From NCBI GenBank assembly GCA_009392215.1, contig VFGZ01000041.1, positions 1 to 64,000 on the forward strand: a stretch of 64,000 nucleotides of DNA, given 5' to 3'. This document shows positions 1 to 64,000 of the stretch, piece after piece. Under the pieces are notes generated by a model. The model saw only the letters and a program-made list of their open reading frames with translations. It had not been told where the DNA came from and searched no databases. The translations under genes and the position numbers were made by a program. The DNA is from SAR202 cluster bacterium. Its GTDB lineage: Bacteria > Chloroflexota > Dehalococcoidia > Lucifugimonadales > Lucifugimonadaceae. How positions within the stretch are numbered: position 1 is the first letter of the stretch; each line of letters opens with the position of its first letter.

Positions 1-48
1 AACGGCTACATACAGGCGATGATTGAGGCTGTCAGCAAGCAAGGATGA
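1..48 (+). CDS. C-terminal end of a CDS truncated by the window edge (…NGYIQAMIEAVSKQG*)
   Basis: Open frame from base 1 to TGA at 46-48; too short to assign a family. Confidence 0.35.
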   Translation, partial: NGYIQAMIEAVSKQG

Positions 49-156
49 TGCGTGATTTACGCTTTCATCAGACATCAACGGTAAGCAACAGGTTAAAAGT
101 TACAAGTCGATAAGCAATGCAGAGGTCCGTGATATTATCCGAACATATAGTGATGT

Positions 157-936
157 TTAGGCTTCACATGCGTAACGGGCAATCTCTTTTTCACCGGCTT
201 CTAGGCTGCCCACATAATCAACCAGAATAATATCCACTGTATTTTCTACTGCGCTTCCCAGACCGCAGGATATTGATTTGAATGTCTGTGCAAATCCTTC
301 TAATGCAAGTCCGTCCTGAGATGGGAATCGTAACTCCAATCTGTCAGGACCGTAGATTATTTGCGATTCAAAATTGGTGTTAGCAGTAATTAGTTCAATC
401 CCTATCAGATAATTCATTATCTTCAGAGCTTCTTCTTGATCAACTGGTGTCAAATGGAAGAAATGGTTGTTACCGAAAACGATGTTTTTACCAATTGAGT
501 TTGAATTGCATGGACTTGCATATCTTTGTAGCACTTTGTCAAAATTATTATCTTCTGTTATCACATATGTTAGATTTTTATTAGGTAAAGCATATTTGTT
601 CTGGAAACACGCCAGTTCCATAAACCTTTGATCATCGAAAGATCGGAATGTAAAGTCCGCTTGTTCGTCAGAAGTATTGATTTTTGCTCCAGCGCGGATT
701 TCATAGGCTCCAGATTCTTGCCTTAGCTGGATCGTAACCTTGGATTCGTCTGTGAAATAGTTATTTTTTACGTAAAGATCTACCACTTTTTGAGCCTGCT
801 CTTGAGTGACCGGCGACAGATAAATGACAGCATTGTCGTGATAGCTAAGCTGTTCGTAGGAAACTTCAGAGGTGCAGCCAATTACCAGTATTGTACTGAG
901 CAGAATCGGTATCACATAGAACATTCTCTTGGGCAT
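157..936 (-). CDS. Putative lipoprotein of unknown function
   Basis: 259 aa ORF; N-terminal MPKRMFYVIPILLSTILVIGC is a signal peptide with lipobox (VIGC); no recognised domain. Confidence 0.7.
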   Translation of the reverse strand: MPKRMFYVIPILLSTILVIGCTSEVSYEQLSYHDNAVIYLSPVTQEQAQKVVDLYVKNNYFTDESKVTIQLRQESGAYEIRAGAKINTSDEQADFTFRSFDDQRFMELACFQNKYALPNKNLTYVITEDNNFDKVLQRYASPCNSNSIGKNIVFGNNHFFHLTPVDQEEALKIMNYLIGIELITANTNFESQIIYGPDRLELRFPSQDGLALEGFAQTFKSISCGLGSAVENTVDIILVDYVGSLEAGEKEIARYACEA

Positions 937-1140
937 CTAACCTCCCATCGCCCCGCCCGGGGTAACACGTACTTTTAATTCAATTTTCTATGTTTGAGCG
1001 TAAGCAAACTACTTCAACAGATCAAGAGCTAGAAAGTAGTTGAATTTTCAAGTTTCGTTTTGCGTTGTCGTTATCATTAGCAATCACGTTAATTTGCTAC
1101 TTAGGCCCTAATCCACCAGCTTTCTTGTCGGAGATAACGC

Positions 1141-2148
1141 ATGGTCCCCCATATTGTTCGCTACGGATTGCTTTCTACCGCACAGATTGGACTCAACGCC
1201 CATCTGCCCGCATCAAGAGAATCTGAAGCATCCGAGATTGTTTCTATATCATCTCGGACGGTTGAAAAAGCTAAACAAGCAGCGGAAAGGCACGATATTG
1301 ACAGGTGGTATGGATCTTACGAAGAGCAACTGTTGGATCCAGGCGTCGATGCAGTTATAAACGCCCTTCCAAACAGCATGCATTGTGAGTGGACTGTTAA
1401 AGCGGCTGAAGCCGGTAAGCATGTTTTATGTGAAAAGCCGTTGGCTGTTTCTGCCGCAGAGTGTCAACGTATGATCGATGCGGCGAATGCAAATAATGTT
1501 GTGTTGGTTGAAGCATTCACCCACCGTTGGAATCCTCATATGCGAAAAGCACGTCAACTGGTAGCCGAAGGGGCGATTGGCGAGATTCAAACGGTTGACA
1601 GCGCGCTTTGCTTTAATGTTATTGAACCTGAAGGCAATATTCGATTTTCCAAAGCGTTGGCGGGTGGAGCTCTCAGGGATGCGGGGAGTTACGCTGTATA
1701 CGCGATTAGGTTTGTCATGTCTGCAGAACCAACAAATGTCATTGGGTACTCCCATGACTCAGGGAACTGGGGGATCGATACGACCTTTGCGGGAACAATG
1801 AAATTTAGTAATGGCGCAATCGGGAATATAACTACTAATATGCAGCAGCCATTTCGTTGTTTCATCACAATTCACGGTTCATATGGACGAATAGAAATTC
1901 CTAATATGTTTGACGACTCGGGACCTATCGTGATCAAAAAAGGTGACGGGCGAACCAGTCAAGACGACCAAGTGATCGCTGTTCAGGCACCGAATAGATT
2001 CCTTGTCCAGTTGGACGAGTTTACCCGGTGTGTTCTTGGTGCAAAGAAACCTGAGTTTCCGGCGGAAGACGGTCTTGCTAATACGGCTGTTTTGGAGGCT
2101 TTTTACCAATCGGCGAATTCAGGCGCTTCCGTTTCGCTTGCTATTTGA
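1141..2148 (+). CDS. Gfo/Idh/MocA family oxidoreductase
   Basis: 335 aa; NALPNSMHCEWTVKAAEAGKHVLCEKPLAVSAAEC (EKP motif) typical of the family. Confidence 0.92.
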   Translation: MVPHIVRYGLLSTAQIGLNAHLPASRESEASEIVSISSRTVEKAKQAAERHDIDRWYGSYEEQLLDPGVDAVINALPNSMHCEWTVKAAEAGKHVLCEKPLAVSAAECQRMIDAANANNVVLVEAFTHRWNPHMRKARQLVAEGAIGEIQTVDSALCFNVIEPEGNIRFSKALAGGALRDAGSYAVYAIRFVMSAEPTNVIGYSHDSGNWGIDTTFAGTMKFSNGAIGNITTNMQQPFRCFITIHGSYGRIEIPNMFDDSGPIVIKKGDGRTSQDDQVIAVQAPNRFLVQLDEFTRCVLGAKKPEFPAEDGLANTAVLEAFYQSANSGASVSLAI

Positions 2149-2289
2149 ATAACTCCGTCACTATAAGTTTTGATTTGTTGTGGTGATGTACTTCATGCCG
2201 CTTATTGATAGTTACCGACAGGGTGATCGGATGTAAGATGCGCCGGATGTATATATTCCAACACTACAATTCATCAGAGATTTTTAATT

Positions 2290-3060
2290 ATGTATCCAAG
2301 TGATGTTCGACAGAAACTAGCATCTGGAAACCCAGTTCTCGGCACAAGCATGTTTACCAGAGAGCCGTTTGTAGCTCAATCGATTTACCAGACTGGGGCT
2401 GATTGGGTATGGATTGACCAGGAACATCAGCCGGTGGGCACCGAGTCGGTCGGAACTATATGTGTCCAAGGTCGTGAAAATGGTAGCGCCCCAGTCATAC
2501 GTGTTCCTTATAACAATCCCGGTGATATTAAGAAGGCCTATGACGTGGGAGCTGTGGGCGTGATGGTTCCTCAAGTGGATACGCCTGAAGATGCCAAGAA
2601 TGCTGTGAAATGGGCGAAATACCCTCCAGTTGGCCAGCGAGGTATAGCTCCTTTTTTCGCTGGATATTTGGGCGTCTCTGCTCAGGACATTATCGATAAT
2701 GCGAACGATGAGACAATTCTTATGCTGCAAATGGAGAGCGTAGAAGCTTACGAAAACCTTGATGAGATCCTTGCGGTTCCAGGATACGAAGTGTTACTCG
2801 TTGGTCCTACCGATCTATCTGCATCTTTAGGGGTTAACGGCGATATCCATAATTCAAAGGTGGAGAACATAATGGCTGACGTTGCCCAAAGAAGCAAAGG
2901 TAGCGGTAAGTTTCTTTCTACAACGTTTGCGGATGTTGAAGATTGCCGTAGGTGGATAGGTGAGGGTTATCAGATGATGAATGTTTCTAGCACCCTTGCT
3001 TTGGGAACCATCAAAACGAAGCAGATATTTAGTGAGTTAAGAGAACAATTCAAAGTCTAA
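2290..3060 (+). CDS. HpcH/HpaI-type aldolase (class II 2-keto-3-deoxy acid aldolase family)
   Basis: 256 aa; WIDQEHQP, IRVPYNNPGDIKKAYDVGAVGVMVPQV, GPTDLSASLG motifs. Confidence 0.9.
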   Translation: MYPSDVRQKLASGNPVLGTSMFTREPFVAQSIYQTGADWVWIDQEHQPVGTESVGTICVQGRENGSAPVIRVPYNNPGDIKKAYDVGAVGVMVPQVDTPEDAKNAVKWAKYPPVGQRGIAPFFAGYLGVSAQDIIDNANDETILMLQMESVEAYENLDEILAVPGYEVLLVGPTDLSASLGVNGDIHNSKVENIMADVAQRSKGSGKFLSTTFADVEDCRRWIGEGYQMMNVSSTLALGTIKTKQIFSELREQFKV

Positions 3061-3112
3061 TTTTGTCTAGGCAATGTTCAATTGCCATTTCATCAGCGCA
3101 GGAGGTTAACGA

Positions 3113-3760
3113 ATGCTAACGATATCAGCTAATAAACTTGGAGGAATTTGCCTGATCATCGGGCCCCTGGGGGCAACAATATTTTTTATATTGCTGACCA
3201 TGGTTTTCGGAGATTCCAATATTGAGCCAACGGAATTTTCAAAAACAGCTGTCGATATAGCCGGTAGAACATCACTCGAAACTTTAATTGCTTTGCTCCC
3301 CCCGATTTTTCTTGTTCTGACTTTGTATGGATTATCAGTACTTCGATCAGATATGAATAGCGGTGACGCGGTGTGGGGTTTAGCGCAAATGATGTTTGCC
3401 GTGGGTGTTTTTTCCTTCGTTGTCGCATCCGCATTAACTAAACCCCTGGAATTTGGGCTTGATTTGTCTAATGGAGAAACGATGGCTGCCCTAAACGGAG
3501 CGGTCAGTAGCTATGGGGGATTGTTATTTACGGTCGGGACAATATTGATAGCACTGGTTTATGCTTCAAATAAAGAAGGTGGTTTAAAAATCGGCGCCTA
3601 CATAGTTGCACTGGTGTTTTTAGTTAGTTTGGTGGTGCAGGTAATCAGTTGGATAGATACCAGCGTTTGGTCGCTCACCGCTAGTGTGGCCGGTATTTCA
3701 TATATTGTCGTATCTGTATGGAATGTTTTCGTGGGCAGAGATCTACTGAAAAAAGCGTAA
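3113..3760 (+). CDS. Multi-pass membrane protein, unknown function
   Basis: 215 aa with several hydrophobic segments; good SD (caggagg) upstream of ATG. Confidence 0.75.
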   Translation: MLTISANKLGGICLIIGPLGATIFFILLTMVFGDSNIEPTEFSKTAVDIAGRTSLETLIALLPPIFLVLTLYGLSVLRSDMNSGDAVWGLAQMMFAVGVFSFVVASALTKPLEFGLDLSNGETMAALNGAVSSYGGLLFTVGTILIALVYASNKEGGLKIGAYIVALVFLVSLVVQVISWIDTSVWSLTASVAGISYIVVSVWNVFVGRDLLKKA

Positions 3761-3787
3761 TTCTTTTTTCAGTTAGTAATGGTGAAT

Positions 3788-3825
3788 AAAAAAGCCGAGG
3801 CCAAATAAGTGTCTCGGTTTTTTTA
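3788..3825. terminator. Bidirectional intrinsic terminator between convergent genes
   Basis: AAAAAAGCCGAGGCCAAATAAGTGTCTCGGTTTTTTT: CCGAG/CTCGG stem with A-tract on one side and T-tract on the other, between convergent CDSs 3113-3760(+) and 3884-4999(-). Confidence 0.75.
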
Positions 3826-3883
3826 TTTGGCAGTTAGTGATAGGTTAGTAAGTAAGTATTCTTTCCAGCGGGTATCTTTCAAA

Positions 3884-4999
3884 TTACATGCGCAGTGCAA
3901 CTCGCTGAGCTTGCGTTCCTTGTTCTTTTCCGTGCCACTCTGCAAATTCGAAAGCTTCGTTGATCTTTTCCAGTGGGAAGTGATCTGAAACAACATCCAT
4001 CAACTGATATTCATTCTTGGTTTTTACAAGAAACTGTAAAGCTGCTTCGATTATCCAGGGGTTGTAGTGGACTGTTCCAATCCATTTGGTTTGATTCCCG
4101 ATTATCTTGCCAGCCGGAATGTCCAGCCTGCCTCCTCCGATGTTTCCAATGTCGAGGTAGGTTCCGTTGATCCGTACCATGTCGAGCCCTTCGTAAGTAG
4201 CCGCAGCGACTCCAACCACCTCTACTACGATGTCAGCGCCTATACCATGCGTGAGTTCGCGAACACGCTCAACTCGTGATTCTGCCGTTTTGTACTCTGA
4301 CATAGATATCGTGGACGTAGCGCCGCATTTCATTGCACGGTCTAGCCGGTGTTGCTGTCCGTCAATCACTATTACCTGGCTTGCTCCTCGTTCAGCAGCG
4401 ATAGCTGTAGCGTAAATGCCTAAGCCCCCTGCACCTTGGATAACGACTGTATCTCCAAATGCGACACCTACGCGTTCCAGTCCGAACAAAACTTGAGCTA
4501 GGGCGCAATTGACTGCTGGCACTGCCTCGCTTGGAAGTTCATCAGGAACCTTGTATGCATAGTGTCCAGGTTCAAGATAAAAATATTCTGCCATTCCTCC
4601 GTTGCAGTATGGGTATTCGTCTAATCCAACCATGTTTCGTCTTTGCCTGAATGTACAGGCGTGATGTTCACCACGAATGCAGTGATAGCAACGGTGGCAT
4701 GGGAAGAAAAACGGAAATGCAACTCTGTCACCTTCATTTAACGAACGCCGAAGGGAGTCTGTGTTGATTCCTTTTCCCAGCGAATGGACAATGCCAGTGA
4801 ACTCGTGCCCGAGTACGCGTCGTTTGGATAAGGGTGGTCCATCTCCATCACCTCGCCAACCATGCAGGTCTGATCCGCAAATTACGGCATCAGTGTTTTT
4901 GATCAATATCCCACCTGGTTCAATTTCTGGCGTGGGAAGTGATTCCAACTCAAATGGTTTTCCCGGTTCTGTAAAGACTGTTGTAAGGCCTTTGGGCAT
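3884..4999 (-). CDS. Zinc-dependent alcohol dehydrogenase family (MDR; threonine/sorbitol dehydrogenase-like)
   Basis: 371 aa; GHEFTGIVHSLG, structural Zn Cys cluster CHRCYHCIRGEHHAC, GAGGLGIYA Rossmann motif. Confidence 0.9.
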   Translation of the reverse strand: MPKGLTTVFTEPGKPFELESLPTPEIEPGGILIKNTDAVICGSDLHGWRGDGDGPPLSKRRVLGHEFTGIVHSLGKGINTDSLRRSLNEGDRVAFPFFFPCHRCYHCIRGEHHACTFRQRRNMVGLDEYPYCNGGMAEYFYLEPGHYAYKVPDELPSEAVPAVNCALAQVLFGLERVGVAFGDTVVIQGAGGLGIYATAIAAERGASQVIVIDGQQHRLDRAMKCGATSTISMSEYKTAESRVERVRELTHGIGADIVVEVVGVAAATYEGLDMVRINGTYLDIGNIGGGRLDIPAGKIIGNQTKWIGTVHYNPWIIEAALQFLVKTKNEYQLMDVVSDHFPLEKINEAFEFAEWHGKEQGTQAQRVALRM

Positions 5000-5249
5000 C
5001 TGAAATTCTCCGTGTGACAGGGTATGCGACCTAGGTCCATTCCTGCAGTGGCAATGATGTTTTCGGTTTGTTACTAGATAGCAGATCTATTACAACTGCA
5101 CTGAAATATCGAAACGCAATGTAACCCTAATGGACCCCGATCGTCTACAAAGGGGATGTATACTCCGTCCGTTTTATTGATCCATCATTAACAATTTTGG
5201 TGATTTGTCACCGGTTATGTTGAACAAATTTTAGAAAGGGCACAAAGTT

Positions 5250-6332
5250 TTGCTTGAACGTTTTCACGTACCTAGCGATGAGGCCATCCATGTTAATAAA
5301 CAAGATATGCATGCGACGGTGGTTGATATCTTTTTGAAGATGGGTATGCCCCCTGATGAAGCTGAAGTAGCGTCAGATGTTCTTGTTTATGCGGATATTA
5401 GAGGCATCGAGACTCACGGCGTTTCTAATATGTTGCGCAACTATGTTAAATCTTTTGGGGAAGGCGGGATTAACCCGACGCCTAATCCGAAAATTGTCCG
5501 TGAGATGCCGGCTGCAGCTACTTTGGATTGTGACGGCGGACATGGTTTGGTGGTTGGTCCAATGGCGATGGAAATGGCGATTGAACGCGCCAAGGTTTAT
5601 GGAATTGGGACGATTACCGCGAATAATGGACGTCACTTTGGTGCGGCCGCCTATCATGCTGCGATGGCGATTGACCATGACATGATTGGATTGGCCATGA
5701 CCTCGGGCGGAATGAGTGTAGTTCCTGTGGACGGATCCAAGCCGATGTTTGGGTTGAACCCAATAGCAATCGCGATTCCGACCCGGCATGAAGCTCCTTT
5801 TATATTTGATGCTTCTATGAGTTCGGTAGCTGGCAATAAGATTGTATTGGCAAAACGGTTGGGTGTTCCAGTAGCACCGGGATGGATTACCGGGGAGGAC
5901 GGCGTCCCGATTACTGAAGAGAGTGAAGTTCCAGAAAATTACTTCATGCTTCCGTCTGGTGGAACTCGTGAGAATGGCTCACACAAAGGATCTAGCCTTG
6001 GCATCTGGGTCGAGATAATGTGTGGCTTGCTAGGAGCGACTGGGGCTGGTCCGAATCGTCAGGGGGCAGCGGCGCACCATTTCATCGCCTATAACATTGA
6101 GGCGTTTACCGACCTTGAGAGCTTCAAGGACGATATGGATACTTACATGAAAGAGATACGCGAAACCCCACCTATTCCAGGAGCTGATCGAGTTCTTTAT
6201 GCTGGGTTGCCCGAGCATGAGGAAGAAATCGAGCGTAATGAAAACGGGATTCCTTACCACCCTGAAGTTATCGACTGGTTTCGAGGCATAACTGGTGAAT
6301 TGAATATTGATTGGCGTCTGACAAGTGATTGA
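5250..6332 (+). CDS. Ldh family (malate/L-lactate/sulfolactate dehydrogenase-like) oxidoreductase
   Basis: 360 aa; DVLVYADIRGIETHGVSNMLRNYV and NNGRHFGAAAYHAAMA motifs; TTG start. Confidence 0.88.
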   Translation: MLERFHVPSDEAIHVNKQDMHATVVDIFLKMGMPPDEAEVASDVLVYADIRGIETHGVSNMLRNYVKSFGEGGINPTPNPKIVREMPAAATLDCDGGHGLVVGPMAMEMAIERAKVYGIGTITANNGRHFGAAAYHAAMAIDHDMIGLAMTSGGMSVVPVDGSKPMFGLNPIAIAIPTRHEAPFIFDASMSSVAGNKIVLAKRLGVPVAPGWITGEDGVPITEESEVPENYFMLPSGGTRENGSHKGSSLGIWVEIMCGLLGATGAGPNRQGAAAHHFIAYNIEAFTDLESFKDDMDTYMKEIRETPPIPGADRVLYAGLPEHEEEIERNENGIPYHPEVIDWFRGITGELNIDWRLTSD

Positions 6333-6346
6333 ATCAGGAGTTTGAA

Positions 6347-7237
6347 ATGGCTAAACGGATCAACAAATGTATTGAGTTACTCGAACAGGGTCAGCCGTAT
6401 TACACGACGCATCCCTCTGAGTTGAGTTACGAAGCTGGATTGGAGGATTCGCAGACCTGGGCTGATATGCTGATGATGGATTTTGAGCATCATCCCTTTG
6501 ACACTGTGGGATTGACCAATTACATGCGTGGCCTGAAAGATGGTGGACCTACTCCAAGTGGGCATCCCACTCCTACTGTTTTATGCACGCTGCCATCAAA
6601 CGCTATTTCACCTGAAGAAGTACGGTACAACGCCTGGCAAGCCCGCCATGTATTGAGCGCAGGCGTCCATGGAATACTTCACACTCATACAAGGACTGCT
6701 GAATCAGTCAAGGCATTTGTGCAGATTACTCGATACCCGTTCCAGTCTTTGGGTCGAGACGTAATAGGTGAAGGCCTGCGCGGAGCAGGAGGGCAAAGGC
6801 CGGCGAATGATATATGGGGTTTAACTGGTCCCGAATATGCCAAGGTTGCAGATCCGTGGCCTCTTAACCCGAAGGGTGAGTTAATCTTAGGATTGAAGAT
6901 CGAAGATCGTCACTGTCTCGCAAATGTCGATGATATAGCGGCGGTACCTGGAATTGCTTTTGCCGAATGGGGCCCTGGAGATATGGGAATGTCGTTCATG
7001 GATCCAGATGCTCACGACCCTCCGTATCCTGAAGTTATGAACGACGCTCGTAACAAAATCAAGGGAGCATTGGACAAGAACGGTATCGGTTTCTATTCCA
7101 GTTGGGCAGATGATGATATGACCATGGAGCAGCGCGTCGACTACTCCATAGATGTTTTGGGTGTAAAGATGATGGGTGCGACTAAGGAGTGGGCAGAATA
7201 TGGTCGTAAAAAGACTGGTCGTACAATGCCGGTTTAG
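6347..7237 (+). CDS. Divergent HpcH/HpaI aldolase family protein
   Basis: ATG at 6347 with SD aggag; MLMMDFEHHPFD and VDYSIDVLGVKMMGA resemble the family; track ORF starts at 6329. Confidence 0.75.
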   Translation: MAKRINKCIELLEQGQPYYTTHPSELSYEAGLEDSQTWADMLMMDFEHHPFDTVGLTNYMRGLKDGGPTPSGHPTPTVLCTLPSNAISPEEVRYNAWQARHVLSAGVHGILHTHTRTAESVKAFVQITRYPFQSLGRDVIGEGLRGAGGQRPANDIWGLTGPEYAKVADPWPLNPKGELILGLKIEDRHCLANVDDIAAVPGIAFAEWGPGDMGMSFMDPDAHDPPYPEVMNDARNKIKGALDKNGIGFYSSWADDDMTMEQRVDYSIDVLGVKMMGATKEWAEYGRKKTGRTMPV

Positions 7238-7348
7238 ATGAATTGATGATTTAAGAAAAACTGTAGATTATGTCGAGCTCGTTACTACGAGCTCGACTCG
7301 CGTACTACCGTGTTAGCAGAGAGTTCTAATTGTTTAGGAAATAAAGAG

Positions 7349-8296
7349 ATGAAAGTATTGGTAACTGGTGGTTCGGGTATTGTTGGCCACTACGTAATTG
7401 ACGAACTGTATAAGTTGGGTCACGAGGTCATTAATGCTGATAAATTTCGGATGACAAGTAATCTCGGTCATAGTGGTACTACCGGACAGCTTGCTAGTGC
7501 TGATACCGCTATCGAAATGCGAAAAAGTTGGGAACAGAGTCCTACATTTTTTGAAGTCGAGATATCTGACTACGGTCAGGTAATCTCGGCTATGGATGGA
7601 TGTGATGGGGTCATTTCACTTGCATCTCGTCCTAGTGCAGCACATTATGTTGAGGAAGATGTGGTGCGTACCAACACGATGTCTATGTGGAATGTATGTC
7701 GAGCTGCCGAACAACTCAAGGTACAACGCGTAGCCTTAGGTTCTTCATATAACGCTGTTGGTGCTATGGGGACTGCGGCACGTTGGGAACCAAATGAAGT
7801 TAAGCCGCCCGAGTATTTTCCGTTGGATCAGGATGTTTATACCAGATCTGAGGACCCTTACTCGATCGCTAAGTGGTTAGGCGAAGAGATCGGTGAAGCT
7901 TTCTCTCGTCGCTCTCCGTGGATGGCTATAGCGAGCATGCGGTTTAATGGCATGTGGGATGATGGGTACTTTAAGTATTTACGAGCGAATCCAATCAGTG
8001 ATCCGTGGGTTCGTTGTCAAGGATTCTGGACTTATTTACATATACGAGATGCCGCCCGAGCATGTGTTAAGGCGGTGGTCAATGAAAATTGGAATGGTCA
8101 TCATAGATTTTTCCTAAATGCTAAAGATACGATGCTTAACGTCCCAACAATGGAGGCCATCAAAACCGTATATCCTCATGTTCCACTGAAAAAAGAATTT
8201 GAGGATTTTGAAGCCCCCATTTCAACACAGAACGTTAAAGAAATAATCGGTTGGGAGCCCCTGTATTCATGGCGAGACGAAGCATTCAAATCGTAG
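7349..8296 (+). CDS. NAD-dependent epimerase/dehydratase (SDR, extended)
   Basis: MKVLVTGGSGIVGHYVIDEL Rossmann motif; YSIAKWLGE catalytic YxxxK; likely start ATG 7349. Confidence 0.88.
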   Translation: MKVLVTGGSGIVGHYVIDELYKLGHEVINADKFRMTSNLGHSGTTGQLASADTAIEMRKSWEQSPTFFEVEISDYGQVISAMDGCDGVISLASRPSAAHYVEEDVVRTNTMSMWNVCRAAEQLKVQRVALGSSYNAVGAMGTAARWEPNEVKPPEYFPLDQDVYTRSEDPYSIAKWLGEEIGEAFSRRSPWMAIASMRFNGMWDDGYFKYLRANPISDPWVRCQGFWTYLHIRDAARACVKAVVNENWNGHHRFFLNAKDTMLNVPTMEAIKTVYPHVPLKKEFEDFEAPISTQNVKEIIGWEPLYSWRDEAFKS

Positions 8297-8329
8297 GGGT
8301 CAGGAACAGCCTGGTCGGAAACTAATTGT

Positions 8330-9076
8330 ATGTGCGGCGCCTTTGTCTACGTACACCTTGAGGAATATCCATACCGCTTGGAGGGTGGTTTTAGATGGCG
8401 CGCTGTTGTTAGCGATTTTATTGAACAGCGTCCAGATCTTCGTAGTCGATTCAATATTCGCCCCACTCAGGATGTGGTGGTTGTTTTTAATGAAGACGGG
8501 GGGCCTGTAGCAAAATCAATGCGGTGGGGCCTTATTCCCAATTGGTCCAAAAAAGGAAAGATTTCCCGAAACACTTTTAATGCCCGGTCTGATCGCCTTG
8601 CCGAATCTGCAATCTGGAGATATCCGTTAGAACGTAAGAGGGGAATTGTTCTCGCCAGTGGATTTTTTGAGTGGAAAAAATCAGGTGGTGCGAAACAGGC
8701 GATGTATATTACCCCTAAAAAAGGCGGGGTTTTTCAATTCGCGGCTTTGTACGATTCTTGGATTAATGAGCTCGGCGAGAAAATTGATTCCTGCGCCATA
8801 GTTACAACATCATCAAACGCGTTTATGTCATCAATACATGATCGAATGCCTGTCATTCTAGATAATCAATCTCTTTCCATATGGCTTGAACACGCGAATA
8901 CTGATCCATACAGTCTGCAATCTTTGTTGACGCCAGCTCCTGAAAATCTGTTGCAAGCGCATCCAGTTTCTGCTGAAGTCAACTCATACAAAAATGATTT
9001 CTCTGACCTCATCACACCTATCACGATTTCTAAATCGCAGTGCAGCGATGGACAATTGAGCCTGTTCGACCAATAG
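8330..9076 (+). CDS. SOS response-associated peptidase (SRAP; YedK/HMCES family)
   Basis: MCGAF with Cys2, FNARSD, ASGFFEW, IHDRMPVIL motifs. Confidence 0.93.
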   Translation: MCGAFVYVHLEEYPYRLEGGFRWRAVVSDFIEQRPDLRSRFNIRPTQDVVVVFNEDGGPVAKSMRWGLIPNWSKKGKISRNTFNARSDRLAESAIWRYPLERKRGIVLASGFFEWKKSGGAKQAMYITPKKGGVFQFAALYDSWINELGEKIDSCAIVTTSSNAFMSSIHDRMPVILDNQSLSIWLEHANTDPYSLQSLLTPAPENLLQAHPVSAEVNSYKNDFSDLITPITISKSQCSDGQLSLFDQ

Positions 9077-9096
9077 GTAATATTTCCTAAAGGAAT

Positions 9097-9819
9097 ATGA
9101 TGCAAAACCCGCCAGACGATAATAAAGACACTGAACCTGAAGACATCACAGATGATGTGCATGGTCCATCTCAACGGGACATTGAACGTTCTTGGGACGG
9201 TTACGAATCAGAGCAAGGCGGGCAAGGTACGTACGCTGGCAGTATTATTTGGAAAACTGTGATTGTGATGGTGTCGTTGGTTATATTGGGTTCAATGACT
9301 CTTGGGATCATTGGTCCGTTGCTCGGAGGTTCTCAACAGGAGCGACAAATACAGCCTGAACGCGTGGCGGCTAATGTTTTACGTGTGATTGATGGTCGGA
9401 CGATCATCATCGACGCCGGGGAGGGAGAGCAAACGGTGCGACTGATTGGCATAAAGACTCCCGATTTTGGAGACCCGTTTCATGACTTTTCACGCGAGGT
9501 GGTTCAAAGTTGGATTCGAGGAAAATCAGTGATGCTCGAGTCTGATCAACTGGAAATTGATTCTCAAGGCCGACTTTTAAGATACGTCATCTTTGAAAAT
9601 ATCATGATTAATGCGGCGTTGATGTTGAATGGCCTTGCAACTATTGAAACAGAGATTCCGAATGTCCGGTACGAGAGTTATTTGAAACAAATGGAACTGC
9701 AGGCACGGGAAGCGGAAGTTGGGATCTGGGATCCAACCTATGGTGATTCTAATCTGAATGCTCCTCAGGCCTTTCACCAAGAATTAAGTGTCTCTCTTGC
9801 AAATCGTATTTCAATTTAA
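9097..9819 (+). CDS. Membrane-anchored staphylococcal-nuclease-fold (SNase/TNase) protein, non-canonical active site
   Basis: 240 aa; acidic N-terminus, one TM helix, then VLRVIDGRTIIID…VRLIGIKTPD…QGRLLRYV…REAEVGIWDP. Confidence 0.8.
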   Translation: MMQNPPDDNKDTEPEDITDDVHGPSQRDIERSWDGYESEQGGQGTYAGSIIWKTVIVMVSLVILGSMTLGIIGPLLGGSQQERQIQPERVAANVLRVIDGRTIIIDAGEGEQTVRLIGIKTPDFGDPFHDFSREVVQSWIRGKSVMLESDQLEIDSQGRLLRYVIFENIMINAALMLNGLATIETEIPNVRYESYLKQMELQAREAEVGIWDPTYGDSNLNAPQAFHQELSVSLANRISI

Positions 9820-11075
9820 TGGGAAATAGTGGCCTACAACAAAAACCACTAAGTAAACGGTTTGGATTAGTAATCTCTAACCCTTCTTATCGTCGTCTAT
9901 GGGGCATTGGCCTTTTGTCCAGGACGATGCACTGGTTGGAAACTGTCGCTTTAGGGATTTTCGTCTTCGAACTCACCGGATCGCCGTTTTGGGTGGGTGT
10001 GGTTGGTTTCTTGAGGTTGGTTCCAATGTTTATATTCGGCCCAGTTGTTGGTTTGATTGCGGATCGAATGAACCGGAAGATCTTGATGGGATCTTCAATG
10101 GCAATGCTGGCGTGCGTTTATGCCGTTATGGGTCTTTTAGTGGTTACTGGCGATATCGAACTTTGGCATGTTTGTATTGGGGCTACTGTGGCTGGGGTTG
10201 TTGGGTCGACCGATTATGTCGTGCGTAGGGCGATGATTGGTGATGTAGTGGGTTCAGATGAGATTTCCACCGCCATCGGTATAGACATGGCAACGAGTAA
10301 TTTCTCACGTGTAATTGGCCCCCTTGGTGCCGGTGCTTTTCTCGCGACAATTGGTGTGCAGGCGGCCTATTTTTCTGGTGCAGTTTTATTTGGGATTGGA
10401 GCGGTAGTGGCATTTTCCATGCCATACGTCGTTGCTCCACTTAAGAGCACTGATGGGCCCTCAGGTTATTTTGTGAATCTTTCAGCCGGGCTCAAGCACG
10501 TTCGGGCTGATCGTATCATATTTGTCACAATTATTATCACGATGGTGATGAACCTGTTTGGTTTTCCGTACCAACACATGGTTCCGGTCATCGGATCTGA
10601 AACTTTGAAAGTTGGGCCTTTATTCGTAGGAATACTTTTGGCTTCTGAAGGATTGGGTGCAACCATGGGATCCTTGATGATCGCATTAAAAGCACGCCCA
10701 GCAGGCTATACAAGAGTTTATTCCATTGGGTCGATTGGGTTCCTCACGGCGATTATTATTTTCTCGTTATCTCCATCGTTTTGGATGGCGCTTCCGGTTA
10801 TGCTCATCAGTGGTTTTTCGATGTCGGGTTTCGCCACGATGCAGAGCATCATTGTCATCACGTCTGCACCGATAGAGATTCGAGGACGGGTTCTTGGCGT
10901 TTTGGCTGCAGCGATTGGTACAGGTCCGTTTGGGGCATTGATTGTTGGTAGCTTGGCTGTTACATGGGGTGCAAATAATGCGGTAACTGCGATAGCTTTA
11001 ACCGGACTGGTTTTGACGACTCTAACACTAATGGTGTGGCCGGAATTTTTGCGTAATCTGAAGAACTCTGATTAG
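9819..11075 (+). CDS. MFS transporter
   Basis: 418 aa, ~12 TM; GLIADRMNRKILMG motif A. Confidence 0.9.
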   Translation: MGNSGLQQKPLSKRFGLVISNPSYRRLWGIGLLSRTMHWLETVALGIFVFELTGSPFWVGVVGFLRLVPMFIFGPVVGLIADRMNRKILMGSSMAMLACVYAVMGLLVVTGDIELWHVCIGATVAGVVGSTDYVVRRAMIGDVVGSDEISTAIGIDMATSNFSRVIGPLGAGAFLATIGVQAAYFSGAVLFGIGAVVAFSMPYVVAPLKSTDGPSGYFVNLSAGLKHVRADRIIFVTIIITMVMNLFGFPYQHMVPVIGSETLKVGPLFVGILLASEGLGATMGSLMIALKARPAGYTRVYSIGSIGFLTAIIIFSLSPSFWMALPVMLISGFSMSGFATMQSIIVITSAPIEIRGRVLGVLAAAIGTGPFGALIVGSLAVTWGANNAVTAIALTGLVLTTLTLMVWPEFLRNLKNSD

Positions 11076-11143
11076 GCATTAGTCGAAATATTGCGATCAC
11101 AACCTGGGATGCCGCCGCTGAGGTAGTGCAAATGATCCGTAAC

Positions 11144-11180
11144 ATCACAAAAGACTTGTATATATGTTTTTTGTGATTTT
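11144..11180 (+). terminator. Possible weak intrinsic terminator between MFS and HAD genes
   Basis: ATCACAAAA (11144-11152) / TTTTGTGAT (11169-11177) inverted repeat followed by a T run. Confidence 0.35.
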
Positions 11181-11202
11181 GGACCAATCAAGGTAGGAAG
11201 AT

Positions 11203-12036
11203 ATCGAAACTTACTCGTTGGTAGCGCTTGATATTGATGGAACAATGATCGGTGAAGATCGGGTCGTCAGACCGGAATTGATCAAGGCTATTTCAGATGT
11301 ACAAGCCATGGGGGCTGTGGTATCTATAGCAACTGGTAGAACGTTAATTCCAGCGTTGCGAGTTGCGGAACAGTCTGGCGTAACTGGCCCGGTCATCTGT
11401 TTCCAGGGTGCGATGACTTTTGACCAAATTTCTGAGTCTGAGATTCGTCATATTCGGCTTGATGAGAATATAGCTCGACGGTCGATTGAGTGCCTAACTT
11501 CCGTGACACCGGAAGTCATGATGTTTTTGGGTGATGAAATATGGGTGGAGCAACGGACCGCGTGGACTGATGGTTATGGGGAAAGGATGGGGATTGAGAT
11601 TCGAAATATAGATTCCCTTTTATCAATGGCCGACCACATGCCTACTGCAATTGTTGGTGTTGGCGATTCGGATGTGGTGGGACCGCTGGTTGTTGAACTC
11701 AAGTCGAAATTAAGAGGATCGGCCCTAGTGACGCACTCTTTACCAATGTTTTGTGAAATCCAGGCCATCGGTGCGGGTAAAGATTTGGCGTTAGCGCATC
11801 TGGCCAGATCGCTTGGAATTGAACAAGCTGCTGTCATTGCTGTAGGTGATGGTAAAGGTGATCAGTCTATGGTCGAATGGGCAGGTTTGGGAGTTGCCAT
11901 TGAGGGGGGGCATGATGATGTAATTCGATCATCTGATCAATTGATTGCGACTCCTGATAATGGAGGCTTAGTTCAATTTCTCAGAGAGTTAACAGCGGGT
12001 GATAAATTTGTTCCCCCAAATGGAAACAACATTTAA
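11203..12036 (+). CDS. Cof-type HAD-IIB hydrolase; probable ATC start
   Basis: VALDIDGTM, VAVGDGKGDQSMVEWAGLGVAI. In-frame ATC 11203 follows SD-like AGGTAGG (11191-11197). The track start TTG 11218 has no well-spaced SD. Confidence 0.85.
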   Translation: METYSLVALDIDGTMIGEDRVVRPELIKAISDVQAMGAVVSIATGRTLIPALRVAEQSGVTGPVICFQGAMTFDQISESEIRHIRLDENIARRSIECLTSVTPEVMMFLGDEIWVEQRTAWTDGYGERMGIEIRNIDSLLSMADHMPTAIVGVGDSDVVGPLVVELKSKLRGSALVTHSLPMFCEIQAIGAGKDLALAHLARSLGIEQAAVIAVGDGKGDQSMVEWAGLGVAIEGGHDDVIRSSDQLIATPDNGGLVQFLRELTAGDKFVPPNGNNI

Positions 12037-12075
12037 ATATCTAATATTTTTATTTTCAGACGAGGGTGGGTTTTC

Positions 12076-13008
12076 TTGAAAGATGTAATAGTACTCGGCG
12101 GACTCAACATGGATTTGATTGTTGAAACGCCAAGGTTGGCCGGACCCGGGGAAACGGCAGAAGGAACACGTTTCTACACTACTCCGGGTGGTAAAGGAGG
12201 TAACCAAGCAGTTGCTGCGGCACGCATCGCGGAAAGCCCCGGCTCGGTAAGAATGGTTGGACGCATCGGTGATGATAGTTTTGGGGAGCAGATGGGTCAA
12301 TTTCTGGAACATGAGGGCGTTGATATTTCGTTGTTGCGCAAAACTGTTGGCGTAGCCTCTGGCATCGCAGCAATTTTTATTCTCCCGGATGGTGAGAATC
12401 ACGTGAATCCGGTTTATGGCGCAAATGGGCTATGTGATCAACAGCAATCTTCCGATGTTGCGGAAGTTCTTTCGACTACAGGAGTGTTGTTGTGTCAGCA
12501 GGAGATTCCTTTGGAGGCGACCAGGTCGGCAATTGATGCTGCATCAAAAGCTGGCGTGGTAGTTGTCCTTGATCCGGCACCTGTTCGGGAGGTCCCCGAA
12601 GGATTTTATGATTCAGTTACGGTGCTTACCCCAAATCAGGGAGAGGCATCTGCGATGTCGGGTATTGAGGTCGTAGATGCGGTTTCTGCCAGATCCGCTG
12701 CTACAGTTATTCGTAATATGGGTATAGAAACAGTGATCGTTACGCTTGGAGATAAAGGTGCATGGGTTGAGTCTGACGGAGTATCTGAGTTATTAGATCC
12801 GTTCCTCGTGCCGGTTGTCGCCAGCGTCGCTGCCGGTGACGCGTTTAATGGTGGATTGGGTGTAGGCATAGCCTCTGGTATGGATTTACTTGACGCTGCT
12901 TCGCTAGGGATGGCATCAGGTGCGATTTGTGTTTCCAGAGATGGTGCTCAAGAGGCGATGGGATCTAAAACAGAAGTTCTGGCTCTTCTGGATTCAAAAA
13001 CCGAGTGA
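12076..13008 (+). CDS. PfkB-family carbohydrate kinase, ribokinase-like
   Basis: PGGKGGNQAVAAARI and AAGDAFNGGL signatures; TTG start with upstream SD. Confidence 0.9.
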   Translation: MKDVIVLGGLNMDLIVETPRLAGPGETAEGTRFYTTPGGKGGNQAVAAARIAESPGSVRMVGRIGDDSFGEQMGQFLEHEGVDISLLRKTVGVASGIAAIFILPDGENHVNPVYGANGLCDQQQSSDVAEVLSTTGVLLCQQEIPLEATRSAIDAASKAGVVVVLDPAPVREVPEGFYDSVTVLTPNQGEASAMSGIEVVDAVSARSAATVIRNMGIETVIVTLGDKGAWVESDGVSELLDPFLVPVVASVAAGDAFNGGLGVGIASGMDLLDAASLGMASGAICVSRDGAQEAMGSKTEVLALLDSKTE

Positions 13009-13012
13009 TGCG

Positions 13013-14050
13013 TTATTTGATATTTGGTGGTTCCCCGGATATATCGTCGATAGAGGCGATGCCAGCAGCGTCCATAAGCCTGACGAGCCCTTTGTTCAGT
13101 CGTGCTGGCAGCCCAGGACCTTCGTAGATGAACGATGTGTACAACTGTATAGCGCTAGCTCCGGAAGCAAGAAGCTTCCAAACTTGTTTAGATGTCGAAA
13201 TTCCTCCGCACGCAATAATCCCTATGTCTCCGTTTGTCATGGCCTGTACATCAGCGATCATCAATTCAGTGTTTTCAAATAATGGTTCGCCACTCAACCC
13301 ACCTCGACCAACTTTCAACTGATTACTTTCTATCGGTCGGGTATTTGCGACGATTAGGCCGTCTACTCCTGCATCGATTGCTGTTTCAGCTAATTTCAAT
13401 ATTTCTCTTCGATCAGCATCGCCTCGAGACCAGGGAGGTAGTTTTACGAATAATGGAACGGTTTTCTCGGCCGCCAGGCCCTCGATCAATCCTCTTAGTC
13501 TGCCCGTTTCATGGAATATTCGCAGCCCAGCCGTGTTTGGGCTGCTTATATTGAGCTCAACCCCCGCAGCTAGCGATTGCACCCGATGGAAACAATCGAA
13601 AATTTCATCTTCTATTGTTCCTGCAATACTTACTAAAATACGTTCTTTCAATCCTTGAGTTCGTTGCAGGCGTTTTATAGCTGGTTCTAAACCTCGTCCG
13701 GGGAACCCCATGGAATTAATTAGCGCTTTTTCATTGGGTAGTCTGATAACACGTGGTTTTGGATTACCTGGTCTTGAAGCCAGAGTGATAGTACCGCCGC
13801 TTACAAAACCAAAACCTAGGTTCAATAATGACCGGAGGACATTGCAGTCTTTATCGAACCCTGCCGCCAGACCAATTGGTGTAGGCAAAGAGAGGCCTGC
13901 AACGCGGGTGTTTAACTTATTGTTTCTTGTGCCATTTGTTAAACGAAACGCATTCCACAACAAAGGAATCGACAGAGTTAGTTCAGCTACCTTGTGTGCC
14001 GCTTCAGGTGGGAGGCTAAATATGAATGGCTTTGCCGTCAGGCTGTAGAT
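13013..14050 (-). CDS. pyrD: Dihydroorotate dehydrogenase (quinone), class 2; start codon non-canonical
   Basis: GLAAGFDKDCNV, ELNISSPNTAG, FVKLPPW motifs. Homologous N-terminus IYSLTAKPFIFSLPPEAAHKVAEL lies upstream of the track start (TTG 13963). Confidence 0.88.
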   Translation of the reverse strand: MYSLTAKPFIFSLPPEAAHKVAELTLSIPLLWNAFRLTNGTRNNKLNTRVAGLSLPTPIGLAAGFDKDCNVLRSLLNLGFGFVSGGTITLASRPGNPKPRVIRLPNEKALINSMGFPGRGLEPAIKRLQRTQGLKERILVSIAGTIEDEIFDCFHRVQSLAAGVELNISSPNTAGLRIFHETGRLRGLIEGLAAEKTVPLFVKLPPWSRGDADRREILKLAETAIDAGVDGLIVANTRPIESNQLKVGRGGLSGEPLFENTELMIADVQAMTNGDIGIIACGGISTSKQVWKLLASGASAIQLYTSFIYEGPGLPARLNKGLVRLMDAAGIASIDDISGEPPNIK

Positions 14051-14209
14051 GTTCGTCGTGTTACTCCATTAAGTCACGATAACTTCTGTTGGATCGATAT
14101 TTGACCAGGTTAATAATGATGCTACAAGGATCTCATAGAAGTATGATATTAATCACTCCTGATATTAAATTTGCTTACGGTACAGTATGTTTGGGTCTAA
14201 TCTGTTGTT

Positions 14210-15016
14210 ATGACATTGGAATACCATATCGGCAACTCTGCAACACCTAAGGGACACGCCTTGGTCTACTTCCGTGATGGGTCAAATCCTGATCGGGTCG
14301 GGGCCTCATATGTAGTCACGCTACCCGTATCAGTAGATATAAGCAAGTACGTTCCTCCGTTTCTTGCAGGGCAAGTAGAGCAGCTAGGTTCTGGGGACAT
14401 GTCCTCGTTTTCATTTCCTCCGGCTCCTGAACCAGTTCCCTCAGAAGCTTGGCTACGTGAAACCGCTATTGCTCGAAGTGATGATCTGTTATTTGGTGGA
14501 GTGGTGGATCTTGATGACATCACTTCGCTTATGGCAGTTGTTGCTGATATTTCCGAAGAATACGCGGAGCAGTGTGAGAAGTTGGGTATTGGTGCGTCTG
14601 ATCACGATTCCGAATTCTCAATGACTAATAAAGCCGACGATCGTGAATCCTCTGGCTCCGCTGATACCAAAGTCGCCGATGTTAACGATGTCATGTACAG
14701 CATGATGTCTGAGCCAGATTTATTAACTGAACTGACTACGCTTATGGGGCGTTTTCAGTATGAATGTAGTGGTGGGGATACGGTCGGAGCCCTTGAGAGT
14801 GAGGCCAAGATTAGGTCTATCGCTAAACATGTCCCTGAGAATCGACGGATTGACTTAATGATTGAAGCTGCTGCTGACGGACGATCTGATTCTGCTAAAC
14901 GCGCACAGCTTTACCTTGATAGGGCTTTTGCTATGTACCGCGAGGATTACACGAGGGTTCATGTTATCGAGGAGGAAATTAAGGCTATTGGAGACGGCCG
15001 ATCTTCAGCCAGTTGA
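14210..15016 (+). CDS. Conserved-looking hypothetical protein
   Basis: 268 aa ORF with ATG, divergent from pyrD; no family recognised. Confidence 0.7.
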   Translation: MTLEYHIGNSATPKGHALVYFRDGSNPDRVGASYVVTLPVSVDISKYVPPFLAGQVEQLGSGDMSSFSFPPAPEPVPSEAWLRETAIARSDDLLFGGVVDLDDITSLMAVVADISEEYAEQCEKLGIGASDHDSEFSMTNKADDRESSGSADTKVADVNDVMYSMMSEPDLLTELTTLMGRFQYECSGGDTVGALESEAKIRSIAKHVPENRRIDLMIEAAADGRSDSAKRAQLYLDRAFAMYREDYTRVHVIEEEIKAIGDGRSSAS

Positions 15017-15018
15017 TG

Positions 15019-15981
15019 TCATGCCAGTACTGTTTTGAGCTGATCTGTTGTGATATTCCCGCCGCTTGCGACTAAAACTATGCGTTTCCCTTTTAGTGAG
15101 GTCTTAACTTTAAGGGCGGCGGCAAGAGATGCTGCACCAGCGTGTTCCACAAGTGATCTCGTAGCATGAACGTAGTGTTTAATTGCCGAAGAGATTTCGG
15201 AATCTTGTACCAAATGGAATTCGTTTAACTTTTCACGCAGGATTCCAATTGGAAGAGGGTATGCCGATTCAGTTGCTAATCCTTCGGCTGTTGTCGACAT
15301 TGGATATATTTCGAATCGGCCAGAATCCCAAGCATGGAAGGCGGCCGGAGCGTTCGCCGACTGTACACCTATGACATGTGTTGATGGAGAGATTGCATCG
15401 GTAACTATGCATGCACCCGAAGCACCTGATCCAGCTCCAACCGGGACGATGAGCACGTCGATTTCATCCAAGTCTTCGTAGATTTCTAAAGAGTATGTTC
15501 CTACTCCGGCGATAAGAGCTGGTTCGTTTGCAGGGCAGACGAATCGCATTCCTTCGCTATTTGCTAACTCCTCTGCTCGCTCTCTTGAACGCTCAACCAC
15601 ATCGCCGTGGAAAATAAGCTTCGCTCCCATTGCGGTTATTGATCCTGCCTTGACTGGATTAGCTCCCTCAGGAAGTACGATTGTGCACGGAGCATTGAAG
15701 GCCTTAGATGCATAAGCGATCGATTGACCATGATTACCCGAAGATGCCGTGACAAATCCTTTCGACCTGTCTTTTTTGGGCGTTTGCGATACGAGATTGA
15801 TCCCGCCACGGACCTTGAAGGATCCTAACAGTTGGAAGTTTTCATGCTTGACCCAAACATCAGCGTCGAGAAGCTCAGAAAGGATAGGGTAGCGTCTAAG
15901 TGGCGTTCGCAGGATATGTTGTCCGGCGGTTAATTTCGCTTCGTGTATGTCTTCTATCGAAGGTGGGGTCAGTGTGGTCAT
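15019..15981 (-). CDS. PLP-dependent threonine/serine dehydratase-like enzyme
   Basis: KHENFQLLGSFKVRGG PLP-lysine motif; ASSGNHGQSIAYAS; GAGSGASGA phosphate-binding loop. Confidence 0.9.
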   Translation of the reverse strand: MTTLTPPSIEDIHEAKLTAGQHILRTPLRRYPILSELLDADVWVKHENFQLLGSFKVRGGINLVSQTPKKDRSKGFVTASSGNHGQSIAYASKAFNAPCTIVLPEGANPVKAGSITAMGAKLIFHGDVVERSRERAEELANSEGMRFVCPANEPALIAGVGTYSLEIYEDLDEIDVLIVPVGAGSGASGACIVTDAISPSTHVIGVQSANAPAAFHAWDSGRFEIYPMSTTAEGLATESAYPLPIGILREKLNEFHLVQDSEISSAIKHYVHATRSLVEHAGAASLAAALKVKTSLKGKRIVLVASGGNITTDQLKTVLA

Positions 15982-16136
15982 TGAGGTTTAATGTTTCTGT
16001 TGATGTGAGATAAAGATTATATTGATGACCCTGTAATAGGTCATGGTTATTCGAAAGAAAACACACCTGAACCGACAATTGAGGAGTATTCTTCAAAACT
16101 TGACACATTCGATCTAGTGTTTTTTAGTCAGAGCGT

Positions 16137-17489
16137 GTGGTGGATACCCCGCCTAAGTCGAAAAATAGAGTATTGCCCAAGTTGGAAGTACAAGGCCGTT
16201 CAAATTCTGAGGAAAAGGTGACTGAACTATCTCAGTCGCCTCAATCTAGGGATTTAAGTTTGTTTGGAAAAATCCAATCTGGGATACTCCATACGTTTGA
16301 ATCTCTGGAAAATCGTAATTTCAGGCTGTTGTGGTTCGGCATGGTATTTTCCATGTGGGGTATCCAGATGCAGATGGTGGCTCGTGGAATACTTGTTTAT
16401 GATTTGACAGGGGATTACACGATCACTGGATTCGTTGGTATGGGTTTTGCCCCAAGTCTCCTGGTAGTGTCTTTGTTCGGTGGAGTCTTGGGCGACCGGA
16501 TGGAACGCCGTTCTATTATCCAGATTGCACAACTGGTGAATGGGTTGCTGGCCGGCGTAGTGGGCGTTTTGATTCTTTTGGGCGTAATTGTGTGGCAACA
16601 TCTATTTTTAGTTTCAATGATTCAAGGTGCGATGTTTGCTTTTATGATGCCAGCCCGGCAGGCTGCCATACCCTCCCTGGTAAAGAAAAACCAATTGGCT
16701 AACGCGTTTGCTTTGAATGCTATGGCAATGAGCATGATGTCTCTGGTAGCACCAGCAATCGCGGGGTATGTGTATCAGTACATAGGGCCTGAAGTAGTTT
16801 ACTTTGGTATCTGTGCCGTGATGGTTAGTGCGGTGGTTTTCACTAGTATGGTGCCTAAGATGTATCCATCGGACAGATCTATTAAAGACAGCGTCGTGCG
16901 TAATATGCTGGCCGGATTTAGATACATTGGTCGAAACAAAATACTGCTTCAGTTGATGATATATAGCGTTGTGGTAGCTTTGCTAGCGATGCCCTTCAGG
17001 ATGCTGGTCCCTGCATACGCCAAAGACGTTTATGGGTCAGCTGGTTCATCGGTCGGTATCTTGTTGACTGCCACTGGTCTTGGTGCTTTGATTGGGTCAG
17101 TTGCGATTGCTAATCTTAGGGAAGGGCATCACCGTGGATGGATTTTAATCGGGGGAGCGCTGATTGCAGGACTTTCTCTCGCGCTAATATCTGGATTCCC
17201 GGTTTTTCTCGCTGGTGTTATAGCGATGGTTGGCACTGGTATTGGTGAACAAGCACGGTGGGCCCTCGGACAAAGTGTCATGATGGAAAATTCTGCTGAT
17301 GAATTCCGATCTAGGGTAATGAGTGTTTTGATGATGACGTATGGCCTAATGCCTCTAGGTATGTATCCTCTCGGTTGGTCTATGGAGCAATTTGGCGGTC
17401 AGCAGGCTGTGGGCATGATAGCTTTCTTATTAATAGGTTTTGGGGTTTTGTCTGTTTTTCTGTTGCCAAATCTCAGAAGGATAAAATAA
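16137..17489 (+). CDS. MFS transporter (EntS/DUF894-like), tandem copy 1
   Basis: 450 aa; NFRLLWFGM, GGVLGDRMERRSI, MMPARQAAIPSLV. Confidence 0.9.
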   Translation: MVDTPPKSKNRVLPKLEVQGRSNSEEKVTELSQSPQSRDLSLFGKIQSGILHTFESLENRNFRLLWFGMVFSMWGIQMQMVARGILVYDLTGDYTITGFVGMGFAPSLLVVSLFGGVLGDRMERRSIIQIAQLVNGLLAGVVGVLILLGVIVWQHLFLVSMIQGAMFAFMMPARQAAIPSLVKKNQLANAFALNAMAMSMMSLVAPAIAGYVYQYIGPEVVYFGICAVMVSAVVFTSMVPKMYPSDRSIKDSVVRNMLAGFRYIGRNKILLQLMIYSVVVALLAMPFRMLVPAYAKDVYGSAGSSVGILLTATGLGALIGSVAIANLREGHHRGWILIGGALIAGLSLALISGFPVFLAGVIAMVGTGIGEQARWALGQSVMMENSADEFRSRVMSVLMMTYGLMPLGMYPLGWSMEQFGGQQAVGMIAFLLIGFGVLSVFLLPNLRRIK

Positions 17490-17624
17490 TCCGTCGGCAC
17501 GTATTCGTCAGAACGTTTTTCTGATGACCGGTTCCTGAGCAAAATAATCAAAAGTGATTGTCAGGTTGTAGATTATGGTGATAGAGATATAAATGGTCTT
17601 TTTGCATGATGTAGATCATCACCC

Positions 17625-18866
17625 TTGAAAATTCCCACTGTTGACGAAAAAAGATCCAACCGTTTAGCGTCACGAACTTTTTCATCCCTTGGGAATTCAG
17701 ATTTTCGGTCTTTATGGTTCGGGATGCTTTTGCTTATGGCAGGAGTGAACGTTCAGATGCTGGCTCGAGGTTATTTGACCTGGGAGCTTACGAAATCTCC
17801 AATCGCGGTTGTGGTGGTAGGTGCGGGATTTGCTCCACCGATATTGTTGTTTTCCTTATACGGCGGAGCGGCAGCCGACAGGTACGCTAGGAAGAGGATC
17901 ATTCAGATCTGTCAAGTAGGAATGCTGGTGATTACTCTTTTCATGGCCGTTTCGATCTCGACAAATACCGTGACCGTTTTCCACCTCGTTTTGGCCTCGA
18001 TAGGGCAAGGAGCTTTGTGGGCATTCCTGATGCCGGCACGTCAGGCAATTATTGGTCAGTTAGTTGATGAGAATCAACTTACCAATGCGGTGGCGCTGAA
18101 TTCTTCGGGCATGTCACTTATGACGGTGGCTGCTCCTGGTATAGGAGGCCTGATTTATGGGTTTGGTGGAGCTGCTGCGACTTATTACGTTATCTCCGTA
18201 CTGATTGCTAGTGCGATAGTGTTTATGAGCTTCGTTCCTTATGCGGTTCCGATACGTAAGGCCGGTAGGCGTATGTGGGCCGACATAAAACAGGGGATTA
18301 TCTATACACGTCGGAATCGTACTGTGTTGATGTTGTTGCTTATGTCATTGTCTACAGCGCTACTTGCTATGCCATTTCGTACTTTGATGCCGGTGCAGAT
18401 TGAAGAGGTATTCCATATGGAAGTCGAGGCCTTAGGTCTGCTTATGAGTATGATCGGAGTAGGAGCCTTATTTGGGTCACTGGTAATTGCAGGGCTTTCA
18501 AAAGCCAGCCACCGAGGCATGTTTTTGTTGGTCACAACTTTGATATCAGGGTTGGCCATCCTGCTTGTCTCTGCCACAACGTCGTATGTGGTAGCAGCAA
18601 TTATTATGGTTGTGATAGGAATCGGTGACTCTGGAAGAAGGTCACTTAACGCATCCCTTATCCTAGAGGAAACTGAGGAAGCTTACCGCGGTCGAGTAAT
18701 GGGTGTGTACATGATGAATTTTGGTCTTATGCCCCTTGGGGCCTTACCGCTGGGATTCATCGCTGCATCATTTGACGTACGTCTTGCGTTCGCTGTTGCA
18801 GGAGGTACATTGTTCATCACTACCCTTGGATTCGCAATCCTGACAAATCGTATCCGACGGTTGTAG
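17625..18866 (+). CDS. MFS transporter (EntS/DUF894-like), tandem copy 2
   Basis: 413 aa; DFRSLWFGM, GGAAADRYARKRI, LMPARQAIIGQLV; paralogous to the 16137 gene. Confidence 0.9.
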   Translation: MKIPTVDEKRSNRLASRTFSSLGNSDFRSLWFGMLLLMAGVNVQMLARGYLTWELTKSPIAVVVVGAGFAPPILLFSLYGGAAADRYARKRIIQICQVGMLVITLFMAVSISTNTVTVFHLVLASIGQGALWAFLMPARQAIIGQLVDENQLTNAVALNSSGMSLMTVAAPGIGGLIYGFGGAAATYYVISVLIASAIVFMSFVPYAVPIRKAGRRMWADIKQGIIYTRRNRTVLMLLLMSLSTALLAMPFRTLMPVQIEEVFHMEVEALGLLMSMIGVGALFGSLVIAGLSKASHRGMFLLVTTLISGLAILLVSATTSYVVAAIIMVVIGIGDSGRRSLNASLILEETEEAYRGRVMGVYMMNFGLMPLGALPLGFIAASFDVRLAFAVAGGTLFITTLGFAILTNRIRRL

Positions 18867-18971
18867 TTCGCAATTAACCTTTGGTAGGTTTTGAGCGGCA
18901 CAAGTAAACTTCTCTGTGCTGGCCCTTGATTATGGGTTAAGGCTTTGAACTGGTTTATGAATTGAGGACTG

Positions 18972-20750
18972 ATGTTGATGCAGATTAAAATTCTGAGTGA
19001 TGAGCTTGCATCTCGCATCGCGGCAGGGGAGGTTGTAGAGCGTCCAGCTTCGGTTGTCAAAGAACTCGTGGAAAACTCACTTGATGCCGGTTCCACGCGT
19101 GTGGATGTAAAGGTCATTGGTGGGGGCGTTAAGTCGATTCTTGTGATCGATAATGGGATGGGAATACCTCCCGAACAAATAACAACAGCGTTCGAGCGTT
19201 TCGCCACTTCAAAAATTGATGAATCATCCGACCTTATTTCGATCCCTACTTTAGGGTTTAGGGGAGAAGCTCTTCCATCAATAGCATCGGTAGCCCGAGT
19301 AGCCGTTGTTTCAATGTCCGTCGGCGCTAGTTACGGTGCCAAATACAATGTGGATTTTGGCGAGGCAGGGCCAGTAGGTAAAATTGGGACCCCTCAGGGG
19401 ACCCGTATTGAAGTCACAGATTTGTTTAAAAACACTCCGGCGCGGCTTAAGTTCCTGGGCTCATCTGGCCGAGAGCTTTCTCGGGTACAGTCGGTATTGG
19501 CGACGCTTGCTCTTGTGAATCCCGATGTAGCTTTCAACCTTGTTGCTGATGGTCGAGAGCGACTCAGGACCACAGGCTCGGGAAAGCTAATTGATTCAAT
19601 GGCCGGCATTTATGGTGAAAAAATCGCTGATCAAATGATTCCATTAGAATCGGACGCTTCCGGTGCGTTTGCGGTAGATGGACTTGTTAGTTCCCCTTCA
19701 CTGACACGCGCTAACCGGACGTACATTACGATCTCGGTGAATGGCCGGTATATACAGTCTCGCAGGTTGTCCTATGCTATCGAACAGGCTTATCACGGGT
19801 TTCTCCCCGATCGCAGGTTTCCGTTAGCGCTTCTAAGGATTCGTACCCCGCTTGAAGATGTTGATCCAAATGTGCACCCTGCGAAAGCAGAAGTTCGGTT
19901 TCTCCGGGAAGATCTTGTTTTCTCAATTGTTCAACGTGCTATACGCGGGGTCTTGTCTGTTTCTGCACCAATTCATGAAATTGGTTCAAGCACGACAGTG
20001 GCTTCATACGGCTCAACTGGAACGCGCGAAGTACGGATATCATCAAGGCAAGGAAGTTTGGTTGAGAAATCTGATCCTGTACTGAAAACCGTGCAGACGA
20101 AGTCGTCTGAAATAGAGGACGATATTGCATCTAAGTTTTACCAGAGTGGACCTACTCCTCGTGAGGCACTGCCTGTTTTACGTGTAATAGGACAAACTCA
20201 CGAGACCTATATTGTTGCCGAAGGCCCTGAAGGGTTATATCTGATCGACCAGCATGCTGCTCATGAGCGTGTCACTTTTGAACTGGTGAAACACCGTTAC
20301 GATAATGGTGGGTCAGAATATCAATCGCTACTGGAACCTCTCACCGTCGATTTGTCTCCTGGGCTAATGACCACCGCTCAAGAACATCAGGAAGATTTGA
20401 ATAAGGTTGGCTGGAGATTTGAGGAATTTGGTAAGAGTAGTTTGATACTCAGGAGTGTGCCTGGGCCATTATCGGCGAAAGTTAGCGCGGACGGTGCCGC
20501 TGAGGTTCTTGTCGAGGTTCTTGATGAACTTGCTTTAGGTGGGAGTGGGGATACGTGGAACCATCGTTTGATTGCTACTATTGCCTGTCATGCATCTGTT
20601 CGAGCCGGCCAAGTTCTTTCGATTGATGATTGTAAAAACTTGGTTCGCCAACTTGAAGGGGCAGTTCGTCCCAATACTTGCCCGCATGGACGACCAACTA
20701 TTGTGCGATTGAGGGTTAATGACCTCGAACGTGAATTTAAGCGTCGTTAA
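18972..20750 (+). CDS. mutL: DNA mismatch repair protein MutL
   Basis: IAAGEVVERPASVVKELVENSLDAG; TLGFRGEALPSI; C-terminal DQHAAHERVTFE and CPHGRPT endonuclease-type motifs. Confidence 0.96.
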   Translation: MLMQIKILSDELASRIAAGEVVERPASVVKELVENSLDAGSTRVDVKVIGGGVKSILVIDNGMGIPPEQITTAFERFATSKIDESSDLISIPTLGFRGEALPSIASVARVAVVSMSVGASYGAKYNVDFGEAGPVGKIGTPQGTRIEVTDLFKNTPARLKFLGSSGRELSRVQSVLATLALVNPDVAFNLVADGRERLRTTGSGKLIDSMAGIYGEKIADQMIPLESDASGAFAVDGLVSSPSLTRANRTYITISVNGRYIQSRRLSYAIEQAYHGFLPDRRFPLALLRIRTPLEDVDPNVHPAKAEVRFLREDLVFSIVQRAIRGVLSVSAPIHEIGSSTTVASYGSTGTREVRISSRQGSLVEKSDPVLKTVQTKSSEIEDDIASKFYQSGPTPREALPVLRVIGQTHETYIVAEGPEGLYLIDQHAAHERVTFELVKHRYDNGGSEYQSLLEPLTVDLSPGLMTTAQEHQEDLNKVGWRFEEFGKSSLILRSVPGPLSAKVSADGAAEVLVEVLDELALGGSGDTWNHRLIATIACHASVRAGQVLSIDDCKNLVRQLEGAVRPNTCPHGRPTIVRLRVNDLEREFKRR

Positions 20751-20766
20751 CGACTGATTTTGATTG

Positions 20767-21609
20767 CTATAGCAATCGTAATCCGGCAACAGGATGGCGG
20801 AACTGATACACGGCGTTCTGGGCTACTCCACATACATACACGGTTTTCATGTCATCGCCTCCGAACGCTAGATTTGCCGGAACCCAATCTGGTAAATGGT
20901 AGAGATCGATTAAAGTACCTGTTTTATCGAGATAAGCTATCGCTCGAATACCCGGTAAAGATTGGAGTATGTTTCCATCGATATCTACTGCCAATCCATC
21001 CGGGTTTCCCGGTTCTCGGAATCTGCGAATCAAATGCTGGTCTAGTAAATAACCATTCTCATCGATGGTAAAGGAAACGAGGCGTTGCGCACGGCTTTCA
21101 GAGACATATACGTTTGAGCGGTCTGCCGACACAGCTATTCCATTTGGGAATGCTAGATCGTTGGCGAATGCACTGACCTGGCCAGATGGCGTAACTTTGT
21201 ATACAGGACTAATAGCGGGGTCTGGCAAGGGTCTGCGAACTGGATCCGTGAAAAGTAGGTCTCCGTTTGGTAAAAAACAGAGATCATTCGGTCCACCTAA
21301 TGCTGTGCCGTCATATTCGTCTACAAATATTTCGGTCTTACCGGACGTATCGATATGTAGAATTGCTTTTAGTGCCGCATCTGCTACAAACATTTCTCCT
21401 GCGGCATTGAAGACCAGTCCATTTGGACGGCCGCCTGTCGTAGCAACCTCTTTGATTGTTCCGTCATTGGACACTCGAATGATGGATGACTCATCTGCGC
21501 TTACCAGATGAAGGGCTCCATTAGGATCGATCGCAGGGCCTTCTGGACCTTGAACGCCAGAGGCTAGTAAACGAAATTCAGAAGGTATGTTTGTTAGGTT
21601 GCTGCTCAT
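20767..21609 (-). CDS. SMP-30/gluconolactonase/LRE-like beta-propeller protein
   Basis: GPEGPAIDPNG, GGRPNGLVFNAAGEMFVADA, GPNDLCFLPNGDLLFTDP. Confidence 0.88.
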   Translation of the reverse strand: MSSNLTNIPSEFRLLASGVQGPEGPAIDPNGALHLVSADESSIIRVSNDGTIKEVATTGGRPNGLVFNAAGEMFVADAALKAILHIDTSGKTEIFVDEYDGTALGGPNDLCFLPNGDLLFTDPVRRPLPDPAISPVYKVTPSGQVSAFANDLAFPNGIAVSADRSNVYVSESRAQRLVSFTIDENGYLLDQHLIRRFREPGNPDGLAVDIDGNILQSLPGIRAIAYLDKTGTLIDLYHLPDWVPANLAFGGDDMKTVYVCGVAQNAVYQFRHPVAGLRLL

Positions 21610-21844
21610 AGTGTTTCAATGAAGATTATGCCTCGCCCCGGATCTGATCAAATATCAAGAGCTTTTTGCATTACCTCGATAGTAATTGTCGGGGATAAAT
21701 ACCGTCTATAAAATGGTGATGTAAAAAAACCGACTCGCTGCTCGATTTTGTCCTCGCAATAATCATAAATGTTACTTTGCCGGCATCTTATACAAAACCT
21801 TTCTCGCTCGCTTCAGTACGATCATCACTTGTAAAGGTTTTACC

Positions 21845-22729
21845 ATGAACAAATATGTACTACTAAGTGGGACGCCTCTTTGGAAGCGAGTCGGTGTATT
21901 TCTTGAAGCTATCAAGTTTGAACACTCTGTTTTTGCACTTCCTTTCGCTATTCTGGCGGCATTTATATCAGCAGGCGGCTGGCCTGATCTAACGGATTTT
22001 ATTTGGGTGGTTGTTGCGATGGTAAGTATGCGTACGTTTGGTATGTCGGCTAATCGCCTGATAGATGCAGAGATCGATGCCCATAACCCGCGTACTGCGA
22101 TGCGTGCGATTCCTACCGGAGACATTAGCCGCTTTGCAATGACATGCTATATGTCTCTAGCTGCGTTGATCTTCGTTGCCGCAATATCTCAACTTCATCC
22201 GGTCACATGGTGGTTAGCTCCCATCCCTTTGGGGGTTCTGGTTGGATATCCCTATCTCAAACGGTTTACCTGGTTAGCTCATTTTGGGTTGGGTGCTGTG
22301 TACTTAATTGTTCCCCCGGCTGTTTCGTTGGCGTTGACGGGTACTATGCCTTTTGGTTTTGTGTTAATCGGTCTAGGTTCTATGGTCTGGGTAGTTGGAT
22401 TTGATGTCCTGTACGCCACCGCTGATTTTCAGGTTGACCGTGACCAGGGCCTGTATTCAGTGCCGTCGAGATTCGGCATCCCGACGGCACTTGTAATTTC
22501 CAAAGGATTACATTTAATTGCCGTGCTTTTGCTGGTAATTGCTGGTTTGGTGTTTGGATCACATTTGCTTTACTTCGTTGGAGTTGCTTTGGTCGCATTG
22601 CTTTTATCCTACGAGCAGTCACTCGTGTCTTCCGATGATCTGTCGAAACTTAATATGGCGTTTTTTACGATGAATGGGGTTATAGCCATTATTTTTGGGA
22701 TTTTTGTCGTGATTGGAGAGTTAATCTGA
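21845..22729 (+). CDS. mqnP: UbiA-family prenyltransferase of the futalosine menaquinone pathway (MqnP-like)
   Basis: NRLIDAEIDAHNPRTAMRAIPTG and DVLYATADFQVDRDQGLYSVPSRFG motifs; clustered with mqn genes. Confidence 0.88.
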   Translation: MNKYVLLSGTPLWKRVGVFLEAIKFEHSVFALPFAILAAFISAGGWPDLTDFIWVVVAMVSMRTFGMSANRLIDAEIDAHNPRTAMRAIPTGDISRFAMTCYMSLAALIFVAAISQLHPVTWWLAPIPLGVLVGYPYLKRFTWLAHFGLGAVYLIVPPAVSLALTGTMPFGFVLIGLGSMVWVVGFDVLYATADFQVDRDQGLYSVPSRFGIPTALVISKGLHLIAVLLLVIAGLVFGSHLLYFVGVALVALLLSYEQSLVSSDDLSKLNMAFFTMNGVIAIIFGIFVVIGELI

Positions 22730-23370
22730 TGGGTGTATACGTACTAGGTATAGCCGGGGCCAGTGGAGCGCCGTATGCCAGGCGGGTTCTTGAACAAATG
22801 CTTGCGGGAGGGCACGAAGTCAAACTTGTGATTTCGGATGCCGGGCGCAAGGTTATTGATGTGGAAGAGGGTCTCGTGCTCACTGGTAATACTGAAACCG
22901 ACACTCCATCGATTCTGCAATGGACTGAGAGCACCTCCAGCGTTGGAAGGTTGCAGATGTATCACCATAAAGATGTCGCCGCTCCGATAGCATCGGGGTC
23001 GTTTCCAATAGACGGGATGGTCGTTGTTCCGTGTTCTGGTGGGACGCTTGGTAGGATCGCTCACGGAGTCTCCAACGGTTTACTGGAGCGGGCAGCTGAT
23101 GTTTGTTTGAAGGAACGCCGTCGTCTTGTTCTTGTTCCTAGAGAAATGCCTCTAAGCCTAATTCATCTTCGAAATATGACAGCTGTTACCGAAGCTGGTG
23201 CGATTGTTTTACCGGCATCTCCGGGTTTTTACCATGCTCCAACCCAAATTGATGATCTTATTGACATGGTCGCGGGACGTATTCTTTCGGTCTTAGGTAT
23301 TAACTCTTCATTGATGAAACCATGGACAGGCCCTGAGGAGTCATCTTACTTGGATGGGGAGTTACTTTAG
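22729..23370 (+). CDS. ubiX: UbiX-like flavin prenyltransferase
   Basis: GIAGASGAPYARR, VVVPCSGGTLGRIAHG, LVLVPREMPLSLIHLRNM. Confidence 0.93.
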   Translation: MGVYVLGIAGASGAPYARRVLEQMLAGGHEVKLVISDAGRKVIDVEEGLVLTGNTETDTPSILQWTESTSSVGRLQMYHHKDVAAPIASGSFPIDGMVVVPCSGGTLGRIAHGVSNGLLERAADVCLKERRRLVLVPREMPLSLIHLRNMTAVTEAGAIVLPASPGFYHAPTQIDDLIDMVAGRILSVLGINSSLMKPWTGPEESSYLDGELL

Positions 23371-25131
23371 TTGGCGTTCACCGATCTGCAATCGTTTCTT
23401 GACTTGCTTGAAAAAGAGGGTGAGTTGAAGAGGGTGACCGAAGTGGTCGATCCAGAGTTAGAAGTGACGGAAATTGCAACCCGGGCAGTCAAGGAAAATT
23501 TGCCAGCACTTCTTTTTGAAAACGTCAAAGGCTCGCAATATCCTCTGGTGATTAATTCTATGGCCACTATGCGGCGAATTGAGCTGTCTTTAGGCCGTCC
23601 ACCCGATGCTTTGGGTGAAGAGATTGTGCGGTTTATGGAAGATGTTAACCCTCCAAGTCCAGGTGCCTTGTGGCGTAATCGTAAAACAGCGTGGCGCTTG
23701 CTCAAAATCCGACCTAAATTAACTCGCGGTGCACTTTCTCAGCAGGTTGTCGAAGAGCCTCACCTAGAGGAACTTCCGACTTTGAAGTGTTGGCCTGAAG
23801 ATGGTGGACGTTTCGTTACCCTTCCTCTGGTAATGAGCAGAGATCCTAAAACGGGTGCTGGGAATATGGGGATGTATCGAATGCAGGTTTATGACCAGCG
23901 TACTACCGGGATGCATATGCAACTTCAGAAAGGTGGTGGGTTCCATTATCAGACAGCGGAGAAAGCCGGGGAACCATTGGAGATGGCTGTGGCGATAGGA
24001 GGGGATCCTTCTTTGATATTAGCGGCTATCATGCCGTTGCCGGAAGGATTAGATGAGGTTGCTTTTTCTGGGATTGTACGGGGACGTCGTACTCCGCTAG
24101 TTAAAGCTAAAACGGTGGATTTAAGAGTGCCCGCACATGCTGAGTTTATATTCGAAGGGATCCTGAGACCTGGAATACGCAGGCACGAAGGGCCATTTGG
24201 TGATCATTTTGGGCATTATTCCGCATCAGCCGATCATCCTGTGTTTGAAATAAGCCGAGTTACCCGTCGCAAAAACGCGGTATACCCTGCAACGGTTGTG
24301 GGCCGTCCACCACAAGAAGATCGATATTTGGGCGATGCAGCTCAACTTGCTTTGACGCCGTTGATTCGTCTCATAAGACGAGAAGTTAAGGATATGTGGG
24401 CCTACTACGAAGCGGGTTTTCATAACCTGCTGGTGGTTTCTGTAAATCCTCGTTATCAGCGTGAACCACTCAAAACAGCCCTGGGATTATTAGGTGAGGG
24501 GCAACTTTCTCTGACAAAGAATCTTGTACTTGTCGGGCCCGAGGTAAACCCAAGAGATCGTAGTGAGGTCATCCAGGCGATTCGTAGAAACTTCGATCCC
24601 GTTAATGACTTTCACCTGATCGCTCGTACGGCATCTGACACGTTGGATTTCACGGGAGAGGCGGTGCACAAGGGATCGAAGATGATCCTTGATGCGACGG
24701 CCGGCTCATCAGGGGAAGGGAGTCCTACCGCGGTTGCATTGCCTTCAAACCTCGCGTCCATGTCACCGTTTATTTATAAATACAGGCTTGTAGGCAAGAC
24801 TATGCTGATAATTCAGGTATCTGAATCAGGAAGATCTGTCGTGCAGAAGTTAGTGGACAACCCTCTTTTAGTTGGAGTAAAAATCGTCGCCGCCGTCTCC
24901 GATGATGTGGATATTGAGGACGATGAAAGTCTTTTATGGGGGATATTCACAAGATTTGATGCGGTACTTGACGTTATGTTTTCGCATACTGAATTTCGAG
25001 GTCTTGCCCCAGTGTATTCCGGAGTTATGGGAATAGATGCGACCTGGAAACAGGGTTACCAAAAACCATTGGTTATGGACCCTGAAATAATAAAGAAAGT
25101 AGATTCGGAATGGTCCCGATACTCGAAGTAG
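23371..25131 (+). CDS. mqnL: UbiD-family decarboxylase (menaquinone biosynthesis decarboxylase-like)
   Basis: 586 aa; GAGNMGMYRMQVYD, EGPFGDHFGHYS motifs; adjacent to ubiX and mqnE. Confidence 0.88.
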   Translation: MAFTDLQSFLDLLEKEGELKRVTEVVDPELEVTEIATRAVKENLPALLFENVKGSQYPLVINSMATMRRIELSLGRPPDALGEEIVRFMEDVNPPSPGALWRNRKTAWRLLKIRPKLTRGALSQQVVEEPHLEELPTLKCWPEDGGRFVTLPLVMSRDPKTGAGNMGMYRMQVYDQRTTGMHMQLQKGGGFHYQTAEKAGEPLEMAVAIGGDPSLILAAIMPLPEGLDEVAFSGIVRGRRTPLVKAKTVDLRVPAHAEFIFEGILRPGIRRHEGPFGDHFGHYSASADHPVFEISRVTRRKNAVYPATVVGRPPQEDRYLGDAAQLALTPLIRLIRREVKDMWAYYEAGFHNLLVVSVNPRYQREPLKTALGLLGEGQLSLTKNLVLVGPEVNPRDRSEVIQAIRRNFDPVNDFHLIARTASDTLDFTGEAVHKGSKMILDATAGSSGEGSPTAVALPSNLASMSPFIYKYRLVGKTMLIIQVSESGRSVVQKLVDNPLLVGVKIVAAVSDDVDIEDDESLLWGIFTRFDAVLDVMFSHTEFRGLAPVYSGVMGIDATWKQGYQKPLVMDPEIIKKVDSEWSRYSK

Positions 25132-26234
25132 CTGACCCTACACTTCAGGTTGAAATCAACCTGTCAGATAAACGATTATTTCCAATTTGGGACAAGGTTC
25201 AGATTGGAGAGCGCCTCTCGAGTTCAGAAGGAGTTACTTTACTTGATACGGATGATTTATCTGGGGTGGGCCGTATGGCAGACTTCGCAAAAAAGCGTAT
25301 CACAGGTGACAAGGTCTACTTCGTGCTCAACCGTCATGTGAATCCGACCAACATATGCGTGCTCAGTTGTAAGTTCTGTGATTTTGCAAAAAAACCAGGC
25401 GATAGTGACGCTTACGAGATGTCCATTGAAGAAATCTTAGACCATGTGGATGATGATATACACGAGATTCACATCGTAGGAGGGCATCATCCGACCTGGC
25501 CGTTTGAGTATTACGTTGATATGGTCAAAGCTATCCACGAGAAGGCGCCTCATGTTCAGATCAAGGGATTCACTGCCTCTGAGATTGATTACTTCCAACG
25601 GCGCTGGAAAGTTACGCCTGAGGAGTCTTTGGCAATTTTGAAGGAAGCCGGTCTGCAGTCGATGCCGGGTGGTGGCGCCGAAGTATTTTCGTCGCGTGTT
25701 CACAAAATTTTGCTTCCTGGTAAGGCAAATGCAGATCGTTGGGCTGAAATACATAAAACCGCGCATCTTATGGATATACCCACAAATTGCACGTTGCTTT
25801 ACGGACATATTGAATCATTCGAAGAACGCGTCGAACATTTAGTTCGCTTACGTAATATTCAAGATGAAACGGGCGGATTTCTGGCGTTCATTCCATTGGA
25901 GTATCAAGTTGGAATGACCAAGCTCCGTCCCCGGCATACACCTGCAATGGATGATTTAAAGATGATTGCTGCCGCTCGTCTGATTCTTGACAACATTAAG
26001 TACATAAAAAGTTATTGGGTGATGTTAGGGGAAGCCACTGCAAGTGTCGGTTTGAATTTTGGTGCGAACGATTTGGATGGAACAATAGGAAAAGAGCGTA
26101 TCGCCCATGCGGCACTTGCCGAATCTCCGGCAGGGCAAGCTAGAGAACGAATGGCGTCATTTATCCGAGACGCCAGACGCATTCCCGTGGAACGTGACGC
26201 CTTGTACAACGAGATCAAGGTATATGAACAATAA
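25110..26234 (+). CDS. mqnE: Aminofutalosine synthase MqnE (radical SAM)
   Basis: NPTNICVLSCKFCDFAKKPG (CxxxCxxC), VGGHHPTWPFEYYVDMV, GGGAEVFSSRVHKILLPGKA, TLLYGHIES. Confidence 0.93.
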   Translation: MVPILEVADPTLQVEINLSDKRLFPIWDKVQIGERLSSSEGVTLLDTDDLSGVGRMADFAKKRITGDKVYFVLNRHVNPTNICVLSCKFCDFAKKPGDSDAYEMSIEEILDHVDDDIHEIHIVGGHHPTWPFEYYVDMVKAIHEKAPHVQIKGFTASEIDYFQRRWKVTPEESLAILKEAGLQSMPGGGAEVFSSRVHKILLPGKANADRWAEIHKTAHLMDIPTNCTLLYGHIESFEERVEHLVRLRNIQDETGGFLAFIPLEYQVGMTKLRPRHTPAMDDLKMIAAARLILDNIKYIKSYWVMLGEATASVGLNFGANDLDGTIGKERIAHAALAESPAGQARERMASFIRDARRIPVERDALYNEIKVYEQ

Positions 26235-27021
26235 TCGACAATTGCTTTCGATTGGGCATATGACATATCTGAACTCAGAGGTCTTCTACTGGAGACTTTC
26301 TAAAACGCTCTTTAACTTGGTTCCTATGCATCCGCGTGCGATGGCTGCGGCCTTGGAACGTGGGGATCTGGCGGCTGGTCCTCTTCCAATAGCTGAGATT
26401 ATGCGTATGAATGGTCAAGTTCGCTCTTTAGGCGATTTGGGCGTTTCTTCTCACGGCGCAGCGAAAAGTGTTTTTTTATTTTCGCGAGTACCTGTTGGAA
26501 AACTGTCTGGTACGAGTATTGCTGTGACGTCTCATACAGCGACTTCGATTCAATTGTTACGAGTCCTATTTAATGATTTTTGGAAAGTACACGACCATAA
26601 ATTTGTCGGAGTGGAGTGTTCTCATGAAGCCGCCCTGTGGATTGGTGACCCTGCACTGGAGCTCCGATATTCCTCTGAGTATGATTTTATATACGATCTC
26701 GGGACGGCTTGGACGACTTTGACCGGCAAGCCATTTGTGTTTGCAGAATGGGTTGTTCGTACCGATATCCCCATCGAACAGGCGTCTGAACTTGAGCGGC
26801 AGTTGCTGAAGGCCACACAGGAGGGCGTACGCAATATTGATGAAATAAGTAGATTTCGCGCAAACCAATTCTTGACCGAATCAGATGTAAGTGATTATGT
26901 GCGAAATTTTTCATATTTCCTTGGCGATAAAGAACGGTTGGGTCAGATGGAATTTCAGCGGAGACTTGATCAATTACCGACCTGGCGCCCCGATTTAAAG
27001 GCCGTCGAATCGCTAAGGTAA
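26224..27021 (+). CDS. mqnA: Chorismate dehydratase MqnA
   Basis: LLSIGHMTYLNSEVFYWRL, GDLAAGPLPIAEIMR; ATG 26224 overlaps the mqnE stop; the track start at 26107 is overextended. Confidence 0.9.
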   Translation: MNNNRQLLSIGHMTYLNSEVFYWRLSKTLFNLVPMHPRAMAAALERGDLAAGPLPIAEIMRMNGQVRSLGDLGVSSHGAAKSVFLFSRVPVGKLSGTSIAVTSHTATSIQLLRVLFNDFWKVHDHKFVGVECSHEAALWIGDPALELRYSSEYDFIYDLGTAWTTLTGKPFVFAEWVVRTDIPIEQASELERQLLKATQEGVRNIDEISRFRANQFLTESDVSDYVRNFSYFLGDKERLGQMEFQRRLDQLPTWRPDLKAVESLR

Positions 27022-27068
27022 GAAAAGGTTATTTAGGCATCGTCCTATATGTTTGAAATTTAGTAATA

Positions 27069-28166
27069 ATGCTTCACCAGATAACAGACAAGATTTTTTC
27101 AGGGATACGGATTACGACTGAAGAAGGCTTATGGCTTTTGCGAGAAGCTGAGTTGTTAGATTTGGCTCCGCTCGCGGAGTATTGGCGTCAAAAGCATAAT
27201 CCTAATAAGGATGTGTCATATGTGGTCGACACGAACCTTAACTACACCAATTTATGTGACGCTTATTGCTCTTTTTGTGCGTTTTACCGAACAGATCCGA
27301 ATGATCCGTCTGCATACACTTATACCGTTGAACAGATTATGGACAAAATCCAACGCGCTCGAAAAAATGGCGTTAGGACCGTACTAATGCAAGGGGGGCT
27401 GAACTCAGATCTTCAACTGGACTATTATCTGAAAATGGTTTCTGAGACGAAGAAACGTTTCCCGGATGTGACACCGCACTACTGGTCTGCTCCTGAGATC
27501 GTGCGTATGACCGAAGTATCTGAGATGTCATATGAACAGGTTTTCGAGGCTCTATGGGAAGCCGGGCAGCGGTCAATGCCAGGAGGAGGATCGGAAATTC
27601 TCTCTGATGAAGTGAAAGCTATAGTGTCAAGGTTTAAACCCAAGGATACCGTAGATCAATGGACGGAAGTGCACGCTGCAGCTCATAAGGTTGGATTCAA
27701 GACCACTGCGACTATGATGTACGGGCACGTAGAAAAAGACCAGCATGTCATCGAGTCGCTTGAGCATATTCGCAACGTTCAGGATCGAGCGCTGAAAAAT
27801 GAAAATGATGGTGGGTTTACGGCGTTTATTCCCTGGTCTTATAAAAAAGACAATACGGCTTTAGCAAAACTGATCGATGAGGAAGCTGGGCCTAATCAGT
27901 ACCTGAGAATTATTGCGATTTCACGAATCATGCTTGACAACGTTCCACACATTCAAGCTTCCTGGTTTTCAGAAGGTAAGAAAACCGGTCAAATCGCACT
28001 TCGGTTCGGGGCGGATGACTTCGGCGGAACTCTTTTCGATGAAAACGTGATGCTTGCAGCCGGATTCTATAACCGTACGACCGAGGATGAAGTGCGGGAG
28101 ATGATTGCTGAGGCTGGATTCTCACCGGTCCAACGACTTACCAACTATGAAATAGTTGAGGGCTAA
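27069..28166 (+). CDS. mqnC: Cyclic dehypoxanthinyl futalosine synthase MqnC (radical SAM)
   Basis: NYTNLCDAYCSFCAFYR, VLMQGGLNSDLQLDYYL, GGGSEILSDEVK, TMMYGHVE. Confidence 0.92.
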   Translation: MLHQITDKIFSGIRITTEEGLWLLREAELLDLAPLAEYWRQKHNPNKDVSYVVDTNLNYTNLCDAYCSFCAFYRTDPNDPSAYTYTVEQIMDKIQRARKNGVRTVLMQGGLNSDLQLDYYLKMVSETKKRFPDVTPHYWSAPEIVRMTEVSEMSYEQVFEALWEAGQRSMPGGGSEILSDEVKAIVSRFKPKDTVDQWTEVHAAAHKVGFKTTATMMYGHVEKDQHVIESLEHIRNVQDRALKNENDGGFTAFIPWSYKKDNTALAKLIDEEAGPNQYLRIIAISRIMLDNVPHIQASWFSEGKKTGQIALRFGADDFGGTLFDENVMLAAGFYNRTTEDEVREMIAEAGFSPVQRLTNYEIVEG

Positions 28167-28217
28167 AAGACTGAATCGGCATTATCTAATTAATACGTGA
28201 TTGATTGAATATTAACC

Positions 28218-29069
28218 ATGACCATCAACGACAATAAGATCATATTTGGTCACAGCCCAGACGCTGATGATGCGTTTATGTTTTTTGCGATGGAACGCAA
28301 ATATGTTCAAATTCCGGGTTTTACGTTCGGGCACCATATGGACGATATTGAATCGCTTAACATATTGGCAAAATCCGGCAGGCTACCGGTTACAGCCATT
28401 TCAGCGGCACGGTACCCTGGGGTAGCCGAACACTATCGAATAATGTCGTGTGGTGCGTCAATCGGGCGTAATTATGGTCCCATGGTGGTTTCAAATCAGA
28501 TCCTATCGGAATCTGACCTTGACGGTAAAAAGATAGCTGTTCCAGGCCGGTTTACCACTTCATGGCTTTTGTTCCAGATTTTCGGCCCAAATAATTGTCA
28601 ACCGATATTTATGGAATTCGATGATGTGGGCCTTGCGGTTAAAGATGGACGCGCTGATGCTGGGATATTACTGCACGAAGGTCAGATACTTTACGAAAAG
28701 CAAGGCTTTCACGGGGTGCTGAGCCTTGGAGAAAAATGGCATCAAGCAACAGGTCTGCCAATACCTCTCGGGCTCGATCTAGTCAGCCGTCATATTAATG
28801 ATGACCTAGCTCAGCAATTAGCAAACGCCTCTTTGGCGAGTATTAATTACGCACGTGATCATGAAGAAGAAGCCCTTGAGTATGCGTTAAGTTTTGGGCG
28901 TGGGATTGACCCTGCGGATGGCAAGAAGTTTGTACGTATGTATGTGAACGAAGACACCGTAGATATGGGGCAAGAGGGTAGAGATGCCCTTGAAAAATTG
29001 TTTGCAATGGCTGTTGAAAGAGGAGTAATCGCGGAATTACCTGAACTGGATATTGTTCAGGCTGAGTGA
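28218..29069 (+). CDS. mqnD: 1,4-dihydroxy-6-naphthoate synthase MqnD
   Basis: FGHSPDADDAFMFFAM, VTAISAARYPGV, KIAVPGRFTTSWLL, GILLHEGQ. Confidence 0.9.
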   Translation: MTINDNKIIFGHSPDADDAFMFFAMERKYVQIPGFTFGHHMDDIESLNILAKSGRLPVTAISAARYPGVAEHYRIMSCGASIGRNYGPMVVSNQILSESDLDGKKIAVPGRFTTSWLLFQIFGPNNCQPIFMEFDDVGLAVKDGRADAGILLHEGQILYEKQGFHGVLSLGEKWHQATGLPIPLGLDLVSRHINDDLAQQLANASLASINYARDHEEEALEYALSFGRGIDPADGKKFVRMYVNEDTVDMGQEGRDALEKLFAMAVERGVIAELPELDIVQAE

Positions 29070-29154
29070 ATGTTAAGTCAAAGCTGTAACTTTGCAAATA
29101 ATCGACTAAGCCAACTGAAAATTATTAGATTTTTGAATAGGCCATATTAAGAAT

Positions 29155-29940
29155 TTGAATCAGTACTCTGGTAAGCGTGAGCCTTTCGCCGCAAGCATTA
29201 GTGGGGCCCCTGCGACAACCGTTATTGTGATTTTAAATATCGGATTATTTATTGGTGTGCTTGTCACCGGAGGAGCCGATACTCAGAATCTGTTGAAGTG
29301 GGGTGCAAAATATGGGCCGAGCATTGCTGAAGGGCAATATTGGAGACTGCTCTTACCCGTGTTCCTTCACGTGGGATTTTTCCACTTGTTGACGAATCTA
29401 TTTGGATTGGTCATATTCGGGTCAATGGTTGAGCGAACGTTTGGGACAAAACATTTTATTGTTATCTATTTGGCAGCAGGAATCATGGGTAATGTGGTCA
29501 GTTTTTTAGCCGGCCCTAACCCGGGTGTCGGGGCAAGCGGAGGTGTGTTCGGTATATTTGCCGCTTTTGGTGTTTACCTGCTGCTCAACCGTAAGTTACT
29601 CGGACAACTGGGGAGCCAACAACTTACATCGATCGGTCTTATAGTTTTAATCAACGTAGTCTTTGGACTCGTGTCGAGTGGCATTGATAATGCCGCACAT
29701 TTCGGTGGGCTCCTGGCTGGTGGTTTTGTGGCCTGGTTGACCACCCCACGAGAGCGACTTTTCGTTTTGCAAGATCCAGTTGACCTTGGTCAATCGCGAG
29801 TGACCCTCAAATCGGATGTGCAGCCCAATTCCAAATTGACGTTAGCCATTCTGGTTATTGTGATTGTTGCCGGTGTGTTGACGGGGATCGAATCTCAAAC
29901 TTACATCGAAGATATTTTTGGCAATAAAATACCGCGTTAG
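29155..29940 (+). CDS. Rhomboid family intramembrane serine protease
   Basis: FLHVGFFHLLTNLFGL, GASGGVFGIFAAF (catalytic Ser), NAAHFGG (catalytic His). Confidence 0.93.
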   Translation: MNQYSGKREPFAASISGAPATTVIVILNIGLFIGVLVTGGADTQNLLKWGAKYGPSIAEGQYWRLLLPVFLHVGFFHLLTNLFGLVIFGSMVERTFGTKHFIVIYLAAGIMGNVVSFLAGPNPGVGASGGVFGIFAAFGVYLLLNRKLLGQLGSQQLTSIGLIVLINVVFGLVSSGIDNAAHFGGLLAGGFVAWLTTPRERLFVLQDPVDLGQSRVTLKSDVQPNSKLTLAILVIVIVAGVLTGIESQTYIEDIFGNKIPR

Positions 29941-29981
29941 TATAAACCCTTACCTACATGTATACTGCTGAGCATCATTTA

Positions 29982-30000
29982 ATTGATATTCAGTATCAAT
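29982..30000. promoter_or_regulatory. Candidate operator (19-bp inverted repeat) upstream of znuCB
   Basis: ATTGATA-TTCAG-TATCAAT, perfect 7-5-7 inverted repeat. Confidence 0.35.
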
Positions 30001-30117
30001 AAGAGATAATAGGTATATAGCTTAGCTTCTGCCGCGATTGGCCTGTAGCATGGGATCACTGCAACCAGTAGATTTCATTGTTGATTGATTTCAACGATTC
30101 GTACTAAAAAGTTGAAT

Positions 30118-30228
30118 ATGACGTCTTCGATATGGTCAGGAACATTAATGCTGGATGCTTTGCGTTTAACTTTAATTATCTCAGGCGTTTGGATTATTGA
30201 CCAAGGCATACTGCAGGGTATTGAATGA
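30118..30228 (+). CDS. Possible 36-aa small hydrophobic ORF overlapping the znuC start
   Basis: ATG 30118 to TGA 30226-30228: MTSSIWSGTLMLDALRLTLIISGVWIIDQGILQGIE; ATGA overlap with znuC ATG (30225). Confidence 0.3.
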   Translation: MTSSIWSGTLMLDALRLTLIISGVWIIDQGILQGIE

Positions 30229-31043
30229 ACCATAACTCCAAATCAAAACCAATCGAAGTTGATGTCGAGTCTTTTCCTAGGCCAGAAAAAATTCCCATCA
30301 GGTTTGACGAGACATGGTTTGCATATGACTCCATGCCCGTGGTTCGCGATATAAATTTTTCGATAATGCCAGGCGAATTCGCTGCAATTTTGGGACCGAA
30401 TGGTTCAGGCAAAACCACACTCATGAAACTCGCTCTTGGCTTGCTTAAGCCAAGTTCTGGCAGAGTTCTTTTGTTCGGAGAGTCTTCAGAGAATTTCAAA
30501 GATTGGCATCGCATCGGATACGTACCCCAGAGAATTCAAACGGCTGAACACCGGTTTCCGGCATCTGTTAGAGAGATCGTTCAGTTCGGTGCTTACTCTG
30601 GATTCCGCTTTTTTTCGTTACTTAAGCATAAAGAAAATAGTCGCGTCGACGATGCTATGGAGTTAGCAGGAATACTGGAACTTGCGGATCGTCGTGTTTC
30701 TGACATCTCAGCAGGACAGCAACAACGTATGTTGATAGCCAGAGCTCTTGTGCGCCGTCCTGACTTGCTTGTGATGGACGAGCCGGTAGCTGGTGTTGAC
30801 GCTGCAGGAGAAGATCAATTTCACTCTATGGTTCGGAAGCTGAATCGCGATCTCGGAATTACGATTGTGATGGTGTCTCACGATATCGGAGCTGTTATGC
30901 GGGAAGCGACGACTTGTGCGTGCATCAACCAAGATATCGTTTTTCATGGTCCTGTTCATCAACTCGATGCCAATGCCCTTTCGACGTTATACGGATTTCC
31001 GGTAGATGTTCTTATGCATGATCCCGACCATACGCATAGGTAA
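30225..31043 (+). CDS. znuC: Metal (zinc/manganese-type) ABC transporter ATP-binding protein
   Basis: GPNGSGKTTLMKLALG Walker A, ISAGQQQRMLIARAL signature, LLVMDEP Walker B; followed by a ZnuB-type permease. Confidence 0.88.
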   Translation: MNHNSKSKPIEVDVESFPRPEKIPIRFDETWFAYDSMPVVRDINFSIMPGEFAAILGPNGSGKTTLMKLALGLLKPSSGRVLLFGESSENFKDWHRIGYVPQRIQTAEHRFPASVREIVQFGAYSGFRFFSLLKHKENSRVDDAMELAGILELADRRVSDISAGQQQRMLIARALVRRPDLLVMDEPVAGVDAAGEDQFHSMVRKLNRDLGITIVMVSHDIGAVMREATTCACINQDIVFHGPVHQLDANALSTLYGFPVDVLMHDPDHTHR

Positions 31044-31047
31044 TTCA

Positions 31048-31962
31048 ATGCCAGAGATTTTCCAATATGAATTTATGAACAGGGCAATTGTTGCTTCTGT
31101 TTTGGTTGGAGTAACTGCTCCTGCGATTGGAATGTTTCTGGTCTTACGCAGGCTTTCTTTGATTGCTGACACTCTTTCGCATGTAGCTTTTGCCGGAGTT
31201 GCAGTTGCTCTTATAACGAAGTCTTTTACGCCAATTGTTGCGTTCATTGCGACAGCGACTGCTGCCGTTTCGATAGAAGAACTGCGCGTGCGCCGATTGT
31301 TGCCAGGTGATGCGGCCTTAGCTGTGTTCCTGTACGGAGCACTTGCGCTTGCGGTTGTATTGATTAGCGCGTTTGATGGATTTAATTCCACGATATTTTC
31401 GTACTTATTCGGAAGTGTACTGTCCGTTTCCAGTACCGATTTATGGTGGATGGGGATGCTGGCGTTGGTGATAACGCTGTTTTTGTTCATGTTTAGATTC
31501 GAGCTGACACAAATTACCTTTGACAGTGACCTAGCCAAAACAAATGGCGTTCGTGTTCATATGCTCAATCTTAGTTTGGCCATACTTACTGCCGGTACGA
31601 TTACGGTTTCAATGCGTGTGGTAGGGGTTTTGTTAGTTGGCGCTTTGATTGTTATTCCAGTATTGGTGAGTATACGAGTGGTGAAAGGATTGTCCCTTAC
31701 TTTATTAGTGTCTTCTGTAATTGGAGTATTTGTAGCTGTTTTTGGAATGGTCATCTCTTTCTACGCCGATTTGGCTCCAGGTGGGAGCGTTGTATTGATC
31801 GCGATTTCTCTTCTCATCATTGTTGAAATTGGTGCATTGATTAAGAAAAGAATTTTTGGATCATCCCAATTGATGCACAGTAGTGATCATACTCATGCCC
31901 ATGAATTTCATGCTCATGGGGCCAATGGAAGCGCAACTGATGATCCGCACTCTCACCGTTAG
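31048..31962 (+). CDS. znuB: Metal ABC transporter permease (ZnuB/MntB family)
   Basis: LVGVTAPAIGMFLVLRRLSLIADTLSHVAFAGVA; His-rich C-terminal tail. Confidence 0.9.
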   Translation: MPEIFQYEFMNRAIVASVLVGVTAPAIGMFLVLRRLSLIADTLSHVAFAGVAVALITKSFTPIVAFIATATAAVSIEELRVRRLLPGDAALAVFLYGALALAVVLISAFDGFNSTIFSYLFGSVLSVSSTDLWWMGMLALVITLFLFMFRFELTQITFDSDLAKTNGVRVHMLNLSLAILTAGTITVSMRVVGVLLVGALIVIPVLVSIRVVKGLSLTLLVSSVIGVFVAVFGMVISFYADLAPGGSVVLIAISLLIIVEIGALIKKRIFGSSQLMHSSDHTHAHEFHAHGANGSATDDPHSHR

Positions 31963-33242
31963 CTGTCTAGGGATTCGGCTTGTTTATTGGAGATCGGCTT
32001 CTTGACGAACACGAAGCAACCGATTGAAATTGCAAGTAGACAGATGGTAACAGCGAACATCGCGTTGTATTCACCGGTTGAATCGAAAATCAACCCGGCT
32101 AGAATAGGTCCGATTAAAACAGGGATTGTTATACCTAGATTTGTCAGGCCTGTGATGCTGCCGAACTGTCTCAAGCCAAACATTTCGAAGATAACCAGTG
32201 GAGTTAGAGTACCCACGCCGCCCATTCCCAGCCCGAATACCACGATTGCGATCCAGGTAATAAGGGCACCGCTCGAAGCTAGCAGAATGGATAATCCGAT
32301 TCCCTGAAGAATCATGATTACTATGAACGAGATTCGCGCTGTGATAGATTCACTCACGCGACCGAAGATCAATTTGCTTGATGCGGCAAAGAAAGCAAGC
32401 ATGATCATCATACTTGCAGCGATCGCTCTACTGAACCCCACTTGTTCTAAGTGAGGTACCAGCTGGCTTACTACACCGGTTCGTACGAATTGCTGGAGAG
32501 TCATTCCGATCACCAACAGCCAAAAAGCTGAAGTCCGTACGGCACCTGACACTGTCAATCCGGTAATTGAGTTCTCTCGAAGGGTCTTTGCATCTATATG
32601 AGGGGCCCAACGTTTACCCCTTTCTTTTTTAACTTCATCTGCGTGATCACGAATCGTAAGCAGGATGACCAATGTCAGTCCAAGTAGCGCAATCCCTATC
32701 ACCCCCCATGTCCAACGCCAGCCAATTAGGCCTATCAACCCCGCAACAATGGGAACGGCAACACCGCTACCAATATTGTTTCCTGACGTAACCAGTCCCA
32801 TCATTCTTCCGCGCGTTTGCGGGAACCAAGTGAGTACCAGCCGGCCAGCGGGCATCATAGTTGCCCCTGGAGTTCCTGCGAACATGATGATGCTGAAGAG
32901 ATAGAATTGCCAGAGCTCGGTCATCAGCAAGCGAAGTAAGAATGCAGTGGCTACAAGTAGGACTGAACCCGTCATGGTCCATCGTGCACCGATTCTGTCC
33001 ATCATGTTGCCTATGATCGGAGATAATAAACTTGCCACAACGCCCAGGCTCAACGAGACGTTTACCTGTGTTCTGGACCACCCAAATTCGTCTTCAAGTG
33101 GTTGTACGAAAAACCCGAAAGCGAACTGAACTGTACCAAGGATCGAACCTATTGATAGCGCCGAAACCCCGACGATAAACCAACCGCGATATATACCTCG
33201 AGGTTTGATTGAATTCGAACTTCGATTAGTCTTATCAGAAAT
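31959..33242 (-). CDS. MFS transporter (monocarboxylate/oxalate antiporter-like); apparent ATT start
   Basis: Upstream of the track start (33053) the frame encodes WFIVGVSALSIGSILGTVQFAFGFFVQPLEDEFGWSRTQVNVSLSL (TM1 + FGWSR). First plausible initiator is ATT 33242-33240, with GGAG 7 nt upstream. Confidence 0.85.
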   Translation of the reverse strand: MSDKTNRSSNSIKPRGIYRGWFIVGVSALSIGSILGTVQFAFGFFVQPLEDEFGWSRTQVNVSLSLGVVASLLSPIIGNMMDRIGARWTMTGSVLLVATAFLLRLLMTELWQFYLFSIIMFAGTPGATMMPAGRLVLTWFPQTRGRMMGLVTSGNNIGSGVAVPIVAGLIGLIGWRWTWGVIGIALLGLTLVILLTIRDHADEVKKERGKRWAPHIDAKTLRENSITGLTVSGAVRTSAFWLLVIGMTLQQFVRTGVVSQLVPHLEQVGFSRAIAASMMIMLAFFAASSKLIFGRVSESITARISFIVIMILQGIGLSILLASSGALITWIAIVVFGLGMGGVGTLTPLVIFEMFGLRQFGSITGLTNLGITIPVLIGPILAGLIFDSTGEYNAMFAVTICLLAISIGCFVFVKKPISNKQAESLDS

Positions 33243-33325
33243 CGGTCAACTCCGAGGTAGCTACGGATGAATACAGTTGGCGTGAAATGTATTTATTGAC
33301 AATCCGATGGGGCAATTTTGAACTA

Positions 33326-34558
33326 TTAATTCGACGTGGATTTCATTGTGCCATCATGGTTGTCGGGGGATTTTTCTCCCTCCCATCCTTCTGCTTCGAG
33401 TACCTCGGAGGCAAGTTTATTTTCTTGAATTTTATTCATGACAGCTTCATTGTGTCGTTCCCAGTATGCCCTGTCTTCTGTCACGAATTTATGTGATTCT
33501 CTGAAATCATCAAGCAGCCCGTTTACTTCGGGTATGACATATCTTGCCACCAGGTCCCAACTTCGACGAGTGTCTTCTCGATTGGCCCAATCATGGGCGA
33601 ATCCTATGACACATCCAAAACCGCCTGTGATAGCTACCATCTCGCGAATCTTTGCTATTAGATCGTCTGGAGTACCGATTACAGCGACACTTTGGTCTGA
33701 GAATGCGGTCTCATCTACGGCTTCATCTGCTGTTTTGAAGATGGAGCCTTCTCCTCCACGTAAAGTTTTAACCGTGTATTCGTTGTTGTGACGCATCAAT
33801 CCGTCACCAGCCTGTTCCCTTGCTTTTTCCCGTGTTTCGGCAATGTGCCAACTCATCAAGATACGCCAGTTTTTGCGTTCGACTATATTGTTGTGTTTTA
33901 CGGCCGATTCCTCAGCGAAGCTCCATTGACGGGGCAGGGCTTGGAGTCCTGTAGTTGCGGTAGCTCCTATTGATAAAACACCAGCTCCGTATTTACCAGC
34001 CAGTGTCATTCCCGATGGACTTTTGGTTGAAGCTACAGCAAATTCCATATTTTCCTGGAATGGTCTCAACTGCAATTTGGCGTCTTGGAGTTTGAACCAT
34101 TCGGATTCGTAACTAAAACGTTCCTCTCCATTGAAAAGTCGTTTAATAATTCCCATCGCTTCATCTTGTCGATCTCGAAGTTTCATTGGATCGATCGCTA
34201 GCGTGTGGGCATCCGATGGCAATGCTCCTGGACCCGATCCGAATATCACGCGTCCTCGCGATTGGTAGTCAAGCTGTACCAGCCTTTGGGCGACCATGAA
34301 TGGGTGATGGTACGGTAATGAAATAACTCCAGTGCCGAGTTTGATTTGCTGAGTACGTTCAGCTACTCCTGCCAAAAACAGCTCTGGGGACCCAATCATC
34401 TCCCAGCCACTTGAATGATGCTCACCACACCAAAACTCTTCGTAACCCAGTCGGTCTAGATGTACGGCCAAATCTAAATCGCTTTGTATTTGTAACGCTG
34501 GACTTTCACCAATTGGGTGGTGTGGTGCGAGGAAGGCACCGAATCGTAAATGTGACAT
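33326..34558 (-). CDS. LLM class (luciferase-like) flavin-dependent oxidoreductase
   Basis: RFGAFLAPHHPIGESP, EEFWCGEHHSSGWE, GTGVISLPYHHPFMVAQRLVQLD, GRVIFGSGPG. Confidence 0.9.
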   Translation of the reverse strand: MSHLRFGAFLAPHHPIGESPALQIQSDLDLAVHLDRLGYEEFWCGEHHSSGWEMIGSPELFLAGVAERTQQIKLGTGVISLPYHHPFMVAQRLVQLDYQSRGRVIFGSGPGALPSDAHTLAIDPMKLRDRQDEAMGIIKRLFNGEERFSYESEWFKLQDAKLQLRPFQENMEFAVASTKSPSGMTLAGKYGAGVLSIGATATTGLQALPRQWSFAEESAVKHNNIVERKNWRILMSWHIAETREKAREQAGDGLMRHNNEYTVKTLRGGEGSIFKTADEAVDETAFSDQSVAVIGTPDDLIAKIREMVAITGGFGCVIGFAHDWANREDTRRSWDLVARYVIPEVNGLLDDFRESHKFVTEDRAYWERHNEAVMNKIQENKLASEVLEAEGWEGEKSPDNHDGTMKSTSN

Positions 34559-34672
34559 CTTTGCTCTCAAAGTTTTGGTATTGCCAAATACTAAATCAAA
34601 AGTCGGGCATGTCAGATACTACAACGCATAGATTTGAGTGTTGGTTTGTTCAACGATTGGATTATCTGATTG

Positions 34673-34714
34673 AAAGGCCCTGCCCATGTACAACAGGGCA
34701 GGGCCTTTATTTTT
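34673..34714. terminator. Strong intrinsic terminator downstream of ssrA
   Basis: Perfect 13-bp stem AAAGGCCCTGCCC (34673-34685) / GGGCAGGGCCTTT (34696-34708) with 10-nt loop. Confidence 0.8.
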
Positions 34715-34715
34715 C

Positions 34716-35067
34716 TGGTGGAGACGGGGGAGAGTCGAACTCCCCGTCCAGAAAGGTTTCCGTTTCGACTTCTACGAGCGTAGCCGTCGGTATTTATCTC
34801 ATCGCCACACCCACCCCATCGGCGTAGCAAGTGTGGCGACCAGTTAGTGTAGCCTTAGATGTTCGGTACTAACGACCCGAACAACGCAACCCAGCATTTC
34901 ATCTCTCGAACCCAACCCGCCAGGTCGGGGTTGGGTTGAAAGTCGCAGCCCTTAGGCCGCGAGAGCGAATTCTCGTTCGCCGTTTATGTTTTGCCGCTTT
35001 TTACGTGGTGCACGGCGCCACGGCCCGCAATCTAGCGGTGATCTTCCTGTCGAAACCACGCGTCCCC
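34716..35067 (-). ncRNA. ssrA: Transfer-messenger RNA (tmRNA), tag peptide GEREFALAA
   Basis: 5' GGGGACGCGTGGTTTCGACAGG; tag frame GGC GAA CGA GAA TTC GCT CTC GCG GCC TAA (34981-34952); 3' GGAGTTCGACTCTCCCCCGTCTCCACCA, pairing with the 5' end; next to smpB. Confidence 0.96.
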
Positions 35068-35108
35068 AAGATAACAATCCAATTCTATAACTGATTCATT
35101 GCTGAGGA

Positions 35109-35576
35109 CTAAATTCTGGACTTCATGGCCCGATCAATCTCTCTTTTAGCATCGCGTTCTTTGATGGTATTACGACGGTCAACTTGTCGTTTACCTTTAG
35201 CGAGGCCGACCAAAAGCTTTGCCACTCGGTTTTTGATGTAAACCTTTAACGGGACGATTGTTTGCCCGTCTCTATGAACTTGATCATCGAGGTAATTAAG
35301 TTGTTTTTTACTGAGCAACAATTTACGGGATCGCGTTGGATCATGTTGGCCTTGTTCTCCGGCTGGTGCGTAAGCTGCTATGTTGGCATTTTCCAGCCAA
35401 GCTTCTCCGCTCTTGATGTACACGTAACCCTCAGCGATATTAATGCGTCCAGAACGGGCTGATTTTATTTCAGACCCGAGTAACACCATTCCCGCTTCAA
35501 ATGTTTCTTTGATGAAGTAGTCATAACGGGCGCGGCGGTTAGTAGCGAGGGCGCGTTGTTGTTCAGGATCTGGCAT
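35109..35576 (-). CDS. smpB: SsrA-binding protein SmpB
   Basis: NRRARYDYFIKETFEAGMVLLGSEIKSARSGRINIAEGYV; KGKRQVDRRNTIKERDAKREIDRAMK. Confidence 0.96.
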   Translation of the reverse strand: MPDPEQQRALATNRRARYDYFIKETFEAGMVLLGSEIKSARSGRINIAEGYVYIKSGEAWLENANIAAYAPAGEQGQHDPTRSRKLLLSKKQLNYLDDQVHRDGQTIVPLKVYIKNRVAKLLVGLAKGKRQVDRRNTIKERDAKREIDRAMKSRI

Positions 35577-35684
35577 TTTTCAATTTTAACTAACTAGGCA
35601 CGCTGAAATCTGTGTCAGACGATACTTGTTTCAGTGATGCCGGGTAAAGTCATGATATTTTAGTTCACAGTCTACTTGCAGGCC

Positions 35685-36971
35685 TTAATTCATTATTTGG
35701 AAATCTAGCTGCTTGATAGCTGCCTCGACTTGAGGGTCACCGCCTGCATTCGTTTGAGGATTTGCCCCTAAGGCCTCTGCATCAAATTCGACTATAACGT
35801 CGGGTTCGACACCGACCTCCTCGATCAATCTGCCGTTAGGAGTGAACCAATGTCCGATTGTCAGATAGACACCACCGCCGTTGGAAAGACCTCTGAGTAA
35901 GTTCACGCTACCTTTACCGAAGGTATTGGTGCCAATAACGACTGAACGTCCTTGGTCCTGCAGGGCACCTGCTAGGACTTCGGATCCACTTGCGGAAAAA
36001 TTATCTACCAGCGTTACCATGGGTATTTTTGGGAAATTTCCTCCTTTTTTCACTTTCCATTCGTCTTTCTTACCCCTGGAGTCAACTTCGTAGGTAACTA
36101 GTCCGTCTGTCAGGAACTCGGATGCAACGTCAACCGTCGCAGACAGAAGTCCTCCTGGGTTGCCGCGGAGATCTAGAATGATTCCTTCGGCCCCGTTATC
36201 GATCAATTTTTGTACACCTTGTCTCAGTTCTCTTGATGTTTGTGCGGTGAACTGAGATATTCGTATTCGACCATACTTGGTGTCTGGAACGTCAATCACC
36301 ATGACACTTGGATCATCGATAGTGTCTCTAATAATTGTTATGTCAACTGGATCCAAACTTCCCACATGTTCGACTGTAAGCGTAACCGGCGTACCTTTTT
36401 CGCCACGAATTTTATTTACTGCTTCGAGAACGCTCCAGCCTAGAGCATCTACGCCGTCAACGGCTAGGATTCTGTCGCCGGCGCGAATGCCGGCTCGTTC
36501 TGCTGGAGTATTTGGCAATGGCCTTGTAATGATGACGCCTCTGCGATCTGGAGAGGCTTCAACTTGGGCTCCAATACCTCCGAAATTTCCCTGAAATCCT
36601 TGTTGGTCGATTTTAAATGTTGAGGGAGAAATATAGGACGTGTATCGATCCTCAAGGGCTTCGAGCATCCCTACGACAGCAGCTTCAGCCAGTAAGTCGG
36701 GATCGATTTTCTCAGGTAATACATATTCTCTATTAAGAATCGAGTAGGCTTCCCAGACAATTTGCAGGCCGTCAGGAACCGCTGCAGGCTCGTCAGCTAT
36801 GGGTTGGGCCGTAGGAGTCGCTTGTGTGCCGTCTGAAAGGATCACTGGTTTACCATCGGTTAAATCAGGATTGACGGTTTCACGGTTGGTGCATGCTAAG
36901 GAAAACATGCAAAGTGCGGCTACTAGGATCATCAGCAAGTTAGCGAACCGTACTCTGTTTGGGTTTTTCAT
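35685..36971 (-). CDS. ctpA: S41 family C-terminal processing protease (lipoprotein-type N-terminus)
   Basis: LACTN lipobox, PDZ GIRAGDRILAVDG, ILDLRGNPGGLL, DNFSASGSEVLAGALQD, GTNTFGKGSV. Confidence 0.93.
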   Translation of the reverse strand: MKNPNRVRFANLLMILVAALCMFSLACTNRETVNPDLTDGKPVILSDGTQATPTAQPIADEPAAVPDGLQIVWEAYSILNREYVLPEKIDPDLLAEAAVVGMLEALEDRYTSYISPSTFKIDQQGFQGNFGGIGAQVEASPDRRGVIITRPLPNTPAERAGIRAGDRILAVDGVDALGWSVLEAVNKIRGEKGTPVTLTVEHVGSLDPVDITIIRDTIDDPSVMVIDVPDTKYGRIRISQFTAQTSRELRQGVQKLIDNGAEGIILDLRGNPGGLLSATVDVASEFLTDGLVTYEVDSRGKKDEWKVKKGGNFPKIPMVTLVDNFSASGSEVLAGALQDQGRSVVIGTNTFGKGSVNLLRGLSNGGGVYLTIGHWFTPNGRLIEEVGVEPDVIVEFDAEALGANPQTNAGGDPQVEAAIKQLDFQIMN

Positions 36972-37028
36972 TTTAATTTCGAGTGGATCTTGAATTAGTT
37001 TTCACGTGTTGAGTGCGACATCAGGTTA

Positions 37029-37084
37029 ATATCTGTTGGTTGAGGATACGCTCGAAGAACCCAGCCTGACGCAACAACAGATAT
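37029..37084. repeat. Inverted repeat / stem-loop between hflX and ctpA
   Basis: ATATCTGTTGGTTG (37029-37042) vs CAACAACAGATAT (37072-37084), one bulge, ~29-nt loop. Confidence 0.6.
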
Positions 37085-37219
37085 GAAAATGTTTATATAT
37101 GGTAATAAGTGCTGCTGGGAAGTCGGTTCGGAAAACAAGTTTTAAATTGACATAACAATGATAGTGCGACGTTGATTCACCCTAAGGATATCTGCCCTAT
37201 TGCGTTCGTATAACCCGGT

Positions 37220-38398
37220 TTAGGCGTTGCTCGCAATTAACTTGTCGGAGGTCGTGACGCCTGCAATGGATAAAGCCGATTCGACAGCGTTACGTAAATC
37301 TTTTATGCCCCAGGCTTTCGTGGCTGATGTCGTCACGACGCGATTAAACTCTGCGGTCTCTATGTTCTTCATAATTTCTAAGCCTAGGGGTTCATATTCA
37401 GTTTCAACCATCAAATCTAATTTATTTAGGACAAGTATTTTCGGTGTGTCCCCTATTCCCATTTCAGATAGTTGGTTAGAAACCACCATGGCCTGTTCAG
37501 CGGCGTAAGGACTTGAAACGTCCGTTACTTGAATTAGCAAATCAGCTTCGAGGGCTTCCTCTAGCGTCGCCCGGAATGCTGCGATAAGAATCGGAGGCAA
37601 TTTGTGGACAAATCCTACTGTGTCACTGATTGTAGCCTCAATGCCGGATGGTAGGTACATACGGCGGGTCGTTGTGTCGAGGGTTGAAAACAACTGGTTT
37701 CGTTGGATCACTCCTGATGATGTGATCTTGTTGAACAGTGCTGATTTTCCTGCATTGGTGTAACCGACAATTGAGATGATTTTGGATGTTCCGCCGGTTC
37801 TCAGTTGTCGTTGTTGATCACGTTGTGATCGAATTTGAGCGAGTTCTCGTTTTACGCGTGATAATTTACGTCTAACCAATCTACGATCGGTTTCAATTTG
37901 CGTTTCACCCGGTCCCCTCGTACCGACGCCGCCGCCAAGTCTTTCAAGATGGGACCACTGTCCTGCCAGTCTTGGTAGCAGATATTCTGTCTGTGCTAAT
38001 TCGATCTGCAGGCGCCCTTCACGCGATCTAGCTCGCTGAGCGAAAACGTCAAGAATTAAGGCCGTCCTATCGATTACTTTCGCAGACAACTTTTCTTCAA
38101 GGATGCGTTGCTGGTTTGGTGACAGTTCGTCGTCAAAGATAACGGTATCTATATCTTCTTGTTTTACAGTGTGCTTAAGTTCTTGTATTTTCCCTTTGCC
38201 AAGGTAAGTGGGCGAAGGGTTGTTCATTGATTGTGTGAACCGCTTTACTGGGTTTGCGCCAGCAGCTCGAGCCAGCTCTGATAATTCCGCCAGCGAATCT
38301 TCCAGTTGCCAGATTTCCCCCGAAGTGCGTATGTTCACTCCTACTAAAATCGCACGCTCTCGGTATGGTCCTGTCGAATATGTACGTTTTTTTGGCAT
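37220..38398 (-). CDS. hflX: GTPase HflX
   Basis: NPSPTYLGKGKIQEL, LGGGVGTRGPGETQIETDRR, VGYTNAGKSALFN, DTVGFVHKLPP. Confidence 0.95.
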   Translation of the reverse strand: MPKKRTYSTGPYRERAILVGVNIRTSGEIWQLEDSLAELSELARAAGANPVKRFTQSMNNPSPTYLGKGKIQELKHTVKQEDIDTVIFDDELSPNQQRILEEKLSAKVIDRTALILDVFAQRARSREGRLQIELAQTEYLLPRLAGQWSHLERLGGGVGTRGPGETQIETDRRLVRRKLSRVKRELAQIRSQRDQQRQLRTGGTSKIISIVGYTNAGKSALFNKITSSGVIQRNQLFSTLDTTTRRMYLPSGIEATISDTVGFVHKLPPILIAAFRATLEEALEADLLIQVTDVSSPYAAEQAMVVSNQLSEMGIGDTPKILVLNKLDLMVETEYEPLGLEIMKNIETAEFNRVVTTSATKAWGIKDLRNAVESALSIAGVTTSDKLIASNA

Positions 38399-38425
38399 AT
38401 AGGATGTTTCAGTATCCTTGCAATG

Positions 38426-39610
38426 TCACTGGAGAGGGTTGTTAGCTTCCCCACCTCGCATCTGTGAAAGCCTACGGAGTCCTTCGTCTATTTGATCATC
38501 GGGTATGGTAAGCGAAAGTCTAATATATCCTTCTCCGCCTGGTCCGTATCCATTACCAGGGGTCACTACCACATTTGCTTCATCCAGTAATTTTTGGGCA
38601 AATTCGGCGGATGTATATCCGTCTGGTACAGGTGTCCATATATAAAGAGCGCCTTTTGGTGCTACAGCTGGAACCCCGATTTCATTTAGTACTGATACGA
38701 CCTTGTCACGACGTTTTCTATAAACCTCGTTATTCTCTGTAAGCCATTTTTCCGGTAAATCGAGTGCAGCGATGCCCATTTCTTGGTTCGCTTGAGATAG
38801 GCCTGAGTCGATATTGGATTTGACCCTCATAAGGGCGTTCACCATGTCCGGGTTGCCGGTGGCCATGCCAACCCGCCATCCGGTCATGTTGGCTGTTTTC
38901 GACAGGGAATGAAACTCCATAGCGATGTCCATTGCGCCCACAACCTGCAGAATGCTGGGAGCAACGTATCCGTCGAAGGTGACTTCGGTGTATGCGGCAT
39001 CATGTAGCAAGGCTATGTCGAATTCCTTGCAGTAATGTACAGCTTCTTCAAAGAAGCTCATTGGCGCGATTGCCCCTGTGGGATTGTTGGGGTAGTTGAT
39101 CCATAGAGTTTTCGCTTTTTTGGCTACTTCAGTTGGTATTGAGGTGAAATCAACGAGGTATTTGTTCTGTTCGCTCAAAGTGGTGAAGTGTGTTTTGCCA
39201 CCAGCGAACATCGTTCCGATCTCATAAACGGGATAGGCTGGATCCGGGCTGATCGAAATATCGCCTGGATCTATGAAGCATAGAGCGGTATGTGCTATTC
39301 CCTCTTTAGCTCCTATCAGATTGATTACTTCTGTTTCGGGGTTTACATTTACTCCGAATCGATCTTTATAGAATTTCGCTACCCGCCTTCTGAATTCGGG
39401 GAGGCCTTCGCTTTCTGGGTATCTGTGATTTTCTGGTTTCGTGGATCCCTTAATCAGTGCGTCTAGTACAGGCGTGGGAGTTTGCATATCTGGATCGCCA
39501 ATACCGAATGAAATTACATCAATGCCTTGTGCTTTTTTAGCTGCTATCGCTCGAGAAATATTCACGAACAGGTAGGGTGGTAGATTTTCAACACGTTCAG
39601 CAAATTTCAT
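38426..39610 (-). CDS. dapL: LL-diaminopimelate aminotransferase (class I/II PLP aminotransferase)
   Basis: ENLPPYLFVNISRAIAAKKAQGIDVISFGIGDPDM; SLSKTANMTGWRVG; likely ATG 39610; adjacent to dapF. Confidence 0.85.
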   Translation of the reverse strand: MKFAERVENLPPYLFVNISRAIAAKKAQGIDVISFGIGDPDMQTPTPVLDALIKGSTKPENHRYPESEGLPEFRRRVAKFYKDRFGVNVNPETEVINLIGAKEGIAHTALCFIDPGDISISPDPAYPVYEIGTMFAGGKTHFTTLSEQNKYLVDFTSIPTEVAKKAKTLWINYPNNPTGAIAPMSFFEEAVHYCKEFDIALLHDAAYTEVTFDGYVAPSILQVVGAMDIAMEFHSLSKTANMTGWRVGMATGNPDMVNALMRVKSNIDSGLSQANQEMGIAALDLPEKWLTENNEVYRKRRDKVVSVLNEIGVPAVAPKGALYIWTPVPDGYTSAEFAQKLLDEANVVVTPGNGYGPGGEGYIRLSLTIPDDQIDEGLRRLSQMRGGEANNPLQ

Positions 39611-39733
39611 TAAATTAGTTCCGTATTTTTTTGGGTAGTTGTATTGTTTTGCGGCCAGATTTACCAGAAGTAAACCGTAGTTACGCACAAGTGTGAGTTG
39701 TTGATTGTATCGTTCCTTTAGGCGCAACTATAT

Positions 39734-40588
39734 TTAATCAGGCCATACTCCTGTGAACACTTCAACCGCTGGACCTTCTAAGTAGGCCTGACCGGTTTCG
39801 TCCCACGAAATTTTGAGAATTCCGCCATCAACTATGACTTCGACTGCGTTATTCACTAAACCATGGGCTCGGGCTGCTGATGCGGCAGCAGTAGAACCAG
39901 TACCAGAAGACATTGTTTCGCCGGCGCCACGCTCGAATATTCTGGCCCTGATCTGTGACCGAGTAATTACGTTAACTATTTCAAAATTGATTCTGTTTGG
40001 AAATAACGGATGATTTTCTACATGAGGCCCAATATCGGTTAATGGAAATTCCTCCACAGGATCTTCGGTTATGACAACCGCATGTGGGTTTCCTACTGCA
40101 AGACATGTGATTTTCATATCGCGTCCTCCAGCCTTAATTGGAAAATCCTTTATGATTTCAAGGTCGCCAATTTCGGTAGTATTTACTGGTATTTCGTCCG
40201 GAATAAAGGTAGGTTCCCCCATGGCCACTTTGGCAGCAACCATTTTGTCGCCTTCCATCGTTGGCCATACGGTTCGCACGCCACCGCCGGTTTCAACGGT
40301 CAGGCCATTATCACTGGGTAAAGCTAATTTGCGGTCGATTACAAATTTTGCGAAAAGTCTGATGCCGTTTCCGCTCATTTCGGCTTCGGAGCCATCCGGG
40401 TTATAAACCCTCATGCGGATTTGTGCAATGTCAGAATCCTGGGCTAAAACAATTCCATCTGATCCAACGCCAAATGCTGGAACGCTCATTGCTTTTGAAA
40501 GCGCTCCCCAATCTCGTTCGATACCTCTACCATCTATCGCGATGTAATCGTTTCCAGCACCATGCAATTTTGTGAATTCAAGCGTCAT
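39734..40588 (-). CDS. dapF: Diaminopimelate epimerase-family protein with Ser/Ser in place of the catalytic Cys pair
   Basis: FTKLHGAGNDYI, DGSEAEMSGNGIRLFAKFV, GNPHAVV, RGAGETMSSGTGSTAAASA. Confidence 0.88.
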   Translation of the reverse strand: MTLEFTKLHGAGNDYIAIDGRGIERDWGALSKAMSVPAFGVGSDGIVLAQDSDIAQIRMRVYNPDGSEAEMSGNGIRLFAKFVIDRKLALPSDNGLTVETGGGVRTVWPTMEGDKMVAAKVAMGEPTFIPDEIPVNTTEIGDLEIIKDFPIKAGGRDMKITCLAVGNPHAVVITEDPVEEFPLTDIGPHVENHPLFPNRINFEIVNVITRSQIRARIFERGAGETMSSGTGSTAAASAARAHGLVNNAVEVIVDGGILKISWDETGQAYLEGPAVEVFTGVWPD

Positions 40589-40726
40589 GTCTTATCCAGT
40601 CTTTCGTAGGGAAAATGGTGTGCCAACGTATTGATTCTATGGATGAACTGCTCAAACTGCGAATTTAATAAAAAAATACAATTTGACGTTCTATTTAGAT
40701 AAAACAATTTGCGCATATACGAGTTG

Positions 40727-41674
40727 TTACTTTAGTTGGTGCCACTGAGCAACCGCTGAGATGATCGATTGTGTTTTTTGCTGCGGTTCAAGCGTCATAT
40801 CGAACCATTTAATGCGCTTGTCGTTTTGTTTGAACCAGTTATTTTGGCGTCGTATTAAACGGTTTGTTGCAACAGCTGTAAGGCGTATTGCCTCCTTTAG
40901 GTCAGATTCACCGTTCAAGTGATCAATCATTTGCGGATAACCAATTGCACTAAGAGCGTGGTCCTTAGTTGAATATCCCTGATGTAAAAGGGATTCGACC
41001 TCTTGTCTCCATCCATTTTTGTCCATTGAATCGAGTCGTTCAACTATACGAGCATGTAAAGCTATCCGTTCAATCATCAAGCCGACAATGTAGTGATCGA
41101 ACGGTGAATGAGTTGATTTGCTTGGCGTGTATGTTGGATCTAAAGATCCTGATCGAACTCTTTCAATAGCCCGAATCACTCGCCTGGGATTTCGTAGATC
41201 GGTTGTTTGTGCCGTAGTTGGTGAAATCTCTAATAGTTTTTTAGCAAGAGGCTGGATACCATACCGAGCCAATTCGCACTCTAGTTGGGAGCGCAAGGAC
41301 GGATTTGGTTGAATTTCTGGAACGTTCCATCCCTCAATGATTGCCCAAACATATTGGCCAGACCCGCCTACCAAGATCGGTAGGTTACCTCGATCCAGAA
41401 TTTCGCTTATGGCTGATCGTGCCTGTTTGAGATATTCTGCGAGGCTGTACTGATCGTCTGGGGCGAGAAAGTCGATGAGATGGTGCGGAATGCCTTTTGT
41501 CTCGCCTGTCTTTGGTTTAGCGGTCGCTATATCCATTCCGCGGTAAAAAAGTCTAGAGTCGGCATTAACCACTTCTCCACCTAACTCCAGAGCTAATTCA
41601 ACTCCGAGTGCAGTTTTCCCGGTAGCGGTTGCGCCAATCACTGCAATGAGTTTCGGTCTAGATGTGTAATTCAC
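40727..41674 (-). CDS. miaA: tRNA dimethylallyltransferase MiaA
   Basis: AVIGATATGKTALGVELA, NADSRLFYRGMDIATAKP, VGGSGQYVWA. Confidence 0.95.
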   Translation of the reverse strand: MNYTSRPKLIAVIGATATGKTALGVELALELGGEVVNADSRLFYRGMDIATAKPKTGETKGIPHHLIDFLAPDDQYSLAEYLKQARSAISEILDRGNLPILVGGSGQYVWAIIEGWNVPEIQPNPSLRSQLECELARYGIQPLAKKLLEISPTTAQTTDLRNPRRVIRAIERVRSGSLDPTYTPSKSTHSPFDHYIVGLMIERIALHARIVERLDSMDKNGWRQEVESLLHQGYSTKDHALSAIGYPQMIDHLNGESDLKEAIRLTAVATNRLIRRQNNWFKQNDKRIKWFDMTLEPQQKTQSIISAVAQWHQLK

Positions 41675-41703
41675 TTGATTGACCTAAAAAGTTGATAGCT
41701 GGG

Positions 41704-42459
41704 TTATTTCGAGCTCGCTAGCCTGATCAGGTTTGAAAACTCCTGCGCGTTTAAACTTGCCCCACCCACTAATGCCCCATCTATGTCTGGCTGTTCAAGA
41801 AAATTGGTAACGTTTGTGGAATTCACGCTGCCTCCGTAAAGGATATGAACTGAATTGCTAAAATCAGGTGTCAAACTACAAATAATGTCACGGCAAACGG
41901 CCGCCATTTCTTGGGCTTGCCCACTTGTAGCGGCTTCGCCTGTTCCAATTGCCCATATTGGTTCATAAGCAATAATTAATGATTGCCAGTTTGAAAATCC
42001 TTGAAGGCTAGCTTCTAGTTGCTTTGTAATGAAGTTAACCGCTTTTCCGGATTTTCGAACGCTAAAGTCTTCACCGACACACAAGATGGGCGTTATTCCT
42101 GCTTTTGACGCGCTGATTGCTTTTTCTGAGACCTGATCAGATGATTCATCGTAAAACATGCGTCTTTCCGAGTGTCCTAATACGACGTGGCTAACCAAGC
42201 CGTGCAGCATCGCCGTAGATACTTCTCCTGTGAATGCACCGTTTTCATTTGCATTTACGTTCTGTGCTCCCAGTTGAATAGATGATCCTTTCAAGACTTT
42301 TGCAATGCTCGTCAACGAAACAAATGGCGGGCAAATGATTTTTTCAACGTTTGTTATGTTGTCGCTGAGATCGAGAATCTGTTTAGCCAAGTTGATTCCC
42401 GACTTAACTTCAGTGTTCATTTTCCAGTTGCCGACTATGATATTTTTTCGGTGTTTCAT
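41704..42459 (-). CDS. tpiA: Triosephosphate isomerase
   Basis: IIVGNWKMN, VVLGHSERR, AYEPIWAIGTG, ILYGGSVN. Confidence 0.97.
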   Translation of the reverse strand: MKHRKNIIVGNWKMNTEVKSGINLAKQILDLSDNITNVEKIICPPFVSLTSIAKVLKGSSIQLGAQNVNANENGAFTGEVSTAMLHGLVSHVVLGHSERRMFYDESSDQVSEKAISASKAGITPILCVGEDFSVRKSGKAVNFITKQLEASLQGFSNWQSLIIAYEPIWAIGTGEAATSGQAQEMAAVCRDIICSLTPDFSNSVHILYGGSVNSTNVTNFLEQPDIDGALVGGASLNAQEFSNLIRLASSK

Positions 42460-42494
42460 TAGTAAATTCCTGAGATGATGTTAGTGTGCAGAGA

Positions 42495-43676
42495 TCAATC
42501 GATAGCATCATCTAAAGCTGCTACGCCAGGGAGAGTTTTGCCTTCTAAAAACTCAAGTGAAGCCCCCCCACCTGTCGAGACATGCGTGATCTGGTTTTCA
42601 AGGTTAAGTGATCCTATTACTTCTGCTGTCGATCCGCCCCCGACTACCGAGGTGCTCTTGGAATTGGCAGCGACTGCGTTTGCAACGGCAATAGACCCAT
42701 TTGCGAATGCAGGCCATTCAAATACACCCATTGGCCCGTTCCATATGATTCTTTTTGCCCGTGAAATGACCTGTGCATACTTTTTGCAAGAACCCGGTCC
42801 GATATCTAGGATAATTTCATCGTCAGCTACGTTTTTCGATTCCCTTAGGGATGGGGTTGAACCTTTACTAAATTTAGTGGCGGTTATGACATCTGACGGT
42901 AATACCACTTTCGCTCCTCCAGCATTTAGTACATCTACAGCAGCTAGTCGGTCGGCTTCTGTGATAACGGTTGCCCCACCTGGATTATTTTGTGCCACGT
43001 AAAAGGCTGCGACCATCCCTCCCCCGATGAGAATCGTGTCGACTTTTTTTGATAAATGATGCAATACTTGAATTTTGTCAGCGACTTTTGCTCCGCCGAT
43101 AATTGCAACTGTTGCTTGTGTAGAGCCCTCCAATGATCGACTGAGCATTGTGATCTCGCGTTCCATCAAAAGTCCCGCGTAAGCTGGTACATGTTTAGCT
43201 ACTCCAGTGGTAGATGCATGGGCTCTATGTGCAGCACCGAAAGCGTCATTGACAAAACAGTCCGCTAAGGATGCTAGGTATTGGGAAAAAACGTCGTCGT
43301 TTTGCTCCTCGCCGGGTTCGAATCGAAGGTTTTCCAGAAGTGCGAAGTCGCCCGTTCCAAGTTGAGAAATTATTTTGGCGGGTTGTGTTCCAGTCGGGCC
43401 ACCAGCGTAGTGGACAGTGGTTTTTAGGATCTCCGAAAGTCTTTTGCGTATTGGTTGTAACCGCATTTCCTCGACTATCTGTCCGTCTGGACGGCCAAAA
43501 TGCGAGCAGATCACAACTTTTGCGCCTCCGTTGCTGAGTAGATTCAAGGTGGGTATTGCTGCTCTGATTCGAGTGTCATCAGAGATCACTCCATCGCGGG
43601 TTGGTACGTTGAAATCGACCCTTACCAACACTGTTTTACCAGCAAAATCAACGTTCCTGATGGATCGTTTGTTCAT
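42495..43676 (-). CDS. pgk: Phosphoglycerate kinase
   Basis: KTVLVRVDFNVP, SHFGRPDG, NGPMGVFEWPAFANG, GGGSTAEVI. Confidence 0.97.
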   Translation of the reverse strand: MNKRSIRNVDFAGKTVLVRVDFNVPTRDGVISDDTRIRAAIPTLNLLSNGGAKVVICSHFGRPDGQIVEEMRLQPIRKRLSEILKTTVHYAGGPTGTQPAKIISQLGTGDFALLENLRFEPGEEQNDDVFSQYLASLADCFVNDAFGAAHRAHASTTGVAKHVPAYAGLLMEREITMLSRSLEGSTQATVAIIGGAKVADKIQVLHHLSKKVDTILIGGGMVAAFYVAQNNPGGATVITEADRLAAVDVLNAGGAKVVLPSDVITATKFSKGSTPSLRESKNVADDEIILDIGPGSCKKYAQVISRAKRIIWNGPMGVFEWPAFANGSIAVANAVAANSKSTSVVGGGSTAEVIGSLNLENQITHVSTGGGASLEFLEGKTLPGVAALDDAID

Positions 43677-43692
43677 AATAAATTTGTTTTCT

Positions 43693-44736
43693 CTAGTGCG
43701 ACCGTACTATCAATTTAGCGCTTTCTATGAGCGAGTTTTTGTCTTCATTAGAGAAGTTAGTTGATTCGATCTCCCCGATTGCTTCATCGATCAAATTCTC
43801 AACAGTATTTTCGGCAAACGACCTACTCTCTGTTTCTGAGAGGATTGATGTCACTTCGTCTATATCATCAGGCCCCAGAACACGTTTCATGAAAATTTCT
43901 CCCAGGCGACGACGGGTAGAGGGAGTGCCATTTTCTATTGCATGAGCTGCAGCGAGTGACTTTTTTTTCGATTGCAGCCTTCCTCGCTGTACTTCGGTTC
44001 GTTCGGTGTCTTGCTCAGGCCAAAGCGCTCTTAAATCAGTGTTTAGGTTTCGCGCTGTACCGATCGCTGTGCCAAATCTAGTCAATGAATTGAGTAAACC
44101 TTCAGAGGCTGTTGCCGCTATTCCGCCGAGTTTTGCAGCGCAACCAAGCACCGCACCTCGCTTGCGTGCCACCATCAGCACATCTTCTATATTTACGGCC
44201 GCTCTTTCTTGATAAGAGATATCAAGATACTCCCCTTCACAGACCTCTAAAGTTGCATTATCAAGCGTTTCCAATGCCATGGAAATCAAACGTGGATTTG
44301 CTGAAATACCGGAGGATTTTCTCTGTTCGAATATCGATATTCTGGCCATTGCATGGATGCCGTCACCGGCATTAATTGCCTGTGCTGGACCCCAAGACCA
44401 CCATACGCTCGCTCGCTTGTTTCTTTCTGTATTTGCATTTTGAACGTCTTCATGAACCAGGAGAAAGTTGTGCAAGAGTTCTACTGCGACTGCATATGGC
44501 ATAGCTGCCTGATTCTCACCTCCTGCGGCTTTGGCCGTGGCGATGACGACGTGTCCATGGAATCTGTCTTGATTCGTAACTATTTCTGGCTCACCGTTCT
44601 GATCCACCCAGCCCAAGTGATAAGCCATCATCTTATAGAGCGGCAAGTCTCTCGAATCGACGAATTTCATTAATGCAGACTCAAACTCATCCGCATCACT
44701 GTATGTAAGCCCTGGCAATATTCCCTCAAGTGGCAA
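43693..44736 (-). CDS. Polyprenyl-synthetase-like protein with degenerate catalytic motifs
   Basis: YKMMAYHLGWVDQNGEP, LLVHEDVQNANTERNKRASVWW, GAVLGCAAKLGGIAA…FGTAIGTARNLNTDLRALW. Confidence 0.8.
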   Translation of the reverse strand: MPLEGILPGLTYSDADEFESALMKFVDSRDLPLYKMMAYHLGWVDQNGEPEIVTNQDRFHGHVVIATAKAAGGENQAAMPYAVAVELLHNFLLVHEDVQNANTERNKRASVWWSWGPAQAINAGDGIHAMARISIFEQRKSSGISANPRLISMALETLDNATLEVCEGEYLDISYQERAAVNIEDVLMVARKRGAVLGCAAKLGGIAATASEGLLNSLTRFGTAIGTARNLNTDLRALWPEQDTERTEVQRGRLQSKKKSLAAAHAIENGTPSTRRRLGEIFMKRVLGPDDIDEVTSILSETESRSFAENTVENLIDEAIGEIESTNFSNEDKNSLIESAKLIVRSH

Positions 44737-44760
44737 TAAAAGTCTCCTGCTGAAGATAAC

Positions 44761-45414
44761 TTATTGGCTGGTCGGATTACCGACCGTGCTAATTACAACG
44801 TTTTTGCCAATAGTATTCTTAATCGATGCAATACTGATCGCTCCAAGCCTTAAAATTGACAACGTATCGTTGGCATAAGAAATGACGGTACTCGGGGCCG
44901 TATTTGATCCGCAAGGTGAGTCGATACAAAAGTCGATTTTTTCACCGAATTGTTGATCCACATCGATGGCATTAGACACAGGGGGTTGGCCAGTCAGATT
45001 GCAACTGGTTCCCGTAATCGGAGTTCCGGAGATCCTGATCAACTGGCGTGCCAGACTGTGGTCTGGAATCCTTAGACCAACGGTTCCGGTTTTTGCTGTT
45101 ACTGACTCGGGCACGCAGTCCAAGGCTGGTACTACGATTGTTAGCGCACCTGGCCAGAATCTTGATGCGAGATCCGCAAGTATCTTAGTTAACGGCTTTG
45201 TCAATTCAGTGATCATATCCAGGTCGCTTATAAGTAATGGGACCGGCGTGCCCGGGTTCCTTCCTTTTGCTTCAAAGACTTGTTGCACTGCTCTATCATT
45301 CATGCCATCGGCGCCGAGGGCGAAATAAGTATCTGTTGGGAATGACACCAGGCTTCCTTGTGTTATTGCTGTAGCTGCGATATTGAGGCTGGAAGTGTCT
45401 GATGATAAAAGCAT
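44761..45414 (-). CDS. tsaC: L-threonylcarbamoyladenylate synthase (TsaC/Sua5/YwlC family)
   Basis: GSLVSFPTDTYFALGADG, KGRNPGTPVPLLI, GTVGLRIPDHSLARQLI, ITGTSCNLTGQPP. Confidence 0.93.
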   Translation of the reverse strand: MLLSSDTSSLNIAATAITQGSLVSFPTDTYFALGADGMNDRAVQQVFEAKGRNPGTPVPLLISDLDMITELTKPLTKILADLASRFWPGALTIVVPALDCVPESVTAKTGTVGLRIPDHSLARQLIRISGTPITGTSCNLTGQPPVSNAIDVDQQFGEKIDFCIDSPCGSNTAPSTVISYANDTLSILRLGAISIASIKNTIGKNVVISTVGNPTSQ

Positions 45415-45572
45415 TAAATAATTCTAGCGCTTGCGAATGACTTAATCGGTATTAAAGCATCCAATAAAAACATCCATATTTTCCGTGACTCGATCGTCGG
45501 GGACAGGTAAATTTAGGCAAGAGGCTTAATCAATGCGGTCATAAACTTTTAGATCATAAGTAGATTGATGTT

Positions 45573-47291
45573 TTGAATGTGCCAATAGACTCCAAGAAAA
45601 CAGCAAATAGTACCGGGGACCAGATGACAGAACAACCAACCAATCGCGGCTCTCGGAGAGTTTCAACATCAGATGATATCGAGGTTGGAACGTATCTTGA
45701 AATTGCTCAGGCTGATCGAACGATTGGCAGCAAACCCCCTGTGGATGACAGGATGCAAACAGTAGTCATTATGGATTTTGGCTCCCAATATTCACGTCTG
45801 ATAGCCCGACGGGTACGTGAGCTTAATACCTATTGCGAAATACTTCCACATGATGCTGGCAGCGAAATACTCGAGACCCAAGATGTTATAGGGATAATCC
45901 TTTCAGGAGGTCCTAATAGTGTCTACGAATCAGGAGCCCCGATGGCACCCTCATGGGTTTATGAGGCGGGTGTTCCATTATTGGGCATCTGTTACGGAAT
46001 GCAGCTGATAGCTCACCAACTTGGGGGGACTGTTGAATCTGGCACAGAGCGTGAATACGGTCACGCGGTGATTCATAAAGATGGTCAGGACAATGTCCTG
46101 TTTGAGGGCTTAGATACAGAGGTGCCGGTGTGGATGAGTCATGGTGATCGTATTGCCGAGTTGCCTCCAGGTTTTCGGTCTATGGCTTATTCTGAGAATT
46201 CTCCTATAGCCGTGATGGGGGACGAGAAGGGAGCATGTTTTGGAATTCAATTTCATCCGGAAGTTGCGCATACTCCACAAGGAGTCGAAATTCTTCGTAA
46301 TTTCGTTTCTGGTGTCTGCAAAGGCTCGGGTGATTGGACACCTGCGAATTTCGTATCAGACGCGATTGATCGCATAAAAGAACGCGTTGGAGACGGGAAG
46401 GTGATATGTGCTCTATCAGGTGGGGTTGATTCGACGGTTGTCGCTGCCCTCATCCACAAAGCTATTGGAGATCGGTTGACATGCATTTTCGTCGATAACG
46501 GCCTGATGCGGAAAGGTGAAGCTGAACGAGTTCAAAATGTATTTGCTAGTCAACTGGGTGTGAATCTTGTCTTCGTTGACGGGACTGAGAGGTTCCTTAA
46601 AGCTTTAAAGGGGGTTACTGATCCAGAAATAAAACGAAAAACAATTGGGCAGGAGTTTATCGAGATTTTTGAAGAAGTCGCTGCGGATATCGGGGAAGTT
46701 GATTATCTCGCTCAGGGAACCTTGTATCCGGATGTTATTGAGAGTGTAAGCGCCGACTCTAACGCTTCGCACAAGATCAAAACCCACCATAATGTTGGTG
46801 GTTTACCCCAGCACATGAATTTGAAATTGGTTGAGCCGCTTCGATATTTGTTTAAAGATGAAGTGCGGCAGGCTGGTATCGAACTGGGCCTTAGCTCTCA
46901 GAGTGTTAATCGACAGCCTTTTCCAGGCCCGGGACTTGCGATTCGGATTATGGGAGACGTCAATTATGAAAAGCTAGAAATACTTCGTAATGTCGACTGG
47001 ATAGTTATCGACGAAATCAAAGCCGACGGGCTGTACGAGAAGTTATGGCAATCTTTTGCTGTTCTTACCAACACTCAGACGGTAGGGGTGATGGGAGACC
47101 AGCGAACGTATCAATACGTAGTGGCAATCCGTGCCGTAACTAGTGCAGATGCGATGACAGCGGACTGGGCTCGACTTCCGTATGAAACCCTAGGGAGAAT
47201 ATCTAGCCGGATCGTCAATGAAGTTGCAGAGGTTAACCGAGTTGTTTTGGATATTACCAGTAAACCTCCTGGCACTATTGAATGGGAATAG
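45573..47291 (+). CDS. guaA: GMP synthase (glutamine-hydrolysing); open frame includes a possible 60-aa N-terminal extension
   Basis: VVIMDFGSQYSRLIARRVRE, GICYGMQLIAHQLGG, ALSGGVDSTVVAAL, C-terminal KPPGTIEWE. Candidate starts: 45573 (TTG), 45624 (ATG), 45753 (ATG, usual GuaA N-terminus). Confidence 0.95.
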   Translation: MNVPIDSKKTANSTGDQMTEQPTNRGSRRVSTSDDIEVGTYLEIAQADRTIGSKPPVDDRMQTVVIMDFGSQYSRLIARRVRELNTYCEILPHDAGSEILETQDVIGIILSGGPNSVYESGAPMAPSWVYEAGVPLLGICYGMQLIAHQLGGTVESGTEREYGHAVIHKDGQDNVLFEGLDTEVPVWMSHGDRIAELPPGFRSMAYSENSPIAVMGDEKGACFGIQFHPEVAHTPQGVEILRNFVSGVCKGSGDWTPANFVSDAIDRIKERVGDGKVICALSGGVDSTVVAALIHKAIGDRLTCIFVDNGLMRKGEAERVQNVFASQLGVNLVFVDGTERFLKALKGVTDPEIKRKTIGQEFIEIFEEVAADIGEVDYLAQGTLYPDVIESVSADSNASHKIKTHHNVGGLPQHMNLKLVEPLRYLFKDEVRQAGIELGLSSQSVNRQPFPGPGLAIRIMGDVNYEKLEILRNVDWIVIDEIKADGLYEKLWQSFAVLTNTQTVGVMGDQRTYQYVVAIRAVTSADAMTADWARLPYETLGRISSRIVNEVAEVNRVVLDITSKPPGTIEWE

Positions 47292-47349
47292 TCAAACATA
47301 GAATAGTGCGTCAGTTGACTTGAACTTATCAGTAAGGATTATGGATTAA

Positions 47350-48615
47350 TTGAGGATCCTATTAATCGGTTCTGGGGGGCGTGAGCATGCGGTCGCATGG
47401 AAGCTTGTGCAGAGTCAAATAATCACTAAGCTCATCATAGCTCCCGGCAATGCTGGAACTGCTGAGTTAGGCGAAAACGTACCCGTAAAGGCGGAAGATC
47501 TGAATGGCCTTTTAGCGCTTGCGAAAACTCGATCGATTGACCTTACGATCGTTGGCCCGGAGCAGCCTCTTATCGATGGTATCGCAGAGCTTTTCCAAAA
47601 ACATGGATTGAAAATATTTGGTCCCTCAAAAAAAGCAGCCCGAATAGAAGGTTCTAAGATTTGGTCTAATGATTTGATGTCCAAATATGGGATACCTACT
47701 GCTGATTCAGTGGGGTTTTCTGATTCAGCTAAAGCTATGGAATACGCTCTGGCCCGGCCAGAAGGCTCCCTTGTTGTCAAGGCCGATGGACCCGCCGCGG
47801 GTAAAGGAGTTCTTCTTCCAGATACTTATGCGGAACTTGAGATTGCTGTTGTGGGGATGCTCGATGGTGCGTCCTTTGGAAAGTCTTCTTCAAGCTTGCT
47901 TCTGGCTGAAAGGATGTCTGGTCCCGAAGTAAGTGTGTTTGCGTTTTTGGATGGGGAGACCGTCTCAACAGAAATTGCTGCATGTGACTATAAAAGGATT
48001 GGTGAAGGAGACACTGGTCTGAATACTGGTGGGGTTGGCGCTTATGCCCCTCCGGAATTTTGGACGAGCGAACTCGCTGCTAGAGTAAGGGCGGAAATTC
48101 TTGAGCCCACGGCACGGGCGTTGGTAGCGGAAGACAGTGCTTATTCGGGTATTTTGTATGCGGGGCTTATGATTACCAGTAATGGTCCACGAGTTATCGA
48201 ATTTAATTGCCGGTTGGGCGATCCAGAGTGTCAAGTTTTGATGCCGAAATTACAAAATGACTTTTTGGAAATTTGTTTGGCAGTAGTAGAAGGACGTCTT
48301 GCTCAACAAAAAGTCATATGGTCTGATCTAGCTTGTACTTTTGTAGTGATGACATCGGACGGTTACCCCGGCAATTATGAAACGGGAGTAGAAATTACTG
48401 GAATCCGTGAAGCATCAGAGCATGGACTTGTGGTTCATGCGGGAACAAGGATTCAAAGTGATGGAACATTGATTACTGACGGCGGTCGTGTTCTTGGAGT
48501 AGTTGGCTCTGGCGAAACGATAAGAGATTCGTTAATTGCGGCCTACGCGGGAGTCGGCAAAATTGGCTTTAAGGGAGCGCGTTACAGACGTGATATTGGT
48601 GAAAGGGCTGTGTAG
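47350..48615 (+). CDS. purD: Phosphoribosylamine-glycine ligase
   Basis: MRILLIGSGGREHAVAWKL, VVKADGPAAGKGVLL, EFNCRLGDPECQVLMP. Confidence 0.97.
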   Translation: MRILLIGSGGREHAVAWKLVQSQIITKLIIAPGNAGTAELGENVPVKAEDLNGLLALAKTRSIDLTIVGPEQPLIDGIAELFQKHGLKIFGPSKKAARIEGSKIWSNDLMSKYGIPTADSVGFSDSAKAMEYALARPEGSLVVKADGPAAGKGVLLPDTYAELEIAVVGMLDGASFGKSSSSLLLAERMSGPEVSVFAFLDGETVSTEIAACDYKRIGEGDTGLNTGGVGAYAPPEFWTSELAARVRAEILEPTARALVAEDSAYSGILYAGLMITSNGPRVIEFNCRLGDPECQVLMPKLQNDFLEICLAVVEGRLAQQKVIWSDLACTFVVMTSDGYPGNYETGVEITGIREASEHGLVVHAGTRIQSDGTLITDGGRVLGVVGSGETIRDSLIAAYAGVGKIGFKGARYRRDIGERAV

Positions 48616-48617
48616 AA

Positions 48618-49316
48618 ATGATGTCGGCAAATATTCACGTTGTTTTTGATTTCGATGGAACTCTTGCAACGACTTTCGTAGGTGGTGAAATGTTCCGTTG
48701 TTGCACTCCACCAGACCGAGTTGCTGAGTTAAGTGCAAACTATTCAGATGGACAGATATCATTGCGGCAATATCAAGAAGCTGTGTTCGATATGGTTGAT
48801 GAAACGACATCTCAAATGTCTAAACGGGCTGAGCTAAATGGATGCATTAGGAGGCGTGCAACCGAGGTGTGTGATCTTGTTTGGGATTCTGGGGGAGTAG
48901 TGTCGGTTGCATCCGCCGGGCTCGATTTTTATATCGAACCTGTGCTCAAAAAAGCTGGACTCAATCGAATTGAATTGCATAGTGGGAAAGTTTTGTCCGA
49001 GCCTGCCGAGAGCCCGCCATTTAGATACGATTACCCATCTTACGTAAAATCTTGTAGAGGCGATTGGGTAACTTGTAAATGTAAAGTGATTAATCGTCTT
49101 AAGAGTGTTCATGGTGCAAGTGAAGTGATATTTGTAGGTGACGGATTGCTTGGGGACGCATGTGCTGCTGCTAACGCAGCTGATACTGTGTTCGCGACTG
49201 GCAAACTGTTGAGATACTGTAAAGAGAACAAAATATCTGCAACAGAATTCAGTGAAGATTTTGAACCACTGATTAGATACTTGCATGATAAGACGTCTAT
49301 AACTGGAGCCTCATAG
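48618..49316 (+). CDS. HAD-IB phosphatase (MtnX/SerB-like)
   Basis: VVFDFDGTLATT, SVASAGLDFYIEPVLKKAGL, VIFVGDGLLGDACAA. Confidence 0.82.
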   Translation: MMSANIHVVFDFDGTLATTFVGGEMFRCCTPPDRVAELSANYSDGQISLRQYQEAVFDMVDETTSQMSKRAELNGCIRRRATEVCDLVWDSGGVVSVASAGLDFYIEPVLKKAGLNRIELHSGKVLSEPAESPPFRYDYPSYVKSCRGDWVTCKCKVINRLKSVHGASEVIFVGDGLLGDACAAANAADTVFATGKLLRYCKENKISATEFSEDFEPLIRYLHDKTSITGAS

Positions 49317-49320
49317 AACA

Positions 49321-50637
49321 TTGATTCCACGATATTCACGACCTGAAATGAACGCCATATGGACTGAAGACAACTCTTTTGATCTCTGGTTGAAGGTCGA
49401 GATTGCCGCATCCGAGGCATGGACGGAACAGGGAGTAGTTCCCCAACAAGACATGGTTAAGATTCGAGATGCGAAATTTGATCGTTCAATTTATGACAAA
49501 TGGTTTGAGGAGACAAAACACGATATCGTATCGTTCACACGCGCCGTTAGTGAAAGTCTTGGGGTTGAGGGTCGCTGGATTCATCATGGTTTAACTTCTA
49601 ATGACGTTAAAGATACTGCTCTCAGTCTGCAGCTGGTTCAATCCTGTGATTTGGTAGACAGAGGTCTTATTGGTTTATTGAACGCGTTGCGTAAACGTGC
49701 AATCGAATTCAAGGGAACTCCATGTATCGGTCGTTCTCACGGTATTCATGCAGAGCCGATGAGTTTTGGACTGAAGTTAGCGCTATGGTTTGGTGAAATA
49801 AAACGACATCGAGAGCGATTGGTTGGTGTTCGATCACGGGTAGCAGTCGGAATGCTTTCTGGCCCCGTCGGTACTTTTGCGTCTGTGCCGCCTTCGATTG
49901 AAGAATCTGTCTGTAGGCAGTTGGGTCTTAATCCTGCCGAAGTTTCCAACCAGGTCATACAACGCGACAGGCATGCCGAATACGTGCAGTTCTTGGCTTT
50001 GATTGCGGCAACCTTAGAAAAGATAGCAACCGAAATCAGAGGTTTACAACGAACCGAGGTTCGTGAAATTGAAGAGCCATTTGGTCAACCTGGTTATGTA
50101 ACCAAAGGTTCTTCTTCAATGCCACATAAGCGGAATCCTGAACTCTCAGAGCGTATTTGCGGTCTTGCAAGATTGATTCGCGGCAACTCTATTACCGCAC
50201 TTGAGAATGTTGCCCTGTGGCATGAACGTGATATATCGCATTCATCTGCAGAACGTATGATCTTGCCTGATGCTTCGCTGGGTCTCGATTACATGTTGAG
50301 TCTTATGACTGGCATTATTGAGGACATGGTTGTCTACCCAGATCGAATGATGAAGAATCTTGAGTCGACCCGTGGTCTTGTGTTTTCCCCTAGAGTTATG
50401 TTGCTGCTGGTTGAACAGGGGCTTGACAGGACAGACGCCTATGATGCCGTACAAAGAAATTCTATGAAATCATGGGAAGACCAGCTGGATTTTCGCGAAT
50501 TGATTAAGACTGATCCGGTGGTTTCGACGAAGGTCTCCACTCATGATATTGATGAGTTGTTTGACTATAGCTTTTACCTTGCTCATGTGGATCACATTTA
50601 TAAGCGTGTAGGTATTTCAGAGCGAATAATTGACTGA
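49321..50637 (+). CDS. purB: Adenylosuccinate lyase
   Basis: IPRYSRPEMNAIWTEDN, HHGLTSNDVKDTA, GSSSMPHKRNPELSE. Confidence 0.96.
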   Translation: MIPRYSRPEMNAIWTEDNSFDLWLKVEIAASEAWTEQGVVPQQDMVKIRDAKFDRSIYDKWFEETKHDIVSFTRAVSESLGVEGRWIHHGLTSNDVKDTALSLQLVQSCDLVDRGLIGLLNALRKRAIEFKGTPCIGRSHGIHAEPMSFGLKLALWFGEIKRHRERLVGVRSRVAVGMLSGPVGTFASVPPSIEESVCRQLGLNPAEVSNQVIQRDRHAEYVQFLALIAATLEKIATEIRGLQRTEVREIEEPFGQPGYVTKGSSSMPHKRNPELSERICGLARLIRGNSITALENVALWHERDISHSSAERMILPDASLGLDYMLSLMTGIIEDMVVYPDRMMKNLESTRGLVFSPRVMLLLVEQGLDRTDAYDAVQRNSMKSWEDQLDFRELIKTDPVVSTKVSTHDIDELFDYSFYLAHVDHIYKRVGISERIID

Positions 50638-51541
50638 AGCAGTTTTTGAAACCAATCTGTCCGGGCTCCTTTATCGAGGTAAGGTACGTGATACTTATGA
50701 CCTTGGCGATGATCGTCTACTAATGGTCGCTTCAGATCGTATTTCGGCCTTTGACGTTGTCATGGATCAACCAATACCGGGTAAAGGCATCATATTGACT
50801 GAGATGTCTTCGTTTTGGTTTGAAGTTATAGAACATGTAATGCCAAATCATGTGATTGCAACCGTTAATGATGATCTGGCAATGGAGGCTGTTGATAAAA
50901 AAGGCGCGTTGTTAGAACTTACACCTGATCTTGCGCGCAGATCGATGGTCATCAAGAAAGCTGACCGGATTGATATTGAATGTGTTGTTAGAAACTATAT
51001 AGCAGGGTCCGCTTGGTCTGAGTATCAACAGTTTGGGACGATGAACGGTCAATCTTTGCAACCGGGGATGAGGGCTGCTGATAAATTTACAGAACCTATA
51101 TTCACTCCTTCAACCAAAGCTGAGTCCGGACATGATGTGCCAATGACGCCTCAGGAAGCCAAAGATCTTGTTGGCACAGAAATGCACCGGACTCTTGAGG
51201 ATAAAAGCATTGAGGTTTTTCAAGTCGCTCACGATTATGCTGCCGAGCGTGGAATGATTCTCGTAGACACAAAATTTGAATTCGGATTAATTGACGGTGA
51301 ACTGACAATAATTGATGAGGTATTGACTCCGGATTCGAGTAGATATTGGGATGTAAGTGATTGGAAGCCAGGGCATTTTCCTCCAGCGTTCGACAAACAA
51401 TTTTTAAGAGCTTGGTTATTGGAAACCGATTGGAAACAAGAACCCCCACCTCCGGTTTTGCCGCAGGAAATCATCGAGCAAACTCAGCACCGTTATATGG
51501 AGTCTTACAGGCGACTGTCAGGGAAGTCACTGGTACTGTAG
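50630..51541 (+). CDS. purC: Phosphoribosylaminoimidazole-succinocarboxamide synthase
   Basis: LLYRGKVRDTYDLGDDRLLMVASDRISAFDVVM, VRNYIAGSAWSEYQ, DTKFEFG, DSSRYW. Confidence 0.96.
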   Translation: MTEAVFETNLSGLLYRGKVRDTYDLGDDRLLMVASDRISAFDVVMDQPIPGKGIILTEMSSFWFEVIEHVMPNHVIATVNDDLAMEAVDKKGALLELTPDLARRSMVIKKADRIDIECVVRNYIAGSAWSEYQQFGTMNGQSLQPGMRAADKFTEPIFTPSTKAESGHDVPMTPQEAKDLVGTEMHRTLEDKSIEVFQVAHDYAAERGMILVDTKFEFGLIDGELTIIDEVLTPDSSRYWDVSDWKPGHFPPAFDKQFLRAWLLETDWKQEPPPPVLPQEIIEQTQHRYMESYRRLSGKSLVL

Positions 51542-51548
51542 ATAGTCA

Positions 51549-52274
51549 ATGGAATTTACTAGCGCGTCAAGGAGCGTGATACGAGGTCGTATGGCACCAG
51601 ATAAACAGCGTATAGCAACAACACGGCCGGCTAGTCGTCGTGGTATGACTAAAGGGCAGATCAGGGAGGAGCGACGAGGCAGGAGCCGGACACGTCAACG
51701 TCGTAAACGGTCGTTACTAATGTTCGGCGGAACTATTTTCGCCATCATCTTCATCGCAGCTCTAGTTGTATCACCGGATTGGAATCGTGACGGAGCCGCT
51801 GTCAAAGGGGTGAATACTGGTGGGCACATTGAATTGGATCCCGATGATGGACGCGCGCATATTGATGTAAATGCTCCATATTCGGGTACATATTCGGTTG
51901 TGCCCGCAACGTCAGGGCCTCATTGGGCTGGCGCAACCACGTCAGTTGGGATTCCGGCGCCGGCTAGGTGGGGTCAATACGAGGGCGTACTGCCAGATGA
52001 GGTTCTGGTTCATAATCTAGAACACGGTGGTATCGGACTTCACTATGACTGTGAAACGGAATGTCCTGAGATAGTTAAGGGGTTGAGCGATATTATCCCA
52101 AGAGACCCATCTCAGTTCATCATGTCTGCTTATCCTGGCATGCCTAGTAAGATTGCAATAACGGCTTGGAGACACCATTTGTATTTGGATGAGGTAGATG
52201 TGGAAGAAATAATCCGATTTATCAAGGAATATCAGGATCGCGCGCCTGAAAGTTTCAAGCAGAATCAGTATTAA
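51549..52274 (+). CDS. DUF3105 domain membrane-anchored protein
   Basis: Arg-rich N-terminus, one TM, then YSVVPATSGPHWAGATTSVGI…VHNLEHGGIGLHYDC. Confidence 0.82.
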   Translation: MEFTSASRSVIRGRMAPDKQRIATTRPASRRGMTKGQIREERRGRSRTRQRRKRSLLMFGGTIFAIIFIAALVVSPDWNRDGAAVKGVNTGGHIELDPDDGRAHIDVNAPYSGTYSVVPATSGPHWAGATTSVGIPAPARWGQYEGVLPDEVLVHNLEHGGIGLHYDCETECPEIVKGLSDIIPRDPSQFIMSAYPGMPSKIAITAWRHHLYLDEVDVEEIIRFIKEYQDRAPESFKQNQY

Positions 52275-52299
52275 ATTTTTAACCTTTGGAGCATATCTG

Positions 52300-52548
52300 A
52301 TGTTTGTAGCAAAAATTCATGTTTTGCTTAAACCAACAGTAAATGACCCGCAGGGTCTAACGATAGCGCGTGCTCTTGATCGTCTTGGATTTGATGCAGT
52401 TGATGCTGTGCGCGCAGGAAAATACTTTGAAGTCCAGATTCAAGGTTCTGATGAATTAACTGCCGAGCGAGAAGTGAAAGCGATGTGTGAAAAATTACTT
52501 TCCAACCCCGTAATTGAGACATTTACCTATGAATTGGAATTGGTCTAG
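52300..52548 (+). CDS. purS: Phosphoribosylformylglycinamidine synthase subunit PurS
   Basis: 82 aa; AKIHVLLKPTVNDPQGLTIARALDRLGFDAVDAVRAGKYFEV. Confidence 0.93.
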   Translation: MFVAKIHVLLKPTVNDPQGLTIARALDRLGFDAVDAVRAGKYFEVQIQGSDELTAEREVKAMCEKLLSNPVIETFTYELELV

Positions 52549-52568
52549 TCAAATCACCTAGTTAGGTT

Positions 52569-52582
52569 CTAGTCATGACTAG
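52569..52582. repeat. 14-bp perfect palindrome CTAGTCATGACTAG at the purS/hisB convergent junction
   Basis: Read directly: CTAGTCATGACTAG is its own reverse complement. Confidence 0.6.
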
Positions 52583-53181
52583 CTCAGTGTACCTTTTGTA
52601 CTAGGAACCGTTTCAGGATTTCTAGGATTCAATCTCGATGCATCACCCATCGCTCGCGCGAATGCCTTAAATGCTGACTCAATTACATGGTGTTCGTTCT
52701 GACCGGATAATACCCGGATGTGCAAACAGAACCTACCTTCTATAGCAATCGCCTCGAAAAAATGACGTGCTAGGTCTGCTGGGAATTCACCTACATTATT
52801 ATCCATGCCCATGTTGATCACAGCGTAGCCTCGACCAGAAAGATCTAACACGGCCTGAGTTAGAGCTTCATCAAGGGGACAAGTTCGATCAGCCATTCGA
52901 ACGATTCCTTTTCGGTCACCAAGTGCTTGGTCAATTGCCCGACCCAGTGCTATCGCAGTATCTTCTACTGTGTGGTGTGAGCCTGTTTCCAGGTCCCCAT
53001 CAGCTTCGACTTTTAGGTCTATTAGACCGTGCCGAGCTATCTGATGCAACATGTGCTTCAAAAATCCGACAGGTGTATCGACTTCAGCTTCGCCTGTCCC
53101 GTCTAAATTGACAGTGACTGCTATTTTACTTTCGCCTGTCTCGCGAACAATCGTTGCTTTTCTAGGCTCTTCTGGAGACAT
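52579..53181 (-). CDS. hisB: Imidazoleglycerol-phosphate dehydratase
   Basis: RETGESKIAVTVNLDGTGEAEVDTPVGFLKHMLHQIARHG; GSHHTVEDTAIALG; EHHVIESAFKAFARA. Confidence 0.96.
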   Translation of the reverse strand: MSPEEPRKATIVRETGESKIAVTVNLDGTGEAEVDTPVGFLKHMLHQIARHGLIDLKVEADGDLETGSHHTVEDTAIALGRAIDQALGDRKGIVRMADRTCPLDEALTQAVLDLSGRGYAVINMGMDNNVGEFPADLARHFFEAIAIEGRFCLHIRVLSGQNEHHVIESAFKAFARAMGDASRLNPRNPETVPSTKGTLS

Positions 53182-53246
53182 ACTTGTACCTTCAATATCA
53201 AAAACGACTCGATCTATCCGTTCGATGCTAACTCTATAGAGTTGGA

Positions 53247-54329
53247 CTAAACAATGTTTTTGAGAGCGTAGATTAACTGGTCTGTTTGCTCTGGAGTTCC
53301 TGCACTCATGCGTAATGAGTCATTTAAGACGGTTTGCGGAAACTGTCTTACGAAAATTCCGTGCTCGGCTAAACCGGTAAAAGCTTGTTCGGCCGTTCTG
53401 TGTTCGAATTTGCACAGTAGGAAATTTCCGTGAGATGGAAAATACGAAACACCATCTAAATTGTTTATGACAACTTCGAGTTTTTTACGTTGTTCTACAA
53501 GGCTTCTCGCTCGTGTCAATAGTTCGTCGCGATGCTCAAGAGCTGCCAGAACCGCAGCTTCCCCAGCAATATTGATGTTATATGGTTGTTTGATGTCCAT
53601 TAAATGAGAGATTAAAGAAGCGGAGCCAATGGCGTATCCGACGCGTAATCCAGCGATCCCAGCCCATTTGCTAAACGAACGCAAGATCACCAAATTCTCG
53701 TATTCATCTAGCAAGTGCGACAACGTATTCCCGGAGAATTCGTAATACGTCTCGTCTACACAAAGAACCACCCCAGTATCTAAAAGGGCTCGCGCATCGC
53801 TTTCGGTAAGTAAATTTCCAGTTGGATTATTAGGTGAGGCGAGAAATATTATTCTTGTTAATCCGTCAATTACCGCTGTCATGGCTGGGATATCTATGTC
53901 CCATGTATTTGTTCGCGGAACGGAAACAATTTTGGCGTCGGCTAGGCGCGCAGCGAAGGAATACATACCGAACGTCGGTTCACAATCAAGAACAGTTTGC
54001 CCAGGCCCAACGAATAAGCGCATCAAGAGATCGATTATTTCATCGCCTCCCGCTCCTCCAATGATCCGATCCACGGGTTGTCCAACGTATTCGCTCAGTG
54101 CCGTACGAAGTTTTTGTTGCTTTGGATCGGGATATAGATGCAGGGGTTGGTTTACAAGTGCTGCTGAAATCTTATCCAGAGCTCCGTAGGGATTCTCGTT
54201 GGCGTTCAAGCGAATTACATCTTGGGGTCTTATCCCCGCTTTGCGTGCAAGTTCTTCTGATGGATCAACACCGTGATAGGTGGCAATTTTCACCATGTGT
54301 GGTCGCATTAGAGACTGTAGGTTTTTCAT
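53247..54329 (-). CDS. hisC: Histidinol-phosphate aminotransferase
   Basis: IRLNANENPYGAL, LASPNNPTGNLL, VLRSFSKWAGIAGLRVGYAIG. Confidence 0.95.
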   Translation of the reverse strand: MKNLQSLMRPHMVKIATYHGVDPSEELARKAGIRPQDVIRLNANENPYGALDKISAALVNQPLHLYPDPKQQKLRTALSEYVGQPVDRIIGGAGGDEIIDLLMRLFVGPGQTVLDCEPTFGMYSFAARLADAKIVSVPRTNTWDIDIPAMTAVIDGLTRIIFLASPNNPTGNLLTESDARALLDTGVVLCVDETYYEFSGNTLSHLLDEYENLVILRSFSKWAGIAGLRVGYAIGSASLISHLMDIKQPYNINIAGEAAVLAALEHRDELLTRARSLVEQRKKLEVVINNLDGVSYFPSHGNFLLCKFEHRTAEQAFTGLAEHGIFVRQFPQTVLNDSLRMSAGTPEQTDQLIYALKNIV

Positions 54330-54352
54330 AAGGTGATTGGCCCTTTAGCAGT

Positions 54353-55672
54353 TTATTCGCCGACTAAATACTTACGACGGTTTTCTGAAGCCGCTGCGTG
54401 TCCTTGTAAGCCTTCAAGTTTGGCTAACAACTCGGCATGCTGTGAAAGTTCTAAGAAGGTAGTTTCATTAAATGTTAGTACCGGAGTGACTCGAATGAAA
54501 TCTCGCACTGATAAAGCTGATGAGAACCTGGCCGTGCCTCCTGTCGGCATTACGTGGGATGGTCCGGCAATGTAATCGGCTATTATTTCTGCTGACCACT
54601 CCCCTACGAACAGCCCGCCTGCATTCTTGACTTTATCGATTAATTCTTTTGCATCAGCCGTTAATATACAGAGGTGTTCGGGAGCAACAGAGTTCGCTAC
54701 ATCGATTGCTTCAGCCGTACTATTAACGACTACGGCTACTCCCCTATTGTTGAAGGCAGCGCGCGCTATCTCCCCTCTGGGGAGATTTTTTAACTGACGA
54801 TCGATTTCGGCTTCAGTATTGAGTACGATTTCTTCGGACAGTGCTACCAATATCGGCATTGCAAGTGAATCGTGTTCAGCTTGTGCAATGAGATCCGAAG
54901 CGGTGAAGCTAGGTTTTGCTGAATGGTCAGCGATCACCATGGTTTCGGTTGGACCGTATACACCATCAATCCCGACATCTCCGTAAACCAGTTTTTTTGC
55001 AGCGGTAACCCAGGCGTTGCCTGGGCCACAGATTAAATCTACTGATGGCACGGTTTCTGTGCCGTATGTCATAGCAGCTATAGCCTGGGCCCCACCTATG
55101 GTAAACACGCGTGTAGCTCCTGCGATCTTTGCAGCAGTCAACACAGCTGGATCCGGAGCGGAGTTTCCTGAAGTTGGCGTTACAACAATTATCTCTTTCA
55201 CCCCTGCAACTTGTGCTGGGACAACCGTCATAATTACAGTTGACACAAGTGGTGCGGTTCCGGCAGGCACGTATGCCGCTATCGAATTTAATGGAGTGAT
55301 TCTTTCTCCTACATTCCTTTTGCTGTCACTCCAGCTTTTTGGAAGGGCTTTACTCTGAAAATCACGAACTTGTTTTACTGCAAGTTCAATTGCGGATATG
55401 GACTTCGGATCGAGATGTTGAAATGCCGAATCTATTTTGGATTGGGAGACTTCAAATGATTTTGGTGATGCACCATCCAATGCCGTGATGATTCGTCTTA
55501 GCCCTTGGTCACCTTCTGATCGGACGATTTCTATTACCTTGAGTGCAAATTCACTTGGGGACAGCTTGGTATTAAACAGTCCATTCCCATCCGATAGGGT
55601 AGACTCGACCGTCATATTGCGCTCGCGCTGAAAATAATCGGCACCAGCGGTTGCGCCGATTATTCGCTTCAC
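54353..55672 (-). CDS. hisD: Histidinol dehydrogenase
   Basis: CGPGNAWVTAAKKLVYGDVGIDGVYGPTETMVIAD, DLIAQAEHDS, GPSHVMPTGGTARFSSALSV. Confidence 0.95.
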   Translation of the reverse strand: MKRIIGATAGADYFQRERNMTVESTLSDGNGLFNTKLSPSEFALKVIEIVRSEGDQGLRRIITALDGASPKSFEVSQSKIDSAFQHLDPKSISAIELAVKQVRDFQSKALPKSWSDSKRNVGERITPLNSIAAYVPAGTAPLVSTVIMTVVPAQVAGVKEIIVVTPTSGNSAPDPAVLTAAKIAGATRVFTIGGAQAIAAMTYGTETVPSVDLICGPGNAWVTAAKKLVYGDVGIDGVYGPTETMVIADHSAKPSFTASDLIAQAEHDSLAMPILVALSEEIVLNTEAEIDRQLKNLPRGEIARAAFNNRGVAVVVNSTAEAIDVANSVAPEHLCILTADAKELIDKVKNAGGLFVGEWSAEIIADYIAGPSHVMPTGGTARFSSALSVRDFIRVTPVLTFNETTFLELSQHAELLAKLEGLQGHAAASENRRKYLVGE

Positions 55673-56520
55673 TGGTTTTGTACCCGTTCCGAAAAAGGCT
55701 TTATATTTTCAATTAGTTGTTTGTAGGAACCAATAAACTCACGCTGTTCTTTGGGCTGTGGTGTCATTTGGCGTTCTGTGTGCCTTTCGACTTTGGTGGA
55801 TGCCCTGTGATAGTCACTGGTTAGAAGAGTAGCATCGATTTTTTCGAGGATTTGGCGGATGTGTTGTAATTTACTTTGGTCATTGGCCAAAGTTCGAGCG
55901 TTACCGATCATGACGGATTGTGATTCCATCACTGTTCCGTCGAGGAGTATTCTCAGATCGTTTTCGCGTAGTGTTGTACCGGTTGCAGTGATGTCCGCGA
56001 TGACGTCGGCATAACCAATCACAGGAGCCGCTTCCAATCCACCGGAAACATAGACCATCGAGACATAGTTAACGTCATTTTGGTTCAAGAATCGTTTCAC
56101 TAATCGTTGATACTTAGATGCTATACGAAGGTCACGGCCTTTCGATCTAAATTCAAGAGCGATATCTGCAAGATCCGCCATGCTCGTAACATCTAGCCAT
56201 CCATCAGGTACCGCTATCACAAGCTTGGAATTACCAAAACCTAAATCTCTGTGAATAAGAACGCTTTCTCCGCGTTCCAAACGTGATTCATAAAACCGGT
56301 CCAATCCGACAATTCCGATGTCTGCACTTCCACTATCGACCTGGGTAGTTATGTCTGATTGACGCTGGAACAGTACCTCGACCCCTGGAAATTGTGGGAT
56401 GTCAGCTGTATACCTGCGAGAATTGGCTCGTCGGATACCCATACCGCAATCGGTAAACAGTTTTGAGGTCCCGTCAAACAGGGCGCCAGAAGACGGTAAT
56501 GCCAATCGTAGGTTACTCAT
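55669..56520 (-). CDS. hisG: ATP phosphoribosyltransferase catalytic subunit
   Basis: LRLALPSSGALFDGTSKLF, SADIGIVGLDRF, VYVSGGLEAAPVIGYADVIADITATGTTL. Confidence 0.92.
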   Translation of the reverse strand: MSNLRLALPSSGALFDGTSKLFTDCGMGIRRANSRRYTADIPQFPGVEVLFQRQSDITTQVDSGSADIGIVGLDRFYESRLERGESVLIHRDLGFGNSKLVIAVPDGWLDVTSMADLADIALEFRSKGRDLRIASKYQRLVKRFLNQNDVNYVSMVYVSGGLEAAPVIGYADVIADITATGTTLRENDLRILLDGTVMESQSVMIGNARTLANDQSKLQHIRQILEKIDATLLTSDYHRASTKVERHTERQMTPQPKEQREFIGSYKQLIENIKPFSERVQNQ

Positions 56521-57902
56521 CTGTTTTCTCCTTGACACTCTACAGATGAGCTTGTTGCGCCATTGTTTTTGTATTCAACTGCAGCTCGTTTGCCCGCGGC
56601 ACGTAGTTTGCCCGCTTCACGGACCGCGGCTTGGACAGACCCACAATTTTCGGGTGATACGAAATATGTGTTATTGCTTGATTTGGTGTTGAGTTGCTGG
56701 CACGCCACTAACGCGTCGAGATTGTAAGCAAAACCGAGTGAAGGGAAGTCGTAGTCATATCCCAGGGCCCGGGTCAGCCCATCGTAACGACCGCCACCGC
56801 CCAATGTTTGGTGAGATTGGCTATCGTTCTGCTTAGAGTAAATATCGAAAATCATGCCGGTGTAATAAGTGATTCCACGGGCCAATCCGAAATCTATATT
56901 GATTTGCTCGATTGGTACTCCTTCCACTTGGGCTGATGCGATCACATTGGCACAGATCGAAATGATAGTGGGGTCCACGCTACTTCTTGACAATACTTTT
57001 CTAGCGTTCTCTAGTGCTTTATCTGCAACTCCATTTACTTGGGCGATGTCCGAAAGCATCTGCAGTGCTTTCTTGAAGTTATCTGGGTCGTCAGTTTCAG
57101 ACAATTTCATAGATAGTCGGGCCACAATGTCTTCTACAGTCCGCGGACCTATGTTTTGTCCGAAAGGTCCAACAATTCCATCTGTTAGAACCCGATCAAT
57201 TTTTTCCTCAATTTGGCTTTTATTGTCGGATGCTTGAGCCTGTGTGACGGCAGTTTCATGAGCGAATCCGAGGGTTTCAGCCTTTTCGAGAACCGAGTTT
57301 AGTCCGCCTTTTTTGAGTTCGGAAATATTGGCGATCAAGAACGATTTGGCCCGCTCGGATAAATCGAATGCCTCGAGTGCTTTTGCAATGACGCCGACAT
57401 GTCCCAGCACCACTCTAGTATCTGCAATTTCCAGAGAATTGAGTCCTTCGAGTGACATTGCAATTATCTCGCCGTCAGCGCCGGGGGAACATGGACCAAT
57501 TAACTCAGCTCCCAGTTGGGTAAACTGCCGTGTCTTTAATCCATCTTCGTCTTCAGGACTAGCATACCGAAATACTGGACCGTCATACATGATTCGAACG
57601 GCATTGCTACCTGTCATATCGTCGATAGTTTGGCGAAGGATTGCAGCAGTGAATTCAGGCCGAAGACTGACTTCATACCCGCCTGGTTCTGTGAATCCGT
57701 AAAGTCGCGAAGATAGTGTGCCGCCAGACTTACGAAGATACAATTCGGTTTGTTCCAGTATTGGGGTTTCGGCTCGATCGTAACCGCGTAAACCGAAGAC
57801 TGAACGAAGTTTCGTAACTGCGTGGTCGCGTTTCGCTAGTTCAGATGGTCCTGCATCCTGCATATTGGGTAGCCGACGGATCGGCTCATAGTTAGAAATC
57901 AT
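56517..57902 (-). CDS. hisZ: ATP phosphoribosyltransferase regulatory subunit (HisRS-like paralogue)
   Basis: HisRS-like catalytic fold (SLRPEFTAAILRQ, YDGPVFRY, LARGITYYTGMIFDIY, GGGGRYDGL); directly upstream of hisG with start/stop overlap. Confidence 0.85.
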   Translation of the reverse strand: MISNYEPIRRLPNMQDAGPSELAKRDHAVTKLRSVFGLRGYDRAETPILEQTELYLRKSGGTLSSRLYGFTEPGGYEVSLRPEFTAAILRQTIDDMTGSNAVRIMYDGPVFRYASPEDEDGLKTRQFTQLGAELIGPCSPGADGEIIAMSLEGLNSLEIADTRVVLGHVGVIAKALEAFDLSERAKSFLIANISELKKGGLNSVLEKAETLGFAHETAVTQAQASDNKSQIEEKIDRVLTDGIVGPFGQNIGPRTVEDIVARLSMKLSETDDPDNFKKALQMLSDIAQVNGVADKALENARKVLSRSSVDPTIISICANVIASAQVEGVPIEQINIDFGLARGITYYTGMIFDIYSKQNDSQSHQTLGGGGRYDGLTRALGYDYDFPSLGFAYNLDALVACQQLNTKSSNNTYFVSPENCGSVQAAVREAGKLRAAGKRAAVEYKNNGATSSSVECQGENR

Positions 57903-58210
57903 TTTGGTTCAATAATTATGAATGGTTCTAATGACATGGTTACGAGCAACCAGTATTAATTCTAATCGAGTTTATGTAATACGCCTTGATCTAAAAACGT
58001 AAGTAATCTCATTTTCAAATATTGGCAAATCACTGAATTTAGTAGAAACGTTATAAAAGTTTTATCCATTAGCATTCGGTTTCAATAATGGTGTGATTGC
58101 TTTATAAACCGTTGGGTGGCCAATTATTCGTCCAAGAGGAGAAAAAATGCGGACTATTTAAACCTTGGATCCGGAGCGAAAAGAGTTGGGTTAGGCTTGT
58201 TATTGTTATA

Positions 58211-59017
58211 TCAAGAATTCGACATTTTGTTTTGATCGTCGAATTTCCAGATTCGTGCAGCCGTTTTGCCGAGCACCCAGTCGATATCATCGTCCTTAGC
58301 AAATGCCGGGTGATTTCGAACACCTTCCAGTGAATTGCGGTAACCCTCCCGGGCTGCGCTTGGAGGATAATCGCTAGCCCACATCATGCGATCGGGCCCA
58401 AATGCTTCGTAGGCCATTTCGATTAGTGGCGGTACGTTTTCGAACCCAAACTCTGGTTGAAGAGTAGTCGGCCTAGGTGTGATTTCTCCTAATCCCGGAA
58501 CTTTGATCGTCGTGTTGGGGCGTTGTGCGCATTCCAGTGCAGACTTATAGGCGTTGTAAGGTGGCTCTTTTATCCCGACGCCAGCTAGATGTTCTATTAC
58601 GATATGAGTGTCAGGACAGGCGTCGATGATATTTTTGAAACCAGCGCTGGAAAACTTATCGTCATCACCGAGTGAACTTACTACTAGGCCTAATTCTCCT
58701 GCTTTGCGCCATATCTCGATCACATTTGAAATATGGCTGAATTTGCCGTCTGGTGCGATGCGAATGCCGGCCGCACCTTGCTCCCATAATTTTTCCATTG
58801 AGCCAAGTGGATCAGAATCATATGGGTCTATCATAACGACCACTTTGAATCGCCCGTGGCGTTTGGTTGCTTCTCTAAACAAGTAGTTGTTGTCGTAGGT
58901 TCCACCATGCTGAATTAGCACGGCAGCATCGACCCCTGCTCGATTCATCTCGAATTCAAGTGATTCTATTGGCAGGAACCAATTTCTCCCCGCGTGACAA
59001 TGGGTATCGATGATCAT
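58211..59017 (-). CDS. Amidohydrolase family (Amidohydro_2-like)
   Basis: MIIDTHCHAGRNW, VLIQHGGTYDNNYL, HIVIEHLAGVG, MMWASDYPPSA. Confidence 0.87.
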   Translation of the reverse strand: MIIDTHCHAGRNWFLPIESLEFEMNRAGVDAAVLIQHGGTYDNNYLFREATKRHGRFKVVVMIDPYDSDPLGSMEKLWEQGAAGIRIAPDGKFSHISNVIEIWRKAGELGLVVSSLGDDDKFSSAGFKNIIDACPDTHIVIEHLAGVGIKEPPYNAYKSALECAQRPNTTIKVPGLGEITPRPTTLQPEFGFENVPPLIEMAYEAFGPDRMMWASDYPPSAAREGYRNSLEGVRNHPAFAKDDDIDWVLGKTAARIWKFDDQNKMSNS

Positions 59018-59079
59018 TGTTGAGTCAGTAGCGGTCCTTGTTTGATTAGAAATTTCTAGTTTAATTCGGTATATAGATT

Positions 59080-60081
59080 TTATGTTGCAATTTCCATTCC
59101 TGGCATGCCGACTCCGGAGCCTTCGGAAATTACTAAATCATCTATCTCATTCTTTAGATCCACCGACATGTCCCAGTCGCCCCCGATGTTGTCGGTTGCT
59201 TCGCTAGGAGTGACTGATCCTGCAAGTGCAACGCTCACGGTTTCGTTTGCTAATACCCATGCGATTGCAAGTTGCGGAATCGTTTTGCCATGGTCTGCAG
59301 CAATCACCTTTAATTTTTCAACCACAGCGACATTGGCCGCCAGGTTTTCTGGACCCCAAGAGTTGATGCCAAAGTTAGCACCAGCACGGCGCCAATCGTC
59401 CTCGCTGAAAGTTTTATCGGCATCCCACGTTCCAGTTAACAGGCCATGGGACAGCGAACCGTATGCCATGATTCCCATTCCGTTCTCTTTTACAAATGGC
59501 ATTACTTCGGCTTCGGGACGCCGGTCAAAAATGTGATATCCGATCTGATTTGTGACGATTGGGCTGCTATCCCGACTTTCGGCCATCATTTCAACGGAGA
59601 AGTTAGAGACCCCTGTGTATCGTATTTTTCCTGCTGCTTTCGCCTTCTCCAGTGCATCCATTGGTTCAGAGAAGGCTCGGTTGTGGTCGGGCCAGTGGAT
59701 TAGGAATAGATCGATATAGTCGGTTTGCAGACGTTTTAGGCTTTCGTCGATAGAGGTCAGGAGTCGTTTGGGATCAGAATCAGACACAGTGGCTGATCTA
59801 CGATCTGGGTTATCTCGGACCCACTCTCTTGCTCCCTTGGTGACTAGCACTACGTCTTCACGAATACCCTTTAGGGCTTTTCCCATAAGATTTTCACCGT
59901 AACCCCAACCGTATACAGCTGCAGTGTCGAATAGGGTTACGCCGTTCTCATAAGAAGCTCGCGCTGCTTTGATAGCCTCATCATCATCAAAATCGCCGTA
60001 CATACCGCGACCCATTGGCCATCCCCCATAACCAATCACGGAGGTTTCTAATCCAGAGTTACCAAACATTCGCTTGCGCAT
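59080..60081 (-). CDS. Aldo/keto reductase
   Basis: FGNSGLETSVIGYGGWPMG, LFDTAAVYGWGYGENLMGKAL, DYIDLFLIHWPD, GVSNFS. Confidence 0.93.
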   Translation of the reverse strand: MRKRMFGNSGLETSVIGYGGWPMGRGMYGDFDDDEAIKAARASYENGVTLFDTAAVYGWGYGENLMGKALKGIREDVVLVTKGAREWVRDNPDRRSATVSDSDPKRLLTSIDESLKRLQTDYIDLFLIHWPDHNRAFSEPMDALEKAKAAGKIRYTGVSNFSVEMMAESRDSSPIVTNQIGYHIFDRRPEAEVMPFVKENGMGIMAYGSLSHGLLTGTWDADKTFSEDDWRRAGANFGINSWGPENLAANVAVVEKLKVIAADHGKTIPQLAIAWVLANETVSVALAGSVTPSEATDNIGGDWDMSVDLKNEIDDLVISEGSGVGMPGMEIAT

Positions 60082-60140
60082 TGTTGATCCTAACTATTAA
60101 TGAACTAACCAGCAGTTTGTATCAATCTATTTTTGTTCGA

Positions 60141-61223
60141 CTAATCCAACGCTGTATTGCCGTCGGTGTCGACGTGTATTACTCTACCTTTGCCGATAAA
60201 TGCTCCTGCTCTGATAGTAGCTGATACTGTTTGTCCAGCGGCTATGTTCAAGGCAGTGCCATTCTCTTGGGCTTGTTTTATCCCACCGTTTCCAAAACTT
60301 GTACAAGGCTCTAATCCAGCGTTATAGCATCTTCCATACCAAGGATAGCCATAGCCTCCTCCAAAATTTCGCCAGTACCAGAGGTATTTGAATGTCTCTA
60401 CGGGATAACTTACAGCCCAACCAATACCGGATTCTTCATTCAATAACGCATACCAGCCTTCTGACATTTCACTCATATACGCCATGTCTAATGAGCGATC
60501 TTCTTTTGGAGGGATATTAGTGAAGTCAAGAACAGATCCGTCTTTGGCGTTTATGTTAGGCCAATCCCCACTGAAGTTAGGCTCAAGTTTTGAGTTCGTA
60601 TCTATGCTTTCAGGATGGCTTAACAACTTTGATTTTGGCACGTACAGTTTTGCTTTATCTGATAGTACCGGTGGACCTATTGCTATGTGCTCAAGCCAGA
60701 CTATATCTAGATCTTCTTCTCCTTCGTTAGTGACAGATTCCTCGATTCTTAACATAGAGGAACCTGAAACAAGTGAAAGTGTCTTTGAAACGCTCATGGG
60801 CATTCGAACACTTTTGGCAGTAAATCTCACACTAACTTCATAGTGTTTGTCTTGGATGATTTGTGCGTCCCAAGGAATTAGGTTTACATCACCGTGAATT
60901 CCGAAATCTGCGCCATAGACCCGATCTGAATATCCTCCGTGCGGGACCACGGTTTGCCATCCGCCTTCATAATAATCCAGCCATACGGAACTCGGATCAC
61001 CGGTAGGCGGGATTGTATTTCGTGGATCACGTACGCCCCATGGGCTTCTCCACATAAAATCAGTGTCAGTCGGTTTATATACGAAACTGTTAATGTCAGC
61101 GCCCTTATCTGACAGAATACTTATACGAAGTAATTCGTTTTCCAGAATGATGGTTTTCAGACCGCGATACGTCCACGCATCTGATACACGACAACCGTTA
61201 GTTCTTTCTTCTTGGTAGTGCAT
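60141..61223 (-). CDS. Galactose-mutarotase-like fold protein (DUF4432/aldose-epimerase-like), copy 1
   Basis: 360 aa; LRISILSDKGADINSFVYKPTDTDFMWRSPWG, VVPHGG; GIGWAVSYPVETFKYLWYWRNFGGGYGYPWYGR. Confidence 0.75.
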   Translation of the reverse strand: MHYQEERTNGCRVSDAWTYRGLKTIILENELLRISILSDKGADINSFVYKPTDTDFMWRSPWGVRDPRNTIPPTGDPSSVWLDYYEGGWQTVVPHGGYSDRVYGADFGIHGDVNLIPWDAQIIQDKHYEVSVRFTAKSVRMPMSVSKTLSLVSGSSMLRIEESVTNEGEEDLDIVWLEHIAIGPPVLSDKAKLYVPKSKLLSHPESIDTNSKLEPNFSGDWPNINAKDGSVLDFTNIPPKEDRSLDMAYMSEMSEGWYALLNEESGIGWAVSYPVETFKYLWYWRNFGGGYGYPWYGRCYNAGLEPCTSFGNGGIKQAQENGTALNIAAGQTVSATIRAGAFIGKGRVIHVDTDGNTALD

Positions 61224-61241
61224 TTATTTTGTGTACGCTCC

Positions 61242-62303
61242 CTAAGAACCAGGTTGAATCACGATTCGAAAAACGTCTTTATTATGATCTAGCATGCGTT
61301 CGAAACCGTCTTCGATCGCCCGGCTGAGCGGGACAGTCTCCGAAATTAATGGCTTCACATTGATCTTCCCTTGCCCAACTAATTCAACGGCCGCTTCAAG
61401 ATCGCCTGGTGAGGTGGCTACGGATCCTATCACTGTAATTTCTGGGCCAACGACATTATTGAAGTTTATTTCAGGCGTAGTTGAATAAATCCCGATCAAC
61501 AAAGCGGTTCCGCCCCTACGTGTCCATTCAATAGCCATACGTGGAGTTTCTTTTGCGCCAGCAGTTTCAGCTGTGATATCGGGGCCAATATTGCCAGTCA
61601 ATTCTAGGATTTTTGCTGCGGCCGTATTTTCATTTTTACAGTTCACTGTCTCATCTGCTCCCAGTTCTCTGGCAAGCTTCAGGCTCTGATCACGAACGTC
61701 GACAGCAATGACACGTGCCCCTGCTGCTTTGAAGGCTTGTAGTGTGAGTAATCCGACCGTTCCGCAACCTATGACTGCAACGTTGTCACCGGCTCGAACC
61801 CCAGATCTTCGGACTCCATGAACGGCGACTGTTGCTGGTTCAATTAATGGAGCTTCCACATCAGAAATATGGTCGGGGAGTAGCACCATATGGTCCGCAG
61901 GCCACACCATAAATTCAGCGAGACCACCATCTGCCATGAATCCTGCGACTGCCATATTAGGACAAACGGCTTGTTGTCCTCGCATGCACCAAAAACAGGT
62001 TCCACATATCAACACCGTGTTTACTGCCACGCGGTCCCCCACCGAAACATTACTTACTCCCTCTCCAAGCTCCACAACGTGTCCAGAGGTTTCGTGACCT
62101 ATTACCAGAGGGGTTTGTTGTCCTGTAAGAGCATTAGGGGATCCATGTTGAACCCAGAGTGGGCCATATTGCCATTCTTCTATATCAGTGGCGCATATTG
62201 AAGTGTTAGTAATCCGTAGTTTTACTTCCCCTGGCGCGGGACTTGGCTCTGGAATATTTTCCAGACGGATATCTTTGTTACCGTGGTACACGATTGCTTG
62301 CAT
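61242..62303 (-). CDS. Zinc-binding alcohol dehydrogenase (MDR family)
   Basis: VIGHETSGHVVELGEGV, CGTCFWCMRGQQAVCPN, AVIGCGTVGLLTLQ. Confidence 0.92.
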   Translation of the reverse strand: MQAIVYHGNKDIRLENIPEPSPAPGEVKLRITNTSICATDIEEWQYGPLWVQHGSPNALTGQQTPLVIGHETSGHVVELGEGVSNVSVGDRVAVNTVLICGTCFWCMRGQQAVCPNMAVAGFMADGGLAEFMVWPADHMVLLPDHISDVEAPLIEPATVAVHGVRRSGVRAGDNVAVIGCGTVGLLTLQAFKAAGARVIAVDVRDQSLKLARELGADETVNCKNENTAAAKILELTGNIGPDITAETAGAKETPRMAIEWTRRGGTALLIGIYSTTPEINFNNVVGPEITVIGSVATSPGDLEAAVELVGQGKINVKPLISETVPLSRAIEDGFERMLDHNKDVFRIVIQPGS

Positions 62304-62481
62304 TTGAATAGTTCAGTCTTTTCCTGTGTGTTGGTCTAGGTTGAGAGGGAATTTTACATGTGGTGTGCCAACTAGCAATTTATGAATGGATAGGCGATTA
62401 CCTGTTCATAAGTGCTAATATCCTTCAGCCAGATGACCGTGTAATGATCTGATGTCATTGTTGTATAAAGAGGAGATTGAA

Positions 62482-63654
62482 ATGAAAACCGGCCCGAAAA
62501 TCACGAAAGTCTCAGTCACAACCTTTGAGCATGAACTTGAAAACGTTGGTAAGGATTACAACACTTTCAACATGGTTTACGAAGGCGGTTCTAAATTAAA
62601 ACAATCTGGAACGATCCTCCAAATTCATACTGACCAGGGGATTGTTGGTGAATACCCGGAGATTGGAAGGGCTATTGGAGATGTACAGACAGTCGCCGAA
62701 TATCTGATAGGCAAAGACGCTTTATCAAGAGAATCTATCTACAACGATATGAAGCGAGGTCTGCGGCACGGTGCGATGCTCGGAGTGGGCGTTGTTGATA
62801 TCTGTCTATGGGATATCGCCGGTAAGCTTTACGATGAACCTTTGTATCGCCTTTTGGGTGGTGAGAGAAAGCCCCTTCCTACGTATGCATCAACGTTGCA
62901 TGGCGATGAGAATGGTGGTTTACAGACGCCTGAAGATTTTGCTGATTTCGCGGAGCAGTGTTATGAAATGGGCTATAGGTCATTTAAGGTTCACGGATGG
63001 GGTTTGGCTCGGAACGATATAAAACGAGAAATCGATAACGTTTTGAATCTTGGTAAGCAATTCGATGGACGTATGGATCTGTTGATCGACCCTGCTTGTG
63101 AGATAAAGAATTTTGGTGACGCTCTCAAATTGGGGCGTGCCTGTGATGAAGCGGGCTTCTTCTGGTGGGAAGATCCTTATCAAGACGGCGGGGTTTCTCA
63201 ATTTGCGCACAGAAAGCTTCGTCAGATGGTTAAAACCCCACTTCTTCAGACCGAGCATATTCGTTTACTTGAACAGCATGTAGATTTTATTGTTGCCGAT
63301 GCCACTGATTATGTTCGAGCTGGCGCTCATGAAGATGGGGGGGTTACTGGCGCTATGAAGATTGCTCATGCGTGTGAGGGATTTGGCCTAGATATGGAAT
63401 TGCATGGTCCGGGACCAGTCCATCGTCACATCATGTCTTCGATACGGAATACCAACTTTTTCGAGTTGGGTCTCGTGCATCCTAATGTAAGAACTACCAA
63501 AGCGCCGGTTTATTTGGGTTACAACGATGATTTGGATGGCATAGATAGTGAAGGAAACGTCTACGCTCCAGAGGGACCTGGTATTGGTGTCCCTTTGGAC
63601 TGGGACTGGATTCGGGCACATCAGATCGATGAAGGTGTGCTGGCTGAAATCTAG
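62482..63654 (+). CDS. Enolase superfamily (mandelate racemase/muconate lactonizing-like) sugar-acid dehydratase candidate
   Basis: DICLWDIAGKLYDEPLYRLLGG, LLIDPAC, FFWWEDPY, LLQTEHI. Internal ATG 62482 preferred over track start 62452. Confidence 0.87.
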   Translation: MKTGPKITKVSVTTFEHELENVGKDYNTFNMVYEGGSKLKQSGTILQIHTDQGIVGEYPEIGRAIGDVQTVAEYLIGKDALSRESIYNDMKRGLRHGAMLGVGVVDICLWDIAGKLYDEPLYRLLGGERKPLPTYASTLHGDENGGLQTPEDFADFAEQCYEMGYRSFKVHGWGLARNDIKREIDNVLNLGKQFDGRMDLLIDPACEIKNFGDALKLGRACDEAGFFWWEDPYQDGGVSQFAHRKLRQMVKTPLLQTEHIRLLEQHVDFIVADATDYVRAGAHEDGGVTGAMKIAHACEGFGLDMELHGPGPVHRHIMSSIRNTNFFELGLVHPNVRTTKAPVYLGYNDDLDGIDSEGNVYAPEGPGIGVPLDWDWIRAHQIDEGVLAEI

Positions 63655-63692
63655 GACCCTGCTTTTCATGTTGCCCTGTTATTTTAATTGAA

Positions 63693-64000
63693 TTAACGTG
63701 TGGTCACTAAACCTTCTTCGGTTATTCGCGAAACACCTGTGGTGCTTTCAAACACCACGGCGCGTACTGTGGCTGTTTTTGTCTCACCCGGGTTGAACAT
63801 TATTGAAGTACGTTCTTCCGATCCCGGTTCAGGTATCCCGGCTCCTAAACTGGTAAACGGTTCAAGACCGACGTTATACGTTCGGTTGTACCACGGATAA
63901 CCCGACCCGCCACCGAATACCTGCCAGTACCACAGGTATTGGAAAATTTTGACAGGGTAACTCAGTCCAAACCCAATACCTATGTCCGGGTTGGTGACGG
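63693..64000 (-). CDS. Galactose-mutarotase-like/DUF4432-like protein, copy 2 (partial; runs off the window)
   Basis: Minus-strand translation VTNPDIGIGFGLSYPVKIFQYLWYWQVFGGGSGYPWYNRTYNVGLEPFTSLGAG…VTTR* matches the C-terminus of the 60141 gene; absent from the ORF track because its start is outside the window. Confidence 0.82.
   Translation of the reverse strand, partial: VTNPDIGIGFGLSYPVKIFQYLWYWQVFGGGSGYPWYNRTYNVGLEPFTSLGAGIPEPGSEERTSIMFNPGETKTATVRAVVFESTTGVSRITEEGLVTTR

Follow-up and report, generated by a model that had tools for sequence, protein, structure and literature searches.

The window, that is, the whole 64,000-nucleotide stretch of SAR202 DNA that was analysed, carries on its minus strand a dapF gene whose predicted product has serine at both positions of the catalytic cysteine pair. 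The gene lies within a cluster that also holds dapL, and the features on which the analysis draws are these:

37220..38398, minus strand: hflX-like GTPase gene, downstream, part of the conserved cluster
38426..39727, minus strand: dapL, for the LL-DAP-supplying LL-diaminopimelate aminotransferase (NF006756 match above cut-off, 578 bits); next gene downstream of dapF
39734..40588, minus strand: dapF with a Ser/Ser catalytic dyad, 284 aa, from the ORF translation and from TIGR00652 and PDB matches; the sole DapF gene in the genome assembly
39905..39907, minus strand: Ser228, codon TCT, aligned with catalytic Cys217 and, in the structural model, directly preceding helix 229-241
39908..39910, minus strand: Ser227, codon TCT, invariant in the SAR202 Ser/Ser clade and Ala in nearly all Cys/Cys relatives
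40373..40375, minus strand: Ser72, codon AGC, aligned with catalytic Cys73 of H. influenzae DapF and, in the model, directly preceding helix 73-85
40727..41674, minus strand: miaA-like gene, upstream of dapF, in conserved cluster order
41704..42459, minus strand: tpiA-like gene (triosephosphate isomerase), part of the conserved cluster

The genes that we take to be miaA, tpiA and hflX were named from recognised sequence and not from a family scan, with conserved gene order as additional evidence for miaA.

The dapF product is encoded by a complete, full-length ORF and scores 229 bits against the DapF equivalog model TIGR00652, twice the cut-off of 114.65, and 170 bits against PF01678. A first-pass annotation of this DNA had reported that both catalytic cysteines are replaced by serine (AGC at 40375-40373 and TCT at 39907-39905) and that dapL adjoins the gene; re-reading of codons and translation found the former exact, and the NF006756 match directly downstream bears out the latter. 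Ser72 lies in the motif EMSGNGIR and Ser228 in GETMSSGTGS, and in a PDB sequence search the two serines line up with the catalytic cysteines of DapF proteins of known structure. The 17 matches of that search comprise DapF entries and O-ureidoserine racemase, with no HisR or CntK entry among them, and identity as a histidine racemase of the HisR/CntK type was rejected. The protein departs from canonical DapF in one defining feature, the Cys pair (Cys73/Cys217 in H. influenzae numbering), and thus is, as judged from its sequence, a new variant of DapF.

Apart from sulfur, the Ser/Ser protein retains the active-site features of DapF, as far as sequence and model go. The DapF mechanism uses a thiolate/thiol pair at two helix N-termini, a carboxylate held by backbone amides and a site closed to water (PMC12039745). 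In an AlphaFold2 model of the window protein (pLDDT 94), each serine stands directly before a helix N-terminus, and the best PDB matches found by Foldseek are all DapF proteins of the same two-domain fold (TM about 0.85-0.88, 25-38% identity). Alanine mutants of N15, N74, N85, N159, N194, E212, R213 and T223 are inactive in C. glutamicum DapF, as are C83A and C221A (PMC5296763). The window equivalents of the eight non-cysteine residues (N13, N63, N74, N167, N201, E219, R220 and T230) show no substitution across the 72 Ser/Ser proteins compared, with one row gapped at N13. Other sites diagnostic of the clade are L8, I16, A17, L78, V83, L163, I217, F218, S227 and T233.

The dyad is a constant trait of the window's SAR202 family. 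DapF was found in 221 of the 250 genomes of the order searched, and all 60 distinct DapF proteins read from the family are Ser/Ser, with identities to the window protein down to about 56%; whether the serines mark a conserved clade, a point raised by the first-pass annotation, is thereby answered in the affirmative. One of them (locus L079) comes from Candidatus Lucifugimonas marina JH1073, a cultured strain with a complete genome. Codon 72 is AGY and codon 228 is TCN in 60/60 family sequences, with third positions varying freely, and the only serines of the window protein that never vary across the clade are Ser72, Ser227 and Ser228. Values of dN/dS are 0.03-0.10 in close pairs (median 0.17 over all unsaturated pairs, many of them distant), and by this measure dapF is under strong purifying selection in the family. 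At 85% completeness, the draft assembly of the window genome would leave room for errors of sequencing, assembly or annotation or for a degraded paralogue, but such an origin of the serines is extremely improbable: the same residues occur in >60 independent genomes, including closed ones such as JH1073, which excludes the sequence error once entertained for this gene, and each genome has one intact copy under strong purifying selection.

As reconstructed from gene order and phylogeny, the SAR202 Ser/Ser dyad arose a single time, from a Cys/Cys ancestor that occupied the same locus. The cluster tpiA-miaA-dapF-dapL-hflX is common to the Ser/Ser family and to Cys/Cys sister families, so the change from Cys to Ser happened in place. 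All SAR202-type Ser/Ser proteins fall in one clade (SH-aLRT 100) nested among the Cys/Cys DapFs of the order, and synteny and tree together disfavour horizontal replacement of dapF in SAR202. The cluster does vary in detail: in genus g11 of the window's family, three loci (L036, L101 and L107) have no dapL between dapF and hflX, and a close relative (L105) retains it. Sister families of the order have the Cys/Cys dyad, with one Ser/Cys exception (L044, genome G040). This gene was rejected as an evolutionary intermediate because its Ser codon, TCC, belongs to the other codon box and because it branches in another part of the tree; it also has Asn74 changed to Asp (SGDG), the sole DAP-contact change among the Ser-type DapFs compared column by column. 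One Cys/Cys dapF (L066, genome G228) is interrupted by one in-frame TGA close to residue 245 and remote from the catalytic cysteines, reflecting either an error or a pseudogene. From the Cys/Cys group to SAR202, the cysteine content of DapF drops sharply (1.63% to 0.65%), whereas those of DapL, TpiA and HflX drop little, and general cysteine avoidance in SAR202 was rejected on this contrast; MiaA has low cysteine content in both groups (0.46% and 0.20%).

The Ser/Ser gene is the only DapF detected in these genomes. PF01678 searches found one DapF gene in the window genome and one in each of seven other genomes of the family, of which three are single contigs, and no second DapF in the window genome or the searched family genomes. 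A Cys/Cys DapF elsewhere in the window genome, which had been envisaged, was therefore not found, and the accompanying proposal of an inactive paralogue is disfavoured by the single DapF gene per genome and by its position as orthologue of the Cys/Cys dapF. The gene lysA, whose presence had likewise been in question, does occur in the window genome, split over two contig ends (C22 and C10; L033 and L034), so that automatic annotation may call it missing or partial. It is present in 26/26 high-quality family genomes and dapB in 21/21. Meso-DAP dehydrogenase (Ddh) was detected in 0/21 family genomes, and a bypass through this enzyme was rejected accordingly. SAR202 lacks peptidoglycan genes and grows at 0.18-0.24 per day (PMC10444878), so meso-DAP should be needed for lysine only.

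With no cell-wall need for meso-DAP in the family, and with Cys-to-Ser mutants of related racemases nearly inactive, the Ser/Ser protein could be catalytically dead and persist in a structural or regulatory role or as a binder of DAP, for instance in partnership with DapL, while lysine is imported or made by a backup route. We regard this as improbable, because serine at both positions in 60/60 proteins together with eight retained substrate contacts is not expected of a dead site, nor is a second origin of Ser/Ser beside lysA, and lysA and dapB are retained throughout.

That second origin emerged from a phylum-wide sample of 400 genomes, from which 60 more dapF genes were read. Sole DapFs with serine occur elsewhere in Chloroflexota, as Ser/Cys in families f58, f46, f54 and f13, Cys/Ser in f49 and Ser/Ser in f93; each examined genome of the Ser-bearing lineages has one DapF gene, and all have lysA. 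The tree needs two origins of Ser/Ser, four of Ser/Cys and one of Cys/Ser, and its well-supported branches alone force at least two, at least two and at least one, respectively. The Ser/Ser dapF of f93, again the sole DapF, adjoins lysA in 4/4 genomes, in different orientations. With dapL beside the SAR202 gene and lysA beside the f93 gene, both Ser/Ser lineages are linked to DAP/lysine genes. The Cys/Ser DapFs of f49 (L293, L294 and L301) have the motif ASGTSA/S; like the f93 Ser/Ser proteins, they also have Ser in place of the second helix glycine.

We favour, with moderate confidence, the reading that the window dapF encodes a working epimerase converting LL-DAP to meso-DAP, in which the serine hydroxyls of Ser72 and Ser228 would take the place of the two thiols. 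The presence of DapL next door, the retention of LysA and DapB, the lack of Ddh and the full conservation of substrate contacts speak for it. In this scheme DapL would supply LL-DAP, the Ser/Ser DapF would convert it to meso-DAP and LysA would use the product. Substrate binding and domain closure would proceed as in DapF, and Ser72 and Ser228, at helix N-termini in a water-free closed site, would serve as the base and the acid on opposite faces of the alpha carbon, one serine deprotonating it and the other reprotonating it, slowly. Turnover would probably be much slower than with cysteine, which may be tolerable in cells that divide about every 3-4 days, make no peptidoglycan and need meso-DAP for lysine alone. 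By rough estimate, the lysine demand of a 0.1 cubic-micron cell with a growth rate of 0.2 per day is about ten molecules per second, which, again roughly, a few hundred enzyme copies turning over at <0.1 per second would meet; the turnover of C. glutamicum DapF is 58 per second (PMC5296763). An enzyme of this kind would, in addition, be immune to the oxidative inactivation that Cys/Cys DapF undergoes through disulfide formation. Several points count against serine catalysis. In HisR, replacing Cys by Ser lowers turnover greatly (PMC11602996); crystallographers make the same substitution on purpose to impede catalysis (PMC12039745), and the advantage of Cys is held to lie in a lower pKa and easier desolvation (PMC8142540). 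Moreover, no new acidic, basic or His residue that might assist the serines occurs at the clade-diagnostic sites, and the isolation medium of the cultured SAR202 strain was supplemented with amino acids, so that growth of that strain need not reflect lysine prototrophy. The broader proposition, that both thiols of a two-base epimerase have become alcohols at least twice in Chloroflexota and that lysine synthesis in abundant ocean bacteria draws its meso-DAP solely from an active Ser/Ser enzyme, we hold to be evenly balanced.

No report of a natural Ser/Ser DapF was found in the literature searched, which included few subscription papers. Compared with canonical DapF (structures from H. influenzae, B. 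anthracis, C. glutamicum and Anabaena), the window enzyme has the same fold, length and eight tested DAP-contact side chains, the same placement of catalytic residues at helix N-termini and a DAP-pathway gene neighbourhood; it differs in the replacement of both Cys by Ser, in Ser227 for Ala and Phe218 for Trp before Glu-Arg, and in lacking a redox-sensitive thiol pair. Aspartate/glutamate racemases belong to a fold family other than that of DapF. In two of these, EcL-DER and MMP0739, one catalytic Cys has likewise given way to a natural hydroxyl residue, and one-way racemisation has been reported or predicted (PMC8142540), but both retain the other Cys (Cys/Thr pair). Cys-to-Ser changes at the same catalytic positions are found in H. 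influenzae DapF C73S and C217S (PDB 2q9h and 2q9j) and HisR C67S/C209S; those are single mutants, made in the laboratory to weaken the enzyme, whereas in SAR202 both serines occur in a natural, sole and conserved gene. The proline racemase superfamily shares the fold superfamily, and eLife 2014 e03275 describes natural Ser at one catalytic position in Ser-Cys and Ser-Thr dyads, those of 4-hydroxyproline epimerases and 3-hydroxyproline dehydratases, in a passage that makes no mention of Ser/Ser. These enzymes act on other substrates, and identity of the window protein as a dehydratase of this superfamily was rejected, since Foldseek identities are about 12-15% versus 25-38% for DapF and the dyad is Ser/Ser, neither Cys/Thr nor Ser/Thr.

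Thiolate/thiol chemistry is the accepted account of cofactor-independent epimerases. If the window protein does epimerize DAP with serine, helix dipoles, carboxylate dispersion and solvent exclusion would suffice for the reaction without sulfur, aziridine-type inhibitors, which act by alkylating the Cys, would be expected to fail against the enzyme, and the system would probe the catalytic power that slow growth demands.

A different possibility, unlikely in our view though one that deserves weight, is that the Ser/Ser protein binds DAP or a close analogue and carries out other chemistry (for example, elimination, one-way proton exchange or a reaction on another amino acid), with meso-DAP made by an unrelated, unrecognised epimerase or with LysA taking LL-DAP. 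Ser/Thr changes alter the reaction type in related racemases, and a Cys-to-Thr change turns an epimerase into a dehydratase (PMC8142540). Close to the PLP lysine, SAR202 LysA (L155-L174) also shows a few changes peculiar to the clade, such as A74S, two residues before that lysine (YSSKAF); Y116N and V139T are likewise SAR202-specific. However, this LysA keeps its CESGD, EPGR and GAY motifs intact, and the LysA encoded beside other Ser-type DapFs, including those of the second Ser/Ser lineage, lacks the SAR202-specific changes; the lack of any LysA change common to the Ser-DapF lineages argues against a switch to LL-DAP. The SAR202 gene also occupies the same locus, with the same neighbour dapL, as its Cys/Cys orthologues, its DAP contacts are all retained, and the second Ser/Ser lineage adjoins lysA as well. 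Were the window protein not an epimerase, SAR202 lysine synthesis would have to include a step not yet recognised. In both cases, the route to lysine in this abundant ocean clade, hidden by current automatic annotation, deserves a closer look.

The main caution for reading the SAR202 protein as an epimerase, and a further point for other chemistry, comes from Myxococcota. SAR202-type Ser/Ser DapF occurs in twelve genomes of one class of that phylum, each with a second, canonical Cys/Cys DapF-like gene (dyad read for G250 and G251); the canonical dapF of G250 has neighbours resembling dapB and dapA. Sequence comparison suggests that the Ser/Ser copy was transferred from the SAR202 lineage, and there it is an extra protein that may have another role. 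This extra gene is next to a TraB-like gene in 9/12 loci (L221-L232), a neighbourhood uninformative on function. Genome G299 (C145:54774-54974) has only a 67-aa dapF fragment with an in-frame TAG. A further DapF-like paralogue, with 34-38% identity to the Myxococcota Ser/Ser query, accompanies canonical DapF in several genomes (for example, G305:C10:92355-93173 and G263:C248:5301-6113).
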